Source: a virus. Taken from it: DNA of 64,000 bases. A program made the position numbers and the translations under genes. Position 1 is the first letter of the stretch, and the number at the start of each line of letters is the position of its first letter. The notes under the pieces are model-generated. The model saw only the letters and a program-made list of their open reading frames with translations, was not told the DNA's origin and ran no database searches. Where the stretch lies: positions 155,296-219,295 of IMG/VR virus record IMGVR_UViG_3300036781_000418, one strand, 5' to 3'. Positions 1 through 64,000 of the stretch are shown here, in pieces.

Positions 1-888
1 CGCGGCCTCCACAACCTGCTGCAGTACCAGGACTTCCTGTCGTCGCACTCGTACATGCACAACCTTGAATTCGAACCGCTCGGCATTGGCATCACAAACC
101 TCGCGTACTGGCACGCCAAGCGCAAGCTGAAATACGGCACCGAGGAGTCGCTGGCCGAGGTCAAGCGCTGGAACGAACACCAGAACTTCTACCTCACCGA
201 GATGTCGGTCGACCTTGCCGAGGAGAAGGGTCCATGCTTGAAGAGTGCCGACACCTGCTACGGTAAGGGCATCTTCCCATGGGAGCGTCGTGCACCAGGC
301 GTCAACGAGTTGACCGACTTCACGCCGGATCCAGACCTGCCGTGGGAGCCGCTTCGTATCCGCATGGTCAAGTTCGGCGTTAAGAACGCCCACACCGGTG
401 CGATCGCCCCCGTCGAGTCCTCGTCGGTCGTGCTGAACTCAACGAACGGCGGTAACCTCGTCAAGCAGCTGATCGTCACCAAGCGCTCCAAGGCCGGTGA
501 CTTTGTGCAGGTGGTGCCTGAGTACCGCAAGCTGAAGAACTACTACGAGTTGCAGTGGGAGCAGCCTGACTGCCTGCCGTATTTGAAGACGATGGCCGTG
601 CTGCAGGTCCACACCGACCAAGGCATCTCGATCGACACGTACTACACACCACGGAACTTCCGCTCCGAGGATCCGGAGAAGGACGGCAAGATCGACGTGA
701 ACGTGGTCATTCGCAACCACCTCTTGGCGCACAAGTGGGGCATCAAGTCCTTCTACTACCACCTGGTCGAGAAGCAAGCCTCGGTGGACGCGATGCGTGA
801 GGAACCGGCCTCGATCGACGAGGTCAACGCCATGCTGCAAGAGCTGGCACAGGCCGAGGAAGAGTACTGCGAGAGCTGCGTGCTGTAG
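1..888 (+). CDS. nrdA: Ribonucleoside-diphosphate reductase alpha subunit (3' part)
   Basis: The frame is open from base 1, so the gene starts outside the window; 295 C-terminal residues are present. The large subunit of class Ia ribonucleotide reductase reduces NDPs to dNDPs. The visible part aligns with the C-terminal region of E. coli NrdA: the GIGITNLAYW stretch, a P-x-E-S-S segment followed by N-x-T-N-G, the QVVPEY segment, and a final CESC pair matching the redox-shuttle cysteines at the NrdA tail. NrdB follows after 63 nt and a glutaredoxin gene lies nearby, giving a complete dNTP-making set. An ATG at 55 is internal, not the start. Confidence 0.95.
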   Translation, partial: RGLHNLLQYQDFLSSHSYMHNLEFEPLGIGITNLAYWHAKRKLKYGTEESLAEVKRWNEHQNFYLTEMSVDLAEEKGPCLKSADTCYGKGIFPWERRAPGVNELTDFTPDPDLPWEPLRIRMVKFGVKNAHTGAIAPVESSSVVLNSTNGGNLVKQLIVTKRSKAGDFVQVVPEYRKLKNYYELQWEQPDCLPYLKTMAVLQVHTDQGISIDTYYTPRNFRSEDPEKDGKIDVNVVIRNHLLAHKWGIKSFYYHLVEKQASVDAMREEPASIDEVNAMLQELAQAEEEYCESCVL

Positions 889-951
889 TTCGATGGGGGC
901 TTGGTCCCCCATCTCGAGTTGTAAACCTCGCCATCCAATTAGAATGACACC

Positions 952-2109
952 ATGACCGACTACACCAAGCAGACCAACTACTCAAAGCGTCGAATGTTCC
1001 TCGACGTGGAAGGGGCCGTAACCATCCAACGGTACGACCAGTTCGCCTTTCCAAAGCAGGACAAGTTCACCAAGACCCAGCGCGGCCAGTTCTGGATTCC
1101 TGATGAGGTCACCCTTACGAAGGACCGCATCGACTTCACCAACGCAAACGAGGCCACCCGCTTTGTTTTCACGCAGAATCTCCTCCGCCAGACGGCCCTG
1201 GACTCGATCCAAGGCCGCGCACCTGTTCAGATCTTCACACCCGTATGCTCCGTTCCGGAGACTGAAGCGTGGGTCCAATGGTGGTCGGCCTTCGAACAAA
1301 TTCACTCTGAGTCGTACTCACACATCATCCGCAACATCTACCAGATGCCATCGGACCAGTTCAACGCTATCCATGATACAGCCCCTATCGTAGGCATGCT
1401 GTCGGGCATTGACAAGTACTACCAAGACCTGCACGTCATCAACTCGGCGATCGTCACGAAGCTGAACCTTCAAGCCGAACTGTCCAAGGCGCCAGTGCTC
1501 GAGGCGGTGCTCGCCCCCGCGATCAAGTGGCTGGAGGTCTTCACCTCTGAAGAACGCCACATCAAGGCGATCTACCTTGCCCTTGTCGCGTCGTACGGCC
1601 TTGAAGCCATCCGCTTCATGGTCTCCTTCTGCACGTCGCTCGGCATGGTGGAGAACAAGATCTTCATCGGCAACGGCAACGTGATCCAGTTGATCTTGTC
1701 GGACGAGTTGCTCCACACCGACGCGACCGCGTGGATGATCAACACCAACGTCAAGACGGATCCGCGCTTTGCACAGGTTGCGGCCGAGTGCCGCAAGGAA
1801 GTGTACGACATGCTGATCGCCGTCCGTGACGAAGAAGCGGCTTGGGCCAAGTACCAGTTCTCCAAGGGCACGATCCTCGGCATGAACGAGAAGATCATGG
1901 TGTCGAAGGTGGACCACACGGCTGAGCACCGCTTCCGCGACATCGGCATCAAGTTCGACTCAGGCATCAAGTCAGATCCGTTGCCTTGGATGGGCAAGTA
2001 CACCAACACCAACAAGTCGCAGACCGCTCTGCAGGAAAATGAGTCCGTCAGCTACATGCTGTCGGCCATGACCTCCGAGGTCCGGTACGACGAACTTCCA
2101 TCTCTGTAA
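952..2109 (+). CDS. nrdB: Ribonucleoside-diphosphate reductase beta subunit
   Basis: 385 residues, the usual length for NrdB, the diiron-tyrosyl radical subunit. The family signatures are in order: LLRQTALDSIQGR, the E-x-IHSESYSHIIRN helix holding the radical tyrosine and iron-ligand residues, the EAIRFMVSF helix, and a late D-E-x-x-H iron-ligand helix. A TAGAAT -10-like hexamer lies just before the ATG in the gap after nrdA. The product pairs with the NrdA encoded upstream to make dNDPs for phage DNA synthesis. Confidence 0.95.
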   Translation: MTDYTKQTNYSKRRMFLDVEGAVTIQRYDQFAFPKQDKFTKTQRGQFWIPDEVTLTKDRIDFTNANEATRFVFTQNLLRQTALDSIQGRAPVQIFTPVCSVPETEAWVQWWSAFEQIHSESYSHIIRNIYQMPSDQFNAIHDTAPIVGMLSGIDKYYQDLHVINSAIVTKLNLQAELSKAPVLEAVLAPAIKWLEVFTSEERHIKAIYLALVASYGLEAIRFMVSFCTSLGMVENKIFIGNGNVIQLILSDELLHTDATAWMINTNVKTDPRFAQVAAECRKEVYDMLIAVRDEEAAWAKYQFSKGTILGMNEKIMVSKVDHTAEHRFRDIGIKFDSGIKSDPLPWMGKYTNTNKSQTALQENESVSYMLSAMTSEVRYDELPSL

Positions 2110-2112
2110 ACC

Positions 2113-2778
2113 ATGGCCACCATCATCACGTCGTCTGGCACGACAGTTCGCACCGTCCACACGTCACCGTTCAACGGGGCCGCAATCAAGACGCTGTTCC
2201 CAAAGCACCGTCAGAAGTTCAGGGTTAGCTTCTACTTGAACGACCCAACGCTGTTTTCACCATCCGAGAACGCGACGATCATCGAGCACATCAAGGTGTT
2301 GGAGCAGGCCGTCGTGCGACTTGAGCTGCCAGTGATGTCGTTTGTGCCGACTACCGTAGCGATGTCCGTTGGCGCTACCGTCAACTGGGCGTCGAGGATT
2401 ACGGCTGAACCACACTCGCCGATCGGGGTGATCTTCATGGACGACCTCCGATCAGAGGTGATTCGCTCCTTGAACGTGTTCGCCGTTTCCCAAATGCGCT
2501 CGCCCTTTAGCATCATGGTTGAGCTGCTTGACGTCAACGATTCCGTCGTTGAAACACTGATCGCCTCGGTGATGTTCAACGCCTTCTCACGTAGTGAGTT
2601 GGACTACGCGCCGCTTACCAAGCAGGTCACTGGCACGATCACCGATATTGGCCCGTCTCAAGCGCCGCAAAACGGCCGCACAGTCAACTTGAACATGCCC
2701 AACACCCAAGAGTTCGATCACAACGTGATCGTCGGCCAATTTGAAATCGATGGACTCGTGTCCATGATCTACCCATAA
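2113..2778 (+). CDS. Hypothetical protein in the nrd cluster
   Basis: 221 residues, starting 3 nt after the nrdB stop and ending 8 nt before the glutaredoxin gene, so it is co-transcribed with the reductase genes. It has no signal peptide, membrane helix or motif I recognise. The composition is that of a soluble, beta-rich protein with many V, T and S residues. Being inside the nrd operon suggests a nucleotide-metabolism role only by association; a structural protein cannot be excluded. Confidence 0.7.
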   Translation: MATIITSSGTTVRTVHTSPFNGAAIKTLFPKHRQKFRVSFYLNDPTLFSPSENATIIEHIKVLEQAVVRLELPVMSFVPTTVAMSVGATVNWASRITAEPHSPIGVIFMDDLRSEVIRSLNVFAVSQMRSPFSIMVELLDVNDSVVETLIASVMFNAFSRSELDYAPLTKQVTGTITDIGPSQAPQNGRTVNLNMPNTQEFDHNVIVGQFEIDGLVSMIYP

Positions 2779-2786
2779 GGAAAACT

Positions 2787-3035
2787 ATGTACACCGTCTA
2801 CTCCAAACCTGACTGTCCGCAGTGCGACGCCGCGAAGGCGCTGCTGACCTTCAACGGCCACCCGTACCGTGAGGTCATTCTCGACGTCGGTCAAGCCAAG
2901 CTTGATGAATCCACGTACATCTCACGTGAGGACCTGCTCCAGCAGATTCCAACGGCCCGCACGATGCCACAAATCTACGAGGGCATCAAGCTCGTCGGTG
3001 GGTTGATCGACCTGAAGCGTCACCTGATCACATGA
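2787..3035 (+). CDS. nrdC: Glutaredoxin / NrdC-like thioredoxin
   Basis: 82 residues with the beta-alpha-beta start of glutaredoxins and the redox motif CPQC at residues 11-14, followed by AKALL. The cis-proline region (TMPQIY) and the GG-x-x-D-L helix near the C-terminus are both present. It reduces the NrdA C-terminal disulfide, consistent with its place after nrdA/nrdB. A Shine-Dalgarno AAGGA precedes the ATG. Its stop overlaps the next start (ATGA). Confidence 0.9.
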   Translation: MYTVYSKPDCPQCDAAKALLTFNGHPYREVILDVGQAKLDESTYISREDLLQQIPTARTMPQIYEGIKLVGGLIDLKRHLIT

Positions 3036-3460
3036 AGATCATGGACATGAAACCTGAGCTCGGCACCTACGTTTGGCTGACCCCGACTTCTGGCACGGTT
3101 GAGGGCCTGCGCGCCTGGGCCGGAGTTCAAGGCTTTGAGTCGCTGATCGACTTTACCAAGCTCCACGTGACCGTGCTCTACTCAAGGTCGTACCTTCCGG
3201 TGATCCCTGATAAGACCTGGTTCTACCCAGCGACGGCGTCGGGCTTCAAGCAGCTAGACAAGAGCATGTTCGTCATGACCCTTGACTCGCCTGGTATCGT
3301 GCAGCGTCATGAGAAGCTGATGTCAATTGGCGCCACACACGACTGGGCGACCTTCATCCCACACATGTCCCTGTGGAAGGGGCCACCTCCGCCGCAACTC
3401 GAGCCGCCAGGGTTCACGATGATCTTCACGAACGAGCAGTGCGAACCGCTCAAGCCATAA
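3032..3460 (+). CDS. 2H phosphoesterase, possible Acb1-type anti-CBASS nuclease
   Basis: 142 residues. Two H-x-T/S motifs define the 2H phosphoesterase fold: LHVTV (H45, T47) and PHMSL (H111, S113). Length and motif spacing are close to the T4 protein Acb1 (gp57B, about 150 residues), which degrades the cyclic nucleotides that activate CBASS defence; that function is known for the T4 protein and inferred here. Other 2H roles, such as RNA 2',3'-cyclic phosphodiesterase, remain possible. It overlaps the glutaredoxin stop by 4 nt and is followed by a strong terminator. Confidence 0.7.
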   Translation: MKIMDMKPELGTYVWLTPTSGTVEGLRAWAGVQGFESLIDFTKLHVTVLYSRSYLPVIPDKTWFYPATASGFKQLDKSMFVMTLDSPGIVQRHEKLMSIGATHDWATFIPHMSLWKGPPPPQLEPPGFTMIFTNEQCEPLKP

Positions 3461-3479
3461 AGGACCTTCGGGTCCTTTT
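3459..3479 (+). terminator. Rho-independent terminator after the nrd/2H operon
   Basis: AAAGGACC and GGTCCTTTT arms enclose a TTCG tetraloop, followed by T-rich sequence. Confidence 0.9.
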
Positions 3480-3491
3480 CTTTTGCTCAGA

Positions 3492-3560
3492 CCCTTCACG
3501 CGAGTTCGCTCGTAGAGGCATTAGCTGGCAGATAGTGCGGGTTCACGTGACGGCGACACG
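3492..3560 (+). repeat. Intergenic repeat, copy 1
   Basis: About 69 nt matching 47236-47306 almost base for base, including the shared stretches CTCGTAGAGGCATTAGCTG and GATAGTGCGGGTTCACGT. Both copies continue into CGGCGACACG and, further on, a GCAACCGGT. No ORF is conserved between the two copies, so it looks like a non-coding regulatory or recombination element. The rest of the 3480-3680 gap holds only a late promoter core. Confidence 0.75.
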
Positions 3561-3652
3561 GTTGAGGCTGAGGGCCTCCCGATCGGTGAAGGTGGTTGGC
3601 TCTGCATCGGAACCAAACAAGTGCAACCGGTGACCCCGGGTGACGCCAGGTC

Positions 3653-3658
3653 TAAATA
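3653..3658 (+). promoter_or_regulatory. T4-like late promoter core TAAATA
   Basis: TCTAAATACT lies 28 nt before the ATG at 3681, the spacing seen at other TAAATA sites in this window. Confidence 0.6.
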
Positions 3659-3680
3659 CTGAAACAAGTAGAGAGCTACC

Positions 3681-4067
3681 ATGACGCCAGTAACCGCCGC
3701 CGCAATGACGATCACCGCCTTCGGCTTCACCATCAACCTGATCTCCCTGATGATCATCCTCCTGATCATTGGCCTGGTGGTGCTCTTCATTCGCATTCAG
3801 CTCAGCAACCGTCTCGACTTCGCCGACATGCTCACGAAGGACGGTCACACCGTGTCCTTGACGAAGGTCCTACAGCTGCTTGGCGGGACGACCTCCACGT
3901 GGGTCGTGATCAAGCTCGCCTCTTCAGGTGCGCTCGGCGTCGAGATCTTCGCCACGTACCTGGCCTACGTCGCCTCCATCGAGGGGTTCAGCAAGTTCAT
4001 CTCCGCGAAGTACGGCTACCGTGAGACCGGTGCCAGCGGTAAAGGCGACCCGACTAAGCCAGAATAA
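3681..4067 (+). CDS. Small phage membrane protein
   Basis: 128 residues with a long hydrophobic helix at about 7-38 and a second, weaker hydrophobic segment at about 62-95, ending in a charged tail. It is preceded by a TAAATA late promoter core and follows a terminator, so it forms its own late unit. Size and topology would suit a holin or superinfection membrane protein, but no family motif is visible and no lysis gene is adjacent. Confidence 0.7.
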   Translation: MTPVTAAAMTITAFGFTINLISLMIILLIIGLVVLFIRIQLSNRLDFADMLTKDGHTVSLTKVLQLLGGTTSTWVVIKLASSGALGVEIFATYLAYVASIEGFSKFISAKYGYRETGASGKGDPTKPE

Positions 4068-4119
4068 CCGGGTTGCTATAAGGTTATGATGGCGATGTAC
4101 TGACCACTCAGGGATCATC

Positions 4120-4395
4120 ATGACCTCCTTCCAAGAACCAGCCCCGTTGTCGCCGTCCTACGGCGGTGAGCGGCTGGCCTCCAAGATTCTGATGGGCTCG
4201 CGTGTACGTCGTGAAATCTTCGACCCGACGAACCTCGAGCACCTCCAGAGCTACCGCACCTACCTGACCACTGGCAACTGGGGTGACGTCCAGTTCTACT
4301 ACGAAAACCCGTTCGCCACCGTGCCGGCCACCGTCAACTACAAGTTCGCGATCGCCGCCCTGAACTCGACGTTGGGCGACGGCAACGTCAACTGA
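4120..4395 (+). CDS. Hypothetical protein
   Basis: 91 residues, soluble, no recognised motif. It has its own transcription unit: a TTATGAT -10-like sequence lies about 35 nt upstream and a strong terminator immediately follows. Confidence 0.7.
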   Translation: MTSFQEPAPLSPSYGGERLASKILMGSRVRREIFDPTNLEHLQSYRTYLTTGNWGDVQFYYENPFATVPATVNYKFAIAALNSTLGDGNVN

Positions 4396-4412
4396 TCCCA
4401 CCCAACCCAAAC

Positions 4413-4440
4413 AAAGGGGACGCCATTGGCGTCCCCTTTT
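4413..4440 (+). terminator. Rho-independent terminator
   Basis: AAAGGGGACGCC and GGCGTCCCCTTTT arms around an ATT loop. Confidence 0.92.
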
Positions 4441-4454
4441 CGTATGATGGTGAT

Positions 4455-4943
4455 ATGGAACAACTCACCACCAACCCAAACAGGATCGACCTTGACGAGG
4501 CCTACATGCAGATGGCCGAGATCTGGGCGAAACGCTCCAAGGCGAACCGCAAGCAGGTCGGTGCCCTGATCGTCAAGGACAAGCAGATCATCTCGGACGG
4601 CTACAACGGCATGCCAAGTGGCGCCAGTGACGACGTCTGTGAAGTCATGGTCTACCCTGACTCATACGATGGGCGTGACGGTATCGGTGGATCACCGGAC
4701 AAGCTCATGAAGACGAAGAACGAGGTCCTCCATGCCGAGTCCAACGCCCTCATGAAGGTGGCCGAGAATGGTGGTGTTGGCGTCCAAGGCGCGACCCTCT
4801 ACGTGACCATGTCGCCGTGCCGTGACTGCGCCAAGCTGATCAAGCAGGCCAAGATCGCCCGTGTGGTTTACCGTGAAGAATACCGTGACACCGGTGGCGT
4901 CGACTTCCTCCGTGAATACGGTGTGCAGGTGATCAAGCTATGA
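4455..4943 (+). CDS. dCMP deaminase
   Basis: 162 residues. Zinc-dependent cytidine/deoxycytidylate deaminase: the HAE motif (LHAESNALMK) and the PCRDCAKLI motif carry the zinc ligands and catalytic glutamate, and the N-terminal YNGMPSG segment is typical of dCMP deaminases. It converts dCMP to dUMP for dTTP synthesis, as T4 Cd does. It overlaps the next gene by 4 nt. Confidence 0.9.
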   Translation: MEQLTTNPNRIDLDEAYMQMAEIWAKRSKANRKQVGALIVKDKQIISDGYNGMPSGASDDVCEVMVYPDSYDGRDGIGGSPDKLMKTKNEVLHAESNALMKVAENGGVGVQGATLYVTMSPCRDCAKLIKQAKIARVVYREEYRDTGGVDFLREYGVQVIKL

Positions 4944-5512
4944 GCCTTGACACCCTTACGACTGAGCTAAACGGCCGCACCCTTCGATACGACGGCGTCA
5001 GCATCGTCAGCCCTGAAGCCGTGCCCGACCTGTTCATGAAGGGCGTCAACCCTTGCCTGCTCCGCGTGAACGTGCTGGACCCTGACATCGAGACGTTCAA
5101 CCGCCTAGTGCCACTGGATCCAGTCAACGTGGTTGGACCTGAACCGATCACGTTCAACCGTGGCTGGCTTCTACCTAGGCTGACGGCGAAGCTGGACGTC
5201 CAAGCACACGTCATGACGCTGCTCCAGGCAAAGCTGTTGACTGGGTGTTACCTCAAGCACGAGCAGGTCGATGCGGCCATGAAGCGTACCGAGGCGGAGC
5301 TGGCCCTGTTCACCAAGCATGGGATGGACGACCTGCTCCGCTGCCTCATCTGGGTGATTGAAAAGTTCAAGGAGCACAAGGTCGTGTACGGCGTCGGTCG
5401 TGGCTCGAGCTGTGCGTCGTACGTGCTCTTCCTGATTGGTCTCCACCTGGTGGATCCAATCAAGCATGAAATCCCAATTGAGGAGTTCTTCAAGCCGGCT
5501 GAGCAGCCGTGA
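4940..5512 (+). CDS. C-family (DnaE-like) DNA polymerase, N-terminal palm fragment
   Basis: 190 residues. The C-terminal 45 residues match DnaE just before its catalytic aspartates: VGRGSSCASYV corresponds to the G-P-G-R-G-S motif that binds the incoming dNTP phosphates, and the following V-D-P-I and E-E-F-F-K-P match the D-P-L and E-R-F-L-N-P segments. No catalytic aspartate pair is present; it occurs in the gene at 11064-11642, which begins where this one ends in DnaE alignment. No PHP domain motif is visible. Its own function is unproven: it may form a two-chain polymerase palm, or be a degenerate relic. Confidence 0.75.
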   Translation: MSLDTLTTELNGRTLRYDGVSIVSPEAVPDLFMKGVNPCLLRVNVLDPDIETFNRLVPLDPVNVVGPEPITFNRGWLLPRLTAKLDVQAHVMTLLQAKLLTGCYLKHEQVDAAMKRTEAELALFTKHGMDDLLRCLIWVIEKFKEHKVVYGVGRGSSCASYVLFLIGLHLVDPIKHEIPIEEFFKPAEQP

Positions 5513-5516
5513 AAGC

Positions 5517-5522
5517 TAAATA
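5517..5522 (+). promoter_or_regulatory. Late promoter core TAAATA within an inverted repeat
   Basis: GCTAAATAGGG is followed by its inverted copy CCCTATTTAAC, giving a short hairpin about 40 nt before the ATG at 5560. Confidence 0.5.
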
Positions 5523-5559
5523 GGGAAGCCCAAAACCCTATTTAACAGGAGATGCCCTT

Positions 5560-5784
5560 ATGGCAGTTATTCGCAGCGCTCGCGGTGAGCTCATCGACAC
5601 CCGTCTGATGGCCATCAAGGCCCAGCTGGCGAAGGCCCCGCTTCCAAAGGCCGTTCAGGCCCGCCAAGTTGAGATCACGGAACTTGAAGGTGGCAAGGTC
5701 GAAGAGCAAGTTGTTACCGCCGAAATGATGGAGATGATGGCCGCGGCCGAAGTCTCCGATGTTAAACCCAAGAAAGCAAAGTAA
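5560..5784 (+). CDS. Hypothetical small protein
   Basis: 74 residues, charged, with a basic C-terminus (KPKKAK) and a methionine-rich acidic helix before it. A good Shine-Dalgarno (AGGAG) precedes the ATG. Its stop overlaps the start of the cochaperonin gene (TAATG), so the two are translationally linked; a role with the cochaperonin is possible but not shown. Confidence 0.65.
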   Translation: MAVIRSARGELIDTRLMAIKAQLAKAPLPKAVQARQVEITELEGGKVEEQVVTAEMMEMMAAAEVSDVKPKKAK

Positions 5785-6113
5785 TGAGCTTCGAAAAGCT
5801 ACGTCCAATTCTGAACACCGTGCTCTTCACCTTCCTCGATAAGACCGAGGGTGCAAAGGGCGCTTTCTCTGAACGCACACGTGGCGGCATTATCCTGCCA
5901 ACCGTCAAGTCCACTCAGCGCGACGACCGCTGGGGTCGAGTCGAGGCGGTCGGTCCGGACGTCTACGGCCTTGAAGTAGGGGAGTTCATCCTCATCGAGG
6001 CCCTGCAGTGGAACCGTTCCGAGGTCTTTGAGGGCGACAAGCTCTGGAAGACCGATGACACCAAGATCCTCTTGGTTACGACCGACGAGAACCTCACCGT
6101 CAACTACGGATAA
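5784..6113 (+). CDS. GroES/gp31-like cochaperonin
   Basis: 109 residues, slightly longer than GroES. The pattern fits a GroES beta-barrel: L-R-P-I-L-N-T-V-L, a mobile-loop region ending R-G-G-I-I-L-P, W-G-R-V-E-A-V-G-P-D, V-G-E-F-I-L-I-E and a final strand with K-I-L-L-V. T4 gp31 and relatives replace host GroES on GroEL to fold the major capsid protein; the same role is inferred here. Confidence 0.8.
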   Translation: MSFEKLRPILNTVLFTFLDKTEGAKGAFSERTRGGIILPTVKSTQRDDRWGRVEAVGPDVYGLEVGEFILIEALQWNRSEVFEGDKLWKTDDTKILLVTTDENLTVNYG

Positions 6114-6116
6114 ATC

Positions 6117-6332
6117 ATGATGAGTGCTTGTGCATGTATGGGACCAGCGGGCGACTGCCCATGTCTTCGCCGTCAACGTGGCCAGAAGGTGGAGATTACG
6201 GAGACGTTCATCTCCCCAAGCCTCTTCGCCCTCTTGACTGACGAGGACAAGAACACCGTCAATGAGATCAAGCGGAAAGCACTTGGTCTGTGGATGGCTG
6301 AGAAACATGCCAAGAAGGTAGTCAATGATTAA
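6117..6332 (+). CDS. Hypothetical small cysteine-rich protein
   Basis: 71 residues. The first 18 residues carry four cysteines (C-A-C and C-P-C patterns), possibly a metal site; the rest is a charged helix. The start may be the second ATG at 6120. It overlaps the next gene by 8 nt. Confidence 0.6.
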   Translation: MMSACACMGPAGDCPCLRRQRGQKVEITETFISPSLFALLTDEDKNTVNEIKRKALGLWMAEKHAKKVVND

Positions 6333-6636
6333 CACGGTGCTACTGTCTAAAGTCGAGGTGAAGAAGCTGTTGGCTATTCTACTTGATGAAAGCCTGACTG
6401 ACGTTGCTGCTTGGAACCAAACGTACGCGATCTTTCATAGTCGAGATGTTGAGCGTGCGTACATGCATGAGAATCACCTCGTCACGCAGGAGTATCAGGA
6501 AAATGTCAATGCGGACGATGTTCGCTGGTCGCTGTTTGACTCTGAACTTGGTGGGCAGGTGGACTTTCCTAATCGCACCGAGATGATCGGTGAATTGGCA
6601 ATATACGAATACCTACTTCGGAAGGCGAAACCATGA
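6325..6636 (+). CDS. Hypothetical protein
   Basis: 103 residues, soluble, no recognised motif. It overlaps both neighbours (ATGA with the gene at 6633). The GC content of 6.3-6.9 kb is a little lower than its surroundings. Confidence 0.6.
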   Translation: MINTVLLSKVEVKKLLAILLDESLTDVAAWNQTYAIFHSRDVERAYMHENHLVTQEYQENVNADDVRWSLFDSELGGQVDFPNRTEMIGELAIYEYLLRKAKP

Positions 6637-6896
6637 TCATCAGCAGCGAAGGCCTCACCTTCTCCTATGAGCGTGACGGCAGGTACTGGGTGCTGCACAT
6701 TGACAAGAGCCCAACCCCATTGAGGTGGGACCCTAGCGCGACGTTCACGCCCAAATCGCTCGATCTTCCAGTGCTACGTGCTGAGTATCGGCGCGCCATC
6801 GGCGCCATCATTGACGACATGTTTTCGTACCTGTCGTTCAATGATCGCCACGAAATTTTCAACCTAACCATCAAGCACATCCCTTGTCCTTTCTAA
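6633..6896 (+). CDS. Hypothetical protein
   Basis: 87 residues, soluble, no recognised motif; last gene before a short gap preceding a membrane-protein gene. Confidence 0.6.
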   Translation: MIISSEGLTFSYERDGRYWVLHIDKSPTPLRWDPSATFTPKSLDLPVLRAEYRRAIGAIIDDMFSYLSFNDRHEIFNLTIKHIPCPF

Positions 6897-6914
6897 CTTT
6901 GTGAGTTTACATGC

Positions 6915-8012
6915 ATGACCTTTATCATCCTTACCTTCCTAGCGGCCTTTCTCATTGAAGGACTAGGAACCGCCACCTCGGTCATTGGTCTCAGTGCGCT
7001 CTTCGGCGCCAACCCAATCATCATCGCGCTGGCCATCGCCCTCGACTTGGGCAAGATCGTCGTGGTCTCCCTGTTGTACAAGTACTGGAGCACCCTGGGC
7101 AAGGTGATGAAGTCGTACGCGTTCATCGCGGCCGCGATCACCATGGTCATCACGTCCGCTGGGGCCGCGGGCTACCTGACTGGCGAGTTCCAGAAGGCCA
7201 TCATGGGCTCACAGGAAAGTGGGCTGCGTGTTGAGGCGCTGAAGGGCGAGCAGGCCAAGCTGGAAGAGCGCAAGAAGCAGATCGACAACCAGATCGAGCA
7301 CCTGCCCGAGAAGTACACGGCGACCGCTCGGATCCGCATGATCAACCAGTTCAAGGACGAGCAGAAGACGGTGACGGCGCGGCTTGGTGAGATCACCACG
7401 CAGCTGCCCGACCTACAGGTTCACCAGCTGGGTGTGGAGGCGAAGGCTGGACCGATCCTGACCATCGCCAAGTCGTTCAACATCCCAGTCGAGCAGGCGA
7501 TCAAGTACGTCATCCTCATGATCATCGTGGTGTTCGACCCGTTGGCGATCTTCTTGATCATCGCCGGCAACTTCTTGGTGGAACAGCGGAAGAAAGGTCA
7601 ACAGGCGGAATACATCGAGCGTATCAAGGATGAGGTGCGCACGAAACGTATACCTGTCATGACGCCACCGCCACCGCCACCGCCTGAGAAAGAGACACCC
7701 GAGCCAACCGATGAGACCACAGCGGTGATGGAGGAAGCGCCCGTCATGCCGATCTACGAGGTCTTGGAGCCGACTCCACAGCCACTTGAGGAGCCACCAG
7801 AACCGCCTGAGGTGAAACCAGCCGACCCCAATGAGATCACCCTCAACGACCTCGGTCCAAGGGCCGAGATCACGCTTGACACCGTGAAGGGTAAGCTGCA
7901 CCGCTCCTCAATGCACGACGCTGACGAGGGCGACGTGGAGATGGACGTTGGGGTTGGGCTGCACGGCAAACCTTCGCGTGCTCGTACCGTGTACCAAGGC
8001 CAGAGACGATGA
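6915..8012 (+). CDS. Membrane protein with coiled coil and proline-rich tail
   Basis: 365 residues. Three hydrophobic segments occur in the first 95 residues, then a charged coiled coil at about 100-165 rich in K, E and Q, a fourth membrane helix around 195-220, and a cytoplasmic or periplasmic tail with a run of prolines followed by P-E repeats. I recognise no family. The architecture suggests an envelope-spanning organiser or scaffold. It stands alone between the hypothetical genes and the clamp-loader unit. Confidence 0.75.
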   Translation: MTFIILTFLAAFLIEGLGTATSVIGLSALFGANPIIIALAIALDLGKIVVVSLLYKYWSTLGKVMKSYAFIAAAITMVITSAGAAGYLTGEFQKAIMGSQESGLRVEALKGEQAKLEERKKQIDNQIEHLPEKYTATARIRMINQFKDEQKTVTARLGEITTQLPDLQVHQLGVEAKAGPILTIAKSFNIPVEQAIKYVILMIIVVFDPLAIFLIIAGNFLVEQRKKGQQAEYIERIKDEVRTKRIPVMTPPPPPPPEKETPEPTDETTAVMEEAPVMPIYEVLEPTPQPLEEPPEPPEVKPADPNEITLNDLGPRAEITLDTVKGKLHRSSMHDADEGDVEMDVGVGLHGKPSRARTVYQGQRR

Positions 8013-8063
8013 CAGGTTCGATGTTCGCTACAATGAAAGTATCGACATCGAAAAGGAGCCTTC

Positions 8064-8981
8064 ATGGCCGTCAACACGCTTTGGGTAGATCGCTACAAAC
8101 CAAAGACCCTCGCTGACCTCGTTCTCCAAAACGAAAGCGTCCGCAAGATCTTCGCCAAGTACATCGAGGAGAAGAGCATTCCCAACCTGCTCTTGGTTGG
8201 GCCAGCTGGTACGGGCAAGAGCTCAATGTCCAACGTCCTCAAGCGTGAGCTTGAGATCGACCGCCTTGACACGTTGCGCATCAACTGCTCGGATGAAGGC
8301 ATCGAGGCGATTCGCGACAAGGTCAAGTCCTTCGCCACGACCCTGCCGTACGGTGACTTCAAGCTTGTCCAGCTTGAGGAGATTGACGGCCTCGGCCACC
8401 AAGCCCAGAAGATGCTGCGCAGCTTCATGGAGGACGTGACCCACACGTGTCGGTTCATCGCCACGGCGAACAACAAGAACCTGCTCCTCCCAGCCATCCA
8501 GTCGCGGTTCCAGACCTTCGAGTTCCAAGCTCCGGGCCGTGACTTCGTCATGCTCCGTGGTGCGGAGATCATGGAGAAGGAGGAGATCGCCTTCGACCTT
8601 GACACCATCGAGCGGTTGGCCGCCATCACCTACCCCGACGTTCGCCAGTTCATCCAGCAGCTGGAGAAGAACTCGACGTCAGGCGCGTTGAAGATCGTCG
8701 CGGCTGAAGCCTCAGCCCAAGACTGGAAGCTCAGCCTGCTTGACCTGATGGGAACCAGCAACTGGGCCGCCGCACGAAAGCTCGTGTGTGAGAACTCCAG
8801 CAAGGAGGAGCTCGTCGACGTCTACCGCTTCCTCTACCAGAACATCCACCGCACTGACGTGTCTCAGGCGAAGCGTGACTTGGCGGTCGTCGTCATTGCC
8901 AAGTATCAGTACCAACATCCATTCTGTGCCGACGGGGAACTCAACCTCGCGGCCTGCTTCATTGAACTGGGGATTTTGTAA
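8064..8981 (+). CDS. Sliding-clamp loader ATPase subunit (gp44/RFC-small-like)
   Basis: 305 residues. An AAA+ clamp-loader: N-terminal W-V-D-R-Y-K-P-K-T-L-x-D-L typical of RFC/gp44, Walker A GPAGTGKSS near residue 46, a Walker B region LVQLEEIDGL in place of the usual D-E, a sensor-1 TAN, and S-R-F replacing the arginine-finger S-R-C. It loads the ring clamp onto primer-template. In T4 the clamp also drives late transcription, which fits the TAAATA sites here. The gene for the small partner follows at 9867. Confidence 0.92.
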   Translation: MAVNTLWVDRYKPKTLADLVLQNESVRKIFAKYIEEKSIPNLLLVGPAGTGKSSMSNVLKRELEIDRLDTLRINCSDEGIEAIRDKVKSFATTLPYGDFKLVQLEEIDGLGHQAQKMLRSFMEDVTHTCRFIATANNKNLLLPAIQSRFQTFEFQAPGRDFVMLRGAEIMEKEEIAFDLDTIERLAAITYPDVRQFIQQLEKNSTSGALKIVAAEASAQDWKLSLLDLMGTSNWAAARKLVCENSSKEELVDVYRFLYQNIHRTDVSQAKRDLAVVVIAKYQYQHPFCADGELNLAACFIELGIL

Positions 8982-9337
8982 TGGCCGATACCGCAGACCG
9001 TCGCTCAGAGGGCGACCTTTCAATGACTGACAGTGCAATACAGAATCGGCTCACCTACCGACACTGTCAAGCTCATGGCATCTGCGTGAGCTGCAAAACC
9101 AAGGAGGTGCGAGGCCGTTCGTACTGCTACGACTGCTCAATCACGCAGAAGCTCCACACCTACCGGACGGGGTTGAGGCACTTCATGACCGACGCCGGGC
9201 TAGACAACACAACGAACGTCCTCAACGTGGTTGAGGGCATGATTGATCGGCACCAGCTGTCGCTGGATGAAATGGTGCTGCTCAATTCACTCCTGGTGCT
9301 CATCAGCAAAGCACACACTACAAGGAAAACAACATGA
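8981..9337 (+). CDS. Small zinc-ribbon-like protein
   Basis: 118 residues. Two C-x2-C pairs (CVSC, CYDC) about 15 residues apart resemble a treble-clef or ribbon zinc site; the rest is helical. Starts at the overlapping TAATG of the clamp-loader gene; an internal ATG at 9023 is an alternative. Its position between clamp-loader genes suggests a DNA or transcription role, otherwise unknown. Confidence 0.65.
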   Translation: MADTADRRSEGDLSMTDSAIQNRLTYRHCQAHGICVSCKTKEVRGRSYCYDCSITQKLHTYRTGLRHFMTDAGLDNTTNVLNVVEGMIDRHQLSLDEMVLLNSLLVLISKAHTTRKTT

Positions 9338-9864
9338 TCATCACCCTCTGCGGCTCCGCCCGCTTCGAACGTCTCTTCAAGGCCTGGAACGAGGCCCTCA
9401 CCCTCGGTGGCCACACCGTCTTCGACCTATCAGTCTATCCGAGCGAGAAGGCGGGCGTCAAGCAGTGGTACAACGACGTCGAGAAGATCCAGCTCGATGC
9501 GGCCCACCTCGCCAAGATCGCCGCCTCAGACGCGATCGTCGTCATCAACCGCTACGGCTACATCGGTGAGTCCACCCTGCGTGAGGTGATGTTCGCCAAA
9601 GCCGCCGGCAAAAAGCTCTACTTCCAAGAAGGCTGGATGCAAGGCTATGGCTTCGACCCAGATGCCGAACGACGTGTTCAAGATGGCGACATCGTCGACG
9701 AGTTCGAGGCCTCAGCCATCAAGGACGGCATCGCCCTCCCCGTTAAGTCGCCCATCAACACGGGTTGGTACTCCACCGACGTCACAGGCGACACGTTGCT
9801 TGAAAGTTGTGACCAAGATGGCATCTACTGGAAGCGCGTCTCCGACGCCATAAACGCGGAGTAA
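9334..9864 (+). CDS. Nucleoside 2-deoxyribosyltransferase-like protein
   Basis: 176 residues. N-terminal beta strand plus G-S-A-R-F, then L-G-G-H-T-V-F, a D-A-I-V-V-I-N strand and the GYIGESTLREV helix match the nucleoside 2-deoxyribosyltransferase-like Rossmann family often found in phages. Those enzymes cleave or exchange the glycosidic bond of nucleosides or nucleotides; the substrate here is unknown. It overlaps the upstream stop by 4 nt and sits 2 nt before the clamp-loader partner gene. Confidence 0.7.
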   Translation: MIITLCGSARFERLFKAWNEALTLGGHTVFDLSVYPSEKAGVKQWYNDVEKIQLDAAHLAKIAASDAIVVINRYGYIGESTLREVMFAKAAGKKLYFQEGWMQGYGFDPDAERRVQDGDIVDEFEASAIKDGIALPVKSPINTGWYSTDVTGDTLLESCDQDGIYWKRVSDAINAE

Positions 9865-9866
9865 CC

Positions 9867-10385
9867 ATGGCCGCACGCGACGCACTGGACCTCTTTGGCT
9901 TTCTTGGCCAGCTCAACTCAGGCAACACCAACGCCTACGCTGAGCTGACTGACGAGGCGAAGAAGGTCGCCCACCCGTTGGTGATCATGCGGTGGTTGGC
10001 AGGCACCACCGATCCACAGCAGATTCTCCGCCTCAACATGTTCGTCAACCCATACGTCTTCAGCTTGGGCGACGAGAAGGAGCTGCTGTTCCAGCTCTCC
10101 GCGGCGGCCTGTACTGGCTACCAACGTAGCACCTGGTTGAAGGGGCCTGGACAGGACAAGCGATCCAAGCTGCTCCTTGAGACCGTTGCTCAAGCCTACG
10201 AGTGCACGAACCGGGATGCGGGTCACCTACTCGAGTTGATGAGTGAGGCCGATGTGCTACTATGTGCAGAGCAGCTCGGCCTCGAGAAGGAACAGGTGAC
10301 GAAGCTGAAGGCTGACTTCAACAAAGGTAAAGATGAAGCGCGAGGAACTAAGACAAGCGGCAAGCCATCGGCGCGTAAGCGCTGA
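9867..10385 (+). CDS. Clamp loader small subunit (gp62-like)
   Basis: 172 residues. Not an ATPase. Segments HPLVIMRWLAGT, L-N-x-F-V-N-P-Y-V-F and W-L-K-G-P resemble the second clamp-loader protein of T4-like phages; the alignment is from memory. Its place just downstream of the ATPase subunit supports this. The tail is lysine/arginine-rich. The next gene begins 53 nt inside it. Confidence 0.65.
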   Translation: MAARDALDLFGFLGQLNSGNTNAYAELTDEAKKVAHPLVIMRWLAGTTDPQQILRLNMFVNPYVFSLGDEKELLFQLSAAACTGYQRSTWLKGPGQDKRSKLLLETVAQAYECTNRDAGHLLELMSEADVLLCAEQLGLEKEQVTKLKADFNKGKDEARGTKTSGKPSARKR

Positions 10386-11067
10386 ATCGGCTGAGCAGTC
10401 TCGTTGGGACTGCGAATACTGCAACCACAGCTGGGCCACTGAGAACGGCTTCATGGGGCACACCTGTAAGGGTCGAGCGAAGCTTGACCAGTTGCAGTCG
10501 ATCACTGGACAGGTGGCGTACTCCTACTACGGTGACTGGATGCGGGCACGTCGAAGGTCGGTGCCTAGCGCGGAGAAGTTCCTGACCTCTCGGTACTACA
10601 ACACGTTCATCCGCTTCGCCGACTTCGCCGACAAGACGGCGATTCCCAACACTGAGCAGTTCATCAAGCAGATGGTCGAGCTCAACTACGACCCGGTGCT
10701 GTGGACGAACCGTGGAGTCTACGCGGCGTACCTTGAATGGTTTGACCGGGCCTACCCACCCGAGTCGCAGTTCATGGAGTCACTTGACCAGCTTACTCGG
10801 CTGGCGGCCGATGGTGAAGTGCAGCTCACCAACATCTACGAGTACCTCGGTGCTGAGTCGTTGGTGAAGCTTGTCCGTCGTCGCAAGGTCTCGCCGTGGT
10901 TCCTCGTGACGTCGAAGAAGTTCATCTCATGGGCGACGGCCTTGCCAACCCTTGAGAAACAGCTCGTGACGGACTGCGTGAACGTGGGTGCGTACGGCCT
11001 GAAGCTTCAAGCTCGGCCTGATCTTGTCCACATGTTCCGTGCCGCGTCGGCGGAGGTTGGCCTATGA
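10333..11067 (+). CDS. Hypothetical zinc-finger protein of the replication cluster
   Basis: 244 residues. The N-terminus has a C-x2-C ... H-x-C site (CEYCNHSW and GFMGHTC) like a single zinc finger, followed by a helical domain rich in W, Y and R. AAAGG precedes the ATG inside the upstream gene. The stop overlaps the start of the polymerase-like gene (ATGA), so the two are translationally coupled. A DNA-binding role in replication or late transcription is plausible but not shown. Confidence 0.7.
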   Translation: MKREELRQAASHRRVSAESAEQSRWDCEYCNHSWATENGFMGHTCKGRAKLDQLQSITGQVAYSYYGDWMRARRRSVPSAEKFLTSRYYNTFIRFADFADKTAIPNTEQFIKQMVELNYDPVLWTNRGVYAAYLEWFDRAYPPESQFMESLDQLTRLAADGEVQLTNIYEYLGAESLVKLVRRRKVSPWFLVTSKKFISWATALPTLEKQLVTDCVNVGAYGLKLQARPDLVHMFRAASAEVGL

Positions 11068-11642
11068 TTGGTGACATTGACATCGACACGGCGACCTCCT
11101 TCGATCCGACGAAGGTCTTCCCATGGATTCGCGCCAGCATGGTGAAGGACGGCCAGTTGTTGAAGCACCCGTGTGGCGTCTACCCACAGCGCATTGCTCG
11201 AGACCCGATCACTGGCCTGGCCGCCGTGCCGTACGACGTGGCTGAGGACCTCGGCTTCATCAAGCTCGACTTCCTTCACCTGACCGTCTACGACAACCTC
11301 AACTCGCGTGAGGAGCTCGAGACGCTGGTCAACAAGGAACCGGAGTGGACGCTGCTACAGCTCCCCTCCACCCACAAGAAACTCTTTCAACTGGCAAAGC
11401 ACGGTGAGCTCCTGATGAAGCTCAAGCCGACGTCGTTGGAGGAGCTGGCCGACGTGCTGGCGCTCATCCGCCCCGGTAAGTCGACCCTCGTTCCGCTCTA
11501 CACCAAGAGCAAGACGACGGCTCGCCAGCTCCTCTGGGCGCAGGACTCGGAGAACGGCTACACCTTCAAGAAGGCCCACGCGTACGGCTACGCCCTGGTC
11601 ATCGTGCTCCAACTTCACCTCATTGACATGGGACGGATATGA
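11064..11642 (+). CDS. C-family (DnaE-like) DNA polymerase, catalytic palm/fingers fragment
   Basis: 192 residues, a strongly reduced DnaE. In DnaE order it has GDIDIDT near the N-terminus (matching P-D-F-D-V-D-F, the two catalytic aspartates), HPCGV (H-A-G-G-V), FIKLDFLHLT (K-F-D-F-L-G-L, the third catalytic aspartate), L-A-L-I-R-P-G-K (A-L-F-R-P-G-P) and YTFKKAHAYGYAL (Y-G-F-N-K-S-H-A-A-A-Y-A-L). It starts exactly where the fragment at 4940-5512 stops. Bacterial DnaE exceeds 1,100 residues, so most other domains are missing. Whether the pair is active is unknown. Confidence 0.8.
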   Translation: MIGDIDIDTATSFDPTKVFPWIRASMVKDGQLLKHPCGVYPQRIARDPITGLAAVPYDVAEDLGFIKLDFLHLTVYDNLNSREELETLVNKEPEWTLLQLPSTHKKLFQLAKHGELLMKLKPTSLEELADVLALIRPGKSTLVPLYTKSKTTARQLLWAQDSENGYTFKKAHAYGYALVIVLQLHLIDMGRI

Positions 11643-11929
11643 AACGTAAAGGCGTCAAAAATTCGCTGCAGTATCACGGCTGGACCGCCGATCAGTTCAA
11701 GGCGCTGACCACTGAACACCTGATCACCATCTTGGCGGCGTCACGGATGATCATCACGTGCGGGTGTCACTACCACTGTGGTGACGACTACCTGGATCCA
11801 AGCGACCGTGCCTTCAACAATGGACAGCGCGCGTTACGTGAAACCGTTAAGATAGCCTTGGTAGGTCGTGAACACCGCCCTCGTTCTTGCGCGCCGGCGT
11901 GCCGGGAGAAGAAGCAACTGCGGTACTGA
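11639..11929 (+). CDS. Hypothetical protein
   Basis: 96 residues, overlapping the polymerase fragment by 4 nt. A C-G-C-H-Y-H-C-G cluster could bind a metal; the C-terminus is basic. No family recognised. Confidence 0.6.
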   Translation: MKRKGVKNSLQYHGWTADQFKALTTEHLITILAASRMIITCGCHYHCGDDYLDPSDRAFNNGQRALRETVKIALVGREHRPRSCAPACREKKQLRY

Positions 11930-11968
11930 CCCGGCACCGTTACACCTTCGTCGTTATCCGGTCTCGTA

Positions 11969-11978
11969 ACGGTGTATA
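11969..11978 (+). promoter_or_regulatory. Sigma70-like promoter -10 region
   Basis: A TATAAT hexamer within CGGTGTATAATCGG, about 35 nt before the ATG at 12009, downstream of a CCGTTAC...GTAACGG inverted repeat. No clear TTGACA -35 is seen. Confidence 0.5.
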
Positions 11979-12008
11979 ATCGGACGTACACACTTACACG
12001 AGGGACGT

Positions 12009-12764
12009 ATGGGTGCCAACAGCAAAAGCAAGGACCGTAAGCTCGATCCAGAGCTCGCGGTCAAGACCGTCGCGGAGGCCGTGAAGGTTCGCGACGAAAT
12101 CAGCGGCTACTACCGACGGTACCATGGGCTCGCCAAGATCGCCATGGTTTTTCTGAACGTGAAGCCGCACAACTTCAAGAAGGCCGTCGACGCCATCTAC
12201 TACCTTGGTGGAGCTGGTGAGTACGCGGACCGACTCGCCGCGACGCTTGACAGCGTCGCCAAGATGTACATGATCCTTGACTTCATCGGCGAAGGCAAGG
12301 TCGTTGAGGAGTACTTGAAGGACACGTACGGCATCAAGATCTCCATCCCCGCCAAGGAGCGGATCAAGGAGGTCAAGATCGGTGACCGTGAGCGTGTGAC
12401 CATCAACAACCTCATGAAGCCGAAGTCGCACGGTATCGACATGGATGAGATGAAGACGAACCGCGACCTCGTCAAGTTTTGCTTCGACGGGTGCCTTGGG
12501 CTGCAGTCCACAATCTGCAGCACCGCGGACTACATCAAGGACCACCTCAAGCCGAAGATTGAGAACGCCCTCCTCATCCAACCGCCCGAGTACGCCCGCT
12601 TCTTCAACATCGCGAAGGCCAAGCTCGGCAAGAAAACTGAGGAGAGACAGGCCCGCAAGAAGAAGGGTTTCGAGACCTCGCACGAGGGTATGAACCTTGG
12701 TTTCGCCCAACTCAAGGCGACTCCCATCAAGGACTTGATCGCGGCCTCGAAGGCGAACGAGTAA
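12009..12764 (+). CDS. Hypothetical protein
   Basis: 251 residues, soluble, largely helical, with a lysine/arginine-rich segment near the C-terminus (K-K-T-E-E-R-Q-A-R-K-K-K). Stands alone with its own TATAAT-type promoter. No motif recognised. Confidence 0.7.
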   Translation: MGANSKSKDRKLDPELAVKTVAEAVKVRDEISGYYRRYHGLAKIAMVFLNVKPHNFKKAVDAIYYLGGAGEYADRLAATLDSVAKMYMILDFIGEGKVVEEYLKDTYGIKISIPAKERIKEVKIGDRERVTINNLMKPKSHGIDMDEMKTNRDLVKFCFDGCLGLQSTICSTADYIKDHLKPKIENALLIQPPEYARFFNIAKAKLGKKTEERQARKKKGFETSHEGMNLGFAQLKATPIKDLIAASKANE

Positions 12765-12872
12765 AATCCGTACACCCCGTTACAGATTTGTCTACATAAT
12801 CCTGGAGGAGGATGTAGAATCTCTCCATGCGTTGATCCACAACGTACAACCTGGCAACCTTGGAGAGCTATC

Positions 12873-13928
12873 ATGAACCTTCGTACCCTGTTCGCCCTGA
12901 CCCTAGCGGTCGCCCTGACCGCCTGCGGTGGAGGTGGTGGATCCGACAACGGATCAACTCCCCCGCCTCCACCGCCTCCCCCACCCGCGCCGACGGCCAC
13001 GCTGACAAGCTCAGCCGCCTACGCGATCGTTGGAACACCCTTCACGCTGACGTGGAGCTCCAACCAAACCGCCTGCACCGGCACGAACTTCACGGCGAGC
13101 GCAGCCTCCGGCACGGTCACCCCGACCCTGACGGCAGGCACCGCCACCTTTACCGTCACGTGCGGCACAGCGACGGCCTCGGTGACCACGAAGGTCCTGC
13201 CCGAGTACACCGCGATTCCGGACGTCGGCTTCCAAGCCGCCCTCATCAACCTCCACGTTCCAGTGAGCGCTGGCCAGGTGAAGACCGCCGACATCGCGGG
13301 TATCACAAGCATCGTGATGTCCAGCACCCAGAGCCCCACCATGCCTGGCCAAGCGAGCATCGCGGACTACTCCGTCAGCGACCTCACCGGCCTCGCGAAC
13401 TTCGTGAGCCTCACCACCCTGTACGCTGAGCACCAGAACCTTGACAACCGCGTGGACTTCTCGCAGAACCCGGCATTGGTCAACCTGCAGCTGTGGGACA
13501 ACAAGATCACCCACCTGGACGTCTCCGCCCTGGTGAACTTGCAGATCCTCGGTACGGGCTGCTTGGACCTCGACGCCCTGGACGTCTCGAAGAACGTCAA
13601 CATCGTCGAGCTGGACCTGCAGAACACCGCCACCTGCGTCACCCGCGCACGCACCCTCGACCTCTCAAAGAACGTCAAGCTCCAGCGACTGTACACCCAG
13701 TACACGCAACTGGCGAGCCTTGACCTCTCGCACAACCCGCTGATGACGGACGTTTGGGTCTCGAACAACCAGCTGACCTACTTGAACCTCAAGGGCGTCG
13801 GACTGCTGAAGATCCTTGACACCCGCAACAACCCTGGCTTGACACAGATTCTCGTGTCCACCCTGCCGCCTGCCAACCAGGCTGGTTACCTCCAAGATCC
13901 AGGCCAGGTCTTCGTGATCGCGCCCTGA
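12873..13928 (+). CDS. Leucine-rich-repeat lipoprotein with signal peptide
   Basis: 351 residues. A type II signal peptide with lipobox LTAC (Cys18) is followed by glycine and proline runs, as in many proteobacterial lipoproteins. Next comes an Ig-like stretch (about 40-110), then leucine-rich repeats of about 20 residues with L-x-x-L-x-V-S/D-L-S units (about 165-330). Such repeats bind proteins. Exported and lipid-anchored, it may act at the host envelope, e.g. in superinfection exclusion or lysogenic-style conversion; this is inference. TAGAAT lies upstream. Confidence 0.85.
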   Translation: MNLRTLFALTLAVALTACGGGGGSDNGSTPPPPPPPPPAPTATLTSSAAYAIVGTPFTLTWSSNQTACTGTNFTASAASGTVTPTLTAGTATFTVTCGTATASVTTKVLPEYTAIPDVGFQAALINLHVPVSAGQVKTADIAGITSIVMSSTQSPTMPGQASIADYSVSDLTGLANFVSLTTLYAEHQNLDNRVDFSQNPALVNLQLWDNKITHLDVSALVNLQILGTGCLDLDALDVSKNVNIVELDLQNTATCVTRARTLDLSKNVKLQRLYTQYTQLASLDLSHNPLMTDVWVSNNQLTYLNLKGVGLLKILDTRNNPGLTQILVSTLPPANQAGYLQDPGQVFVIAP

Positions 13929-13950
13929 TCCTTGATGTAGGTTGCCAACT

Positions 13951-13983
13951 GGGGTGATAGAGGTACGATGCCTCTATCACCCC
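13951..13983 (+). promoter_or_regulatory. Promoter with -10 hexamer inside a perfect palindrome
   Basis: 13-nt perfect arms GGGGTGATAGAGG and CCTCTATCACCCC enclose TACGATG; TACGAT sits 17 nt after GTTGCC (13941-13946). The same layout with different arms occurs at 16442 and 23042. It may be an operator or an mRNA hairpin. Confidence 0.6.
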
Positions 13984-13994
13984 AGAGGCATTTC

Positions 13995-15083
13995 ATGGAC
14001 CACCTTAAGATCATCTCACAACTCAAGTCGCCAATCATCTGCGCACTGCCGTATGGCTCCAGGCTGTATGGAACCTCAACGCCTTCGTCTGACTACGACT
14101 ACAAGGCCGTCTACATGCCCACGCTCCGTACCCTGCTCCTCAACAAGGAGCTGAAGGTGGAGCGAGCTCGCTTCCACGCCGACGGTACCCGAGCCGCGGA
14201 CGGTGACTCCATGACGGCCGACGGCCTGGAGATCGAAAGCTTCTCGATCCACAAACTGTTCCATGACTACGTGCGTGGTCAAGCCTACGCAATGGAGCTC
14301 GTGTTCGCCATGCAGCAAGGCTTCACGTTGACCGACGCGACGCTGACCACCGTGTGGGGCCAGTCGACCATGGCCACGCTGTCCAAGGAGCTGGTCGCCA
14401 AGGCACCCCACAAGAACGTCTACTCCATGGTCTCCTTCGCGGTGAAGCAGACGATGGACTACGTGCAGCGTGGAGAACGGTTGAAGGCCGCCTCGAACGT
14501 GCTGCGCAAGGTCAAGAACTGGGAGTTGTTGCTCAAGACGAACGGTGCGGTGCCGCGGCTCGACACGATGGTCGCGTACGCGGACGACACTGGGTATGGA
14601 ATCATCACTGAGCGCGTGATCGACAACGTAGCTCGTGCGACCGGGTTGACCATCGGCGAGTCCATGAACCAGTCGAAGAAGATGGACACGCTCAAGCTGA
14701 ACGGCCGCGAGTACCTTGAGACGACCCGCTTGGACCACCTCATCGGCGCGCTGGAAAAGTTGGTGGAGAGCTACGGCACACGCACCAACGAGGCCGCCGA
14801 GAAGGACGTCGACTGGAAGTCGCTGAGCCACGCGGTGCGTGTGTACCAGCAGGTTGAGGAGTTCCTTGACACTGGCTTCATCACGTTCCCACGTGCCAAC
14901 GTCCAACAGTTGATCGACATCAAGGAAGGTCGAACGTCGCTTGAGGACGTGAAGGTCCTGCTACGCGACCTTGACACGCGCATTCACCCGCGTTGTGTCA
15001 CGCCAACTCAGACCGAGATCGCCGAGCTTGACAAGCAAGCCGACGCCATCCTATACAGCTGGGTTTACGAGGCCACGCTGTAG
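13995..15083 (+). CDS. Predicted nucleotidyltransferase (pol-beta superfamily)
   Basis: 362 residues from the ATG at 13995, chosen because AGAGG lies just upstream; the longer frame from 13968 would start inside the palindrome. The N-terminal GSRLYGTSTPSSDYDYKAVY carries the G-S-x(n)-D-x-D signature of nucleotidyltransferases, close to the YcgL-like group found in many large phages. The remaining residues are helical. It probably transfers a nucleotide to RNA or protein; the substrate is unknown. Its 3' end overlaps a convergent minus-strand gene by 33 nt. Confidence 0.8.
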   Translation: MDHLKIISQLKSPIICALPYGSRLYGTSTPSSDYDYKAVYMPTLRTLLLNKELKVERARFHADGTRAADGDSMTADGLEIESFSIHKLFHDYVRGQAYAMELVFAMQQGFTLTDATLTTVWGQSTMATLSKELVAKAPHKNVYSMVSFAVKQTMDYVQRGERLKAASNVLRKVKNWELLLKTNGAVPRLDTMVAYADDTGYGIITERVIDNVARATGLTIGESMNQSKKMDTLKLNGREYLETTRLDHLIGALEKLVESYGTRTNEAAEKDVDWKSLSHAVRVYQQVEEFLDTGFITFPRANVQQLIDIKEGRTSLEDVKVLLRDLDTRIHPRCVTPTQTEIAELDKQADAILYSWVYEATL

Positions 15084-15515
15084 CGCGTAGATCGTCGCCT
15101 TTGGGCGAATTTCGACGAACTCAGGAATTACGGGGACACGACGACGTTTGATTCGTCCATGTCCACGTAGGTCCGTGGAGAACCCACGGCCAACGAGTCG
15201 ACGAACGTGCGCCAAGGCGAAGGTCTTGTAGATCGGCTGCGTGATCTCGGACAGGCCAAGCTTGGAGAGTTCAAAGGACAACGGGTGTCGTACCCCTGAC
15301 TGTTCCCAATCTCCAGCGACGTTGATGAACGCCTCGAGGTCAACGCCTTCCTGCTGCGCAAAGTCAAGGACGTACGCCGTAAGCTCGTCCTCCGTGATGT
15401 TGTCCACGATGACAAGGTACTGCTCGTGGCGGTGCTCGAGCAGGCTGAGCATCATCATGTTGGCGTTGCCAGTGACGTGTTCAACGATGAGGTTGGAGAT
15501 CTTCTTCTTGGTCAT
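15051..15515 (-). CDS. Hypothetical protein (minus strand)
   Basis: 154 residues, helical N-terminal half and a basic C-terminal half (KRRR). Convergent with the nucleotidyltransferase gene. A TAAATA core on the minus strand (15545-15540) lies 30 nt before the ATG, matching the late-promoter spacing, which supports this strand. No family recognised. Confidence 0.7.
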   Translation of the reverse strand: MTKKKISNLIVEHVTGNANMMMLSLLEHRHEQYLVIVDNITEDELTAYVLDFAQQEGVDLEAFINVAGDWEQSGVRHPLSFELSKLGLSEITQPIYKTFALAHVRRLVGRGFSTDLRGHGRIKRRRVPVIPEFVEIRPKATIYALQRGLVNPAV

Positions 15516-15539
15516 GTAGTGCAGGAGTCGGTGTCCTGG

Positions 15540-15545
15540 TATTTA
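15540..15545 (-). promoter_or_regulatory. T4-like late promoter core TAAATA (minus strand)
   Basis: Minus-strand CATAAATACC lies 30 nt before the start codon at 15515. Confidence 0.6.
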
Positions 15546-15594
15546 TGGACCCCGGTTGCACCGTAACGATTCTTGAACCTGTTACAGAATCCTA

Positions 15595-15623
15595 GTGTAC
15601 TTATCTCAGGATAAGCGTAGAAT
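15595..15623 (+). promoter_or_regulatory. GTGTAC-N17-TAGAAT promoter
   Basis: GTGTAC (15595-15600), 17 nt, TAGAAT (15618-15623). Identical -35-like hexamers at the same spacing occur at 23033 and 43582, and a close one at 16431. A short CTTATC/GATAAG inverted repeat lies between the boxes. Confidence 0.6.
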
Positions 15624-15647
15624 TCAACCATGTTCTAGGAGAACGCC

Positions 15648-16001
15648 ATGTTTAAGAATCCACGCCTGTTGATCTTCATCGCCCTCATCATCGTCGTCTG
15701 CCGCTCCCTGTTCGGATCGTGGCGTGCGACGGAGATCGGACAAGGCGCGCACTTCGGAGTTGGAGTGATCATCTTCGGCTTGCTCTTCTTCCTGTGGGCC
15801 ATCACTATGTTCGGGTCGTTCCGAAACGTTGTGATTGTCCTGACCGCCTTCACCGCGGTCGGCGCGACCCTCGTTTTCTGCGCGGCCTTTACCATGGCCT
15901 TCGCCTTTCATATCCTTGGTGGTCAGCCAATCACTGACCCGGACGGTGCCTTCATGACGATGGTCACATTCGCCAAGGAATTCTGGCACTTGGTGTTCTG
16001 A
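15648..16001 (+). CDS. Multi-pass small membrane protein
   Basis: 117 residues with about four hydrophobic segments: near the N-terminus, 36-55, 60-80 and 85-95. AGGAG precedes the ATG. It lies 1 nt before the ART-like gene. No family recognised. Confidence 0.7.
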   Translation: MFKNPRLLIFIALIIVVCRSLFGSWRATEIGQGAHFGVGVIIFGLLFFLWAITMFGSFRNVVIVLTAFTAVGATLVFCAAFTMAFAFHILGGQPITDPDGAFMTMVTFAKEFWHLVF

Positions 16002-16002
16002 C

Positions 16003-16413
16003 ATGATAATCTACCACGCTTCACCGACACAGCTGGCCAGCTTCGGGCCAACCCCTGCCTGGTTTTCCACTAACACCCGTGACGCCGCGGGTTGGCATAA
16101 AGCCGGTGGCCAGGTGAAAAGCTACACGCACATCTGCACCTTCGCCGGCGTTATCGCGCCGATCACGACCGTGGTTGAGCTCGCCAAGCGGGTGTGGCCG
16201 AACGACGAGTTCATCTACTCGATGCTGGACCCGCACATCGGCGAGTTTGAGGTGAGCAAGATCGAGGAGTTTGTCCGAGTGCTCAAGGTTGCCGGGTTTG
16301 ACGCGGCCTATGTTGAGGACTACGACCCGCACGACTTCGAGCACGGTCGAACCATCAGCATGTGCGTCCTTAACCCGTCGAGCACGGTGCAGGTTCAGAT
16401 CTTCATGGAGTAA
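16003..16413 (+). CDS. Possible ADP-ribosyltransferase-fold protein
   Basis: 136 residues. The N-terminus MIIYHASP...FGPTPAWFST...AAGWHKAGGQV...YTH resembles the H-[GA]-[ST], F/W-F-[ST] and downstream aromatic pattern of small ART-like domains, with a candidate acidic residue late (E92 or E110). T4-like phages use ARTs to modify host proteins. The match is weak; it could equally be a non-enzymatic member or an unrelated fold. Confidence 0.5.
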   Translation: MIIYHASPTQLASFGPTPAWFSTNTRDAAGWHKAGGQVKSYTHICTFAGVIAPITTVVELAKRVWPNDEFIYSMLDPHIGEFEVSKIEEFVRVLKVAGFDAAYVEDYDPHDFEHGRTISMCVLNPSSTVQVQIFME

Positions 16414-16430
16414 CGTACCCTGGTGCGGTG

Positions 16431-16472
16431 ATGTACAACGTGGGGCTGGTGTCTTAAAATGGCACCAGCCCC
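16431..16472 (+). promoter_or_regulatory. ATGTAC-N18-TAAAAT promoter with palindrome around the -10
   Basis: ATGTAC at 16431-16436 and TAAAAT at 16455-16460. GGGGCTGGTG (16442-16451) and CACCAGCCCC (16463-16472) are perfect arms flanking the -10 hexamer. It precedes the DNA ligase gene. Confidence 0.6.
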
Positions 16473-16489
16473 ACAACCGTTTACACACC

Positions 16490-17857
16490 ATGAACTTCGC
16501 CGACGTCCTGAAAACCTGTGAACAAGCCAGTGGTGCTGGCTCCAAGAAGGTCATCAAGGAGGCCTTGGGTCGCTTTGACGCGACTTCACGTCGCTTGATG
16601 TACTACCTGTTCAACCCGTTCTACACGTTCGGCGTCAAGAAGTACGATCAACCAATCTGTCACACGGTCAACGAAAATGACCTGGACACCGCGATCAACG
16701 AGCTCTTCCTGACGCTGGACCAACTCCGCAACCGCGAGCTGACGGGCAACGCCGCCCGCAACGCCGTGACGGACATTCTCGAGCTCTTCACCGAGGACAC
16801 GGCCAAGTACATCGCCCGTGTGATCGACAAGGACCCACAAGCTGGGTTCTCCAACGAGACCTACAACAAGGTCTGGCCTGACGATCCAGTGCCAATCTTC
16901 TCCGTGATGCTGGCCGACAAGTTGGCCGTGACGGAGACCGAGGCCGACGACGGTGGTGACGACTTTGACCAGATCGTCTACCCCATCTGGTCGGACGTGA
17001 AGTACGACGGTGAACGCAACCTCTGCATCGTCAAAGAAACCGACATCACCTACCTGTCGCGCTCGGGCTTGGAAGCCGAGCACATGTACGGCCTGTTCGA
17101 CGAAGAGCTCATCAAGATCCGCGCACACCTTGGCTATGACTTCGTGATGGACGGTGAACGGATGGCCGCCTCCTACATCGACACGATCAACGCCAAGAAG
17201 TCTGGCGCTGAGGGTGAGGTTGGTAAGAAGGCCATGCGCTTCCGAGTCTTCTTCATGATGTCGCTTGACAACTGGAACGCTCAGCAGTGCGCCACCACGA
17301 TGCGCCAGAACCGTGCCAACCTCACCGCCATCTTCGCGGCCTGTGAGTGCGTCAAGCTGACCCAGACCGTTGGCCGTGAAGTCGTCGACCATGACGACAT
17401 GATGAGCCACCTCGACGAGGTCACCAAGCCCGGTTACGACGGCCAGAAGAAAGGCCACGAGGGTTTGATCCTCAAGCAGTACGAAGCCTTGTACTCATGG
17501 GACCGCTCCATGTCATGGTGCAAGGTCAAGAAGTTCTACGAGGTGGACGTTCGCATCATGACCTACGAGATGGGTCGCAAGTCCCTGTCGCACACCATCG
17601 GTCGTGTCAACTACGTCGGCTTCCTTGAAGACGGTCGTCGTGTTGAAGGTGGCGTTGGATCTGGTCTGCGCCTGAAGTCGCGCAACGACGGCGCCCCAAC
17701 CCGTGACGAGCTGCTCGCCAACTGGGAGAAGTACGAAGGTACGACCATGGTGCTGAAGTACCAGGAAGTCTCGAAGGCCAAGGACAAGCAAGTCCTCAGC
17801 CTGCGCTTCCCCACGGTCTTCCGTTTCCGCGACGACAAGATCATCAACGTTGACTGA
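16490..17857 (+). CDS. ATP-dependent DNA ligase
   Basis: 455 residues from the ATG at 16490; an in-frame upstream extension overlaps the previous gene and is not credible. Nucleotidyltransferase motif I KYDGER lies near residue 170 (adenylated lysine), followed by a motif III-like F-V-M-D-G-E, motif IV EGLILK and motif V WCKVKK. Size and arrangement resemble T4 gp30, with an N-terminal helical domain (1-150). It seals nicks during phage replication and repair. A palindrome-flanked promoter lies upstream. Confidence 0.92.
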   Translation: MNFADVLKTCEQASGAGSKKVIKEALGRFDATSRRLMYYLFNPFYTFGVKKYDQPICHTVNENDLDTAINELFLTLDQLRNRELTGNAARNAVTDILELFTEDTAKYIARVIDKDPQAGFSNETYNKVWPDDPVPIFSVMLADKLAVTETEADDGGDDFDQIVYPIWSDVKYDGERNLCIVKETDITYLSRSGLEAEHMYGLFDEELIKIRAHLGYDFVMDGERMAASYIDTINAKKSGAEGEVGKKAMRFRVFFMMSLDNWNAQQCATTMRQNRANLTAIFAACECVKLTQTVGREVVDHDDMMSHLDEVTKPGYDGQKKGHEGLILKQYEALYSWDRSMSWCKVKKFYEVDVRIMTYEMGRKSLSHTIGRVNYVGFLEDGRRVEGGVGSGLRLKSRNDGAPTRDELLANWEKYEGTTMVLKYQEVSKAKDKQVLSLRFPTVFRFRDDKIINVD

Positions 17858-17867
17858 GGAGTTTGAC

Positions 17868-18038
17868 ATGAAGTGGGAAGCTATTAGCGGTGCCATCGCC
17901 ATCTGTGCCTTCATGGGCATGTTGGCCTATACCGACTCGACCAAGAACAAGGCCGACGCGGAGATCAAAATCTCCTGCAACAACCTGCGGGCCGCCGCCG
18001 TTGCAGCCAGTCAGCCTACCCCGGTCTGCAGCCTGTAA
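17868..18038 (+). CDS. Small membrane protein
   Basis: 56 residues from the ATG at 17868, chosen for GAGGAG seven bases upstream; the in-frame ATG at 17850 lies in the ligase 3' end. One N-terminal membrane helix (about 5-25), then a short soluble tail with two cysteines. Confidence 0.65.
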   Translation: MKWEAISGAIAICAFMGMLAYTDSTKNKADAEIKISCNNLRAAAVAASQPTPVCSL

Positions 18039-18057
18039 CACAGAACCTGCGCAAGCT

Positions 18058-18087
18058 CGGCGACACCAGGGATGACCGGTGTCGCCG
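18058..18087 (+). terminator. Hairpin, probable terminator
   Basis: CGGCGACACC and GGTGTCGCCG arms around a 10-nt loop, followed by ATTCGTTTG. Only a weak U-tract. Confidence 0.6.
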
Positions 18088-18171
18088 ATTCGTTTGTGGT
18101 GGTATGATCAACACCTACGCCGAACGGTTGCAACCGACGACCGCCTGGCACCAACGACCATACAAGAAGAC

Positions 18172-18531
18172 ATGACCGAAGATGAGCTGATCACTGAGGT
18201 GAAGCGCCTGGCCTACGAGCTCCATGTGGTGACCATGGCCCGTGGCAAACTGTACCGGCGCGCCAAAGACTCGTTTGCGCCTGGTGAGGCCAAGCAGATT
18301 ATCAACAAGGTCTGGACTGAGACCTTGAACAACTTCCAGAAGGAAAACAGGCCTGGCTACTTGGTGATCAACGATCCGTCCCTGACGCGGATGATGCCTG
18401 AACCGACACCTGAGCCGCCAGTCCCCGAGCCAGTGGTTGAGCCAGAACCAGCCGCGCTTGAAGCGCCAACCGAACAACCAGCTGAAGCACCAGTTGAGGA
18501 GTCCAAAGATGACGACCGAAGCAGTCCATGA
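18172..18531 (+). CDS. Hypothetical protein with P/E-rich tail
   Basis: 119 residues from the ATG at 18172. The N-terminal 75 residues are helical and charged; the C-terminal third is a P-E-P-V repeat tail, likely disordered. A GTATGAT -10-like sequence lies about 70 nt upstream. It overlaps the next gene by 23 nt. Confidence 0.65.
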   Translation: MTEDELITEVKRLAYELHVVTMARGKLYRRAKDSFAPGEAKQIINKVWTETLNNFQKENRPGYLVINDPSLTRMMPEPTPEPPVPEPVVEPEPAALEAPTEQPAEAPVEESKDDDRSSP

Positions 18532-19420
18532 TTTTCTGCACTGCGGAATTGACCGCGATGTTTTGAAGGCGCGATGTGACCTAGTCGACCAGCTCATCAA
18601 CTTCGTCGACCGTGCTGAGTGCCTGTGGGAACACAGCGGTCAGCGGGGCGGTGGCCAGCAGCGCGTAGCCGAACTTGGAACGTACAAGGACGTCTGTGAA
18701 GGCGCCATGTTCAAGAAGGTTCGACTGCACCAACACCAGCCGGCGCTCATCAAGCACCTGGCTAACGTGAACTCCGTGTTGCACACTCACGAGTTCCTGC
18801 GGACAACTTGGCGGCGCAACGCCTACTTCCTGTGCCACGAAGACGAGAAGATGGGCAGTCCACCGCTGAACATTCCAGTTGAAGAGCTGAAGCTGTGGGT
18901 GTATGAGTTTGGTCCCGTGCCGTCGCCGAGCTTGAATGCCAACGCGCCGACGGCCGACGTGCTGGGTGCGTTGGGGAACGCCTACCACACGTTCAACGTT
19001 TCTCGACTTCGAGTTCGTGCGCTGGACGTCATCCGCGACCTGTTGTCAAACGACGACCATTTCAAGTACATTGACGAGTCAATTCGACGCGTTGAGGGTC
19101 AAATCAGGCGAGCGCTCTACGACCAGATGACGGCTCAACTGGTGAACATCAGCATGTTCGGCATGCTGGCTGGTGGAACGCACCTGGCGAAGGCCACACA
19201 GTTCCTCTACAACTTCAACCTGCGGCCACATGGCTCCGTTGGCGTGACGCTCATTCAGTACCTGACGCACGAACATCGTTATCCAGGCTATTGGATGTCT
19301 AAGACGGAGACTGACCTCCGAGCCGACATCGACAAGCGCTACGCCGCGCGGATCAAGAACTTAAAGGTGGATAAGTTGGCCGACCTTGATGTGCAGCAGG
19401 ATGGCGAACGCTCGAGCTGA
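18509..19420 (+). CDS. Hypothetical protein
   Basis: 303 residues from the ATG at 18509, which has GAGGAG upstream; the frame runs open further upstream through the neighbour. Soluble, mixed composition, no recognised motif. Its 3' end overlaps a convergent minus-strand gene by 60 nt. Confidence 0.7.
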   Translation: MTTEAVHDFLHCGIDRDVLKARCDLVDQLINFVDRAECLWEHSGQRGGGQQRVAELGTYKDVCEGAMFKKVRLHQHQPALIKHLANVNSVLHTHEFLRTTWRRNAYFLCHEDEKMGSPPLNIPVEELKLWVYEFGPVPSPSLNANAPTADVLGALGNAYHTFNVSRLRVRALDVIRDLLSNDDHFKYIDESIRRVEGQIRRALYDQMTAQLVNISMFGMLAGGTHLAKATQFLYNFNLRPHGSVGVTLIQYLTHEHRYPGYWMSKTETDLRADIDKRYAARIKNLKVDKLADLDVQQDGERSS

Positions 19421-19765
19421 GTTCTCGGACGCCAGCTCTGGCGTCCGCACCATCATGTCGCCGTACCGTAGCTGAACGATCCAGCCGAGCTGTTCCTTGA
19501 ACGCGGTCTCTGGGAAAAAGATCATGGGCTGAACGCCAAGCTTGATCTCAAGCTTGGACAGCTCGTCAAGGCTGTTGATGTAGTTGACCTCGCTGTTCGC
19601 GTAGGACGACAGCTTCGAGCGGAAGAACTCGTTGATGCGGCCAACCTTGATCACCTGCTCCCATTCACCCATCAGCTCATCACTCATCTGATCGATGAGC
19701 TTTGGGATGTCTTGCGGCGGGGTGGGGGCGCCTGCCTTAGGGAACGCGAAGATCTTAGCTGTCAT
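19361..19765 (-). CDS. Hypothetical protein (minus strand)
   Basis: 134 residues, soluble, no motif recognised. It overlaps the upstream metallophosphoesterase stop by 4 nt, so both belong to one minus-strand operon of three genes (19361-20744). Confidence 0.65.
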   Translation of the reverse strand: MTAKIFAFPKAGAPTPPQDIPKLIDQMSDELMGEWEQVIKVGRINEFFRSKLSSYANSEVNYINSLDELSKLEIKLGVQPMIFFPETAFKEQLGWIVQLRYGDMMVRTPELASENSARAFAILLHIKVGQLIHL

Positions 19766-20574
19766 ACCTCAATTGAAGCCGTTCCGTCGTAGCGGTGGTA
19801 CTTTAGATCCACTTCAAAGTGGTAGCCACCTGGGTTGCACAGCACCTGCGTGCGGTACAGCTGTCGGTTGATCGTGTCATGGGTGTGACCGAAGATCCAG
19901 TAAGCGGGCGCGTTGTCGTCCATCATCATCAGACCGCAGTCGGAGGCGAAGCCGCCGTTCATGGAGCTGCCGTGACGCGGGTGGCACAGTGAATGGGACG
20001 GCACGTGGTGGGTCACCACGATCGTCTTGCCGTCGTGCTTCGACGCAAGGGCCAGGCCGATTCGTTCACGGTTTACCTTGTTCATCTCGAACATGTCGCC
20101 GGCCGTGAATAGTTGGGCCGAGTGAACGTCACCGATCGTGATCTCACGGAAGTCCCACATGCCGTTCTGCACTACCAGGGTCTCCAATGGGTTTGAACCG
20201 CCGTCGGCCCAGAGCACGGACATGATGAAACGCACATCGTCGATGTAGACCGTCTTCACGCCCTTGACGACGTACGTGACGTTCGTCAGGGTAGTCCAGG
20301 CCGGACCCATGATGGCCGCCTCGTACTCGTTCATGTTGTAGCCGTAGAACTCGTGGTTTCCAGCGACCATCAGGACGTGCTTGAAACGCTTCGACAGGAC
20401 TTCCAAGACGACCTGCAAGTAGTTGCGCTTGGCGCAGATGTCACCAGCCAGTACCAGGACGGTTGCCTCGTCACCGAGGAGCGTCGGGATGTGGTCCTCA
20501 ACTAGGTCGGCGACGGAGCGCTTTTGGCCCACCTTGAACTCAAGGTGGAGGTCGGAGACGTATCGAATCTTCAT
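19762..20574 (-). CDS. Calcineurin-like metallophosphoesterase
   Basis: 270 residues from the start codon at 20574 (MKIRYVSDLHLE); a longer frame adds 13 unlikely residues. Metal-binding motifs appear in order: S-D-L-H-L, A-G-D-I-C, G-N-H-E-F-Y, T-H-H-V-P and G-H-T-H. These define the binuclear calcineurin-like phosphoesterase fold. The substrate (protein, nucleotide or nucleic acid) cannot be told. Its start overlaps the stop of the small gene before it (TCATGA). Confidence 0.88.
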   Translation of the reverse strand: MKIRYVSDLHLEFKVGQKRSVADLVEDHIPTLLGDEATVLVLAGDICAKRNYLQVVLEVLSKRFKHVLMVAGNHEFYGYNMNEYEAAIMGPAWTTLTNVTYVVKGVKTVYIDDVRFIMSVLWADGGSNPLETLVVQNGMWDFREITIGDVHSAQLFTAGDMFEMNKVNRERIGLALASKHDGKTIVVTHHVPSHSLCHPRHGSSMNGGFASDCGLMMMDDNAPAYWIFGHTHDTINRQLYRTQVLCNPGGYHFEVDLKYHRYDGTASIEV

Positions 20575-20744
20575 GATGCTTTCTTGAGCTCGAGCTGGAG
20601 TTCCATCCAACACTTAAGCTTCTGCTTTAGTTCTACAACGACACCCGGCTTGCTGAGCGCACCTTGGATCGCCGCGAGCTGGAGCTCGGCGATCAGGGCT
20701 TCGCGTCTCGCCACGTACTGGGCGAACAAGTAGATGTTACTCAT
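20571..20744 (-). CDS. Small helical protein
   Basis: 57 residues, one long amphipathic helix rich in L, E, Q and K. Coupled by a 4-nt overlap to the metallophosphoesterase. A minus-strand TAAATA core (20755-20750) lies only 11 nt before the ATG and no Shine-Dalgarno is visible, so the mRNA may be nearly leaderless or the start wrong. Confidence 0.55.
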   Translation of the reverse strand: MSNIYLFAQYVARREALIAELQLAAIQGALSKPGVVVELKQKLKCWMELQLELKKAS

Positions 20745-20862
20745 GCGTATATTTACCCATTTTGGTGGGTTGTGAGTCCCAAATTGAGGTACATGGGTAT
20801 GAACCCAACTTGCTACAATTCAAGCTGTTGTTCCACCAAGTCGTGCTCACGCACACCCACTT

Positions 20863-21138
20863 ATGCAAAAGCGTTTTCAAGATCACACCTCCAGCGTGGC
20901 GTTGTACGCCGTCCTTAACGAGGACGGGACGTACTTCGCGGGGTTTGACCCACTTAAAGGTGAGGCTGTCAAGGTCGTAGACCCACTGAGAGCCAAGCTG
21001 TTCACCAACAAGTTCAAAGCGTCTCTTCGTCCAGGGGAGCAGCTGGTGGAGCTGCTCGTCACGCTGTCCTTAGACAACACCCACGTCTCCAAACCCTTCC
21101 GCCCAAAGCGTCGGACCGATCCAACTACAACGGAGTAA
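20863..21138 (+). CDS. Hypothetical protein
   Basis: 91 residues with a basic C-terminus. A GCTACAATTC -10-like sequence lies about 45 nt upstream. No motif recognised. Confidence 0.6.
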   Translation: MQKRFQDHTSSVALYAVLNEDGTYFAGFDPLKGEAVKVVDPLRAKLFTNKFKASLRPGEQLVELLVTLSLDNTHVSKPFRPKRRTDPTTTE

Positions 21139-21141
21139 TCC

Positions 21142-21537
21142 ATGTCAAGATACCGTAACGACAACAGTGCCGGCGTTGCTATCCTCGCGGTGCTGTTTAT
21201 CATCCTCGCCTTCTGTGGCGTCGTCGGTGCCATTGGCACCGCGATCTACTTCCAGTTCTCAACGATCATGCATGGGGTGCTGGCCCTAACCAACTGGGTG
21301 CCAACGATGGGGGTCAAGACCGGAATCTTCGTCGGCACCTGCCTCATCATGTTGTACTTCCGAGCGTTGTACACGTTCGGTGGCATGGCGCTGGGTTGGT
21401 TCGTGTTGGGCATGTCCTGGTGGCAACCGCCGTTGATCTTCTTCCCGTTCATCGCCTTCGCCCTCTTCGGTACGTCGCTTCTCGCGGCCGTCACGCTGCT
21501 GGGTTCGGTGGTCGTTGACTTTTTCGATCGGAGATAA
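21142..21537 (+). CDS. Multi-pass membrane protein
   Basis: 131 residues with about four hydrophobic helices (10-35, 50-70, 75-95, 98-122) and no soluble domain. Lies 3 nt before the RNA ligase gene. No family recognised. Confidence 0.7.
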   Translation: MSRYRNDNSAGVAILAVLFIILAFCGVVGAIGTAIYFQFSTIMHGVLALTNWVPTMGVKTGIFVGTCLIMLYFRALYTFGGMALGWFVLGMSWWQPPLIFFPFIAFALFGTSLLAAVTLLGSVVVDFFDRR

Positions 21538-21540
21538 TTC

Positions 21541-22878
21541 ATGTCACGTAAGCTAGTTTCAGTCCGCACCATCGACGCGCTGCGCCCGATTCCCGGTGCG
21601 GACGCCATCGAGGTCGCAACCATCGGCGGCTGGGAGCTCGTGGTGAAGCGTGGCGAGTTCGAAGTGGGGGTCCCATGCCTGTACTTCGAGATCGACTCAT
21701 TCCTACCCAAGCACGTTCCGGCCTTCAGCTTCCTAATGACTCGTGGACTGCGCACCTTTGAGGGCGTCGAAGGCCACAAGCTGAAGACGATCCGCCTGCG
21801 TGGTCAGCGTTCGCAAGGCCTGGCCCTGCCGCTTACCATGTTCGCCTTCATGGAGCCGCTGCTCCGCGGTGTCCAAACAACGGACGAGGAGCTGGCCAAC
21901 TACTGGCTGCCCGCCGAGAAGATTCCAATGTGGCGGGAGTACTTCTTCGGCATGCACGAGTACGAGGCCGCCCTGGCTCCACAGGACTTTGACTGGGCGC
22001 CGATGTTCGACGTGGTGAAGTGGGAAGTTGAACTGCCCGCCAGCTTGAAGGGTCAGGCCAAGGGCACGTTCCCGTCGTTCATCCGCAAGACGGACCAAGA
22101 GCGCTGCCAGAACATGAAGCAGGAGATCTTCGGTTCCCCTGACGAGACGTACGTGTTTGACGTCTCCACGCTGCCACAGGAGGCGATCGACGCGATGCTC
22201 CAGAAGGGTCACCTCCAAGTGATCAACGGCATCTACCACCGCATCGTGTCGGGGTTGGCTGGCCAAGATCCTGACACCGTGTACGAAGTCACGTTGAAGG
22301 TGGACGGTTCGTCGTTCACCGCCTACGTCAAGGCCGACGACGATGGCAACGTGGTCACGGGTGTCTGCAGTCGGAACCTTGAGCTGAAGGTGAACGACGA
22401 GAACAAGGACAACGCGTTCGTCAAGATGTTCGTGGAGAGCGGTCTCCAGGCCGCGATGATCGAGATGTACAACAACCCAAACAACCACATTCCGGACGGT
22501 CGCCCATTCGCGTTTGCGGTGCAGGGTGAGTTGATGGGGCCTGGCATTCAGAGCAACCGTGAAGGCTTCACGGAGAACAAGCTGTTCGTGTTCGACATCT
22601 TCGACATCAACCAAGGGTTCTACATGCCGCCGATGTTCCGACACGACGTCGTAGAGGAGCTGCAGAAGTTGGGCGCCAAGCTTGAACACGTGCCGATTCT
22701 CGACGCTTGCGCAAAGCTGTCCGACCTCGGGCTGCACGACATCGCGTCGATCTTGGCCTTCGCCAATGGCCCCAGCATCAACAACCCGGTTCGGGAAGGC
22801 GTCGTCTTCAAGCGCATGGACGGTCAGTTCAGCTTCAAGGCGATCAGCAACCTGTACCTGGAAATGGAGAAGGACTGA
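21541..22878 (+). CDS. RNA ligase (DRB0094-type)
   Basis: 445 residues. An N-terminal OB-like domain (1-120, with I-P-G-A-D-A-I-E-V) is followed by the ligase core: motif I KVDGSS near residue 254, F-A-V-Q-G-E-L as a motif III region, motif IV REGVVFKR and motif V S-F-K-A-I-S. This arrangement matches the DRB0094 family of ATP-dependent RNA ligases that seal nicked RNA. In phages such enzymes can repair tRNAs cut by host defences, relevant given the tRNA array. Its stop overlaps the next start (TGATG). Confidence 0.88.
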   Translation: MSRKLVSVRTIDALRPIPGADAIEVATIGGWELVVKRGEFEVGVPCLYFEIDSFLPKHVPAFSFLMTRGLRTFEGVEGHKLKTIRLRGQRSQGLALPLTMFAFMEPLLRGVQTTDEELANYWLPAEKIPMWREYFFGMHEYEAALAPQDFDWAPMFDVVKWEVELPASLKGQAKGTFPSFIRKTDQERCQNMKQEIFGSPDETYVFDVSTLPQEAIDAMLQKGHLQVINGIYHRIVSGLAGQDPDTVYEVTLKVDGSSFTAYVKADDDGNVVTGVCSRNLELKVNDENKDNAFVKMFVESGLQAAMIEMYNNPNNHIPDGRPFAFAVQGELMGPGIQSNREGFTENKLFVFDIFDINQGFYMPPMFRHDVVEELQKLGAKLEHVPILDACAKLSDLGLHDIASILAFANGPSINNPVREGVVFKRMDGQFSFKAISNLYLEMEKD

Positions 22879-23018
22879 TGGAACCGAACAAGATGCTCGT
22901 TGAGCTCTTCGGCGGCATTATGGTCAGGCTCGCGATCGTCGCGGCGATCGGTGCCGTGTCCACGTTTGCCTGGATTATCTACGGCCTAGTGCACCTCATC
23001 AGGTACATCGTGACCTGA
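22878..23018 (+). CDS. Small membrane protein
   Basis: 46 residues with one hydrophobic helix at about 15-40. Overlaps the RNA ligase stop by 1 nt. Confidence 0.6.
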   Translation: MEPNKMLVELFGGIMVRLAIVAAIGAVSTFAWIIYGLVHLIRYIVT

Positions 23019-23032
23019 ACCTAAAACCATTG

Positions 23033-23073
23033 GTGTACACAGCGGGTGAGGTCGTTAAAATGACCTCACCCGC
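23033..23073 (+). promoter_or_regulatory. GTGTAC-N17-TAAAAT promoter with palindrome around the -10
   Basis: GTGTAC 23033-23038, TAAAAT 23056-23061. Perfect 12-nt arms GCGGGTGAGGTC (23042-23053) and GACCTCACCCGC (23062-23073) flank the -10. It probably drives the envelope cassette that starts at 23113. Confidence 0.65.
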
Positions 23074-23112
23074 ACATGTATGCGGATGGCGTGTAACTTT
23101 GAAGGGAATTCT

Positions 23113-23766
23113 ATGTGGGACAAACTCAAGGGTTTGGTCATTGAGTCGGATCCGGCCCCCGCCGCGTCCGCACCTCAAGTGGCCGCACCTGGAAAACCGT
23201 TGGTGACACCAATGGGCAGCACTCCGATCACGTTCACTCCGCCTGGTGTGAACATGGACTTCGTCAACGCGATCAAGAAGGCGATCTTCAGCCGGCCGAG
23301 CGCGTACCTCACGCTCCTGGAGGCGTCCACGAAGTTGGAGGCCTTCATCGCGGATCCGAACATGCGGATGAAAGCCGCGTGGCAGACTTCGGGTGGTGGT
23401 CGCTCCGCACAGGAAGTCGTGAACGCGGTCACCGCCCACTTGGCGGACGTGGACGGTGAAGAACGCAAGTTCAACGTCGCCGTACAGAACCAGATTCAGA
23501 CGGCCGTCGGCACGTTGGTCAACCAAGCCGCCACGCTGCGACAGGACAATGACAACTGCCGCAAGCAGGTCGAACAGCTGACACAGCAGATCACCCAGCT
23601 CAACGACCGCGTCACGCAACAAGACACGATGGCCTTGCAGCTCGACGGTCAAATCACCGACTCGCGCGCGAAGCTGGATCAGTCCTCCAACGAGTTCAAG
23701 GTCGCCGCACAGGTCGTGCGTGACGAGCTCTCCGCCCACCGCACCACCATCACCTCCACCCTTTAA
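23113..23766 (+). CDS. Coiled-coil protein at the head of the envelope cassette
   Basis: 217 residues from the ATG at 23113 (GAAGGG upstream; the ATG at 23080 lacks one). A proline/alanine-rich linker (about 10-50) is followed by a helical region and a Q-rich coiled coil (about 130-215) with Q-L-T-Q-Q-I-T-Q-L heptads. No catalytic motif. The PspA-like gene follows after 9 nt, so a role as partner or scaffold for it is likely. Confidence 0.7.
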   Translation: MWDKLKGLVIESDPAPAASAPQVAAPGKPLVTPMGSTPITFTPPGVNMDFVNAIKKAIFSRPSAYLTLLEASTKLEAFIADPNMRMKAAWQTSGGGRSAQEVVNAVTAHLADVDGEERKFNVAVQNQIQTAVGTLVNQAATLRQDNDNCRKQVEQLTQQITQLNDRVTQQDTMALQLDGQITDSRAKLDQSSNEFKVAAQVVRDELSAHRTTITSTL

Positions 23767-23775
23767 GGTACCACC

Positions 23776-24795
23776 ATGTCGAATGAACTGACAACGCAAC
23801 AAGCGAAGTCCTTCTGGGCTCGCCCAGAAGGCAAGACGGGTATGCTCGCCATCGCGGGCGGTGGCGTCGGCCTCTGGCTCGCCGGCCCCTTCCTCATCGG
23901 CCTCTTCGCGACGGCCATCACCCTCGTCGGCCAGGCGATCACGCTGACGATTCTCGGCGCGATCCTCTTCGCGCTGTGGATGATCTTGTCGAACAAGAAG
24001 TTCCAGACGCTGGTCTCCTACTTCTTCAAGTCCGCGATGCGCTCCCTCACCGGTGTGATCGTGGAGATCGATCCGATCGGCATCATGAAGTCGTACGTCG
24101 AGGACATGAAGAAGAAGCGCGACGTCATCTCCGAGGCGCGCGACAAGCTCAACGGCCAGGTGAAGAACCTCGAGCAGAAGATTCGCGACAACGACAGTGG
24201 TCGTGAAAACGCGATGGCCAAGGCGAAGGTTGCACAGGAAAAGGGCATGGGCGCCGCGCTTCAAGTGCAGGCCCGCCAAGCTGGCCGCCTGGAAAAGCTG
24301 AACGAAGGCAGCTTCAAGCCGATGCTCGCCAAGATGAACGCGCACAAGAAGGCGTTGGACAAGTACTACGAGGTCACGGGCATCGTGATCGAGGACTTGC
24401 AGAACGAAGTTGAGATGCGCGAGATCCAGCGCAAGACCATCTTGGCCTCGTACTCCGCGATGAAGGCGGCTTCCGCGATCATCAACGGCGGCACGAACGA
24501 GAAGGAGCTCTTCGACCAAGCCACTGAGTTCGTCGCGATGGACTACGCCGCGAAGCTGGGTGAGATCGAGTCCTTCATCGAGAACTCGCAAGGCTTCGTC
24601 GACGGCATCGACATCGAGAACGGCGTCTACGAGGCGTCCGCCCTCAAGAACCTCGAGCTGTGGGAAGGTTCCGACTCCATCCTGCTCGGTCATGGCAAAG
24701 CGGCGCTGGTTCAAGCTGACCTGAGCGTCTCGCCGCTGACCACCAAGATCGGCAACGACTCGCTGGACTACGCAACGCTGCTGTCCCGCAAATAA
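23776..24795 (+). CDS. PspA/IM30-like membrane-associated protein
   Basis: 339 residues. Two hydrophobic helices occur at about 22-45 and 48-75, then a long charged helical region (90-260) with I-M-K-S-Y-V-E-D-M-K-K-K-R and L-x-x-K-I-R-x-N heptads, resembling the ESCRT-III-like PspA family that binds and protects the inner membrane; a small C-terminal domain follows. Classical PspA lacks N-terminal transmembrane helices, so this is a variant or only analogous. It lies directly upstream of the transporter genes. Confidence 0.6.
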   Translation: MSNELTTQQAKSFWARPEGKTGMLAIAGGGVGLWLAGPFLIGLFATAITLVGQAITLTILGAILFALWMILSNKKFQTLVSYFFKSAMRSLTGVIVEIDPIGIMKSYVEDMKKKRDVISEARDKLNGQVKNLEQKIRDNDSGRENAMAKAKVAQEKGMGAALQVQARQAGRLEKLNEGSFKPMLAKMNAHKKALDKYYEVTGIVIEDLQNEVEMREIQRKTILASYSAMKAASAIINGGTNEKELFDQATEFVAMDYAAKLGEIESFIENSQGFVDGIDIENGVYEASALKNLELWEGSDSILLGHGKAALVQADLSVSPLTTKIGNDSLDYATLLSRK

Positions 24796-24811
24796 GTATG
24801 GTCCCTGGCAG

Positions 24812-24834
24812 CCGCTCCTTGGCTGCCAGCATAG
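24812..24834 (+). other. Hairpin before the binding-protein gene
   Basis: CTGGCAGCC and GGCTGCCAG arms, followed by CATAGAAT with a TAGAAT -10-like hexamer. It could terminate the upstream unit and mark the next promoter. Confidence 0.45.
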
Positions 24835-24896
24835 AATGACCTACGCCTCTGAGCGTGTATTAGCGTGTTCAACACTTCAAACCTGAGGGTTTAATC

Positions 24897-26639
24897 ATGG
24901 GAAAACTGAAGACACTCCCCAAAGCCATCATCGGACTTATCGTCATCGGTGGTGTCGCTTTCGGAGTCAACACCGCCATCAACAAAGGCTACTTCAAGCA
25001 GAAAACTGAAGTGGCCGTCCAGGTGCCGGACAAGATCGACGGCCTTGGTGGTGGCATCACCTCCACCGCACCGAAACCGACCGCAACCACAGCCATCAAC
25101 GTGATGGCCGCCACAACGGGTGAGACCCTCCGCGTGAAGACCATTCCGTGGAACGGCACGCTTGGCCTGATGCACGCCCAAGCGTCCGGCGCCTTCCGTG
25201 CCCACAACCTCAACGTGGACATCAAGCGTGAAGACGACTACTCCAAGATGATCGCCGACATGGCGGCCTTCGCGAAGGATCCGACGCAAGGTGTTCACTT
25301 CACGGTGATCATGGGTGACGGCCTGCCGGCCTACATCATCGGCCTGAACGAGGCGCTCAAGCCCTTCGGTCAGCAGGCTGAAATGATCGCGGGTATCGGC
25401 TACTCGCGTGGTGAGGACAAGTGCGTGATCGCGGACGAGGCCAACCCTCGCGGTGCCCTGATCGCCGGCGTCCTTGGTGACGGCGACATCAACATCTGCA
25501 TCAAGTACGCCGCGGACAACGCCATCCCGATCAACGCCAACCCGAAGACCTACGACCCCGACGCCATGAACTTCATGGGCACCGGCTCGTTCGTTGAAGC
25601 GGACGAGAAGTTCATCTCCTCGGCCCGCAACAACTACAAGGGTGGTGCGTGTGAAGAGCGCAAGAACACGAAGACCGGTGACAAGCAGACGGTCTGTGTC
25701 ACGGGCTCGGCCACCTGGACTCCCGGTGACGTGAAGGACTTCAGCGAGCTGAAGAAGCTTGGCAAGTCGCTTCGTGTGATCGGCTCTACCAAGGAGTACG
25801 CATGGCAGATGCCAGCCGCGATCATCGGCAACAAGACGTGGATGGCCAACAACCGCCCGACGGTCGAAGCCTTCCTCGCCTCCATCCTTGAATCCGGTGA
25901 GAAGGTCCGCGGTGACAACCAAGCGCTGATGGTCGCCTCCGCCGAACAGGCCAAGGTGATCGGTGAGCAGGACGCTAGCTACTGGGCTGAAATGTTCAAG
26001 GGCACGACGGACGTTAGCCCCAACGGCAAGACGATTCAGCTTGGTGGCTCCACCACCAACGGTCTCTCGGACGCGGCCTTCATGTTCGGCTTGAACGGAG
26101 CGGACGACCTCTACTCCAAGGTGTACAACGTGTACGGCAAGATCTCGGTGAAGTACTTCCCCGACCTCATGCCCGGCGGTCTCCGCCCATACGGCGACGT
26201 CGTAAACAAGTCGTTCATCCAAGCGTTGCTCGCCAAGGCCACCAACGTCGCGCAGGTCGACAAGCCGGTTTACTCCAGCACGACGACTGAAACCTTCGCG
26301 GCCAAGTCGTACGCCATCGAGTTCGAAACCGGCAAGGCCACCTTCTCGCCCTCCGCGGTCAAGGTGCTGAACGACCTGTTGGATCAAGCCGCCGTGACGA
26401 CGCTGAACGTGCAGATCAACGGCCACACGGACAACACTGGTGATTCTGGCACGAACATCGGGCTGTCCAAGGACCGAGCCGAAGCGGTGAAGAACTTCCT
26501 GATGAAGAACGCACCGTCCACCTTCACGGCCGAACGTGTCCAAACGCGCGGCTACGGTGACACGCAACCGATCGCGGACAACAACACCGTCGCGGGCAAG
26601 GCCAAGAACCGCCGCGTTGAGGTTATCCTCCGCAAGTAA
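24897..26639 (+). CDS. Solute-binding protein (NitT/TauT-like) fused to OmpA C-terminal domain
   Basis: 580 residues. An uncleaved N-terminal helix (7-27), then a linker, then a type II periplasmic-binding-protein region (about 75-430) like the nitrate/sulfonate (NMT1/TauA) class, and a C-terminal OmpA domain (about 465-580) with NGHTDNTG, L-S-x-D-R-A and G-Y-G-D. OmpA domains bind peptidoglycan, so the protein would be tethered to both inner membrane and cell wall. Permease and ATPase genes follow. The substrate is unknown. Its N-terminus resembles that of the protein at 28951. Confidence 0.82.
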   Translation: MGKLKTLPKAIIGLIVIGGVAFGVNTAINKGYFKQKTEVAVQVPDKIDGLGGGITSTAPKPTATTAINVMAATTGETLRVKTIPWNGTLGLMHAQASGAFRAHNLNVDIKREDDYSKMIADMAAFAKDPTQGVHFTVIMGDGLPAYIIGLNEALKPFGQQAEMIAGIGYSRGEDKCVIADEANPRGALIAGVLGDGDINICIKYAADNAIPINANPKTYDPDAMNFMGTGSFVEADEKFISSARNNYKGGACEERKNTKTGDKQTVCVTGSATWTPGDVKDFSELKKLGKSLRVIGSTKEYAWQMPAAIIGNKTWMANNRPTVEAFLASILESGEKVRGDNQALMVASAEQAKVIGEQDASYWAEMFKGTTDVSPNGKTIQLGGSTTNGLSDAAFMFGLNGADDLYSKVYNVYGKISVKYFPDLMPGGLRPYGDVVNKSFIQALLAKATNVAQVDKPVYSSTTTETFAAKSYAIEFETGKATFSPSAVKVLNDLLDQAAVTTLNVQINGHTDNTGDSGTNIGLSKDRAEAVKNFLMKNAPSTFTAERVQTRGYGDTQPIADNNTVAGKAKNRRVEVILRK

Positions 26640-26683
26640 AAGTTACACGCTATGGTCGGGTTCCCTCCCTGACCATCTTTATA

Positions 26684-26711
26684 GGACGAGTCGAAAGGCT
26701 CGTCCTTTTTT
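26684..26711 (+). terminator. Rho-independent terminator after the binding-protein gene
   Basis: GGACGAG and CTCGTCC arms followed by TTTTTT; a second hairpin (ATGGTC/GACCAT, 26652-26676) precedes it. Confidence 0.88.
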
Positions 26712-26796
26712 GACTCGTGAGCACCACCAGACGGCGACCGGTTGCACCCGAATATACGATGCACAGAGCACAACACCGTAGCCGGCCAGTGCCTCA

Positions 26797-26817
26797 GACG
26801 TCGCCTCGTGTCGCCGA
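26797..26817 (-). repeat. Dispersed intergenic repeat, minus orientation
   Basis: Contains the core CGGCGACACGAGGCG on the minus strand, shared with 34478, 41741 and 47297. A GGTTGCA lies at 26740. The rest of 26712-26899 holds only a TATGAT -10-like site near 26865. Confidence 0.65.
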
Positions 26818-26899
26818 ACGACGTACACCTGAATTCACTCGTTCACAACGGCTTGGCCGATCGTTATGATGGTCGAGCGTGTACTAACCGAGATCAACT

Positions 26900-27679
26900 A
26901 TGAACGTTCTTGAACCCTACCACCTAGGACGGCGCTTCAACCTGAAGCTGCTGTCCGGCATCTCAGCTGGCGTGATGTTCGTCGCGTGGATGCTGGCTCC
27001 CGCCTCCACTGGCATTCCGTCGCCGCTCGCCATCGCGATAGCGTGGAACAACATGGCCTTGTCACAGGGCCTGTTGATCGAGCTGTTCAACTCGATGGTG
27101 GTGATCTGGCAGGCCCTGCTGTTCTCCGCCATCCTGTCATGTGGCATCGCCTTCCTCACGACGGCCGACATCTTCAAGGGTGTTGGGACGTTCATCGCCT
27201 CACTCCGGTTTCTAGGGTTTGCCGGCCTGACGTTCCTGTTCACGCTGTGGACGAGCAGCGGCACGTCCCTGAAGCTCGCGCTCCTCACCTTCGGCATGAC
27301 GGTGTTTCTGACGCGCTCCACGATCGACGTGATCAAGTCCATTCCGCAGTCGGACATCGACTACGCCCGTTCACTCGGGCTGAGTGGCTGGCGACTCGCG
27401 TGGGAGGTTGGTGCTTGCGGCAAGCAGGCGGACATGCTCGACCTGGTGCGCCAGAACGCGGCCATCGGTTGGACGTTGCTCTCCATGGTGGAGGGCCTTG
27501 TCCGAAGTGAAGGCGGTGTCGGTGCGATGTTGCTCAGCCAGAACAAGTACTTCAACCTCAGCGCGGTCTTCGCGATCCAACTCACCATCCTCGCCTACGG
27601 CATTCTGCAGGACGTGGCGTTGAGTTGGATCCGTGGCGTCATCTGCCCGTGGACGCGCATTAACCGGAGCGACGAATGA
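26900..27679 (+). CDS. ABC transporter permease
   Basis: 259 residues with about five to six membrane helices. Residues about 150-200 (Y-A-R-S-L-G-L-S-G-W-R, then G-x-x-x-M-L-D-L-V-R, G-W-T-L-L-S-M-V-E-G-L) match the EAA loop and following helix of the NitT/TauT-type permease family (BPD_transp_1). It pairs with the ATPase at 28073 and the binding protein at 24897. The stop overlaps the next start. Confidence 0.82.
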   Translation: MNVLEPYHLGRRFNLKLLSGISAGVMFVAWMLAPASTGIPSPLAIAIAWNNMALSQGLLIELFNSMVVIWQALLFSAILSCGIAFLTTADIFKGVGTFIASLRFLGFAGLTFLFTLWTSSGTSLKLALLTFGMTVFLTRSTIDVIKSIPQSDIDYARSLGLSGWRLAWEVGACGKQADMLDLVRQNAAIGWTLLSMVEGLVRSEGGVGAMLLSQNKYFNLSAVFAIQLTILAYGILQDVALSWIRGVICPWTRINRSDE

Positions 27680-28071
27680 CCTTCGTTATCATCAACACCA
27701 ACTTGGCGGTTCGCCCGGTCCGTGATCACCCCATTCCGAATCACCGTGACCGACTTGAAGTGCGCCCCCACCTGTGGAAGAACGAAAAAGGAGATGGGTG
27801 GTACTGTGCACGGAAACCGGCTGGCCACTCATACCCAGAATACTCGATCAACGGCATGGCGCCCACGGCGCTTGAAGCCTGGGCCAGGTGGAAGATACGA
27901 GACCAGCGCCGAGTTCGCATTCCTCGCGCTGGCATTCAGAACAAGCGTGATACGCGCAACTGGTTCTTCGACGGTTGCTTCTACATCAGCTCCTACATTT
28001 CGCATGAAGGAGTTCTGCGCATCATCCACGGCTACGACCCAATCACCGACGAACTCATCTTGAGGGGCTAA
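27676..28071 (+). CDS. Hypothetical protein between permease and ATPase
   Basis: 131 residues, basic, with many W, R and H residues and no membrane helix. It overlaps the permease stop by 4 nt and ends 1 nt before the ATPase, so it is part of the transporter operon. No family recognised. Confidence 0.65.
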   Translation: MTFVIINTNLAVRPVRDHPIPNHRDRLEVRPHLWKNEKGDGWYCARKPAGHSYPEYSINGMAPTALEAWARWKIRDQRRVRIPRAGIQNKRDTRNWFFDGCFYISSYISHEGVLRIIHGYDPITDELILRG

Positions 28072-28072
28072 C

Positions 28073-28867
28073 TTGAACTACGAGAAACACGAGCGACTCC
28101 TGACGGTCGACCACCTCAACCTGCAGTACGGTGAGAAGATCATTCTGCGTGACGTCAACGTCTGCATCGACAACATCACCCGCCCTGACACGGTGCAAGG
28201 CCAGGTGGTCGCGCTCCTTGGCCCATCGGGTATCGGTAAGACGCAGCTCTTCCGCTGCCTGTCGGGCATGCAGCAAGCGACCAACGGGCACGTGCTCATC
28301 GGTGATCAGCAGCTGCAAGTCAACGGTGGTGAGGTTGGCGTGGTGCAGCAAGCCTACCCACTCTTCGCCCACCGTACGGTGCTCAGCAACCTGCGCCTGG
28401 CCGCCAGAAAACTTGGCAAAAACTCCGAGCCGGAGATTGAGCGGCTGCTCACCCACTTCGGACTGCAGGACAAGAAGAAGTCCTACCCCACCGAGCTGAG
28501 TGGCGGTCAGCGCCAACGCATCGCGATCATCCAGCAGCTGCTGTGTTCCAACCACTTCCTGCTCATGGACGAGCCGTTCAGCGGCCTTGACGTGATGGCG
28601 AAGCAGCGGGTGTTCGACACGATCCGCACCGTGAGTCAGGCTCATGACCTGAACACGATCATCTTCACGACACACGACCTGGAGGCGGCCGTGAACTTGG
28701 CCGACAACATCTGGGTGCTTGGCCGAGTTGAAGGCCAGCCGGGCGCGACGATCGTGCAGCAGATTGACTTGGCCGCGGCCGGCCTTGCATGGTCGCCGGA
28801 CATCGAGCACCACCCGAAGTATTGGCCCATGGTGTTGCAGCTCAAGGAGCTGTTCAAGCACCTTTAA
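28073..28867 (+). CDS. ABC transporter ATPase
   Basis: 264 residues from a TTG start at 28073 preceded by GAGGGG. Walker A GPSGIGKT (about 44-51), Q-loop region, ABC signature LSGGQ (about 140), Walker B LLMDEP and the D-loop G-L-D, then the switch histidine T-T-H-D. It belongs to the NitT/TauT importer ATPase group and would energise uptake with the permease at 26900. Confidence 0.92.
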   Translation: MNYEKHERLLTVDHLNLQYGEKIILRDVNVCIDNITRPDTVQGQVVALLGPSGIGKTQLFRCLSGMQQATNGHVLIGDQQLQVNGGEVGVVQQAYPLFAHRTVLSNLRLAARKLGKNSEPEIERLLTHFGLQDKKKSYPTELSGGQRQRIAIIQQLLCSNHFLLMDEPFSGLDVMAKQRVFDTIRTVSQAHDLNTIIFTTHDLEAAVNLADNIWVLGRVEGQPGATIVQQIDLAAAGLAWSPDIEHHPKYWPMVLQLKELFKHL

Positions 28868-28950
28868 CCTGGTCCGTGAACCTTCATTCGTGCATGTTCG
28901 AACGACGGCTTACGGACTAAAATGAAGTACCTTTAACTAGGAGGCGTGTA

Positions 28951-29220
28951 ATGAAGCTTAAGACTTTCCCGAAGGTTGTGATTGGTTTGGTGGTGCTCGG
29001 CGTGGCCGGCTTTTTCTTGTCCAAACAGGACTTGAGCAAGCTCGTTCCGCCGAAGAAGGTCGAGGTGGTGGAGCAACAGCCCGCCCAAGACAGTCCACCG
29101 GTCGTGCAACAGCAAGAACCCGTCCAGCAGGATCCGCCTGCCGCTCAGCCGGCGCCGCAGCCCGCTCAACCAGCACAGCAGGACGCCGGTTTGGCGGCCG
29201 TGCTGGGCAAGAAGAAGTGA
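28951..29220 (+). CDS. Membrane-anchored P/Q-rich protein
   Basis: 89 residues. One N-terminal helix (about 7-24) whose sequence KTFPKVVIGLVVLG resembles the first 25 residues of the binding protein at 24897, suggesting a shared anchor or duplication. The rest is a P-Q-A repeat tail, disordered, ending K-K-K. TAAAAT lies about 35 nt upstream and AGGAGG before the ATG. Confidence 0.7.
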   Translation: MKLKTFPKVVIGLVVLGVAGFFLSKQDLSKLVPPKKVEVVEQQPAQDSPPVVQQQEPVQQDPPAAQPAPQPAQPAQQDAGLAAVLGKKK

Positions 29221-29228
29221 GGTGAACC

Positions 29229-29855
29229 ATGGTCACACGTGCAAAGACAAGCACACCAGCCACGCTGGACAAGGCCACCAAGCCACTTTGGACTGCCTTG
29301 GACCCTGAGAACTACAAGGGTCCGAACTTTGACAAGGAACCGCTGAAGGGCCTTGGACTGTTGGTTCGCGACGAGGTCACCGGCTACACTGGCATGGTCA
29401 CTCAAGTCAGCGTCCTGCTGAGCGGTAACGTCCAGTTCGCCGTTCAGCCGTCCTCCACCGACTGTGGGGTGACAATGCCCGACGCGATGCAGTTGGACGT
29501 ACATTCGCTCAAGGCCGTCGGTGATGGTCTGTCGAAGACCGTCATCAAGGTGCCGAATCCGACGACCATTCCGCTCGGCGTCGAGGTTGAGGACATCATC
29601 ACTGGTATTAAGGCGATAACGACCCAGAAGACCACGTTCATGAACGGCTGTGAGGTCTTCTTGCTTGAGGTCGCGTTGAAGAACCGCCAGCCACTGACGG
29701 AGTTTGCCCACCACATCAACGCCATCCGCCTCAAGGTAACTGGCAAGAATGACAAGACCAAGCAGCTCAACTTGCCGCCCGCTGACGACCGGGGCCGCCC
29801 TCCTGGTGGACCGAGCAAACGGCTCACCCACACTCCCACCACACGTCTCCGTTAA
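29229..29855 (+). CDS. Protein with repeated phage 'V-R-D-x-V-T-G' domain
   Basis: 208 residues. Two copies of a short domain are visible: L-G-L-L-V-R-D-E-V-T-G-Y-T-G (about 43-56) and L-G-V-E-V-E-D-I-I-T-G (about 117-127), each followed by a strand and N-V/G-C. Similar units occur in uncharacterised proteins of many phages. The C-terminus is rich in P and R. Function unknown; located between transporter genes. Confidence 0.65.
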   Translation: MVTRAKTSTPATLDKATKPLWTALDPENYKGPNFDKEPLKGLGLLVRDEVTGYTGMVTQVSVLLSGNVQFAVQPSSTDCGVTMPDAMQLDVHSLKAVGDGLSKTVIKVPNPTTIPLGVEVEDIITGIKAITTQKTTFMNGCEVFLLEVALKNRQPLTEFAHHINAIRLKVTGKNDKTKQLNLPPADDRGRPPGGPSKRLTHTPTTRLR

Positions 29856-29864
29856 GGACCAACC

Positions 29865-30755
29865 ATGAAGAAGACACTTTCCCTGCTGCTCGGTGTTGTG
29901 CTGAGCATGGGTGCCCACGCCGCCTCAGTTGGCATCGCCAGCGGCAACACCACGGGCACCAACTACCCGATGGCCGAGGACATCAAGCGTGTGTGCAGCA
30001 CGCCGCAGTCGCCGATCTATAACGTGGTGTCTGACGGTTCGGTGGACAACATCTTCAAGATCTACAACGACAAGTCCGTCCAGTACGGCATCATTCAAGC
30101 CGACGCACTGGTCTACCAGCAAGGCATCGACAAGAAGATGATGAGCAACATCTTGATGGTGTTCCCGTTCTTCTCGACGGAGATTCACCTGATCGTGAAG
30201 GACGGTGCGCCCATCACCGACATCAGCCAGCTGCGTGGCAAGCGCGTGGTTGAAGGTCCTGAAGGTTCCGGCACGTGGGTGACGGTGCAGGTGATCAAGG
30301 CCCTCACCGGACTTCAGTGGACCGCCATCAACAAGAGCCAGCAGGACGGCTTCAACGCGGTGATGAGCAACCAAGCGGACGCTGAGTTTATTGTGGCTGG
30401 CGCGCCAATCAGCCTGCTGCAAAAGTCGACTGGGTTTCGCCTCGTGCCCATCAAGCACCCAGCGCTGGACGGCTTCAAGTTGTACACGAAGACGATGCTG
30501 AGCTCTGGCATGTACCCGTCGGTCCGTGGCACAGTGTCCACGTACAAGGTGGACAACGTGTTGGCGACGTACGCCTTCAAGAACCAATACCAGCGGGAGA
30601 TTGGCGACCTCGTGACGTGCATCGCGAGGAACATCGGTGAACTCCAGCAGACTGGACATCCGAAGTGGCGTGACGTCGATCCGGCGGATATTAACCGGAT
30701 TGACTGGCCTGCACATCCGGCCGCCGTCGCCGCCATCAAGCGCGTTTCCCGGTAA
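29865..30755 (+). CDS. TAXI-type periplasmic solute-binding protein
   Basis: 296 residues with a Sec signal peptide (cleavage near A-H-A-A-S, residue 19). The mature start G-I-A-S-G-N-x-x-G-T-N-Y and the V-x-x-D-G-S-V-D-N region match the TAXI/TRAP and NMT1-like binding-protein fold. It may be a second receptor for the phage-encoded importer. A strong hairpin follows the stop. Confidence 0.75.
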   Translation: MKKTLSLLLGVVLSMGAHAASVGIASGNTTGTNYPMAEDIKRVCSTPQSPIYNVVSDGSVDNIFKIYNDKSVQYGIIQADALVYQQGIDKKMMSNILMVFPFFSTEIHLIVKDGAPITDISQLRGKRVVEGPEGSGTWVTVQVIKALTGLQWTAINKSQQDGFNAVMSNQADAEFIVAGAPISLLQKSTGFRLVPIKHPALDGFKLYTKTMLSSGMYPSVRGTVSTYKVDNVLATYAFKNQYQREIGDLVTCIARNIGELQQTGHPKWRDVDPADINRIDWPAHPAAVAAIKRVSR

Positions 30756-30772
30756 ACACGGACTTCTCCTCC

Positions 30773-30805
30773 GTCGGCCCGAACCTGTGAAGGTCTCGGG
30801 CCGAC
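30773..30805 (+). terminator. Strong hairpin ending the envelope cassette
   Basis: GTCGGCCCGA and TCGGGCCGAC arms around a 13-nt loop; only a weak T stretch follows. Confidence 0.65.
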
Positions 30806-31306
30806 TCGTCTCCAGATCTGGCCCGTTACACTCGAGTAAGTTTTACTACCTGCCGGCGGCCCCGAGTAAGACTTACTTAAATGTGTAACAAATAGGCGTT
30901 GAAGTAGTAACTTTTACAGCGCTATGTTATAGTGGTTCCATCACTTCATAATATGGCGTGTAATAAGCCCGGACAATAAGAAAGCCGGGTAGAGGAGCTC
31001 TGTAGTACCCCTTCCCGTTACAAAAGATCGTCATCACGATCCGGCGTAGCTGTACGCGGAAGCTCAGTTTTGACCGAGTAGGGTAGAAGTTTGCCCTTGC
31101 GAAGCGTTTGTCGGTCCAGTTAGTTATTGCTTAAGTTTGAGTGGCAGAATATCGAGGCCATATTATGGTTTCGATAATGACGAATATTATCTAGATCTGA
31201 ACCCAAATTCAGAATCGAAATAAGTGCAGTTTCTATGTTTGTGCTTCGAAATATACGTTAAGATGCTACTCGCAATCACAAACCTTTTGCTCTAAGGCCC
31301 ACTGCA
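30806..31306. other. AT-rich non-coding region with hairpins
   Basis: About 500 nt with no convincing ORF and clearly lower GC than its neighbours. It holds a near-repeat (CGAGTAAG-TTTTACT / CGAGTAAG-ACTTACT), the hairpins CCCGG...CCGGG (about 30970-30995) and GATCGTCATCACGATC (about 31027), and -10-like TATAGT and TAAGAT sites. It could be a non-coding RNA locus, a regulatory region or a replication origin. Confidence 0.5.
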
Positions 31307-31924
31307 ATGTCTGATGTGAACACAGCCCGAGAAAATGGCAAGAAGATCCTTCTGGTCTCTTCGCCAGTTCAAGCAATTCTGATGAACAAAGTGCTGATCG
31401 ATGAGATTCGATCCGGCTTTTGGGCGAATCACCGACCATCCGGCCATGGTGATCACTGGACTGAAGTCGAAGCGATCGTGTCGACGGACGGTCAACTCGG
31501 TCCGATCAACTGGTCGGCACCACGCACCTACAACGTACTCAACCTCGACTTCTTCAACCCCAACGCTGACAAGCTCGTCGCGCTGGCCAAGTCCGTGAAG
31601 CCGAACTCCAACGAGCGCTCCGTCAAGAAGGAGCTCATCGAACTTGGTCGCATCATCGGCGGCCGCCTGGCTTCGCGCACCTCCGAGCCGATCAAGCTCG
31701 AACGCGGCAACCACAAGCCTGGCACCTTGACCGCCTCGGTCCGCAAAGCCCGTGAAGCTGGTTGCACCTTGGCCGACGTGATCGCCCTCTCGAAAAGCGG
31801 TACGGCCGCCGCGAGCGTGAAGCCGAAGACGACCACCGTCAAGAAGCGCGTTGAAGACGCGGGTCTCGAACTTACCGGTGCGATCGCTGGTCCGATCACC
31901 CACGTCGCCGCCCTCGCCGAGTAA
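31307..31924 (+). CDS. Hypothetical protein
   Basis: 205 residues, soluble, basic, alanine-rich C-terminus. It follows the AT-rich region, whose TAAGAT -10-like site near 31259 may drive it, and precedes the DUF2135-like gene by 70 nt. No family recognised. Confidence 0.7.
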   Translation: MSDVNTARENGKKILLVSSPVQAILMNKVLIDEIRSGFWANHRPSGHGDHWTEVEAIVSTDGQLGPINWSAPRTYNVLNLDFFNPNADKLVALAKSVKPNSNERSVKKELIELGRIIGGRLASRTSEPIKLERGNHKPGTLTASVRKAREAGCTLADVIALSKSGTAAASVKPKTTTVKKRVEDAGLELTGAIAGPITHVAALAE

Positions 31925-31994
31925 ACCTCTGGCGCCTCACAACGGGCCGTAGACCATGTCGGTTCACGGCCTTTGTTTCATCTAGGAGCACACC

Positions 31995-34055
31995 ATGGAC
32001 TTTGCCATTTTCAAGGCGGCGGTCTCGAAGCGATTCGAGTTTCTCGCCAGGCACTCGCTGTTTCGCGTCAACCTCGACGCTGACAACGGTCAAGGCACGA
32101 TCATCTCGGGCCGCGACCGCATCTGGGCAACCTACCTGAGCGCCTTTCCGGCCGGCGCGGACCCCATCTTCCGTGAACGCACGGAACACGACTGCAACTG
32201 CTGCAAGTCGTTCATCCGCGCGGTCGGCAACTGCGTCGCCATCGTGGACGGCAAGTTGGAAACCCTCTGGGACCTGAAGGTCAGCGATCCAAACTACCAG
32301 ATCGTCGCCGACGCGATGGCCGCCTTCGTGCGCAACGGCAAGGTGACCGACATCTTCCTGCACATGGAGTCCACGGCTGGCCGTGACAAGACGTTTGAGC
32401 AAGTCCTCGGCGGCGAGAACATCACGTGGAACCACCTCGCTGTCACGCTGCCGCGCGACACGGTGGTGGACAAGCATGACATCCCGTCGACGCTGAACGG
32501 TCCGCGCGACGACCACCAAGTCCTGCACCGCTCGCTCACCGAGTTCAGTGTGGAAGCCTTGGACATCGTGCGTGAGCTCATCGCGCAGAACTCCCTTTAC
32601 CGCGGTGAAGAGGACAAGTACGCCACGACCGAGTTCCACAAGCTGAAGACGGTGTTCGACACCCTGCTCACGGACCAGGCCAAGGACCTCTTCGTCTGGA
32701 CGAAGGTCAAGGGCATCTCGGGCGCGGTCTCCCGCATCCGCAACTCGACGATCGGCACCCTGCTCATCGACCTCTCCGCCGGCGTCGAGCTGGACGTTGC
32801 GGTGGCCAAGTACGAGGACAAGAAGTCGGGCACGAAGTACAAGCGCCCCACCGCCCTCGTCACCAAGGGCATGATCGACAAGGCCAAGGAAACCCTGCAG
32901 AAGCTCGGCCTGGTCTCTGCGCTGGAACGTCGCTTCGCCGGTATCAGTGACATCACGGTCGACAACATCCTGTTCGCGGACCGCAGCGCCAAGGCCCTGA
33001 TGGCCGACTCCATCATGGACGAGCTGACGCCGACGTCGAACACGCGTCCCAAGAACCTCGACAAGGTCGAGGAGGTGACGATGAACGGCTTCATCACCAA
33101 CATCCTGCCGCACGTCAAGACCATCGAGGTGCTGTTGGAAAACCAGCATCTGACCAACATGGTCTCGCTCATCGCGCCTGGTGATCCGACGTCGGGCTCG
33201 CTCTTCAAGTGGGACAACCGCTTCAGCTGGTCCTACAACTCCGGTGTGGCGGACTCGATCAAGGAACGTGTGAAGAACGCCGGTGGTTCGGTCAACGGTG
33301 TCCTGTGCTGCCGCTTGGCCTGGGAATACTCCGACGACCTCGACTTCCACATGTACGAACCGTCGGGCGGCACGCACATCTCCTTCTCCAACAAGCGCCA
33401 GAAGTCCATCTGTGGCGGCATGCTGGACGTTGACGCCAACGGCGGCGACGGTCAACGCCCTGATCCGTGCGAGAACATCTTCTACGAAGACAAGTCCCGC
33501 ATGAAGGAAGGCGACTACCGCCTCACCGTGCACAACTGGAACCGTCGCTCGGCGGGTATCGGCTTTGAGGCTCAAGTCGAGTTCGACGGCAAGACGTTCA
33601 ACTTCTCCTACCCGCGTGTCGTCGCGGACAAGGAAGAGGTCAACATCGCGGTCATCAACTACTCGAAGACCGCTGGCTTCACCATCAAGTCGGACCTCGG
33701 CCAGATCAACCTGTCCAAGGAGTTCTGGAACTTGAAGACCCAGAACTTCCACAAGGTCAACGTGCTGATGATGTCGCCCAACTACTGGGACGGCCAAGTC
33801 GGCGTCGGCAACAAGCACTACTTCTTCATGCTCGAGGACTGCCTCAACGACGGTTCCGCGCGTGGCATCTTCAACGAGTTCCTCAAGGATGAACTCAACC
33901 CGCACCGCAAGGTCTTCGAGATGGTTGGCTCGAAGATCAACCTTGCCAGCACCGAGGCGCAGCTCAGCGGCCTTGGTTTCTCCTCAACCCTCAAGTCCCA
34001 TGTCGTGGTTCGCGTTACCGGCGCGTTCACCCGCCTCATCAAGATCGTCTTCTAA
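31995..34055 (+). CDS. Large protein with C-terminal DUF2135/YfaP-like domain
   Basis: 686 residues. The N-terminal 420 residues show no motif I know. Residues about 440-560 contain Y-S-D-D-L-D-F-H-M-Y-E-P-S-G-G, G-G-M-L-D-V-D-A-N and G-D-Y-R-L-T-V-H-N-W, the pattern of DUF2135/YfaP-like beta domains seen in stress and surface proteins. A final domain of about 120 residues follows. Likely works with the neighbouring genes; role unknown. Confidence 0.7.
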   Translation: MDFAIFKAAVSKRFEFLARHSLFRVNLDADNGQGTIISGRDRIWATYLSAFPAGADPIFRERTEHDCNCCKSFIRAVGNCVAIVDGKLETLWDLKVSDPNYQIVADAMAAFVRNGKVTDIFLHMESTAGRDKTFEQVLGGENITWNHLAVTLPRDTVVDKHDIPSTLNGPRDDHQVLHRSLTEFSVEALDIVRELIAQNSLYRGEEDKYATTEFHKLKTVFDTLLTDQAKDLFVWTKVKGISGAVSRIRNSTIGTLLIDLSAGVELDVAVAKYEDKKSGTKYKRPTALVTKGMIDKAKETLQKLGLVSALERRFAGISDITVDNILFADRSAKALMADSIMDELTPTSNTRPKNLDKVEEVTMNGFITNILPHVKTIEVLLENQHLTNMVSLIAPGDPTSGSLFKWDNRFSWSYNSGVADSIKERVKNAGGSVNGVLCCRLAWEYSDDLDFHMYEPSGGTHISFSNKRQKSICGGMLDVDANGGDGQRPDPCENIFYEDKSRMKEGDYRLTVHNWNRRSAGIGFEAQVEFDGKTFNFSYPRVVADKEEVNIAVINYSKTAGFTIKSDLGQINLSKEFWNLKTQNFHKVNVLMMSPNYWDGQVGVGNKHYFFMLEDCLNDGSARGIFNEFLKDELNPHRKVFEMVGSKINLASTEAQLSGLGFSSTLKSHVVVRVTGAFTRLIKIVF

Positions 34056-34067
34056 AGGAGCTACTCC

Positions 34068-34475
34068 ATGTCTCTCGAAACTCTGTTGATCACCGCCGCC
34101 AAGGACCAGTGGCGCTTCGCCTCCCCCAAGGGCGACCTCGCCCTGGAAGACCTGTTCGGCCTGTCGCTGCAGTCCAACACGGGCAAGGCCAACCTGAACG
34201 ACATCGCCATCGGCCTGCACACGGAAGCCAGCGCTTCGTCCCAAGCCATCTCGTTCGTCGAGCCCGCCATCAAGAACAGCGACTTGCCGGCTCAGAAGCT
34301 CGAGCTGGTCAAGATGGTGATCGCCATCAAGGTCGGTGAACGCGACGCCGCCCTCGCTGCCAAGTCCAAGGCCGAGCAGCGCCAGAAGATCATGCAGCTG
34401 ATCGAGGCCAAGAAGAACGAGGCCATGGCCGGCCAGTCGCTCGACGAGCTGACCGCCATGCTCGCCGCGCTGTAA
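34068..34475 (+). CDS. Conserved phage hypothetical protein
   Basis: 135 residues. L-L-I-T-A-A-K-D-Q-W-R-F-A-S-P-K-G at the N-terminus and a helical C-terminus with K-L-E-L-V-K-M-V-I-A-I-K and E-x-R-Q-K-I-M-Q-L resemble a small protein often found in unrelated phages. Function unknown. A good Shine-Dalgarno (AAAGGAG) precedes the ATG. Confidence 0.65.
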   Translation: MSLETLLITAAKDQWRFASPKGDLALEDLFGLSLQSNTGKANLNDIAIGLHTEASASSQAISFVEPAIKNSDLPAQKLELVKMVIAIKVGERDAALAAKSKAEQRQKIMQLIEAKKNEAMAGQSLDELTAMLAAL

Positions 34476-34477
34476 TA

Positions 34478-34512
34478 CGGCGACACGAGGCGACGCCGGT
34501 TGCAACGACCGG
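34478..34512 (+). repeat. Dispersed intergenic repeat, plus orientation
   Basis: CGGCGACACGAGGCG extended by ACGCCGGTT and CAACGACCGG. The first 24 bases are identical to 47297-47320. Confidence 0.7.
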
Positions 34513-34535
34513 CTGGTTGCTTAAGGCACCACACC

Positions 34536-34565
34536 AAAGGGCGACGGCCACCACCGTCGCCCTTT
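34536..34565 (+). terminator. Rho-independent terminator
   Basis: AAAGGGCGACGG and CCGTCGCCCTTT arms. Confidence 0.85.
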
Positions 34566-34696
34566 CTGGCACCTGGAGCTGATCCCAAACATGGTCCCAA
34601 TCTTTGGGACGCCCCTCGGCCGGCCGCGTTAAATAATTCAGTTAAGCCAACGCGAATAGACGCCGCGGATAACAACCGACAACGAGGAGGTCTCGA

Positions 34697-35839
34697 ATGT
34701 CAATCAAAGGAAAAGCACTTGTCCTTATCGGACGGTGTGAACCACCCCACCTAGGGCACATGCACCTAGTTGCTGAAGCGGCCAAGAAGGCCGAGTTCGT
34801 TATCCTACTGCTGGGAAGCAGTGGTCGACCACGCAACAACAAGAACCCCTTTACCTTTGAAGAGCGCGCGGAGATTTTCTCCACATGGGCCGCCCTCCAA
34901 GGTGGTGGACTGAAGGATCGGTTGTACGTCCTGCCGTTGCGCGACTTCATGTACAACAACAACCACTGGATCCACCAAGTTCAGCAGAAGGTCAAGCACG
35001 CGCGCGACTTGGCTGAGCTGGAGCATGGCTGCACGATCAACGAGGTTCGGCTCACGGGCTCGGACCGCGACTCAACCACGTGGTACCTTCACGCGTTTCC
35101 GCAGTGGCACACCAACTTCCTGCCGCCGTTCACGATGCCTGGAAACTCGGACGTCAACGCCACGGCGATCCGGGCCGCGCTCTTCAACGACCAGTCCGTT
35201 GGGCTGGAGACGCTGCATGAAATCACGGTCGACTTCCTCGTGAACTTCCGTTCAACGGACGAGTTCAAGACGTTGAAGGCCGAGTACGACTTCATGCGTG
35301 AGTACATGCGGCCGTACGCCACCCTGCACCACCCACCGACCTTCCAGACCGTCGACGCCGTGATCGTTCAATCAGGTCACACGTTGATGGTGAAGCGCGC
35401 CAACCTACCTGGCTTCGGGCTGTGGGCCCTGCCTGGTGGCCACCTCAACGTCGACGAGTGGATTCGTGACGCGATCGTCCGTGAGTCGATTGAGGAGACT
35501 GGCATCTGCTTCGGCACTGGCTCACGCGCCCGTGAGTACACCGAGGAGTTCATGAAGTCTCGGATTCGCGAGCTCAAGACGTTCGACCACCCTGAGCGGT
35601 CGCTGCGCAAGCGGTCCATCACGACGGCCGGGTACATTCGGCTGGACGACACGAAGGCCCTGCCACACGTCACTGGACAGAACATGCCGCTCTACGAAAC
35701 GGGTGGTGTGATCATTCCTGAAACGTCGAAGGCCGCGTGGATTCCAAACGTGCTGCTTCCCTCCATGATGAATGAGATCTTCGAGGACCACCTCGACATC
35801 ATCGAGGACCTGCAAGGTGCGATCTACGGAGTCGTGTGA
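34697..35839 (+). CDS. Bifunctional NMN adenylyltransferase / Nudix hydrolase
   Basis: 380 residues. The N-terminal nucleotidyltransferase (1-190) has G-R-C-E-P-P-H-L-G-H-M-H with the H-x-G-H motif, and an R-N/N-P-F-T-F-E-E-R region typical of NMNAT. The C-terminal domain (215-380) has a Nudix box beginning G-G-H-L-N-V and containing R-E-S-I-E-E-T-G. Such fusions make NAD+ from NMN and ATP. With the NAMPT at 39550 this forms a two-step nicotinamide-to-NAD+ route, the NARP2 type known to counter NAD-depleting defences. Confidence 0.9.
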   Translation: MSIKGKALVLIGRCEPPHLGHMHLVAEAAKKAEFVILLLGSSGRPRNNKNPFTFEERAEIFSTWAALQGGGLKDRLYVLPLRDFMYNNNHWIHQVQQKVKHARDLAELEHGCTINEVRLTGSDRDSTTWYLHAFPQWHTNFLPPFTMPGNSDVNATAIRAALFNDQSVGLETLHEITVDFLVNFRSTDEFKTLKAEYDFMREYMRPYATLHHPPTFQTVDAVIVQSGHTLMVKRANLPGFGLWALPGGHLNVDEWIRDAIVRESIEETGICFGTGSRAREYTEEFMKSRIRELKTFDHPERSLRKRSITTAGYIRLDDTKALPHVTGQNMPLYETGGVIIPETSKAAWIPNVLLPSMMNEIFEDHLDIIEDLQGAIYGVV

Positions 35840-36207
35840 TGCTCTACTACCTCGCCGCCCCCTACACCCGCGTGGACGATCGTGAAGCGCTGATGCGCGA
35901 CGTGATGCGGTTCAGCGGTGAGCTGATGGTCAAAAACCCGGGACACCATGTCGTCTCACCGTTGTTCAACCACTACTCACTCAACCACGTTCCCGCCCTT
36001 GGCGTGGACTACAACTTTTGGAAGAGCTACTCGCAAGATCTTCTGAAGCGCTGCGACGCCTTGATCGTGCTGACCTACGACGGTTGGCTTGATTCGACTG
36101 GCGTCACGGATGAAATCAACTTCGCGAGAAGCCTTGGACTGGTGGTACGGTTTGCCGCCCCATCTGAACTTGACCACTGGAAACTTACCCTCTCAACAGG
36201 AGAATGA
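35839..36207 (+). CDS. DUF1937-like / nucleoside deoxyribosyltransferase-like protein
   Basis: 122 residues from the ATG overlapping the NMNAT stop (TGATG). Y-Y-L-A-A-P-Y-T at the start, V-V-S-P-L-F-N-H in the middle, then D-A-L-I-V-L and G-W-L-D-S-T-G-V-T-D-E match small Rossmann proteins of the DUF1937/deoxyribosyltransferase group. Probably a nucleotide- or NAD-related hydrolase or binder. Confidence 0.7.
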   Translation: MLYYLAAPYTRVDDREALMRDVMRFSGELMVKNPGHHVVSPLFNHYSLNHVPALGVDYNFWKSYSQDLLKRCDALIVLTYDGWLDSTGVTDEINFARSLGLVVRFAAPSELDHWKLTLSTGE

Positions 36208-36209
36208 TG

Positions 36210-36884
36210 ATGACTGCACCTGCAATGAACTTCCCTGGCGCCGACAAACTGATGTCGCGCTTCTTCCGCCCGGCTGAGGGCATCGTCTGGGACTTGATGT
36301 CCGGCAAAGTCGGTGTCCAAACCTCTGAGGGCATCGTGACTCTGTCGGGTGAGGGCGACGACGCTCAAATCTCGATCAACTTGCTCGACGATTTCGGCAT
36401 GCCGCTGCCCGCCTTCGCTCAGTCCACCCCCGTCGACGCCATCAAGGTCGGTGACATCATCTACCGCGGCAAGCGCGAGACGGTCTCTTTCGTCATCAAG
36501 GCTGAAGACGGCAAGTTCCGCGTGATGAACGTGGACGGCACCTCCTCCGCCTGGTCGCCGCCGAAGGTCAACGTCCTTGGCTTCGACTCCGGCGTGATGG
36601 TCCTCCGCTCGCTGATGACCATGCTGCCGAACGGCGACAAGGGCCTGGGCCAGATGCAGTCGATGCTGCTGCCCATGATGATGATGGGCGGTGACAACGC
36701 CGACCTCGAGAAGCTGATGCCCCTGATGCTGATGTCCCAGACCGGCAACTTGGGCGGTGGCGCTGACGCCGGCGGCATGGGCAACATGATGCAGATGATG
36801 ATGCTCATGAAGATGATGGGCGGTGACAAGGGCGGTACCCCGCTGCTCGGTGGTAAGGGTGGCAACCCTTTCAACCGCGGCTAA
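36210..36884 (+). CDS. Conserved phage protein with methionine-rich C-terminus
   Basis: 224 residues from the third of three tandem ATGs, which gives AGGAG its best spacing; starts at 36204 or 36207 are possible. The N-terminal 130 residues look like a beta-rich domain. The C-terminal 90 residues contain dense M-M-M-M-G-G, M-G-N-M-M-Q-M-M-M and G-G repeats, unusual for a soluble protein. Role unknown. Confidence 0.7.
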   Translation: MTAPAMNFPGADKLMSRFFRPAEGIVWDLMSGKVGVQTSEGIVTLSGEGDDAQISINLLDDFGMPLPAFAQSTPVDAIKVGDIIYRGKRETVSFVIKAEDGKFRVMNVDGTSSAWSPPKVNVLGFDSGVMVLRSLMTMLPNGDKGLGQMQSMLLPMMMMGGDNADLEKLMPLMLMSQTGNLGGGADAGGMGNMMQMMMLMKMMGGDKGGTPLLGGKGGNPFNRG

Positions 36885-36895
36885 CCGCTAAGACG

Positions 36896-37327
36896 GTGTT
36901 GGAGGAGCTGGAGGACGCGTACACCTCCAGCTTGATTCCACTCACCGATGCGGAAAGCCGAATGTTTTCCAGAGTCCTCATCGTCGGTACGAAGTACTAC
37001 GACGGACTCGCAGAGTACGACATGTTTGCGGAAGAGGACAAGTTCCTGTTCCTCCTGCCTGATGTGAAGAACCGCTACGACATCAACGCTGTCATGCTTC
37101 ACAACGGTAAAACCAGGATTGGTCACGTATCTCGAGGGGCTGGACTTTCGAGCATGTGTGAGCAGTTCAAGAGTTGGGGTGTACACCCCAAGGAGCGGAC
37201 GGCCAATACGGTGTTGGTCTGTAAGCTGGTAGCGCGCCTCGGCGAGGATCTGATCATCGCCGCCACGCATCGTGTTAATGAACGGAAAGCGCGTAAGTAC
37301 GCGCAGTTGAAACTCAAAGGAGCCTAA
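36896..37327 (+). CDS. HIRAN-domain protein
   Basis: 143 residues if started at GTG 36896; TTG 36932 or ATG 36962 are alternatives because no Shine-Dalgarno fits the GTG. V-G-T-K-Y-Y-D-G followed by L-L-P-D-V-K-N-R-Y-D-I-N-A-V and I-G-H-V-S-R-G match the HIRAN domain, which binds 3' DNA ends in repair proteins. Here it is stand-alone, suggesting DNA-damage or fork recognition. Confidence 0.7.
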   Translation: MLEELEDAYTSSLIPLTDAESRMFSRVLIVGTKYYDGLAEYDMFAEEDKFLFLLPDVKNRYDINAVMLHNGKTRIGHVSRGAGLSSMCEQFKSWGVHPKERTANTVLVCKLVARLGEDLIIAATHRVNERKARKYAQLKLKGA

Positions 37328-37329
37328 TC

Positions 37330-38220
37330 ATGGGTGCAGGAAGTTGGTCACGTGATGACTATGAAACGTATGCGACGACGACGAACTACGTCAAGGCCCC
37401 GCGGGCCGAGGTGTTCCGCAACAACCGCATCGTCGATTCGCTGAATCCGGCGAAGGCGCTGCTGCGCGAAAGCTGCGACAGCGCGGACAACCCCAACGCG
37501 ACGCCGGTGATCATCGCCCTCGACGTGACGGGATCGATGGGCGAATACGCCGAGCGCATCGCCAAGCAGGCGCTGCCGAAGATCATGACGAGCATCATCG
37601 AGGGCAAGCCCATCAGCGACCCCCACGTCATGTTCATGGCCTTCTCGGACATCAACACGTCGGCCTACATGGACTCCTTCCAGGTGTCGCAGTTCGAAGC
37701 CGACATCCGCGTGCTCGAGCAGCTGCGTGAAATCTACCTGGCTGGTGGCGGTGGTGGCAACGCCTCCGAGTCGTACGACCTGCCGTGGTACTTCGCCGGC
37801 ACCCGCACGAAGACCGACGCGTTCGAAAAGCGCGGCAAGAAGGGCTTCCTCTTCACGATGGGCGATGAACGTGCACCGTACCAGGCTGTCAGCGCCTCCG
37901 ACTTGAACCAAGTCTTCGGCGGCCAGCATGAAACCTTCATGCCAATTGAAGCCCTGGCACGGGCCAAGGAGAAGTACAACGTCTTCCACATCGTCATCGA
38001 GCAGGGCAGCGGCTGGCGCAACGACGAGACCGCCATCAAGCAGACATGGAACGCGATGCTTGGCTCCAACGTCCTGTACCTCCGCGACTTCACCCTCCTG
38101 CCCGAGGTGATCACCGCCACGATGCGCATGACCGACGGCTCGGTCACGATCAACGACGTGCTGGCTGAGTCCACCGACCGCCAGGAACTGGCCCACTGCT
38201 TCCAGAACATCCTGGGTTAA
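37330..38220 (+). CDS. von Willebrand factor A domain protein
   Basis: 296 residues. The MIDAS motif D-V-T-G-S-M (about 65-70) follows a hydrophobic strand (V-I-I-A-L); later the G-G-G-G-G-N segment and F-T-M-G-D-E fit the vWA fold. vWA proteins bind metal-dependent protein partners. No transmembrane segment. It lies after the HIRAN gene (2-nt gap) and before purA. Confidence 0.8.
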   Translation: MGAGSWSRDDYETYATTTNYVKAPRAEVFRNNRIVDSLNPAKALLRESCDSADNPNATPVIIALDVTGSMGEYAERIAKQALPKIMTSIIEGKPISDPHVMFMAFSDINTSAYMDSFQVSQFEADIRVLEQLREIYLAGGGGGNASESYDLPWYFAGTRTKTDAFEKRGKKGFLFTMGDERAPYQAVSASDLNQVFGGQHETFMPIEALARAKEKYNVFHIVIEQGSGWRNDETAIKQTWNAMLGSNVLYLRDFTLLPEVITATMRMTDGSVTINDVLAESTDRQELAHCFQNILG

Positions 38221-38240
38221 GCAACCAACAGCGAGCAACC

Positions 38241-39455
38241 ATGAAAACAGCTTACGTAGTGATCGGCGCCGGCTTCGGCGATGAAGGCAAGGGTTTGATC
38301 ACCGACTACCTCACACGGCGTAGTGGTGGACGAGCGGTTGCTCGCTTCAACGGTGGCGCACAAGCTGGACACACCGTCCAGCTGCCCAACGGGGTGCGCC
38401 ACGTCTTTGGACACTACGCGTCTGGCACCTTGGCCAACGCTAACACGATCCTGTCGAACAAGTTCATCGTCAACCCGTTCCTCCTGAAGAAGGAGCACGA
38501 CGCGCTGGCGAAGATCACGAAGGGCCGCACCCAAGTCGCCGCGATGGCTGGAGCTCGGGTGACGACCTTCTACGACATGGTCCTCAACCAGCTTAAGGAA
38601 CGCGCCCGCGGTAACGACCGCCACGGTTCCTGTGGCTGTGGCATCAACGAGACGGTCACCCGCCACGAAGAGCTTCCGCTTCGCGTCGGTGACCAGGTGT
38701 CGGAGTTCTACGCCGTCCACAAGGCGATGGCCGTCAAGCTCCACAACTACGTTGAGGCGAACAACCTCGACTGGCAAGCACTTGTCCGTGAAAACGGCTC
38801 GTTGGAGCTGGATCCGATCACGCACGCCTGGTCTGCCTACTCGACCATCCAAGACCTGATCGTCAAGGTCTCCGATCGACCAGCCCACCACCTGGTGCCG
38901 TCGGTCTTTGAAGGTGCGCAGGGCCTGATGCTCGACGAACACCTTGGCGCCTTTCCACACGTGACCCGCTCGATGACGGGCCTGCCGCAGGCGGTCGCCG
39001 CCGCGATGGACATGGGTGTGGATCACCTGATTCCGGTGTACGTCACCCGAGCCTACTCCACGCGCCACGGTGCCGGGTTGTTCAAGTACGAGGACCAGCC
39101 GATCTCCGACGGCTTCGTCTTCGTCGACCCCACCAACGTGGACAACGAGTGGCAAGGCTCGATCCGCAAGGCCCCACTCCGACTTGGTCAACTCCAGCAC
39201 TTCATCGGTTCCGACCTGGTGCGTGGTGAACGGATCGCCGAAGCGTGTGGCGTCACCCTTGGCAAAGCCCAGCTTGCCGTCACGTGCCTTGACCAGCTCG
39301 GTCCAAACGTGAACGTGATCGACATGTTTGGCGAAGTGCTGGACATCAAGACCGAAACCCTCCACAACGTCATCGCGACGGTCTGTGCGTTGGAACCCTT
39401 CTTGCTCAGCTACGGTCCCACCAACCAGGATGTTCGAGTGGCGCCTCGCGTTTAG
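38241..39455 (+). CDS. purA: Adenylosuccinate synthetase
   Basis: 404 residues, slightly shorter than bacterial PurA. The N-terminal P-loop-like GAGFGDEGKG keeps the catalytic aspartate (D14) that viral PurZ enzymes replace, followed by A-G-H-T-V, G-H-Y-A-S-G and later the E-G-A-Q-G and T-R-x-x-x-T-G-L-P motifs. It makes adenylosuccinate from IMP, aspartate and GTP, feeding AMP/ATP synthesis. It stands between two NAD-synthesis genes, which consume ATP. Confidence 0.88.
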   Translation: MKTAYVVIGAGFGDEGKGLITDYLTRRSGGRAVARFNGGAQAGHTVQLPNGVRHVFGHYASGTLANANTILSNKFIVNPFLLKKEHDALAKITKGRTQVAAMAGARVTTFYDMVLNQLKERARGNDRHGSCGCGINETVTRHEELPLRVGDQVSEFYAVHKAMAVKLHNYVEANNLDWQALVRENGSLELDPITHAWSAYSTIQDLIVKVSDRPAHHLVPSVFEGAQGLMLDEHLGAFPHVTRSMTGLPQAVAAAMDMGVDHLIPVYVTRAYSTRHGAGLFKYEDQPISDGFVFVDPTNVDNEWQGSIRKAPLRLGQLQHFIGSDLVRGERIAEACGVTLGKAQLAVTCLDQLGPNVNVIDMFGEVLDIKTETLHNVIATVCALEPFLLSYGPTNQDVRVAPRV

Positions 39456-39476
39456 AATGAAGTATGAGGTAAGTTT

Positions 39477-39500
39477 GTCGTCCACCTCGTTAAGGACGAC
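39477..39500 (+). promoter_or_regulatory. Leader hairpin before the NAMPT gene
   Basis: GTCGTCC and GGACGAC arms, about 50 nt before the ATG; TAGAAT overlaps the purA stop just upstream and may be the -10. Confidence 0.45.
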
Positions 39501-39549
39501 TTGACCGACGCGACCGACGCTTAGGTCCTATGGATAGAGAGGTTCTACC

Positions 39550-41082
39550 ATGCAGACAATTATTCCCAAGAACGACGTCCTCGACGCCTCCAGAATGCGT
39601 CGTCGCGCCACCCCCGCCAAGCCACCGTTGCGCTTCAACATGGTGCTAGCCGCGGACTCCTACAAGTTCTCCCACCCGTTCTCGTACCCCAAGAACATCA
39701 GCGGCTTGTTCTCGTACATCGAGGCCCGGACACATGGTGCACACATCATGATTCCGGCCGGCTTCGAGGCCACGTTGCAGCGCTACCTGTCGGTGCCCAT
39801 CACGATGGAGGACATCGACGAGGCCGAGGCCTTCATGAAGCGCCACGGCGAACCGTTCGCCCGGAACGTCTGGGAGCACGTCCTCACCAAGTACCACGGC
39901 TACCTGCCCGTGATCATCCGTGCCGTGCCTGAGGGAACTCCCGTCAAGAGCAGCAACATCATGGTGTCGATCATGTGCGTCGACGAGCTGGTCGCCGAGA
40001 ACATCTTCTGGCTGGCCTCCTTCCTTGAGACCTTCCTGCTCCGTGCCGTCTGGTACCCTACCACGCTGGCCACCAACGATTACGAGTCGAAGCTCGAGAT
40101 CAAGCGCTTCTACAAGATTGCCGGTGAGGACCTTGCCGGCATCGACTTCGCCGTCCACTGCTTTGGCGCTCGAGGTACGACCTGTCACGAGCAAGCCGAG
40201 ATCGCCGGTGTCCACGCCTTCATGTACAAGGGCTCGGACACGGTTGAGGGCATTCGCTACGTCAACCACTACTACGACTGCGAGATGGCCGCGTTCTCCG
40301 TGCCCGCCACCGAACACTCGGTCGCCACGTCGTTCGGGCTGACGAGTGAAGACGAAGTCCGCTACATCGACCATCAGCTGACGGCGTTCGCGAAGCAAGG
40401 TGCGATCATCTCGCTGGTGGCCGACTCCAAGGACACGTCGCGCTTCGTGGATCACATCTGCACGACGTTCCATGACCGCATCGTCGACCTCCATGAACGG
40501 CTTGGTGTGAAGGTTGTCGTCCGTCCAGACAGCGGCGATCCGCTTGAGATCGTGCCGATGATCTTGGACAAGCTGGCCAAGGCCTTCCCGACCACTCGCA
40601 CCGTGCACGGCTACATCAAACTGTACGGCGGCGTTGGTATCCTACAAGGTGACGGCGTCGACACCATGCTGATCAAGACGTTGCTCGGCAACATCATGGC
40701 CCGCAACTACTCGCCTGCAAACATCATCTTCGGTTCGGGCGGTGCGCTCCTGCAGAAGGTTAACCGTGACACGCACAAGTGGGCGCAGAAGGGCAGCGCC
40801 ATCTTGGTGAGGACTCCTGTCGCGGTCGGCGCGCACGGTGGCACCTTCACGTACGCGTGGCAAGGCATCGCCAAGGACCCCATCACCGACCCTGGCAAGA
40901 AGTCGAAGGAAGGTCTCCTGACCCTGATGCGGAACTCCTTCACCGGCCAGTACGCCACCATCCGCATCGACAAGGATCCGGTGAAAGACGAGTGGGTGGA
41001 CGTGATGGAGGACATCTACGACTGTGGACAGTTCTTCAACCTGTCCAACATGGACCAAATCCGCACACGCTGCGCCATCTGA
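39550..41082 (+). CDS. nadV: Nicotinamide phosphoribosyltransferase (NAMPT/NadV)
   Basis: 510 residues, the length of NAMPT. Signatures: A-A-D-S-Y-K-F-S-H at the N-terminus, S-V-P-A-T-E-H-S with the catalytic histidine, V-V-R-P-D-S-G-D-P-L-E that binds PRPP, and F-G-S-G-G-A-L-L-Q-K. It converts nicotinamide and PRPP to NMN. Nicotinamide is the product released when defence NADases cleave NAD+, so with the NMNAT at 34697 the phage could rebuild NAD+. Confidence 0.93.
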   Translation: MQTIIPKNDVLDASRMRRRATPAKPPLRFNMVLAADSYKFSHPFSYPKNISGLFSYIEARTHGAHIMIPAGFEATLQRYLSVPITMEDIDEAEAFMKRHGEPFARNVWEHVLTKYHGYLPVIIRAVPEGTPVKSSNIMVSIMCVDELVAENIFWLASFLETFLLRAVWYPTTLATNDYESKLEIKRFYKIAGEDLAGIDFAVHCFGARGTTCHEQAEIAGVHAFMYKGSDTVEGIRYVNHYYDCEMAAFSVPATEHSVATSFGLTSEDEVRYIDHQLTAFAKQGAIISLVADSKDTSRFVDHICTTFHDRIVDLHERLGVKVVVRPDSGDPLEIVPMILDKLAKAFPTTRTVHGYIKLYGGVGILQGDGVDTMLIKTLLGNIMARNYSPANIIFGSGGALLQKVNRDTHKWAQKGSAILVRTPVAVGAHGGTFTYAWQGIAKDPITDPGKKSKEGLLTLMRNSFTGQYATIRIDKDPVKDEWVDVMEDIYDCGQFFNLSNMDQIRTRCAI

Positions 41083-41084
41083 TC

Positions 41085-41108
41085 AAGGGAGCTTCGGCTC
41101 CCTTCCTT
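41085..41108 (+). terminator. Rho-independent terminator after the NAMPT gene
   Basis: AAGGGAGC and GCTCCCTT arms around a TTCG loop, then CCTT. Confidence 0.85.
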
Positions 41109-41121
41109 CTTGGAGCTCACC

Positions 41122-41322
41122 ATGATCGTCCTTCTCATCGTCACCAAGCACGTCACCAAAGCCGGTGATGTGGCCGGCATGAACTGCCTTGTTCATGAGA
41201 CGGATCCGTACACCGCCAACATGATGAAGGCTGGCGCGCAAGAGCACAACCGCGGCAAGCCAGGCGTTGTCCGAAGCGAAATGACGACTGTGGAGATCAT
41301 TGAGCTCGCCAACACCAACTAG
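41122..41322 (+). CDS. Hypothetical small protein
   Basis: 66 residues from the ATG at 41122 with GGAG upstream. One hydrophobic start (I-V-L-L-I-V), then soluble. No motif recognised. Confidence 0.6.
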   Translation: MIVLLIVTKHVTKAGDVAGMNCLVHETDPYTANMMKAGAQEHNRGKPGVVRSEMTTVEIIELANTN

Positions 41323-41332
41323 GAGTTGCTCC

Positions 41333-41464
41333 ATGGACCAGAAGTTCGACGACTTGGACGCCGCGTTTCTCACGGCCTGCATCATGTACATCGTGCTGTT
41401 TGCGTTCTGGTGCATTGACACGGACAAGCTGAAAGATCGGATTAAGAGATGGCTGAAAAGATGA
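41333..41464 (+). CDS. Small membrane protein
   Basis: 43 residues: acidic N-terminus, one membrane helix (about 12-28), basic C-terminus (K-D-R-I-K-R-W-L-K-R). AGGAG lies before the ATG. It overlaps the next gene's start by 16 nt. Confidence 0.6.
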   Translation: MDQKFDDLDAAFLTACIMYIVLFAFWCIDTDKLKDRIKRWLKR

Positions 41465-41694
41465 CCGCACAGCAGATCATTGCGGTGTTGCTGATGAACC
41501 AGGGCATGGCCCTGCACAACGCCTCCAGCGTGATCGGTGCGAGCGAGATTTTCGAACTTGAGCGACGTGACCTGGCCTACCGTTCGGTCACGTCGCAGAC
41601 CTGGCACTACTCCAAGCTCACGCACTCCGGCGTTGAGCTCGCCCGGAAATTCCTGAACACCGAGCTGCCGAAACGCATCGGTGCACCCGAGTAG
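41449..41694 (+). CDS. Hypothetical protein
   Basis: 81 residues, helical, no motif recognised; starts inside the preceding small gene. Confidence 0.6.
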   Translation: MAEKMTAQQIIAVLLMNQGMALHNASSVIGASEIFELERRDLAYRSVTSQTWHYSKLTHSGVELARKFLNTELPKRIGAPE

Positions 41695-41730
41695 GCACCG
41701 TTGTAGGGCGCCTCACGTTATATGATCGAA

Positions 41731-41757
41731 TGCAACCGACGACGCCTCGTGTCGCCG
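41731..41757 (-). repeat. Dispersed intergenic repeat, minus orientation
   Basis: Minus-strand CGGCGACACGAGGC followed by GTCGTCGGTTGCA; same family as 34478 and 47297. It separates a TATGAT -10-like site (41720) from the ATG at 41777. Confidence 0.65.
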
Positions 41758-41776
41758 AAACTATGAGGTCGATGAG

Positions 41777-42049
41777 ATGAATACCGCGTTCACCAAGCTG
41801 TTCTTCCTTCACAACTCCGGCGTTCTGCCGGCCCCGACTCCTGAACAGACGGCCAGCGACTACTTCAAGTCGCTGATGAACGTGGAGATCATCCAGGCAA
41901 CTGGCGAGAAGAAGGTGATTGGTGAAGCCTACGGCTACCATGAGCTCATGGACTTCTCGAAGCGGCTGATCCTCATCACGCGCATCGACACCGCGGACAT
42001 GGACGAACTCCGCGGTATCCTCAAGGAAGTTATCAAGGAACTGACATGA
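41777..42049 (+). CDS. Hypothetical protein
   Basis: 90 residues, soluble, no motif recognised. First of a chain of overlapping small genes (41777-43566) joined by ATGA or TGATG junctions. Confidence 0.65.
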   Translation: MNTAFTKLFFLHNSGVLPAPTPEQTASDYFKSLMNVEIIQATGEKKVIGEAYGYHELMDFSKRLILITRIDTADMDELRGILKEVIKELT

Positions 42050-42720
42050 TCTTCAAACCTCGTCCAACGTATGAACTGACCTACCACAAGCCCAACGTGG
42101 CCAGGCTGATCCGAGTCCGTAACTTTCTGGCACAGGTGCCGTTTGAACAGCTCAGCCTGTCAAACTGGGTCGTCGCTGACGGCATGTTAAACGTGGTGCC
42201 CAACAAGAAGCAGCAGATCGGCAACGTCATTGTCGAGGCCGAATGCGGCACGATCGCCTGCGCCGTCGGCTGGGCGTGCGCCGCACCGGAGAACATCGCC
42301 GAGGGGCTGTTCATGAACTACAAGACGGGAGATTATGCTGGCGCGCCAGCATACGTGGTGGATAAACAGATGTGGCTTGGTTGGGAGGCCATTGAGCAGT
42401 TCTTTGACCTTGATCCGATGCAAGCCCGCCTCTTGTTCTACAGTCGTCGCTACCATGGCTTCCTCATGACGACTGAGTCGGACGCTCGCTACGTCGACTT
42501 GGAAACCCATGAGCTGTGGCATGACCCATTGCGGCGCGGCATCGCGCACACTGACAAGAACTTCATGCCGGCCGTCGTCTTTTTGCAGGACACGTTCAGT
42601 ATACCAGCCTTGCATCAAGGCGTTATCAGCGACCATGAGCTGGTCATGAAGCGCCTTGATCGCTTCATCAGCCTGTTCGAGGAACCAAAGCGTGGCCTGA
42701 TCATCTCCTCGGAGGACTGA
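42046..42720 (+). CDS. Conserved phage hypothetical protein
   Basis: 224 residues. The C-G-T-I-A-C-A-V-G-W-A segment near residue 68 resembles a motif seen in several phage proteins of unknown role. Soluble, aromatic-rich. Overlaps both neighbours by a few bases. Confidence 0.65.
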   Translation: MIFKPRPTYELTYHKPNVARLIRVRNFLAQVPFEQLSLSNWVVADGMLNVVPNKKQQIGNVIVEAECGTIACAVGWACAAPENIAEGLFMNYKTGDYAGAPAYVVDKQMWLGWEAIEQFFDLDPMQARLLFYSRRYHGFLMTTESDARYVDLETHELWHDPLRRGIAHTDKNFMPAVVFLQDTFSIPALHQGVISDHELVMKRLDRFISLFEEPKRGLIISSED

Positions 42721-42881
42721 TGAAGCGCGTCGTTCAAGTCTTGCTAATCTGCGGCTTGGCCACGGTGGGCACGCTCATCCACACCGTGTTGCTGTTGAAT
42801 CCACTGTGGTTCAGGCGGGCGCTGCTGAACCGGTTCTACTGTTCCAACTGGAGCATGCTCACCGTCCTGCCACCGCTATGA
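42720..42881 (+). CDS. Small membrane protein
   Basis: 53 residues, one N-terminal membrane helix (about 4-28), start overlapping the upstream stop by 1 nt and stop overlapping the next start (ATGA). Confidence 0.6.
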   Translation: MKRVVQVLLICGLATVGTLIHTVLLLNPLWFRRALLNRFYCSNWSMLTVLPPL

Positions 42882-43279
42882 CCTGGGCTCGACGTCACCA
42901 CAACGGCTACGAGTGCTCGTCCAAGGGCGACCGCCGGTTCTCGGCCTTCTACGCGAAGCTGCCTGACGGCCGCTCGATCGAGGAAGCCTACCAGCTCGAC
43001 GTCAAGGGTTACCGCGCCAAGGGCGACGACGCGAAGCTTGGCAAGGGTAAGCCGCCTTTGAACGGCAAGTCGCGTGAGGTGCTCTGGGAAGAGTACCTCG
43101 CCCTCTGGAAGGTGTGGGCTGAGCATCACCTGAACGACTTGGTCGACCTTTGCATGCTCCAGCGAGTTCACGTGCTGACTGATCAGTTCGCGACCTCGTC
43201 AATCAACCAAGCTCGCGCCCTGGACTTCATCTGTGAAGAGGTCTGGGCCGCGGTGAACAATGAACCTTTTACCCTATGA
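42878..43279 (+). CDS. Conserved phage hypothetical protein
   Basis: 133 residues from the ATG at 42878, coupled to the preceding stop. S-K-G-D-R-R-F-S-A-F-Y-A-K-L-x-D-G-R-S-I-E-E and I-N-Q-A-R-A-L-D-F-I resemble a protein widespread in large phages, of unknown function. A longer frame from 42806 overlaps the membrane protein and is unlikely. Confidence 0.7.
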   Translation: MTWARRHHNGYECSSKGDRRFSAFYAKLPDGRSIEEAYQLDVKGYRAKGDDAKLGKGKPPLNGKSREVLWEEYLALWKVWAEHHLNDLVDLCMLQRVHVLTDQFATSSINQARALDFICEEVWAAVNNEPFTL

Positions 43280-43566
43280 ACACGCTCTCAACGTTGATCT
43301 TTGGCGACGCTCGACTTGAACTTGACGTCATTGAGTCGCTTGACAGTCGAGTTTTCTCAAGAATGTGCGACCACAGCGGCCGCACCGTGGTCACGTTATC
43401 CTGCAAAGGGCTGGGTGCCGGTCATTACTTTGTGGACGGTGACGTGCTGTCCACCAGCGTCACGCTACACAAGCTCCACAACGACAACTTGGTGTTTCCG
43501 TCAGGTAAGATTCTGACCTCGTACAGCCTCGAAGGCACGGTTAAAGAGGTCAAACTGCGTAAATAG
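43276..43566 (+). CDS. Hypothetical protein
   Basis: 96 residues, soluble, overlapping the upstream stop by 4 nt. Its stop lies in a TAAATAG sequence (43560-43565) that is also a late-promoter-like core for the tmRNA region. Confidence 0.6.
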   Translation: MNTLSTLIFGDARLELDVIESLDSRVFSRMCDHSGRTVVTLSCKGLGAGHYFVDGDVLSTSVTLHKLHNDNLVFPSGKILTSYSLEGTVKEVKLRK

Positions 43567-43581
43567 ATCCTGACTAACTTG

Positions 43582-43610
43582 GTGTACGCGTAGCGTCGCC
43601 GAGTTAGAAT
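43582..43610 (+). promoter_or_regulatory. GTGTAC-N17-TAGAAT promoter for the tmRNA
   Basis: GTGTAC 43582-43587, 17 nt, TAGAAT 43605-43610; transcription would start near 43617, at the front of the tmRNA acceptor piece. Confidence 0.65.
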
Positions 43611-43617
43611 GTACCTA

Positions 43618-43911
43618 CCATGTCGAAAGACACGGTGATTGTCGTAATTCGGCTTGAGTTGATGAGGGTAACACGGGGGTTCAACTCCCCCCAGCTCCAC
43701 CAAAAGGGTTTACTGGAATCTTTCTGATGGGGCTGAACGGGTAATCGACTACGCTACTGAAATGATAGACGCGACATGCAAGGCGATCTGCACCGATGAT
43801 GTTTGTCGGAAAGAAGCAAAATCTTTAAATGCTAACAACAGCGTTTACGCTCTCGCCGCTTAAAAACCGTGCGCAGCTGGGGCCGATCGCCTTATAATCC
43901 AAAGATCACTC
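43618..43911 (+). ncRNA. ssrA: Circularly permuted (two-piece) tmRNA
   Basis: The 3' acceptor part comes first: T-arm GGGGG-TTCAACT-CCCCC, acceptor CAGCTCC and ACCA ending at 43702. After 26 intervening bases the 5' part starts with GGGGCTGAACGGG (43729). GGGGCTG pairs fully with CAGCTCC and gives the G3-U70 wobble that alanyl-tRNA synthetase needs. A tag frame follows: GCT codon 43831 to GCC-GCT-TAA 43863, encoding ANNSVYALAA, ten residues like the E. coli tag ANDENYALAA. A terminator follows. Outer ends are approximate. It would rescue stalled ribosomes. Confidence 0.88.
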
Positions 43912-43935
43912 AAGGGGCTTCGGCCCCTTGTTTTA
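43912..43935 (+). terminator. Rho-independent terminator after the tmRNA
   Basis: AAGGGGC and GCCCCTT arms around TTCG, then GTTTT. Confidence 0.9.
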
Positions 43936-43970
43936 TGCCCAGACCCAAACAATCTGTTGGCGTAAAACCG

Positions 43971-43976
43971 TAAATA
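43971..43976 (+). promoter_or_regulatory. Late promoter core TAAATA
   Basis: CGTAAATAGT, 38 nt before the ATG at 44009. Confidence 0.5.
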
Positions 43977-44008
43977 GTCTATGATGCCTCCATTGGTCGA
44001 GGCACCCC

Positions 44009-44437
44009 ATGTTTATCAAAGTCGCGCTAGCAGCTCTTACCTTCAGCTCCCTTGCGGTCGCGAGTCTCGTGACGCAACCTGAAGACAACTACCTTTCCGT
44101 CGCCAAGTCGCCGGACCTGGAGTTCACGATTGATAAACGAACGATGGTGGTCGACGTCGAGACCACCTCCTTCGAGTTCGACCTCCACACCAAGTTCGCT
44201 CATCCGATCGAGTACAAGGGTAAGGGTGCGACGGAGGTCGTTGAGCGGACGCTCGTAATGTGTCACGAGCAGGCCATGGTCACGTTGAAGCAGCGAGTCC
44301 TGGACGAAGACGGCGGTCTGATCGACCAGCGTGACACCTCCAAAATTTACCCGTACGCCAAGCCCGGGTTTCACCGTCAACTCCTGCAGTTCTTCTGCGC
44401 CCCTGCGGAAAAGCGTAAGCCGGACACCACCGTCTGA
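44009..44437 (+). CDS. Secreted or periplasmic hypothetical protein
   Basis: 142 residues with a Sec-type signal peptide (K4, hydrophobic 5-17, likely cleavage after V-A-S near 19). The mature part is soluble with two cysteines. No family recognised. A late promoter core lies upstream. Confidence 0.7.
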   Translation: MFIKVALAALTFSSLAVASLVTQPEDNYLSVAKSPDLEFTIDKRTMVVDVETTSFEFDLHTKFAHPIEYKGKGATEVVERTLVMCHEQAMVTLKQRVLDEDGGLIDQRDTSKIYPYAKPGFHRQLLQFFCAPAEKRKPDTTV

Positions 44438-44497
44438 ACCTGAACTTTACACTTACCGTTGTCACCGTTACATGACGATGTGTTAAGATGCCGATAC

Positions 44498-44574
44498 GAC
44501 TCCATAGCTCAGTTGGTTAGAGCAGCGGCCTTCAAAGCCGCCGGTCCTCGGTTCGAGCCCGAGTGGAGCCACCA
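44498..44574 (+). tRNA. tRNA with anticodon UCA (reads UGA), copy 1
   Basis: 77 nt, full cloverleaf: D-arm GCTC/GAGC, anticodon stem GCGGC/GCCGC perfectly paired with loop CTTCAAA (anticodon TCA at 44532-44534), T-arm CTCGG-TTCGAGC-CCGAG, encoded CCA. One A-C mismatch in the acceptor (position 2-71). UCA reads the stop UGA (or Trp in recoded systems). No tRNA-Sec features (acceptor 7 bp). Amino-acid identity unknown. Confidence 0.88.
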
Positions 44575-44633
44575 AATGTCGTCGTCCGTGGATGCGACGG
44601 ATCAGGAGCTGTTGGCCTGAACTTTAGTCCATT

Positions 44634-44710
44634 GCGCCCATAGCTCAGCGGTCCAGAGCAACTTGCTTCAAACTTGTTGGTCCTCGGTTCGAATCCGAGT
44701 GGGCGCACCA
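44634..44710 (+). tRNA. tRNA with anticodon UCA (reads UGA), copy 2
   Basis: 77 nt. Acceptor GCGCCCA/TGGGCGC perfect, D-arm GCTC/GAGC, T-arm CTCGG-TTCGAAT-CCGAG, encoded CCA. Anticodon loop is again CTTCAAA (TCA at 44668-44670), but its stem ACTTG/CTTGT has two U-U mismatches, so it may be weak or structurally altered. 60 nt after the first copy. Confidence 0.8.
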
Positions 44711-44730
44711 TCAACCTAACGAGGCTTGCC

Positions 44731-45186
44731 ATGCTACCCGCCGTCTGCGTGCTTATCCAGCACCACCAAGACAAGGACTTCTACATCGCCGTCTCGCGTC
44801 GCGACGACCCCTCCCACTGGGGGCTGCCTGGCGGCAAGGACGACGATGAACACGAGTCGAACATTGAAGCCGCCCAGCGTGAGTGCAACGAGGAGATCGG
44901 CATCCTCGCCGCCCTAACGTCCTTCGAGCCCATGTACGTGGGACTTTGTCCGGGTGACGTGAACTTCTGGGTGACCACCTACGCGTTCATGGACCCTGAG
45001 CCGATCCACTTCGACGAGCTCGTGGCCGAGAAAGGCCTGGTCGTCGAGTGGAAGTCCGAGCAAGACCTCTGTGATCCGAAGTTGACGCCCTTCGCGGCCT
45101 ACAACGTCGAGGTCTTCAAGTCGCTCCGCAACCGTTGGCCAAGTGGCGTGATTCCAGTTCCTGGTGTCTCCTACTTCAAGGGCTGA
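44731..45186 (+). CDS. Nudix hydrolase
   Basis: 151 residues from the ATG at 44731 (GAGG upstream, 20 nt after the tRNA). The Nudix box begins G-L-P-G-G-K with R-E-C-N-E-E-I-G later; it has one extra residue compared with the G-x5-E-x7-R-E consensus. Cleaves a nucleoside diphosphate linked to another moiety; substrate unknown. Confidence 0.85.
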   Translation: MLPAVCVLIQHHQDKDFYIAVSRRDDPSHWGLPGGKDDDEHESNIEAAQRECNEEIGILAALTSFEPMYVGLCPGDVNFWVTTYAFMDPEPIHFDELVAEKGLVVEWKSEQDLCDPKLTPFAAYNVEVFKSLRNRWPSGVIPVPGVSYFKG

Positions 45187-45188
45187 CC

Positions 45189-45362
45189 ATGCGCTGGGTC
45201 TACCTTATCCTGGTGGCGGCGGTGATCATCGCGATCGTCTCAATCACGGGACTCTGCTACTCCTTCGACGACCACAACTACCGCCTGGCCGGCGCGTCGT
45301 GCATTGGGTTGTTCGCGTCGTGGATGGCGATCATCGTCTTCTTTGTCAAGCTAAAGGACTAA
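45189..45362 (+). CDS. Small two-helix membrane protein
   Basis: 57 residues from the ATG at 45189, 2 nt after the Nudix stop. Hydrophobic helices at about 4-24 and 36-54. Confidence 0.6.
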   Translation: MRWVYLILVAAVIIAIVSITGLCYSFDDHNYRLAGASCIGLFASWMAIIVFFVKLKD

Positions 45363-45364
45363 CC

Positions 45365-45733
45365 ATGCAACGCCTCAAGCTCTTTTTCAAGAAGTGGGGT
45401 CTTCGCGGCCAGCTGCAGACGATCGACGAGCAGGTTGAACGGCTCAAGGATAACTTGATCGAGCTTGAGCGGACGCTCACCTTGCTCCAGGCCGCCGAGA
45501 CTGGAATTGAGCCAGGCCCAGACGCCCCCGCCGCGCTCATGCGCGTGCAGTACCACATTGTTCAGGTGACCGACGCCATGAAGCGCAGCACGAGTCACCT
45601 CACTGAGTTCAAGCGGTTGCAGGCCATGCTTGAAGGGCTGCTGGCCGCCATGGACCTTGATCGCTTAGTCAACCAGAGCAACAGGTTGTCGGGGCCGACG
45701 ATTGATCGTATAATGGCCTCGTCAGATCGCTAA
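45365..45733 (+). CDS. Coiled-coil hypothetical protein
   Basis: 122 residues from the ATG at 45365, 2 nt after the membrane protein. Mostly helical with I-D-E-Q-V-E-R-L-K-D-N-L-I-E-L-E heptads; N-terminus basic (K-L-F-F-K-K-W). Possibly a partner of the small membrane protein. A TAAATA core overlaps its stop region. Confidence 0.65.
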   Translation: MQRLKLFFKKWGLRGQLQTIDEQVERLKDNLIELERTLTLLQAAETGIEPGPDAPAALMRVQYHIVQVTDAMKRSTSHLTEFKRLQAMLEGLLAAMDLDRLVNQSNRLSGPTIDRIMASSDR

Positions 45734-45736
45734 ATA
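45731..45736 (+). promoter_or_regulatory. T4-like late promoter core TAAATA
   Basis: GCTAAATAGTT, 32 nt before the ATG at 45763. Confidence 0.6.
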
Positions 45737-45762
45737 GTTCCATCAACCCACTGGAGAATACC

Positions 45763-46116
45763 ATGGAATCGTGAGTCACTCAAAAGCACTACCTCTACAC
45801 CATCTCCCGCCGCGACCTCCCACTCGCGCAACAGGCTGTCCAAGCTGCTCACGCGGCGATTGAACACGCCTACCAGTACGGCCGATCTCCCGATCACCAC
45901 CCGTCGTACATTCACCTCACCGTTCGAAACCAGCACGAGCTGATCAAGCTCAAGGCGCGCCTGCACCTCAACGAGGTCGACACCGCCGAGTTCCACGAGC
46001 CCTACCTTGATTGGGGACTCACGGCCATCTCTTGCCTCGTCACCGAACAACAACGTCACCTCACTAAAGGGCTCCAACTCTGGCGCCTTCCCACTCAGGA
46101 GAATCACCATGAATGA
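45763..46116 (+). CDS. PTH2-like peptidyl-tRNA hydrolase, with in-frame UGA at codon 4
   Basis: 117 residues if the UGA at 45772-45774 is read as an amino acid. GGAG sits 8 nt before the ATG. After M-E-S-UGA the frame continues V-T-Q-K-H-Y-L-Y-T-I-S-R-R-D-L and Q-Q-A-V-Q-A-A-H-A-A-I-E, the N-terminal strand and helix of the PTH2 family, which frees peptidyl-tRNAs. No in-frame ATG, GTG or TTG follows before these conserved residues, so translation must pass the UGA or start at an unusual codon. The context TCG-TGA-GTC-ACT recurs at 47417. Confidence 0.7.
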
Positions 46117-46606
46117 AGAACAGAAAGCCAAGCTTGAGCATCATCTTCCGATCCGCATGATCGTGCGCCTGCAAGATGGCAAGGTCCAAGGTCTGACGGA
46201 GGAATCGTTCAGCATGAACTGGAGCGACAGCCGTGTGAACGTGTTCTGGTCGGGCAAGGCGTACAGCATGCTTGGTGAACATCAGCTGAATGGCGTGAAG
46301 TCTGCTGAACATAACAGTAAGCCTAACGATCCAAATGAGTTGATCATTGATCCTCTGGCTGAAGATTCACCGATTGAAGTAGACTGGGATAAGTGGCTCT
46401 CCGCTACCAACAAGTACGACAAGCGAAACGCACCCTTCGTAGTGAAGTCACATGGCACTTGGCAGCTTCGCGCTATTTCAGCCGAAAGACAGGTTGCCAA
46501 ACACAAGACCTTGGCGGAACAGTACCAGGCATACTACCAAGAAGAGGCTGACAAAGTCAACAAGATCAACGCAATACTAAACCCGCCAGAGGAGACCGAA
46601 GAATGA
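46109..46606 (+). CDS. Hypothetical protein
   Basis: 165 residues from the ATG at 46109, overlapping the PTH2-like stop by 8 nt with AGGAG upstream. Soluble, with a lower-GC middle part (46.3-46.5 kb). No motif recognised. Confidence 0.65.
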   Translation: MNEEQKAKLEHHLPIRMIVRLQDGKVQGLTEESFSMNWSDSRVNVFWSGKAYSMLGEHQLNGVKSAEHNSKPNDPNELIIDPLAEDSPIEVDWDKWLSATNKYDKRNAPFVVKSHGTWQLRAISAERQVAKHKTLAEQYQAYYQEEADKVNKINAILNPPEETEE

Positions 46607-47214
46607 AGATCACCTACACCCCAAACCCGCTGAACACCGTCATCGAACTTGACGCCCATGAGCAGGAGCTGTTCAAGCTGAAGTTGAGGATCGAAGAGTA
46701 CGAGAACATGATGTTCAACGCCCACTGGAACTTGACTCGCTCGTCTGAGTACCTGGCCACCTTGCCGCGGATGAAGACGCTTGAGGACGCTCGTGCTGAA
46801 GCCATCAAGAGGATCGACCCCGAGTACTGGTGCAGCGACGACCGCACCAAGCTGGACGACCGAATCGACGAGCTCTTTGACCACTACCTTGGTGAACTTA
46901 GCATGAACCACAGCGGTGACTGCACCTGCTTTCCGTGCTCCTGCGGTAAGTGTCACGCTGAGGGCATGCTCGGCCTCGACACGACCAAGGGCCTCAGCAA
47001 GTACATGGCCTCCAAGATCGAACGTGCCTTCTCCTACAAGGACGGCGACGTGTGGAAGCAGCGTACCCTTGAGGAAGTCCTTGAGCGCATGCGCGGCTAC
47101 GACCCGAAGATCACCGACGAAGGTGTTGACCCGGGCTGGCTCAAACGCGGTGAGGCTGAGTTCAACTCGTTCCCAAGTGGAAGGAGGAGAACACGCGTGC
47201 CCTCGCCTGGCTAG
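46603..47214 (+). CDS. Hypothetical protein with cysteine cluster and frameshifted tail
   Basis: 203 residues. A C-x-C-x2-C-x-C-x2-C cluster (about 107-114) could bind zinc. The last dozen residues (from S188, rich in R and P) look unnatural, whereas the -1 frame from about 47169 reads V-P-K-W-K-E-E-N-T-R-A-L-A-W-L-E to a stop at 47261, a credible continuation. So either a recent frameshift or a recoding event. Confidence 0.6.
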   Translation: MKITYTPNPLNTVIELDAHEQELFKLKLRIEEYENMMFNAHWNLTRSSEYLATLPRMKTLEDARAEAIKRIDPEYWCSDDRTKLDDRIDELFDHYLGELSMNHSGDCTCFPCSCGKCHAEGMLGLDTTKGLSKYMASKIERAFSYKDGDVWKQRTLEEVLERMRGYDPKITDEGVDPGWLKRGEAEFNSFPSGRRRTRVPSPG

Positions 47215-47235
47215 AGGCGTACGCCAACGAGCACT

Positions 47236-47320
47236 TCCCTTCACACAGCGCTCACTCGTAGAGGCATTAGCTGACAGATAGTGCGGGTTCACGTTACGGC
47301 GACACGAGGCGACGCCGGTT
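47236..47320 (+). repeat. Intergenic repeat, copy 2, joined to the dispersed repeat
   Basis: 47236-47306 matches 3492-3560; 47297-47320 matches 34478-34501 exactly. A GCAACCGGT follows at 47370, as after copy 1. Confidence 0.75.
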
Positions 47321-47407
47321 CAACCCGAAGAAGCAGTACACATAGTTCACCACAACGACCGAACAAATGCAACCGGTCACCAACCGTTAAGCCGAAAGGA
47401 CCTTACT

Positions 47408-47995
47408 ATGACATGGTCGTGAGTCACTCTACCGACCAGCTTTGAAGAGCTGAAGACCGCCATGCAGGCCGGATACCAGACCACGGGTCTGAGCTTCTGG
47501 GACCATGGGGTGATGGTGAAGGGTTACTTCGAGGACCTGATGGGCCAGCGCACGCTGACCTGGCGGCTGCCTCAGTGGTACCTCACCCATGAGGATAAGA
47601 TCAAGGACGCGCTCCGTCCAAGGATGGACCAGCTGACCACGTATCAGCTCTGGCATGACCTTGGCAAGCCGTACTGTCGCACCGTCGACGAGCAAGGTAA
47701 AGTACATTACCCTGACCACGCCGACGTCTCAAGTCACATCTGGCGCAAGCTTGGTGGAGATCCATTGATCGCCGACTTGATTGAACGGGACATGCTGTGT
47801 CACCAGCTTCGTCCAGCGGAGGCCCATGAGTTCGCCTCCAACCCCAACGCACTCGCACTGCTGATCACCGCCCTCTGCGAGCTGCACGCCAACGCCTCAA
47901 TGTTTGGTGGCTTGGAATCCGAGTCCTTCAAGATCAAGTGGAAGCGACTCGACAAGTGCGGTAACATCATCCTCAACAGTATCTTCAAGGAGTAA
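47408..47995 (+). CDS. HD-domain hydrolase, with in-frame UGA at codon 5
   Basis: 195 residues if the UGA at 47420-47422 is read through. AGGA lies 8 nt before the ATG (M-T-W-S-UGA-V-T-L-P-T-S-F-E-E-L-K). The HD signature appears as L-W-H-D-L-G-K-P with later H-Y-P-D-H and D-M-L-C-H-Q. HD proteins cleave phosphate bonds in nucleotides or RNA. An internal ATG at 47462 could start a shorter form, but it lacks a good Shine-Dalgarno and would drop the conserved start. Same 13-nt UGA context as at 45769. Confidence 0.7.
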
Positions 47996-48000
47996 TCCAA

Positions 48001-48255
48001 ATGAACTTCAATTCCCGTGAAACCTACCTCGTCGCCGTAGCTCAGTGGAAGGCCGAATACGCCGCCCACAGCCTGGCTATCCGCCAGCTCAAGCATGACC
48101 GCAGCAACCTGCAACGCGAGGGGAAGGACGTCTACCGTACGTTGGTCGCCATCACCGTCGCGAAGAACCAAGCGACCGAGATGATCAACGAGCGCCTTGC
48201 CAGTAAGGAGGCGGCTCAAGCTCAGTACGAAGAAGCGCGAGTGAAGGCCGCTTAA
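48001..48255 (+). CDS. Hypothetical helical protein
   Basis: 84 residues, coiled-coil-like, alanine and lysine rich. AAGGAG upstream. Convergent with the minus-strand AAA/vWA operon, overlapping its last gene by 4 nt. Confidence 0.65.
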   Translation: MNFNSRETYLVAVAQWKAEYAAHSLAIRQLKHDRSNLQREGKDVYRTLVAITVAKNQATEMINERLASKEAAQAQYEEARVKAA

Positions 48256-48782
48256 CTTCGTTTATCGGCGCTGACCATGAAGCTCAGGATCGGTCGTTGG
48301 GCTGGCCCTGAGCTTCCAGCTGGTGCCACTTTTTCACGCCAACCATGCTCAAGCTGCTTGTCAAGCTCGGCCTTCGTGGCGGCGGCCATGTCAATCTTAA
48401 ACAGACCGCCAACCAGCTGGTGCGACCACTTGTTGAACAAGTTAGCTGGAGGTACGAACACGTAGCGCCCAGCGGCGACTAGTGATTCAAGGTACTCATT
48501 GATCGCCTTCTTAGCTCCCTTGAAGCGCAACTCAGCTGGAAGATAGTCTTGTGGGTTGTCATGCTCGTTACCCCAGCCTGCAATGCTGGTCAACTCACAG
48601 TCAAACATGATGCACTCCCAGAACTCACCATCACCAAGTAGCGAACGTTCGCTCCCGTTGGTGGATGAGCGCTTCAGGTCATAGCGCTCAAGCAGGCGGT
48701 GGAGTGCGATTGATACTTCCTGCCTAACGTAAGGGAGCTGATCGGCTCCACGCTTCTGCATGTGAATTTCGCGTAGCTTCAT
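48252..48782 (-). CDS. Hypothetical protein, last gene of the AAA/vWA operon
   Basis: 176 residues, soluble, no motif recognised. Starts at the stop of the vWA gene (1-nt overlap). Confidence 0.65.
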   Translation of the reverse strand: MKLREIHMQKRGADQLPYVRQEVSIALHRLLERYDLKRSSTNGSERSLLGDGEFWECIMFDCELTSIAGWGNEHDNPQDYLPAELRFKGAKKAINEYLESLVAAGRYVFVPPANLFNKWSHQLVGGLFKIDMAAATKAELDKQLEHGWREKVAPAGSSGPAQRPILSFMVSADKRS

Positions 48783-50572
48783 TAGAAGTGGCTGATGAGG
48801 GCGCCGCCCATACCGAGTTGACGAACGATAGAGTCGTAGGTGCCCACACCGTCGAAGATCGCGCCGAACTGCGATGGGTGCCCCTTGATCAGCTTCTTCA
48901 GCGTGGCGAAGTTTGCGCCTTCGGCCATGTCTGAGTCTGACATGACGATGACGTTGTACTTCTTACGGAGCAGAATTTCCAACTGGCCCGCCAAGTCATC
49001 GGTGAAGTTGGTCGCGCCACCTTGGTGCTCCTTGAACACGTGGTCCAAGCTGAACGAGGTACCGCCACCGCCTTCGTCGGCCTCAGAGGCCGACTTCAGC
49101 TTGATGGCTGAGCCACCTGAGCCAGAGACTGTGCAGCGGTAGAACGTGTAATCGTCGGAGAACTCGCAGACGATGAACGTCTTGGCGACGCTCGACTGCT
49201 TTGACGCCTCACGTGCGTTGGCCAACACCTTGTCGATGTGGGTGCCCATGGAACCAGACGAGTCGATGACGAGGCAGAGCTTGACCTTCTGGGCTGGCAC
49301 GACGACCTCACCTGGCTTGACGGCCGCGGCGCCAGTCTTCTGAACCATGTCGATCGAGGTGATGTTGCGACGGTGGACCTTCTGGTAGGTCGTCTCCGTC
49401 GTGTCGGACGAGCGCATCAGGCGGTCCAGCAGCGCGCGCCAGTTGTAGCGTGGCTTGACGGCCTGAACTTCACGGCGTGCGCCGGAGTTGTTACCTTGGC
49501 CACCCTTACTGGCGGTGTTCGTCTTTGGATCGGGCCCGTCTTGGGCACCGTCTTCGTGTTCACCCGCCGCCTTGCTGGTCTTCTTGGAGTGGTTCTCCAT
49601 GTCGCTTTCAGACGGGGCTTCACCGGTGCGCGGATCCTCTTGGTTGTCCGAGTCGATGTGATCGTCCGTCAGGTCACCCAGCTGCTGCTCAACCTGCTTC
49701 TGTTGTGGCTTCGTCAGCTTGTCGAACTCAGACTTAACAAGCTCGTACATCTCACGGTAGGTGAGCTGGCGGTCGTAGTTGATCAGGTCGTTGAACAACC
49801 CCATCGGCAGCGGTTGGTGTCCAGCCTTCGTCAGGTCGTAGTTGGAGCGGAAGTCACCAGTCCAGTTGTGGATCAGTGGCGAGCCGCCCATCACCTTCAT
49901 GTGGTGGAAGTCGCCGTGCGTGTAGTGGTAGAACTCGTGCAGAATCAGGAACTCAAGGGTCGAGTATTCGTTTGGAAACTCACCACCGTTGGCCTCGTAC
50001 TTCTTGGACTTCGGCTTGATCTTTTGGGCGTGCGCGAAGTTCAGCAGGGTCTGCATGAACGGCACGTTGAAGATGAACTCGCCGTTGCCCGTCGCGGCCG
50101 CCGTGTCGACGTCCTTGAACTGCTTGTTGTCCTTCTCATCGTCGCCTGGAATCAAGATGATACGTGGCGAGATGATTGGCTTCTTGTTGTAGTAGTTCCG
50201 AAGCGGGAAGATCGAGCGGTTCTCGGCCTTCACACGACGGACGAGCTTGGAGAACAGCACTGGTGAGAACTGTGGACCGCTGTTGTCGGCGTGCTGGCCT
50301 TCTTTGCGAGCGTCCGAATAGCGCTTGAACAGCTCCTGCTCAATGATGTTCTTTTGGATTGAGTGGTACAGGATCGGCGCCTTCGTCGCGATCGAGCTGA
50401 ACTTCGCCGCCTTCGCGTCGATCTCGTCCTTGATCACCGACTCCTTTTTGCCCTCAAGCTGGGCGAGGTACGAGAGCGCCGCCTTGATGCGCGCGTCGGC
50501 CCAGGTCGACTGCGGGGAGACCGTGTCGACCTTGGCCTTGATGTTGTTGATCATCTCGGCTTCATTGATCAC
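48782..50572 (-). CDS. vWA protein with metallopeptidase-like domain
   Basis: 596 residues. The N-terminal half holds L-H-E-F-Y-H-Y-T-H-G-D-F, an H-E-x-x-H zinc-metallopeptidase-like motif (about 212-223), as in DUF2201-type vWA proteins. An acidic linker (about 300-370) follows, and the C-terminal vWA domain has the MIDAS motif D-S-S-G-S-M. Such proteins act with MoxR-family AAA+ ATPases to insert cofactors or remodel complexes. The AAA gene is directly upstream (4-nt overlap). Confidence 0.85.
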   Translation of the reverse strand: MINEAEMINNIKAKVDTVSPQSTWADARIKAALSYLAQLEGKKESVIKDEIDAKAAKFSSIATKAPILYHSIQKNIIEQELFKRYSDARKEGQHADNSGPQFSPVLFSKLVRRVKAENRSIFPLRNYYNKKPIISPRIILIPGDDEKDNKQFKDVDTAAATGNGEFIFNVPFMQTLLNFAHAQKIKPKSKKYEANGGEFPNEYSTLEFLILHEFYHYTHGDFHHMKVMGGSPLIHNWTGDFRSNYDLTKAGHQPLPMGLFNDLINYDRQLTYREMYELVKSEFDKLTKPQQKQVEQQLGDLTDDHIDSDNQEDPRTGEAPSESDMENHSKKTSKAAGEHEDGAQDGPDPKTNTASKGGQGNNSGARREVQAVKPRYNWRALLDRLMRSSDTTETTYQKVHRRNITSIDMVQKTGAAAVKPGEVVVPAQKVKLCLVIDSSGSMGTHIDKVLANAREASKQSSVAKTFIVCEFSDDYTFYRCTVSGSGGSAIKLKSASEADEGGGGTSFSLDHVFKEHQGGATNFTDDLAGQLEILLRKKYNVIVMSDSDMAEGANFATLKKLIKGHPSQFGAIFDGVGTYDSIVRQLGMGGALISHF

Positions 50573-53124
50573 TTGAACAGCTCCGTCACGTACTTGCGCA
50601 TCTTGCCGTTGAAGTCAACGACGTCGGTGATGATGTCGGCGTCGGCTGACGCCAGGTGGATGACCACCTCACGGAGCGCGGCCTTCGCGGCGTCGACCAT
50701 CTTGTTGGAGACGTCGTGCGCCTTCATCGCGTGCACGACTTCACGCATGATGTATTCTAGCTTAGCGATCTCTTCGTCTTGAACCTTGATGGCCAGGGTC
50801 TTCTTGTCCATGTTCTTCGTCTTACCGAAGGCTTGGAAGGCGTTCTTCGCGTCGTTCTTGACGGCGTCCATCAGGAACTCGCTGAGCTCTTCCTTGAACT
50901 GGACGGAGTCGACGGACGTGATGTAGTTCACGAACTCGAGGTCGTTCAGCAGGTGCTTGGAGTGGTCGTCAAACGGACGTTGGAGCAGGCTCTTGAGGTC
51001 CTTCAGCGAGTCGACCTTGCGCTTGAACAGCTCACCAAGGGTGAAGTCGTCCGTCGACATGATCCAGTCGTTGATGCTTTCGATCGACTCAGGGGAGTCG
51101 ACGCCGTGCTTGTGCTTGATCACGTACTCAAGGGTGTGCTGCACGGCGCGGGAGATGGCGGTGCGGATAGCCGCTTCGCTCTCAGTCACGTCGTGTTCTG
51201 GGTCCTCAAGCTTCTTGGACTCACGCTTGTACGTGCGGTCGACCGACTTCGCCATGTTCGTCAGCATGTCCGTGTACTCACGAGCGGAGACGTATAGGCC
51301 GGTGTCGGCGATGTTCAAGACGAAGTGCGGGTCGGCGCCGTTGACCTTACCACTGCGGGTGCGGAAGCGGTCCACCAACGCGTAGAGGACGTTGTGCGAG
51401 ATCTGTGAAGCCTCTGGTGAGACCTTCAGGTCGACTGTACTCAAGTGCTTCTTGAACTTGTCCCACGACACGCCGACTGGAATCACGTCCATGACGTCGC
51501 GCACGTGCTTGGTCAGCTCCTGCGTACCCTTACCAGTTGGGTTGACGGCGGCCACGACGACGGAGTCGTCCGGCAGCTTGTACTCAGGCGTGAACTCCTT
51601 CTCCAACAGAACCTTACGGATCGCGTTGAAGACCTTCACGTTGGTGCGGTTCATTTCGTCGAAGAAGATCAGGTAGTGAACGTCTTGGCCCTTCCAAGCG
51701 GCGAAGCGGGCGTCGCCCTTCTCCTTGCCGAAGAACTTGACGAGACGTTCCTTGAGGTTTGCCTCACCGGTCTTCATCTGCTTCTGGATGTCGTCCCAGA
51801 GCGGCGGCTTGGAGAACGAAACCTGCAGGCCGTCCTTACCACGCTTGGAGAGCGGCACGCCGATGACTTCTTCCGCGGAGAGGTTCTGCACGTCGATGAA
51901 GACTGGAACGAGGTTCAAGTCGGTCGCGAGGTCGGTGATGTGCTTCGTCTTACCCGCACCTGGCAGGCCGCCGATGACTGGGATGTACTTGCGGGCGTTG
52001 CCCAGCTTCATCTTCGTCTCGATCTGGTGCTTCAGCGTCGAGCGCCAGTCGGCGTCGTCCACGTTGTCTGGGTTACCCTCGAAGCCGTGGTCTTCCTTGA
52101 TCAGCTCGTTGACGGCCTTGATGACCGCTTCGGAGATCGCGGCCTTGTCGCCGGTCTTGTAGTTCTGGAAGTTGATCTGCACGTTCTTCAACAGTGCGTC
52201 CGCGTCTTCCTTGGACTTCAGTGGGAAGGCGGAGTTGATGTAGATCAGGAGCTGTTCCCAACGGCGTGGCGAGACGCGCACGTCCGCGTTGATGTCGTCG
52301 TGGGAGAGGATGCCCTTGTGCTCTTCCTTCGTCATCAAGTCGTAGAACTTCTGGAGCAGCTTCTCGTTCAGCTGAACCTTCTTGTTGTTCTTGTACTTGT
52401 TGATGATGTAGGCGAACCACTCGTCCGTGCTTGGGGTGTCGAAGTTCAGCATGCGGAAGTCCTCGTTTTCGAGGATGTCGCCCACACCGGAGTCGACCAA
52501 GTTCGACGCGAAGATCACGTAGAGGTCGTCTGGGAGTGGGTTGGAACCGATGCGACCGTTCAGGATCGAACGCAGCATGTTGCGGATCGAGCTGGACGTC
52601 TGACGGAAGTACTCGTCCAGGAACAGGATGGCGCGGTACTTCGAGCGGATGTCCTTGATCTCGTCTGGAATGGCCTTGTCGGAACCGCCAAGCTCTTCCC
52701 AAATTTGCTTCAAGTCACCACGGGCCATGACGGCCTTGATCACGCCGGAGTCGGTGGCCTTCGAGGCCTCCTTGACTTCGGAGTACAGGGCCGACTTAGC
52801 CAGCTCGATGTCGTACTCTGAGCCACCCTTCGTGTCGATGTGCAGGTGCTCGGTCTTTGAGGCGCCGCTCGGCTTGACCACGATGAACGGGATGTCGATG
52901 ATGTGCTCTTCGACGATGTGCGGGGTTTCAATGATGATCAGCTCAAGGCCGAGCAGCGTGGCCATGTCCTTGACGAACGAGGTCTTACCAACCCCGGTGT
53001 CGCCACCGAGCAGGTAGCCGGCCTGGCTTAGGCCGTCATGCTTGGCGTGCATGTTGTCAAAGATGTGCTCAAGGGTCTCGACTTTGCCGCTAATGTCGAG
53101 GTTTGCAACGTCTAGTTTCTTCAT
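50569..53124 (-). CDS. Double-AAA+ ATPase (MoxR/dynein-like)
   Basis: 851 residues with two AAA+ modules: Walker A GDTGVGKT near residue 43 with its Walker B (I-L-F-L-D-E-Y), and Walker A GLPGAGKT near 386 with I-F-F-D-E-M. The C-terminal 250 residues are helical. Two-module MoxR-like ATPases paired with vWA proteins are molecular remodelers; substrate unknown. Translationally coupled to the vWA gene. Confidence 0.88.
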   Translation of the reverse strand: MKKLDVANLDISGKVETLEHIFDNMHAKHDGLSQAGYLLGGDTGVGKTSFVKDMATLLGLELIIIETPHIVEEHIIDIPFIVVKPSGASKTEHLHIDTKGGSEYDIELAKSALYSEVKEASKATDSGVIKAVMARGDLKQIWEELGGSDKAIPDEIKDIRSKYRAILFLDEYFRQTSSSIRNMLRSILNGRIGSNPLPDDLYVIFASNLVDSGVGDILENEDFRMLNFDTPSTDEWFAYIINKYKNNKKVQLNEKLLQKFYDLMTKEEHKGILSHDDINADVRVSPRRWEQLLIYINSAFPLKSKEDADALLKNVQINFQNYKTGDKAAISEAVIKAVNELIKEDHGFEGNPDNVDDADWRSTLKHQIETKMKLGNARKYIPVIGGLPGAGKTKHITDLATDLNLVPVFIDVQNLSAEEVIGVPLSKRGKDGLQVSFSKPPLWDDIQKQMKTGEANLKERLVKFFGKEKGDARFAAWKGQDVHYLIFFDEMNRTNVKVFNAIRKVLLEKEFTPEYKLPDDSVVVAAVNPTGKGTQELTKHVRDVMDVIPVGVSWDKFKKHLSTVDLKVSPEASQISHNVLYALVDRFRTRSGKVNGADPHFVLNIADTGLYVSAREYTDMLTNMAKSVDRTYKRESKKLEDPEHDVTESEAAIRTAISRAVQHTLEYVIKHKHGVDSPESIESINDWIMSTDDFTLGELFKRKVDSLKDLKSLLQRPFDDHSKHLLNDLEFVNYITSVDSVQFKEELSEFLMDAVKNDAKNAFQAFGKTKNMDKKTLAIKVQDEEIAKLEYIMREVVHAMKAHDVSNKMVDAAKAALREVVIHLASADADIITDVVDFNGKMRKYVTELFK

Positions 53125-53127
53125 GGC

Positions 53128-53343
53128 TTAGTCGTAGTTGTGGTACTTCTTGTGGGCGACCGGGTGGGTCTTGGCGAGCTGCTGGTGGGCGAAGGCACGG
53201 AGCGCTTCGAGCTCCTCTTCCTCAGTCTTGAACTTCGGCAGCTTCTTGGCTTCTTCCAGCTTGGCGGCCTCGTCTACCTTGACGGTTGGGACGGAGAGCT
53301 CGACGGGCGGCTTGTTCTCTCCTTGGTAGCGAAATAGCTTCAT
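53128..53343 (-). CDS. Small charged protein heading the AAA/vWA operon
   Basis: 71 residues, helical, rich in E and K, 3 nt before the AAA gene. A minus-strand TAAATA core (53377-53372) lies 34 nt upstream of its ATG. Confidence 0.65.
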   Translation of the reverse strand: MKLFRYQGENKPPVELSVPTVKVDEAAKLEEAKKLPKFKTEEEELEALRAFAHQQLAKTHPVAHKKYHNYD

Positions 53344-53371
53344 TGTTGGGTTCCTGGTAAGGCGATAGGGC

Positions 53372-53377
53372 TATTTA
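53372..53377 (-). promoter_or_regulatory. Late promoter core TAAATA (minus strand)
   Basis: Minus-strand CGTAAATAGCC, 34 nt before the operon's first ATG. Confidence 0.6.
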
Positions 53378-53401
53378 CGTCGACATGGCAACACAGCAGC
53401 C

Positions 53402-53407
53402 TAAATA
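53402..53407 (+). promoter_or_regulatory. Late promoter core TAAATA
   Basis: CCTAAATATG, 32 nt before the ATG at 53434. It forms a divergent late-promoter pair with 53372-53377. Confidence 0.6.
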
Positions 53408-53433
53408 TGAAATCTATTGAACTCGTCCTTAAA

Positions 53434-53907
53434 ATGATCCTTCAGCAGCTTTTCGAAGCCGACATGTACAGCGAGGTTGGACCACGGTCTACCGCGTACA
53501 AGGAGTTGGCCAACCGATTCGACCTGACCATGTCGTCCGGTAAGGGGCTCCCAGCAGTCGGCAAATCCAGCGTTCGGTTCGCCTACGGCCTGAAGCCAAA
53601 GGGCGGTGACACTGGCGAGACGAAAGCCGGCGAGGACCGCCTACCGTACAAGCTCCGGCTCAAAGGGTTCCTGAACGAGCTTGTCAAGCTCCTGAAGGAC
53701 GAGCTGGCTGAAGGTCGAGGGGTTGACATCCTGTTCGGTGGTGCCGCCAAGGCTAAGCACCCAGTCGACGCTGACACGATCAAGGACATCGTCCACCAGG
53801 CCACGATGAACGCGATAGTGCCAGGTGGTGCCTACTCGTCGTCCGCCCCACTCGCCTACGCCGACTGTATCGGTTGGGTCATCAACTTTCCAGAGGACGC
53901 TAAGTGA
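53434..53907 (+). CDS. Candidate internal head protein A (paralogue family)
   Basis: 157 residues from the ATG at 53434. The ATG at 53407 overlaps the TAAATA core and is rejected. The N-terminus M-I-L-Q-Q-L-F-E-A ends in L-F-E, matching the L/I-x-E cleavage motif of T4 capsid-targeting sequences. The core E-D-R-L-P-Y-K-L-R-L-K-G-F-L-N-E is shared with the next three genes. No clear Shine-Dalgarno. Confidence 0.65.
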   Translation: MILQQLFEADMYSEVGPRSTAYKELANRFDLTMSSGKGLPAVGKSSVRFAYGLKPKGGDTGETKAGEDRLPYKLRLKGFLNELVKLLKDELAEGRGVDILFGGAAKAKHPVDADTIKDIVHQATMNAIVPGGAYSSSAPLAYADCIGWVINFPEDAK

Positions 53908-54785
53908 AGCTCGACCTACTCTTTGAATCCGCCGCTCAGGTTCGACCGTTCGCGAACGAGATGTACGCCAAGTTCCGAGCCATCGCCAAGAAGTACGACC
54001 TGGTCTTCGACATCCCGCTCGGCTGGCCGCAGATCAGCAGCAAGCAGGTCGGCTTCGGCGGCACCCTCAAGCTGATCAGGGGTAAAGCGGACGCTGAACA
54101 GCTGCCGTTGAACATCCTAGTTAAGGGCTGCCTTAAGGAGATCTCCAACGAGCTTGGTCGACTGATGGACGAAGGCCACACCATCCAGGTGTTGCCTGGC
54201 CTGCGCAGCCAAGACCACAACGTCGGTGGCTACAACGCCCCTAAGGGCACGCCCCGGCCGAACCTACGGGTCAGTGTTACGAACAAGGACGAGATCTTCC
54301 GTAAGCTGATGGACGGTGTCGAGTTCAAGCATGCTGGACACAGCATGGCGGCCGGCCCGACGGTCGGCTGGACGGTCTCCGTTCCAACGGACTACATCAA
54401 AGAGAAGGCCAAGCTCTACGTGCTGAGCGCCACGATCTACACTAGAAACGATCGTGCCAAGGCCTACAAGTTTACAGCGCACGCGTTCGTGCCACTGACT
54501 GACAAGTCAACGCTTGAAGAGATCGGCAAGTTCGGAAACATCGGTTACCACGCCACCACCGACAAGCAGTCACCCGAGCTGGTGCAAAAGCTGTTCACCT
54601 TCACCAAGCAACTTTACGGTGGGTCACCGAAGGTTGACAAGCTGACCTTGGCCGACATCAACTGGTTTGGCGTAAGCTACACCGGTAGCAAGAAGCAGTA
54701 CCGACGCGACTCCAACGAACTATCACTTGCCGAGTTCAAGAAGCTGGCAAAGTTTATCCATGACAACGCAGTGCAAGTACCATGA
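53904..54785 (+). CDS. Candidate internal head protein B (paralogue family)
   Basis: 293 residues, overlapping gene A by 4 nt. N-terminus M-K-L-D-L-L-F-E-S with the L-F-E motif. Shares E-Q-L-P-L-N-I-L-V-K-G-C-L-K-E with A, C and D, and the W-P-x-I-S/V-N segment with C. No enzymatic motif seen. Confidence 0.68.
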   Translation: MKLDLLFESAAQVRPFANEMYAKFRAIAKKYDLVFDIPLGWPQISSKQVGFGGTLKLIRGKADAEQLPLNILVKGCLKEISNELGRLMDEGHTIQVLPGLRSQDHNVGGYNAPKGTPRPNLRVSVTNKDEIFRKLMDGVEFKHAGHSMAAGPTVGWTVSVPTDYIKEKAKLYVLSATIYTRNDRAKAYKFTAHAFVPLTDKSTLEEIGKFGNIGYHATTDKQSPELVQKLFTFTKQLYGGSPKVDKLTLADINWFGVSYTGSKKQYRRDSNELSLAEFKKLAKFIHDNAVQVP

Positions 54786-55669
54786 AGATTGAACAACTAC
54801 TCACCGAACAAGTCGACCACGCGTTGGCCAAGCAACTGACCGCCCAGGTGCGTGAAATGGCGGCCAAGATGGAGTTTGTCATCAGCACCGACAGCGGTTG
54901 GCCAGCGGTAAACCGAAACGAAGTGCTCATTGGCTTTTCCCTCTATGAAAAGGGCGGCCAGTCGGCTAACCTAGACGATCGCCTGCCGTACGCAATCAGA
55001 GTCAAGGGCTTTCTCAGGTTGATGGAGCCGTTGCTCGGTAAGCTGCTTGATGAAGGTCGATCGTTGTCCATCCTTGTTAGGTCTGAAAAGACGAAGCGCA
55101 TTCCAGTGTCGAGTAAGGCGGACCTACGCAAGGCGCTTGAAGAAGGCGTCAAGTCGCCGTCCAGTGGCAGCTTTGCAAAGATTGGCTGGGCCGTTGGTGA
55201 CACGCCTGAAGGCATTGCTGCGGCCGACGCGGGTGGCCGCACGAAGATCGCACGGGTTGACATCACAATCGGCGAGCTGTCAGGCAAAATCGAATTGATT
55301 GGTTCAGCCAAAACGCCGTCACCTGAACGTGTGTGGAACAGCGTGCAGTTCTTTACGGTGTTGCCTGAAAAAGATCCAATGGTGAAGGCGGTGCGCACCA
55401 CGCCAGACACGTCTTCCGTCTACACCATCTTCTACGATCACCAAGGCAAGAAGCCAAACGAAACGATTGCCCGCAAGCTGAACGTGATAGCCAAGAAGTA
55501 CGGTGGTCCAGACTTGATGGCTGACCCTGAAAAGCAGCACAAGATCTTTAACTTTGCAGTCAACACGAAGGTTTCACCAAAGGGCCCACGCACCGCGGTC
55601 GAGCTGACGCCTGAGCAGTTGAAGGCCCTGCTTGCCGACCTGTTGAAGCTGAAGAACGAGTACTTCTAA
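54782..55669 (+). CDS. Candidate internal head protein C (paralogue family)
   Basis: 295 residues, overlapping B by 4 nt. N-terminus M-K-I-E-Q-L-L-T-E-Q, with L-T-E as a possible cleavage site. Core D-D-R-L-P-Y-A-I-R-V-K-G-F-L matches the other three. Its GC is slightly lower than that of B. Confidence 0.68.
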   Translation: MKIEQLLTEQVDHALAKQLTAQVREMAAKMEFVISTDSGWPAVNRNEVLIGFSLYEKGGQSANLDDRLPYAIRVKGFLRLMEPLLGKLLDEGRSLSILVRSEKTKRIPVSSKADLRKALEEGVKSPSSGSFAKIGWAVGDTPEGIAAADAGGRTKIARVDITIGELSGKIELIGSAKTPSPERVWNSVQFFTVLPEKDPMVKAVRTTPDTSSVYTIFYDHQGKKPNETIARKLNVIAKKYGGPDLMADPEKQHKIFNFAVNTKVSPKGPRTAVELTPEQLKALLADLLKLKNEYF

Positions 55670-56511
55670 TGAAACTAGAAACCCTGCTTGAGACAGCCGA
55701 CGAACGCGAGGCCATCGAGATCCACAAGAAGTTCAAAGAAGTCGCCAAGGGACTTGAAGTTAGGCAGGTCAACGGCCAGGCTGGCCCACACATGACGACC
55801 AAGGGCGCGTGGTACGGTGGCGGCTTCACGCCTGAAGGCGGCCAAACCGCCGAACGCAAGGCGGGTGACGATCGTATTCCGTTCGACCTGCGCGTGCGTG
55901 GGTACTTGAAGCATGTTGCCAGCGTTCTTGAGCAGCACGTCAAGGCCGGTGACGTCGTCAAGATCGCCAAGGGGCCGAACCGCAACAACGTGACCGATGT
56001 CAAGGCGGGCGACGACGTCTTCAAGCTCCTTCAGCAGAACGTGATCAAGACGTCCTCGTCCATGTGGGACAATGCAATGGACTCCGTGATGTGGTTCATC
56101 GGTCAACCGGACGACGGCACCCGGTTGGTTCACATGTACGTCTCCGTCTCGCTTCGATACGACACGGCCGCTGGAGCCGTCGGTGATCGTCACAAGGGCA
56201 TGAACTACAGTGCGTCGGTCGACAACGCGGAATACCTAGCACTGCAGCGGAAGTTCAACTCGCTTGCCAAGAAGGCGACGGGTAAGACCTACCTCTACGT
56301 CAGTCAACGAAACGAGTTGCAGGCCAAGCTCATCAAGGCACTGCCACAGCTGATCGACGATAAGGCCAAGCTGTCCTTTATAGCCAAGCACCATGATGAC
56401 ATCGATCTGGTGTCCATGGAGCTCAAGCAACATCCATACGAGAAGATCACGAAGCTGTCATCGGAAAAGTTCATGGAGAAGCTCAAGCTTGTCGTTGACC
56501 TCCTGACCTGA
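55669..56511 (+). CDS. Candidate internal head protein D (paralogue family)
   Basis: 280 residues, start overlapping the C stop by 1 nt. N-terminus M-K-L-E-T-L-L-E-T (L-L-E). Core D-D-R-I-P-F-D-L-R-V-R-G-Y-L matches A to C; the C-terminal part differs, so the shared domain is N-terminal. Confidence 0.68.
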   Translation: MKLETLLETADEREAIEIHKKFKEVAKGLEVRQVNGQAGPHMTTKGAWYGGGFTPEGGQTAERKAGDDRIPFDLRVRGYLKHVASVLEQHVKAGDVVKIAKGPNRNNVTDVKAGDDVFKLLQQNVIKTSSSMWDNAMDSVMWFIGQPDDGTRLVHMYVSVSLRYDTAAGAVGDRHKGMNYSASVDNAEYLALQRKFNSLAKKATGKTYLYVSQRNELQAKLIKALPQLIDDKAKLSFIAKHHDDIDLVSMELKQHPYEKITKLSSEKFMEKLKLVVDLLT

Positions 56512-56578
56512 GAAACGTGTTAGAGGGCGCACGCTTCGCGATACAATGTGCACATGCCCTTAGATTAAAAGGGCACTA

Positions 56579-56875
56579 ATGTCTGAACGAATTTGGTACA
56601 AGGCTCGTCTGAAAGAGGCGGCCAGCAACATCTACACCGAGAGCTTCTACCCCGAGGCGAAGAAGCGGACTGGAACCCGATGGGTCTGGTTCACGCAGGA
56701 GGACGTCACCTCCCAAAACCAACGGGTCCTTGTCACTTCCGGCATGAGTCGCAACAAGTTCAGGATGATGACCCTTGAACTGGCGTTGGCCTTCCTTGAA
56801 CCAGCGTGCAAGGCGACGAAGGCCGAGACGACCATGTTGAACGACCTGAGCTCACACCTCGAACGAAACATCTGA
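56579..56875 (+). CDS. Hypothetical protein
   Basis: 98 residues, soluble, no motif recognised. A TACAAT -10-like site lies about 40 nt upstream, so this is a new transcription unit. Confidence 0.65.
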   Translation: MSERIWYKARLKEAASNIYTESFYPEAKKRTGTRWVWFTQEDVTSQNQRVLVTSGMSRNKFRMMTLELALAFLEPACKATKAETTMLNDLSSHLERNI

Positions 56876-57375
56876 TGCCGACCACCCACCTCTACATCGA
56901 TTTGGAGGATACGATCATCGCCCCAGTCGCGGAGGGGTGGACGAACGTGCACCTGGTAAACTCAGAGAAGGTGAAGGCCTTCATTCAAGAGCTGAAGCCG
57001 GACCACGTTCACATCTTCTCGTTCGCGATCCACTCAGACCATGACCGCATGCTGTTCAACATGTGGGTGCGTGAGCGGTTGGAGCGGGCACTTGGTGTCA
57101 CGTTCGGCTTCGTTCCAACGACGGACGAGATCACGGAGATGACATGTCGAGGAAAGGGAATCAGCCCCCAGTACACGACCTTCAACGACCTGTGCGACTT
57201 CTTCGGCAAGGCTGAGGCGTTCCGTCAGGTGATGCGACACCAGTGGAAGGGCGTGGTCAACCATCCCAACACCTCGGTCAACGTCATCTTGCTGGACGAC
57301 GACGTGATCAACGAGTCGTTCACCTGGCCTGATCTCAAAATTGAGGGACGTACGATCAACGTCAACAAACTATGA
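56875..57375 (+). CDS. HAD-like hydrolase candidate
   Basis: 166 residues from the ATG overlapping the upstream stop (TGATG). Y-I-D-L-E-D-T at the N-terminus resembles HAD motif I (D-x-D-x-T) with E in place of the second D, and V-I-L-L-D-D-D resembles motif IV. Probably a phosphatase-like fold; activity is uncertain because of the substitution. Confidence 0.6.
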   Translation: MPTTHLYIDLEDTIIAPVAEGWTNVHLVNSEKVKAFIQELKPDHVHIFSFAIHSDHDRMLFNMWVRERLERALGVTFGFVPTTDEITEMTCRGKGISPQYTTFNDLCDFFGKAEAFRQVMRHQWKGVVNHPNTSVNVILLDDDVINESFTWPDLKIEGRTINVNKL

Positions 57376-57472
57376 TACGTACCTACGGTTCAATGCTCGT
57401 CTATCGTCGTCTGCGGCTGGTCTTGTCCGGAACCGCGAACGACCTTTCATCAGCCTCTCACTTCACACCGCC

Positions 57473-57778
57473 ATGGCCAATATCGCTCAATTTCAAACCT
57501 TTGCCACCACGCCAACTCCTCAACCAACTCCAGTCCCAGCGAGCAAGCGAGACTTCGTTGTCGGGCAGCTGAAGTTGGGTATCCGTACCGTCACCTTCAA
57601 GAAGGCCGACGGCACGATCGCCATCCATGAAGCCACGTTGGCCGACTTCCTGATGCCGCACCACAAGCGGTCCAGCTTCGCCAACCGCGCTGAGAACGAA
57701 CACGTCGTCTCGTTCTACAGCATCACCCGTCAAGACTGGCGCTCCTTCCGCGTCGACAGCCTGATTGCCTGCGTATGA
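57473..57778 (+). CDS. DUF2693-like protein
   Basis: 101 residues from the ATG at 57473; the longer frame overlaps the upstream gene. G-I-R-T-V-T-F-K-K-A-D-G-T then W-R-S-F-R-V-D-S-L match a small beta domain common in phages (V-x-F-x-K-x-D-G-T ... W-R-S-F-R). Function unknown. The preceding 97 nt show no other feature. Confidence 0.68.
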   Translation: MANIAQFQTFATTPTPQPTPVPASKRDFVVGQLKLGIRTVTFKKADGTIAIHEATLADFLMPHHKRSSFANRAENEHVVSFYSITRQDWRSFRVDSLIACV

Positions 57779-58116
57779 CCACTGACCTCAACGTCATCAT
57801 CTTTACCGTCCTGGGTTTCAAGGACATCGTCGCCGAGAAGTTCATCAGGGACAGCGTGAGCAACACGACCATCAGCGTCAAGAACCCGCTGTTCGTCGAG
57901 CTGACCGGTGACAGCACCGCGGCCGGCGTGGCCGTCTCGTTTGACCCAATCAGCCTGATGTACGAGGCCAACCAGGTCCTGGAGATTCCGCTGACCAGCA
58001 TCCTCGTGATGCCGGTGTCAGTCGACGCCGAGCTGGAGAAGGCCTACGTCGCCGCCACGGCCGGAATTCGCGCTGGTTCAGGTGGCTCTGGTGCGCCGGC
58101 GATCCTCCACAGCTGA
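57775..58116 (+). CDS. Hypothetical protein
   Basis: 113 residues, overlapping the upstream stop by 4 nt. Beta-rich, alanine- and glycine-rich tail, no motif recognised. Confidence 0.65.
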   Translation: MTTDLNVIIFTVLGFKDIVAEKFIRDSVSNTTISVKNPLFVELTGDSTAAGVAVSFDPISLMYEANQVLEIPLTSILVMPVSVDAELEKAYVAATAGIRAGSGGSGAPAILHS

Positions 58117-58184
58117 TCGACACTGAACCACACAACGACCAGGGCCGGGAGGCCCTGGGGTCGTCTCGGTGAGCCCTAGTGGTG

Positions 58185-58190
58185 TAAATA
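58185..58190 (+). promoter_or_regulatory. T4-like late promoter core TAAATA
   Basis: GTGTAAATAGAA, 32 nt before the ATG at 58217. Confidence 0.65.
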
Positions 58191-58216
58191 GAACACACCA
58201 ACTTAGGACGACCCTC

Positions 58217-59023
58217 ATGCAGACCCTACACGAGCTTCTCAACCTGATCAAGGAAGCGGACGACGACACTGACACTGAGACGGAGGCTCCGGAGAAGGAC
58301 GAACCGACCGATGAACCGAAGAAGGAGAAGTCGATCGACGTCAACACGTACGCCTACGCCCTTGAGGACATGAAGGACGCGCTGCCGACCAAGCACGGTA
58401 AGGCGATGGCCGCCCTGTGGTCGAAGCCAGGCAAGCTGCTCTGGCACGGCATGCCGCTGTTCACGACGGACGGCAAGCACCACGAGTACGCTATCCACGG
58501 TGAGGGCTTCGACAAGATCGAGGAAGCCTGCCTGGAAGAGGTGTCCAACTTGACGCTCGAGGAAGAGATTGACGTGGACGGCGTCGGCGAGTTTGAGGAC
58601 GACACCTTCAACATCCAGTGGGAGGTCACCTTCGACCCGAAGGACCACACGAAGATGGAGTGGGTCGGCTACCACAAGGAACAGGACGCCTTCATCATCG
58701 GCTACGATCTTTGGGCGGACAGCTCAACGGAGGAGGCCTTCAACCAAGCCTTCGACAAGGAGTTCGAACATGTCACCGGTCAAGACCATGACCTCAAGGA
58801 CGATGACGAGGACGACCACAACAAGATCTACAACGCCGCCTGGAAGAAGTACCAGAGCGGTCAGTACGGCTTCTTCGGCGTTGTCTTCGGCGTGAAGTAC
58901 AAGAACGGTGGCCTGGTAGCCAAGGTGCTGACCCCGTTCACTCACTCAGGCGGCTTCCACCGTGGCTCATACCCACTCCTGAAGGAAGACGCGATGTGGC
59001 CAAACCTCTTCGTGCCGGATTAA
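58217..59023 (+). CDS. Candidate internal head protein E (acidic)
   Basis: 268 residues from the ATG at 58217. The N-terminus M-Q-T-L-H-E-L-L-N-L-I-K-E-A-D-D ends in I-K-E before an acidic region (residues 14-35, rich in D, E, T), like a cleaved capsid-targeting peptide. The rest is acidic and soluble. A late promoter core at the standard distance supports late expression. Confidence 0.65.
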   Translation: MQTLHELLNLIKEADDDTDTETEAPEKDEPTDEPKKEKSIDVNTYAYALEDMKDALPTKHGKAMAALWSKPGKLLWHGMPLFTTDGKHHEYAIHGEGFDKIEEACLEEVSNLTLEEEIDVDGVGEFEDDTFNIQWEVTFDPKDHTKMEWVGYHKEQDAFIIGYDLWADSSTEEAFNQAFDKEFEHVTGQDHDLKDDDEDDHNKIYNAAWKKYQSGQYGFFGVVFGVKYKNGGLVAKVLTPFTHSGGFHRGSYPLLKEDAMWPNLFVPD

Positions 59024-59024
59024 G

Positions 59025-59441
59025 ATGAAGCTCAACATCCTACTGGAAGACGACATGTCACATGAGGACATCATGGACGTGCTTGAACTCATCAAGAAGA
59101 AGTTTGAGCGGACGTACGAGGTTGAGATAGACAAGGAAGTCCCACGGCTGATCTTCTACATCGCCTCAACGAAGGACTTTCCGTTTGATGATGACGATCG
59201 CGTTGGTGAGGACTTTGCGGTCAAGGTTGGTCGCGTTGCCGGCAACTGGGCGATCATGTCAAAGGTTCCAAACGGTACGACCCCACAAAGCCGGGGTCGT
59301 ACGAACATCATTGAGGTTGATGAGGACGGCAAGATCATTCCACAGCTTGAACAGATTCTGCCGAAGTTGGTCAAGGACCTGAAGCGGCTGGAAGCCGACA
59401 ACCATTGGAAGATTGAATGGTGCGACAACCATGAAGCTTGA
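59025..59441 (+). CDS. Candidate internal head protein F
   Basis: 138 residues, 1 nt after gene E. N-terminus M-K-L-N-I-L-L-E-D (L-L-E). Weakly resembles the next protein (same length; M-K-L-N-x-L-L-E then D/E-x-x-x-L-x-L-x-K-K-x-F). Confidence 0.65.
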   Translation: MKLNILLEDDMSHEDIMDVLELIKKKFERTYEVEIDKEVPRLIFYIASTKDFPFDDDDRVGEDFAVKVGRVAGNWAIMSKVPNGTTPQSRGRTNIIEVDEDGKIIPQLEQILPKLVKDLKRLEADNHWKIEWCDNHEA

Positions 59442-59472
59442 AAACCTAAATGAGGAACTGTTCGACGTATGA
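59431..59472 (+). CDS. 13-residue ORF resembling a targeting peptide
   Basis: ATG at 59431 encodes M-K-L-E-N-L-N-E-E-L-F-D-V and stops at 59472, overlapping both flanking genes. It looks like a leftover of another capsid-targeted gene; expression is unproven. Confidence 0.3.
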   Translation: MKLENLNEELFDV

Positions 59473-59888
59473 AACTCAACCACCTACTTGAAACCGAGAT
59501 GGACGCCGAAGAGTACGACCTTGCGTTGATGCTCATGAAGAAGCAGTTCGATAAAATTCCAGGCGTGAAGGTGATCACGTACCCAGCTAAAAACTCTGGA
59601 GTAAGTCATATTACGCTGAGGTTGGGCGAGGTTAGACGTGTTGGCACCGATGAAATTTCCGACTGTGACATCACAGTTTGGAACCGATTCAAGGATAAGG
59701 ATAATGGCTGGCAAGTCAAGGGTATCTTTTACACCAAAAAAGGTCAAGTGAACCCAGAGCTGATTCATCGAACCACACATGACGACAGCGCCGTTATCAA
59801 GGTAGTGCACTCGGTTATAGATCAGATCAAGGACAATCTTACTACTCTTGAAAATGCCGGTAAGATCGTATGGACGCGCGTCAAGTGA
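59469..59888 (+). CDS. Candidate internal head protein G
   Basis: 139 residues. N-terminus M-K-L-N-H-L-L-E-T (L-L-E), then a helix like that of protein F. Lower GC than its neighbours. Role inferred only from the N-terminal motif and late gene context. Confidence 0.62.
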   Translation: MKLNHLLETEMDAEEYDLALMLMKKQFDKIPGVKVITYPAKNSGVSHITLRLGEVRRVGTDEISDCDITVWNRFKDKDNGWQVKGIFYTKKGQVNPELIHRTTHDDSAVIKVVHSVIDQIKDNLTTLENAGKIVWTRVK

Positions 59889-59932
59889 AGACCCAGTCCC
59901 GAGAAAAGTGGGCGAACTTTTTGGCGCTTCGC

Positions 59933-59938
59933 TAAATA
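59933..59938 (+). promoter_or_regulatory. Late promoter core TAAATA
   Basis: GCTAAATAGG; a GATACAATTA -10-like sequence follows at 59942. Either could start transcription of the small ORF and the tRNA array. Confidence 0.45.
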
Positions 59939-59992
59939 GGCGATACAATTACAACTTACGCTGCTTCATTGCAGCACGGGAAGAAACTTCAA

Positions 59993-60091
59993 ATGTCGGT
60001 TCTAGGTTATTCAGTCACATCGTTGCCAGTCAGTGGACTCGGTTGCGGCGCGCCTGCATATGCCTCCCCGCTTACGAGGGCTCTCGGTTAG
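59993..60091 (+). CDS. Possible 32-residue leader peptide
   Basis: ATG with GGAAG upstream; serine-, glycine- and leucine-rich. Lies between promoter-like sequences and the hairpin at 60117. It may be chance. Confidence 0.3.
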   Translation: MSVLGYSVTSLPVSGLGCGAPAYASPLTRALG

Positions 60092-60116
60092 AAAGTTAGT
60101 TTACTAACATGATTAC

Positions 60117-60146
60117 CGAGGGCCTAGACGAAAGTTTAGGCCCTCG
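60117..60146 (+). terminator. Hairpin before the tRNA array
   Basis: CGAGGGCCTA and TAGGCCCTCG arms followed by ATTGTTAT. Confidence 0.65.
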
Positions 60147-60156
60147 ATTGTTATGT

Positions 60157-60247
60157 GTGCTTTGTCAGAGTGTGGTGCCAAGTGGACGGCGACCTGCTTT
60201 GGAGACAGGAACATGTCGGTTCGAGGCCGACCGCTCTGACAAAGCAC
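60157..60247 (+). ncRNA. tRNA-like RNA closed by a 16-bp stem
   Basis: GTGCTTTGTCAGAGTG pairs with CGCTCTGACAAAGCAC over 16 bp. Inside are a D-arm-like TGCC-AAGTGGAC-GGCG, an anticodon-like CCTGC-TTTGGAG-ACAGG (TGG, Pro) and a T-arm GTCGG-TTCGAGG-CCGAC. No CCA follows. It may be a degenerate tRNA-Pro or a structured RNA. Confidence 0.5.
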
Positions 60248-60437
60248 ATCTAGCGAGAACCCAAGTGCAAGGTTAGCCAAGCACAACGGTGCGATAGAAT
60301 GCATTCATGCAAGTTGATGTTGAAGTTTGACATCGACAAAACAACTGAGGCCTTGCTTCAGTGACCTACCTCGGTAGGTACGCTCATTAAAAATTTGACG
60401 TGACATCTAGTCCAAGGGCACCAACCCTTGGACATCT

Positions 60438-60511
60438 GCGCCCATAGCTCAATGGTAGAGTATCGCTTTGACATGGCGATTACGAAGGTTCGATTCCTTC
60501 TGGGCGCACCA
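60438..60511 (+). tRNA. tRNA-Val(GAC)
   Basis: Acceptor GCGCCCA/TGGGCGC, anticodon arm TCGCT-TTGACAT-GGCGA, T-arm GAAGG-TTCGATT-CCTTC, encoded CCA. Confidence 0.93.
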
Positions 60512-60514
60512 TTG

Positions 60515-60662
60515 TTCATAAACCCAAGAGTTACCGCTTGCAATCGGTTATCTACTTTAACTTGGTGTAAAAACCCGGAGTGCGGTTCGAGTCCGCACAA
60601 CGCCCATACTGGCTTCGGGGGCAATCTCCGAGAGCTACTTTTGTTGCTCTTGGGTTTATGAA
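60515..60662 (+). ncRNA. Permuted tRNA-like element bounded by a 16-nt inverted repeat
   Basis: TTCATAAACCCAAGAG (60515-60530) and CTCTTGGGTTTATGAA (60647-60662) pair perfectly. Right after the first arm is a 21-nt element (TACCG...GGTTATC, 60532-60552), then a T-arm GTGCGG-TTCGAGT-CCGCAC, and only later sequence ending ACTTTTGTTG. In interrupted tRNA genes downstream, the CTTTGTTG-type segment precedes the 21-nt element, so the order here looks circularly permuted. Function is unknown. Confidence 0.45.
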
Positions 60663-60671
60663 TTTTTCTGT

Positions 60672-60757
60672 GTGGACATGACTGAGAGGCTGAAGGTGAC
60701 GGGCTGTAACCCCGTTCTGTAAAAAGCGCGTAGGTTCGAATCCTACTGGCCACACCA
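60672..60757 (+). tRNA. tRNA-Tyr(GTA)
   Basis: 86 nt with long variable arm, anticodon arm ACGGG-CTGTAAC-CCCGT, T-arm GTAGG-TTCGAAT-CCTAC, encoded CCA; one A-G acceptor mismatch. Confidence 0.9.
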
Positions 60758-60766
60758 AGTTTAGAT

Positions 60767-60840
60767 GCGGGATTCGTATAGTGGTATTACCTCAGCCTTC
60801 CAAGCTGATGATGAGGGTTCGATTCCCTTATCCCGCTCCA
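60767..60840 (+). tRNA. tRNA-Gly(TCC)
   Basis: Acceptor GCGGGAT/ATCCCGC, anticodon arm CAGC-CTTCCAA-GCTG, T-arm GAGGG-TTCGATT-CCCTT, encoded CCA. Confidence 0.93.
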
Positions 60841-60855
60841 CATTAAGAGGCTTGA

Positions 60856-61323
60856 ATGGCTAGAGGAAGAATTGAAGTCTCACGTGAGCAACTCCTCCAA
60901 GCAATTGAATCGACAGATTCTGCCGTTCAAGCTTCTAAGCAGTTAGGATTGATGTACACCACGTTTATTCGCAGGTGTAAAGAGCATCAACTATATGCTC
61001 CAAATCAAGGTGGTAAAGGAACTCAAAAACCTCGACCACAGATGAAAATCGCTCTTGAGGATATCTTCAACGGTAAACATTTGATGGATTCAAAAGCCAT
61101 TAAACGGAAACTGTTTGAAGCAGGTCTTAAGAAAGAAGAATGCGAGTGTTGTGGAATAGGTCCAGTGTGGAATGGCAAGAAGCTTACGCTTCAGCTTGAC
61201 CACATTGATGGAGATCGAACTCACAATGCTTTTGAGAATCTGAGAATTCTCTGCCCTAACTGTCACACTCAGACAGCCACATTTAGTAAGGGTAAAAATA
61301 GGACACATGCGTCTGTGGCGTAA
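60856..61323 (+). CDS. HNH endonuclease (probable homing endonuclease)
   Basis: 155 residues. The N-terminal half has a helix-turn-helix-like segment (about 15-45). The C-terminal half has the HNH fold: C-E-C-C-G, L-D-H-I-D-G-D with the catalytic histidine, N-L-R-I-L-C-P-N-C-H. It is visibly more AT-rich than the surrounding genes, suggesting recent arrival. It lies between tRNA-Gly and tRNA-Leu and its 3' end overlaps the tRNA-Leu by 15 nt, typical of a mobile endonuclease in a tRNA cluster. Confidence 0.88.
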   Translation: MARGRIEVSREQLLQAIESTDSAVQASKQLGLMYTTFIRRCKEHQLYAPNQGGKGTQKPRPQMKIALEDIFNGKHLMDSKAIKRKLFEAGLKKEECECCGIGPVWNGKKLTLQLDHIDGDRTHNAFENLRILCPNCHTQTATFSKGKNRTHASVA

Positions 61324-61394
61324 TTGGTAGCCGCGCTAGGTTGAGGGCCTAGTCCTATAATGGGGTGCAGGTTCGAGTCCTGTCAGACGCACCA
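61309..61394 (+). tRNA. tRNA-Leu(GAG)
   Basis: 86 nt; acceptor GCGTCTG/CAGACGC, anticodon arm CTAGG-TTGAGGG-CCTAG, long variable arm, encoded CCA. Overlaps the HNH gene's 3' end. Confidence 0.92.
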
Positions 61395-61401
61395 TGTTTT
61401 T

Positions 61402-61476
61402 GGGGGAGTACCTCAGTGTTAGAGGGCCCGCTTTTTAAGCGGAAAGTCGAAGGTTCAACTCCTTCCTCCCCCACCA
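61402..61476 (+). tRNA. tRNA-Lys(TTT)
   Basis: Acceptor GGGGGAG/CTCCCCC, anticodon loop TTTTTAA, T-arm GAAGG-TTCAACT-CCTTC, encoded CCA. First anticodon pair mismatched. Confidence 0.88.
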
Positions 61477-61480
61477 GTTT

Positions 61481-61601
61481 GAGAACCGTCGTTGATTGGT
61501 TATCGGAAAAGTCAGGGGTGCTTAAACCCCAGGATGAGCATGGTTCAAGCCCGTGCACCCTCGCAAGAGGTTTTACCGATCTGCATTTTTGTTCTCTCCG
61601 T
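61481..61601 (+). ncRNA. Permuted tRNA-like element
   Basis: GAGAAC (61481) and GTTCTC (about 61591-61596) pair and enclose a 21-nt element (61484-61504), a hairpin GGGG-TGCTTAAA-CCCC, a T-arm GCATGG-TTCAAGC-CCGTGC, and CCTC-GCAA-GAGG, in which a GCAA tetraloop joins what would be the 3' and 5' acceptor strands. Same apparent permutation as at 60515. Function unknown. Confidence 0.42.
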
Positions 61602-61610
61602 TTTCCGACG

Positions 61611-61631
61611 AACCGTCGTCGAAGGGTTATC
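61611..61631 (+). repeat. 21-nt tRNA-array element (isolated copy)
   Basis: AACCG-N9-GGTTATC; the stretch 61632-61705 holds no tRNA I can fold. Confidence 0.55.
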
Positions 61632-61705
61632 TAGTTCACGACTAAAGGGCGCGTATGTGTCCGGCTGCAGAAGCCATCACCCTTCACATCATTTGTTTGT
61701 CACTT

Positions 61706-61780
61706 GGGCTTCTAGTATAGGGGGAATTACTACTGTCTTGCACGCAGTGAATCGGGGTTCGAGTCCCCGGAGGTCCACCA
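61706..61780 (+). tRNA. tRNA-Ala(TGC)
   Basis: Acceptor GGGCTTC/GAGGTCC with the G3-U70 pair, anticodon arm ACTGT-CTTGCAC-GCAGT, encoded CCA. Confidence 0.9.
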
Positions 61781-61789
61781 AGTTTTAAT

Positions 61790-61866
61790 CGGAGTGTAGC
61801 GCAGTCTGGTAGCGCATCTGCTTTGGGAGCAGAGGGTCCCAGGTTCGAATCCTGGTACTCCGACCA
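61790..61866 (+). tRNA. tRNA-Pro(TGG)
   Basis: 77 nt; acceptor CGGAGTG/TACTCCG, anticodon arm TCTGC-TTTGGGA-GCAGA, T-arm CCAGG-TTCGAAT-CCTGG, encoded CCA. Confidence 0.94.
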
Positions 61867-61926
61867 CGTTTTCGCACGGCACGGATGACCGTTATCATCC
61901 ACACTACTACGACTACAAGGAACTAA

Positions 61927-62214
61927 ATGGTACACGTAAAGATCATGTCCGGTGAGGACACGCACGATTCTTACCCAGGTAAGAACTACACGCTGATCAC
62001 AGTCAATGACCGAGATCGGATTCAGTTCGGCGAATGGGGTTCGCTCTTCGGTAACCCAGCCAACACAGCTGACGATCGCGGTGGAAACACCGAGGTGATG
62101 ATCGTGATTCGCGAGAAGAGTTCAGAGCAGGAGACGTACCCGCTGTTGGGGAACGTCTACATCATGAACGATCAAGGTAAGACGATTGCGACTCGCCAGA
62201 AGAGCATCAATTAA
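61927..62214 (+). CDS. Hypothetical protein within the tRNA array
   Basis: 95 residues, soluble, beta-rich, AAGGAAC upstream. No motif recognised. An intact protein gene between tRNAs. Confidence 0.7.
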   Translation: MVHVKIMSGEDTHDSYPGKNYTLITVNDRDRIQFGEWGSLFGNPANTADDRGGNTEVMIVIREKSSEQETYPLLGNVYIMNDQGKTIATRQKSIN

Positions 62215-62221
62215 GAACAAC

Positions 62222-62329
62222 GCGGACGTAGCTCAGTTGGATTAGAGCTCGGCACACAAAACAAAGGCGGCCGGCTTGCCGATCAGTAGTGTGACGCGGT
62301 CAGAGGTTCGAGCCCTCTCGTACGCACCA
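62222..62329 (+). tRNA. Interrupted tRNA with oversized anticodon arm
   Basis: GCGGACG/CGTACGC acceptor (one mismatch), D-arm GCTC/GAGC, T-arm AGAGG-TTCGAGC-CCTCT, CCA. The anticodon helix CGGCACAC/GTGTGACG is extended by 3 bp and closes a 31-nt loop, about 30 nt longer than normal, with no usable anticodon in place. Probably intron-containing or inactive. Confidence 0.55.
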
Positions 62330-62511
62330 AACGCGGACTCTCCCTGCTCACAGCGCTCGGAACGCCCATACAACCCATGGAAGAGCTCCTAGCTAGTACC
62401 TAGAGGCGGACTTTCGGCATCACTTAAAAACTGGTGCGGTTGGTGGTTAGCTTGTATGGTGCTCCCTGAGTAAAGAGGACCCGACCGGACAAGTCGCAAA
62501 ACTGTTCCGAT
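62330..62511. other. Unexplained structured gap
   Basis: CCATACAA (62368) and TTGTATGG (62452-62459) form an inverted repeat enclosing about 80 nt. No tRNA fold or ORF recognised. Confidence 0.35.
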
Positions 62512-62587
62512 GCAGGGGTAGCTCAGTTGGTAGAGTACTTGTTTGCCAAGCAAGACGTCGCGGGTTCGAACCCCGTTCCCTGCTCCA
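62512..62587 (+). tRNA. tRNA-Gly(GCC)
   Basis: Acceptor GCAGGGG/TCCCTGC, anticodon arm CTTGT-TTGCCAA-GCAAG, T-arm GCGGG-TTCGAAC-CCCGT, encoded CCA. Confidence 0.92.
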
Positions 62588-62593
62588 AATTTT

Positions 62594-62683
62594 GGACACT
62601 TGGCCGAGAGGCTTAAGGCACCGGTCTTGAAAACCGACGGGCCCTTACGGGTCCCGTGAGTTCGAATCTCACAGTGTCCGCCA
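62594..62683 (+). tRNA. tRNA-Ser(TGA)
   Basis: 90 nt with long variable arm, anticodon arm CCGGT-CTTGAAA-ACCGA, encoded CCA. Confidence 0.93.
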
Positions 62684-62692
62684 GAACATAGC

Positions 62693-62713
62693 AACCGCAC
62701 GTGCAGGGTTATC
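62693..62713 (+). repeat. 21-nt tRNA-array element after tRNA-Ser
   Basis: AACCG-N9-GGTTATC. TAGCAAC (62689) pairs with GTTGCTA (62743), so the element may form a closed unit between tRNA-Ser and the next gene. Confidence 0.55.
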
Positions 62714-62761
62714 ATCCATTCGCTCTCCCTGTACAACCTCTTTGTTGCTAGTATTTCAGTT

Positions 62762-62885
62762 AGGGATGTCGTCCAGTGGTAGGACAGCCGCCTCAACGTC
62801 GTGAATGACATCTTTAGTTGCGCAAGTAACCGCCGCTTCATGGTTATCCAAGCAGCTTACGTGGGTTCGATCCCCACCATCCCTA
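62762..62885 (+). tRNA. Interrupted tRNA (intron-like insert in the anticodon loop)
   Basis: Acceptor AGGGATG/CATCCCT, D-arm GTCC/GGAC, T-arm GTGGG-TTCGATC-CCCAC. The anticodon stem GCCGC pairs (one mismatch) with GCAGC 60 nt away; a normal loop is 7 nt. The insert has CTTTAGTTG, a GCAA-tetraloop hairpin and the 21-nt element (62828-62848). No CCA is encoded. Anticodon cannot be assigned. Confidence 0.6.
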
Positions 62886-62929
62886 ACCCCTTGACTTCAA
62901 GGGAAAGTATCCATTGGGTTCTTTCCTTT

Positions 62930-63059
62930 GGGGTCGTAGTGTAGTGGACAGCACGTTAACATCGATTGCTCCCTTTGTTGGACTTTGAATCCAACCGCTC
63001 GTGATTGGTTATCTTTCTACAAAAAGACAGGATGGGTTCGAATCCCATCGACTCCACCA
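62930..63059 (+). tRNA. Interrupted tRNA, possibly Gln(TTG)
   Basis: Acceptor GGGGTCG/CGACTCC, D-arm, T-arm ATGGG-TTCGAAT-CCCAT and CCA are normal, but about 75 nt lie between D- and T-arms. They contain a hairpin TTGGA-CTTTGAA-TCCAA that looks like a Gln anticodon arm, and the 21-nt element (62993-63013). Either the hairpin is the anticodon arm with inserts on both sides, or it is part of the insert. Confidence 0.55.
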
Positions 63060-63072
63060 AAATTCTTTCCAT

Positions 63073-63201
63073 GCAGTCTTGGCGTAACGGTAGCGCGCGA
63101 ACAGTCGTTCGCATCTTTAGTTGTCGCAAGGCAACCGTTCGTGAATGGTTATCTAAAGTACAAAGACGAGGTCCGTGGTTCAATTCCCGGGGACTGCACC
63201 A
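63073..63201 (+). tRNA. Interrupted tRNA-like gene
   Basis: Acceptor GCAGTCT/GGACTGC, D-arm GCGT/GCGC, CCA encoded. The T-stem is imperfect. The insert carries CTTTAG, a GTTGTC-GCAA-GGCAAC hairpin, the 21-nt element (63133-63153) and CTAAAG, which pairs with CTTTAG. Closely related to the insert at 62792-62851. Anticodon not assignable. Confidence 0.5.
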
Positions 63202-63269
63202 ACTATTGGAGACGACAATGACAAACGAGAAAGGGCGATTGTGTTAGGTTAACTACACAAGGAGCCCAA

Positions 63270-63647
63270 ATGAGCCGAACCTTTCGGTGCAAGAACTACG
63301 AAGACACGCAGAACACGAGCTGGGACCGTCAAGGTCGCAAGATCGGTGGTTTCTACTGCGAGTACAGCTACGCGAACGAAGTCTACGACAGCAACCTTCA
63401 CTGGGGCTGGCGGTACGTGCACATCTTTCGCCCTCCAACTCAGGAGGAGCTGATCAAGGCGTACTGGCGGAACCACGGCGAAAGCCGACACCGCTGCGCT
63501 CGCTCTCCCAGTCGGTACCACCGCGGCACGAGGATGGCGGAGAATCGTCGAATCAACAACCAGGAGCTGCATAAGTTCCTGAAGAACCCAGATCACGAGC
63601 CGATGCTCGAGGCCAACCCTCGAAACTGCTGGTGGGACTGGAGCTGA
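63270..63647 (+). CDS. Conserved phage hypothetical protein
   Basis: 125 residues, with GGAG upstream. N-terminus R-C-K-N-Y-E-D-T-Q-N-T-S-W-D-R-Q-G-R-K and later F-R-P-P-T-Q-E-E-L match a small protein that recurs in large phages; aromatic-rich and basic, role unknown. Confidence 0.72.
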   Translation: MSRTFRCKNYEDTQNTSWDRQGRKIGGFYCEYSYANEVYDSNLHWGWRYVHIFRPPTQEELIKAYWRNHGESRHRCARSPSRYHRGTRMAENRRINNQELHKFLKNPDHEPMLEANPRNCWWDWS

Positions 63648-63753
63648 TTTTCCGTTGTGAGCCTTGATCGGCCAAAGTCGCTGACTTATACGGAACCTGT
63701 GCAGCCTCATCAGCTGCACCGTGGTGACCATGGACAGTCACCGATCATTCAAC

Positions 63754-63840
63754 GCGGGTGTGGCGAAATTGGTGGCCGCGCTAGGTTTAGGTCCTAGTGG
63801 ATTTACATCCTTGCAGGTTCGAATCCTGTCACCCGTACCA
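63754..63840 (+). tRNA. tRNA-Leu(TAG)
   Basis: 87 nt; anticodon arm CTAGG-TTTAGGT-CCTAG, long variable arm, T-arm GCAGG-TTCGAAT-CCTGT, encoded CCA. Confidence 0.93.
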
Positions 63841-63976
63841 GTTTGGGGAGCATGGTTAGCGCCGTGTTCAGGCTAGCTTGGCCAAGCGGTTTAGTAGCGG
63901 ACGGCCGTTCGCGAGCGACTTAGAGATGATGGTAGTGCTGTTCGACTCAGCGCCATCGAAAGCCACCCAAAACCCA
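63841..63976 (+). other. Possible further tRNA-like sequence
   Basis: A T-arm-like GTGCTG-TTCGACT-CAGCGC (near 63937) and a D-arm-like GCTTGGCCAAGCGG (near 63878) are present, but I cannot fold a full tRNA. A TAAATA core follows at 63977-63982. Confidence 0.35.
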
Positions 63977-64000
63977 TAAATACTCCATACGTTTTGGAGT

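Follow-up and report, generated by a model that had tools for sequence, protein, structure and literature searches.

How can two phage genes be translated if each of them carries a stop codon only a few codons behind its start? This question is raised by a window of 64,000 nucleotides, which covers positions 155,296–219,295 of the 342,591-base viral record IMGVR_UViG_3300036781_000418 (G000). In this window, a gene for a protein resembling peptidyl-tRNA hydrolase type 2 (PTH2-like) and a gene for an HD-domain protein both contain an in-frame UGA close to the ATG, referred to below as the gate. The features of the locus are, in window coordinates:

43610..43954, + strand: phage tmRNA gene (ARAGORN), adjoining the UCA tRNA genes
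44498..44574, + strand: tRNA gene with a UCA anticodon, which reads UGA (ARAGORN; loop CTTCAAA)
44634..44710, + strand: second tRNA gene with a UCA anticodon (ARAGORN; loop CTTCAAA)
45763..46116, + strand: PTH2-like gene (ATG 45763, gate UGA 45772-45774, stop TGA 46114-46116)
45769..45781, + strand: 13-mer TCGTGAGTCACTC common to both genes, first copy, exact match, in the PTH2-like gene
45772..45774, + strand: gate of the PTH2-like gene, an in-frame UGA at codon 4; relatives have UAG at the corresponding position
47408..47995, + strand: HD-domain gene (ATG 47408, gate UGA 47420-47422, stop TAA 47993-47995; PHROG 14850, E 3e-56)
47417..47429, + strand: second copy of the 13-mer, exact match, in the HD gene
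47420..47422, + strand: gate of the HD gene, an in-frame UGA at codon 5; UAG in relatives

The start of the PTH2-like gene consists of a Shine-Dalgarno sequence (GGAG, 45753-45756), the ATG, GAA TCG and then TGA, after which the frame is open to 46114-46116 and encodes 113 codons of protein. The HD gene is built in the same way (AAGGA at 47396-47400, ATG, ACA TGG TCG, TGA), with 190 codons after the UGA in a frame open to 47993-47995. All coordinates given for these elements in the original prediction, which was made from the sequence alone, were correct. Its statement that the PTH2-like gene has no other usable start also held, as no in-frame ATG occurs between the UGA and the conserved domain, and neither GTG nor TTG is present in the listed stretch. 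The HD frame contains an ATG at 47462, 14 codons past the UGA; conservation in the family begins upstream of that ATG. In both genes, selection on the amino acids is seen after the UGA.

The two UGAs lie in an identical 13-mer, as had been noted, which occurs exactly twice in the complete record, while the pattern read backwards does not occur. The match between the sites extends to CATGG(AA)TCGTGAGTCACTC, which suggests either a selected context or a recent copying of the start as UAG became UGA. An exact scan of viral contigs, based on letters only, returned 39 matches near a start, none of them in the contigs from the PTH2/HD searches, and megablast found no near relative of the locus in named phages. 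A search for the 13-mer in the genome and its relatives, as had been proposed, thus returned both copies in the former, but showed the motif to be specific to this phage. Its interpretation as the signal was not borne out, since relatives keep the stop codon and its position without the 13-mer; the conserved element is the start-proximal stop.

A gated gene family in diverse phages

Profile-guided searches of viral contigs, combined with HMM scoring, yielded 171 distinct genes of the HD/PTH2 family at 106 loci, including loci of isolated phages. We defined the gated layout as an ATG, 0–11 codons, an in-frame stop, and the conserved domain, with no later ATG. This layout was present in 121 of the 171 genes, with UAG as the stop in 117 and UGA in 4, while 10 further genes had a gate-like stop as well as an ATG after it (9 UAG, 1 UAA). 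Among the 131 genes with an upstream ATG of this kind, the distance from ATG to stop was 2 codons in 55 and 3 codons in 47, and the stop was most commonly the third or fourth codon. At the same loci, an ATG was found 1–4 codons upstream of a TAA or TGA that opens an ORF in only 5–6% of cases; with about 120 homologous genes in the gated layout, chance can be excluded. The gate stop is missing from several HD genes and from a small number of PTH2 genes.

The closest relatives of the PTH2-like gene (63–79% identity) consist of an ATG, a few codons, TAG, and then the same protein, and the HD relatives in G004 and G006 likewise have a TAG gate. Isolated phages with gated genes have hosts among the Enterobacterales, Xanthomonas, Stenotrophomonas, Acinetobacter, and Tenacibaculum. 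In GAP32, CBB, BF, XbC2, Kaldavass, and ME3, the PTH2 gene begins with M, one or two further codons and UAG, and a CUA tRNA is annotated nearby; Arash has a PTH2 gene starting ML-UAG and a CUA tRNA. Fusions of the two domains start with MK-UAG in XacN1 and RAS14 (HD-PTH2) and in Tenacibaculum phage pT24 (PTH2-HD). Fourteen such fusions were found, in both orders. Each has a single stop, at the beginning of the gene, and the junction is free of stops; this is the pattern to be expected where one lock is needed for every protein with a start of its own. In the clade of BF, GAP32, CBB, and their relatives (Mimasvirus/Eneladusvirus-type), the UAG of the HD gene is internal instead, in the context GGA-UAG-GGC, and this UAG is invariant in 10 sequences.

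Two further PTH2 genes have unusual starts or stops. The gene of a 735-kb uncultured phage (L333:10001-10306) has, besides the UAG at its start, another one in frame further into the coding sequence, and two CUA tRNAs lie about 2 kb away. In Mycobacterium phage Cane17, the gene begins ATG-TAG-GTG (L331:1966-1974), although translation could in fact begin at the GTG; 0.25 kb downstream, ARAGORN called a CUA tRNA (L331:2595-2667) with an ambiguous anticodon. This PTH2 gene is carried by approximately 190 related mycobacteriophages.

Stop codon, anticodon, and genetic code

If the gate is read by a tRNA, that tRNA could be encoded by the phage itself. ARAGORN confirmed the two predicted UCA tRNA genes in the window, 1.1 kb upstream of the gated gene pair. 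The first has an A2-C71 mismatch in the acceptor, and the anticodon stem of the second contains two U-U mismatches. Selenocysteine insertion was considered and rejected: both tRNAs are 77 nt long with normal arms, without the long fold of tRNA-Sec, and the SeC label that ARAGORN assigned to them is a consequence of the UCA anticodon.

For the other loci, tRNAs were called by ARAGORN and by covariance model/Rfam within the fetched stretch, and selected records were searched whole. ARAGORN detected a CUA tRNA at 57 UAG loci, close to the gated genes in most of the nearest relatives, and a UCA tRNA together with a UGA gate in the window and at L156. The whole records with UGA gates contained UCA tRNAs (two each in G000 and G016, one in G017) and no CUA tRNA, while CUA tRNAs were present in the whole records of G006, RAS14, and G020, which have UAG gates. 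In RAS14 and G020, the suppressor tRNA can be far from the gated genes. The CUA tRNA of G004, also a phage with a UAG gate, was missed by ARAGORN and found with Rfam (loop TTCTAAA). More generally, the covariance model recovered CUA tRNAs that ARAGORN had not called, some of which lack a normal D arm. Overall, a CUA suppressor tRNA was present at the majority of the UAG loci. Short tRNA-like genes with a CUA loop (65–69 nt, with a shortened D-arm region), likewise missed by ARAGORN, lie a short distance upstream of genes for PTH2 or PTH2-HD proteins:

L109:8400-8467, short CUA-type tRNA-like gene
L124:9525-9589, short CUA-type tRNA-like gene
L125:9366-9434, short CUA-type tRNA-like gene
L131:9370-9438, short CUA-type tRNA-like gene
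L148:9354-9422, short CUA-type tRNA-like gene

The association between stop and anticodon gave a Fisher p of 3e-5, a value that ignores kinship. In the HD tree, the window gene with its UGA falls within a UAG clade with good support (99/90), and a different UAG clade contains the remaining two UGA genes. The tree thus points to at least two switches from UAG to UGA, with the anticodon changing alongside each time. RaK2 and Hallingskeid provide natural negative cases: their PTH2 genes (L328:3001-3303 and L330:3001-3273) are ungated, and no CUA tRNA was present in the stretch read. The published tRNA list of RaK2 contains no suppressor tRNA either, which fits a gating model.

The match is not complete. 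In G018 (L143), which has UAG sites, ARAGORN found no CUA tRNA in 262 kb, which runs against it. L143 also gave the one UCA tRNA called at any UAG locus; this call was set aside as doubtful because its loop lacks U33. No suppressor tRNA was found in the fetched stretch at about 20 UAG loci, and six loci had a CUA tRNA and no gated gene in the survey. An Arg tRNA in L120 had been misread as CUA by a noisy, simple tRNA finder, which was dropped.

The bases that follow the gate stop are strongly biased as well. A, G, C, and T follow it in 91, 25, 5, and 0 genes, against 49, 29, 21, and 22 expected (p 2e-15, ignoring kinship). A purine is therefore present in 116 of the 121 gated genes, while U, expected at 19% from early codons of neighboring genes, is absent. 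A purine after the stop favors suppression over termination. All four UGA sites share TGAGT.

We consider it strongly supported, with a probability of roughly 0.87, that translation of the PTH2-like and HD proteins depends on a phage-encoded suppressor tRNA that reads the start-proximal stop. The strongest evidence is that the type of stop tracks the anticodon between phages, as this argues for reading by the tRNA, whereas there is no reason for the stop to follow an anticodon if it stands alone, is bypassed, or marks a site of re-initiation. Readthrough by the UCA tRNAs was one of three options originally named for the window genes. When no charged suppressor is available, the ribosome would stop after a very short peptide, of 3–4 residues in the window phage; with a charged suppressor, the gate would be read and the whole protein made. 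The pair would be UGA with a UCA tRNA in the window phage, and UAG with a CUA tRNA in most relatives. We infer from the sequences that this readthrough takes place inside the infected cell; its efficiency and the amino acid inserted belong to the inferred part of the model as well.

Several other explanations of the layout were weighed. The remaining two original options, ribosome bypassing and removal of the segment from the RNA, could draw on the exact 13-mer common to both sites as a signal; neither would require the pairing of UAG with CUA and of UGA with UCA, however, and given that relatives conserve the stop rather than the 13-mer and that the frame is continuous through it, we see practically no room for either. 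Inactive genes or sequencing errors would be in line with public annotations, which omit or fragment the gated HD and PTH2 genes, and homologs lacking the UGA had been named beforehand as a sign of inactivity. The relatives do lack it, yet they have UAG in its place, which is the opposite outcome. Around 120 genes with one layout, from unrelated samples as well as isolates, and under strong purifying selection after the stop, refute this explanation. More plausible, though still very unlikely, is a leader minigene, in which the ATG, 1–4 codons, and the stop form a tiny ORF, and the domain is re-initiated or started from a non-AUG codon just past the stop. AUU is indeed the commonest codon after the stop (35% of the gated genes, against 4.6% in controls), and minigenes do regulate genes, as described for axe-txe (PMC8708949). 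A leader minigene leaves the pairing of stops and anticodons unexplained, however, and 26 genes have AAC or AAU after the stop, neither of which is a start codon. In the Mimasvirus-type HD genes, moreover, the UAG is found 46 codons into a coding sequence that is under constraint, with a dN/dS of about 0.08 on both sides.

A reassignment of UGA or UAG throughout the genome, in the style of code 4 or code 15, would account for the suppressor tRNAs, which many recoded phages have too, but the genome argues against it so firmly that we give it almost no weight. UGA terminates 211 of 392 genes in the window phage (53.8%), compared with 56.2% in the UAG relative G004; the depletion of UGA as a terminator that was predicted for a UGA-type phage was not found, and this normal use refutes reassignment. 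A loose filter applied to 641 segments conserved with G004 or G006 left 75, most of which were apparently antisense frames on inspection. Only PTH2 and HD were convincingly gated, in all three genomes, and they form the sole recurrent gated family among all sequence read. As UGA is still the main terminator and only this family is gated, the genetic code is unchanged. This also poses the main difficulty for suppression by tRNA: as UGA ends more than half of the genes, a UCA suppressor that worked efficiently would extend much of the phage proteome past its normal ends, so suppression must be weak, limited by context or location, or tolerated. A separate set of 115 pairs of conserved internal stops between G000 and G004 or G006 was judged to consist mostly of antisense mirrors and was not used. 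The same phage also has a conserved open frame of 2937 codons on the minus strand of L064, with about 50% identity to its counterparts in G004 and G006.

Protein products and a possible circuit

Pfam domain PF01981 was detected in 24 of 26 PTH2-like family members (E up to 0.1), among which the window protein gave a weak match (E 0.045) below the cutoff. Its best solved relative by PDB profile was 2zv3 (E 4e-8), and an AlphaFold model with a pLDDT of 91 had as its top fold matches the archaeal and human Pth2 structures 1wn2, 3erj, and 1q7s (probability 1.00). The active site differs from that of PTH2, whose canonical catalytic residues we take to be Lys, Asp, and Thr: the Lys position holds Tyr or Gln, the Asp is an invariant Glu, and the Thr is kept. 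Because of these altered residues, we label the protein PTH2-like, and its function as an enzyme is uncertain. PF01966 was found in 11 of 32 HD members (E up to 0.1), and the metal-binding motif (H28, H78-D79, H99, D123, H127) is invariant in the alignment. By both sequence and fold, the HD protein is closest, among solved structures, to the HD part of a tRNA-processing nucleotidyltransferase/poly(A) polymerase (3wfo/3wfr). Judging from sequence and models, both products resemble enzymes of the tRNA 3' end.

Control of tRNA-acting enzymes by a tRNA would be suggestive of feedback or timing. The gate may time the enzymes, which would be made once the phage tRNAs have been produced and charged, or once readthrough is high, with feedback through the tRNAs; the earlier idea of an early/late switch controlled by the phage tRNAs fits the data. 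More specifically, the dedicated suppressor may mainly unlock two tRNA-end enzymes that in turn adjust the tRNA pool, forming a translation-sensing circuit in which lock and key are swapped together. We hold this tentatively, at slightly less than even odds.

The same readthrough could also serve another role. The suppressor may be kept mainly for a different job, such as disturbing termination in the host, and the HD and PTH2 proteins, along with the neighboring tmRNA, may answer the misreading that this causes, with the stop as a readthrough sensor. We consider this possible but rather unlikely. The resemblance of both products to tRNA 3'-end enzymes would suit such a role, as would the tmRNA genes near several gated phage loci: the tmRNA gene of the window is possibly linked in function to the adjacent UCA tRNAs, and a tmRNA lies near the same genes in the relatives G004, where it matches the Rfam beta_tmRNA and permuted tmRNA models, G006, and L050. 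Many gated phages have no tmRNA close by, however.

Relation to known systems

Borges et al. (2022) reportedly described stop-codon recoded phages with suppressor tRNAs. Reassignment throughout the genome is known in Crassvirales and other phages, with code 15 or 4 (PMC9523058, PMC11210395). In these phages, as in the gated pair, phage CUA or UCA suppressor tRNAs read in-frame stops, and a part in controlling late genes has been suggested; recoding affects many genes and many codons, however, while here the code is standard and one gene pair has a usually single stop 1–4 codons in. The gene for RF2, prfB, regulates itself through an in-frame UGA and frameshifting, which senses RF2. It similarly ties expression of a translation factor to the efficiency of termination through an early stop, but the gated genes keep their frame and are accompanied by a cognate suppressor tRNA. 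The bar minigenes of lambda are tied to peptidyl-tRNA hydrolase and act by peptidyl-tRNA drop-off. These minigenes and axe-txe (PMC8708949) share with the gate an ATG, a few codons, and a stop, and the gated product resembles peptidyl-tRNA hydrolase; unlike the gated genes, they work by drop-off, and no suppressor tRNA matches their stop. In the programmed readthrough of viruses and fungi, which yields C-terminal extensions, a stop in a defined context is likewise decoded as sense. As the gate stop usually comes after 1–4 residues, a useful short product is unlikely, and the effect would be on or off rather than two isoforms.

Orphan CUA tRNAs have been reported in jumbo phages such as XacN1 (PMC5852040) and RsoM2USA (PMC8504454). 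XacN1 has two, in its terminal repeats, and its authors, in search of extensions, translated in silico past 18 amber stops and did not identify target genes (PMC5852040). As XacN1 has both CUA tRNAs and a gated HD-PTH2 fusion, this fusion is a candidate for the target that they did not find. Papers on CBB, Eneladusvirus, and RaK2 and overviews of jumbo phages mention peptidyl-tRNA hydrolase and, in the portions available, no in-frame stop. The literature searched, which included few subscription journals, contained no earlier report of a start-proximal gate and no known targets for the suppressor tRNAs of standard-code phages.

The HD/PTH2 genes thus name a target family for these tRNAs at about 100 phage loci, including cultured phages in which it can be tested now. 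Gating would explain why the genes are absent or fragmented in current annotations, and the gated genes and their tRNAs would offer ready-made stop/suppressor pairs for synthetic biology. If the proposed gating is true, these phages have a natural switch, in which the stop codon is the lock on translation and the phage tRNA is the key.
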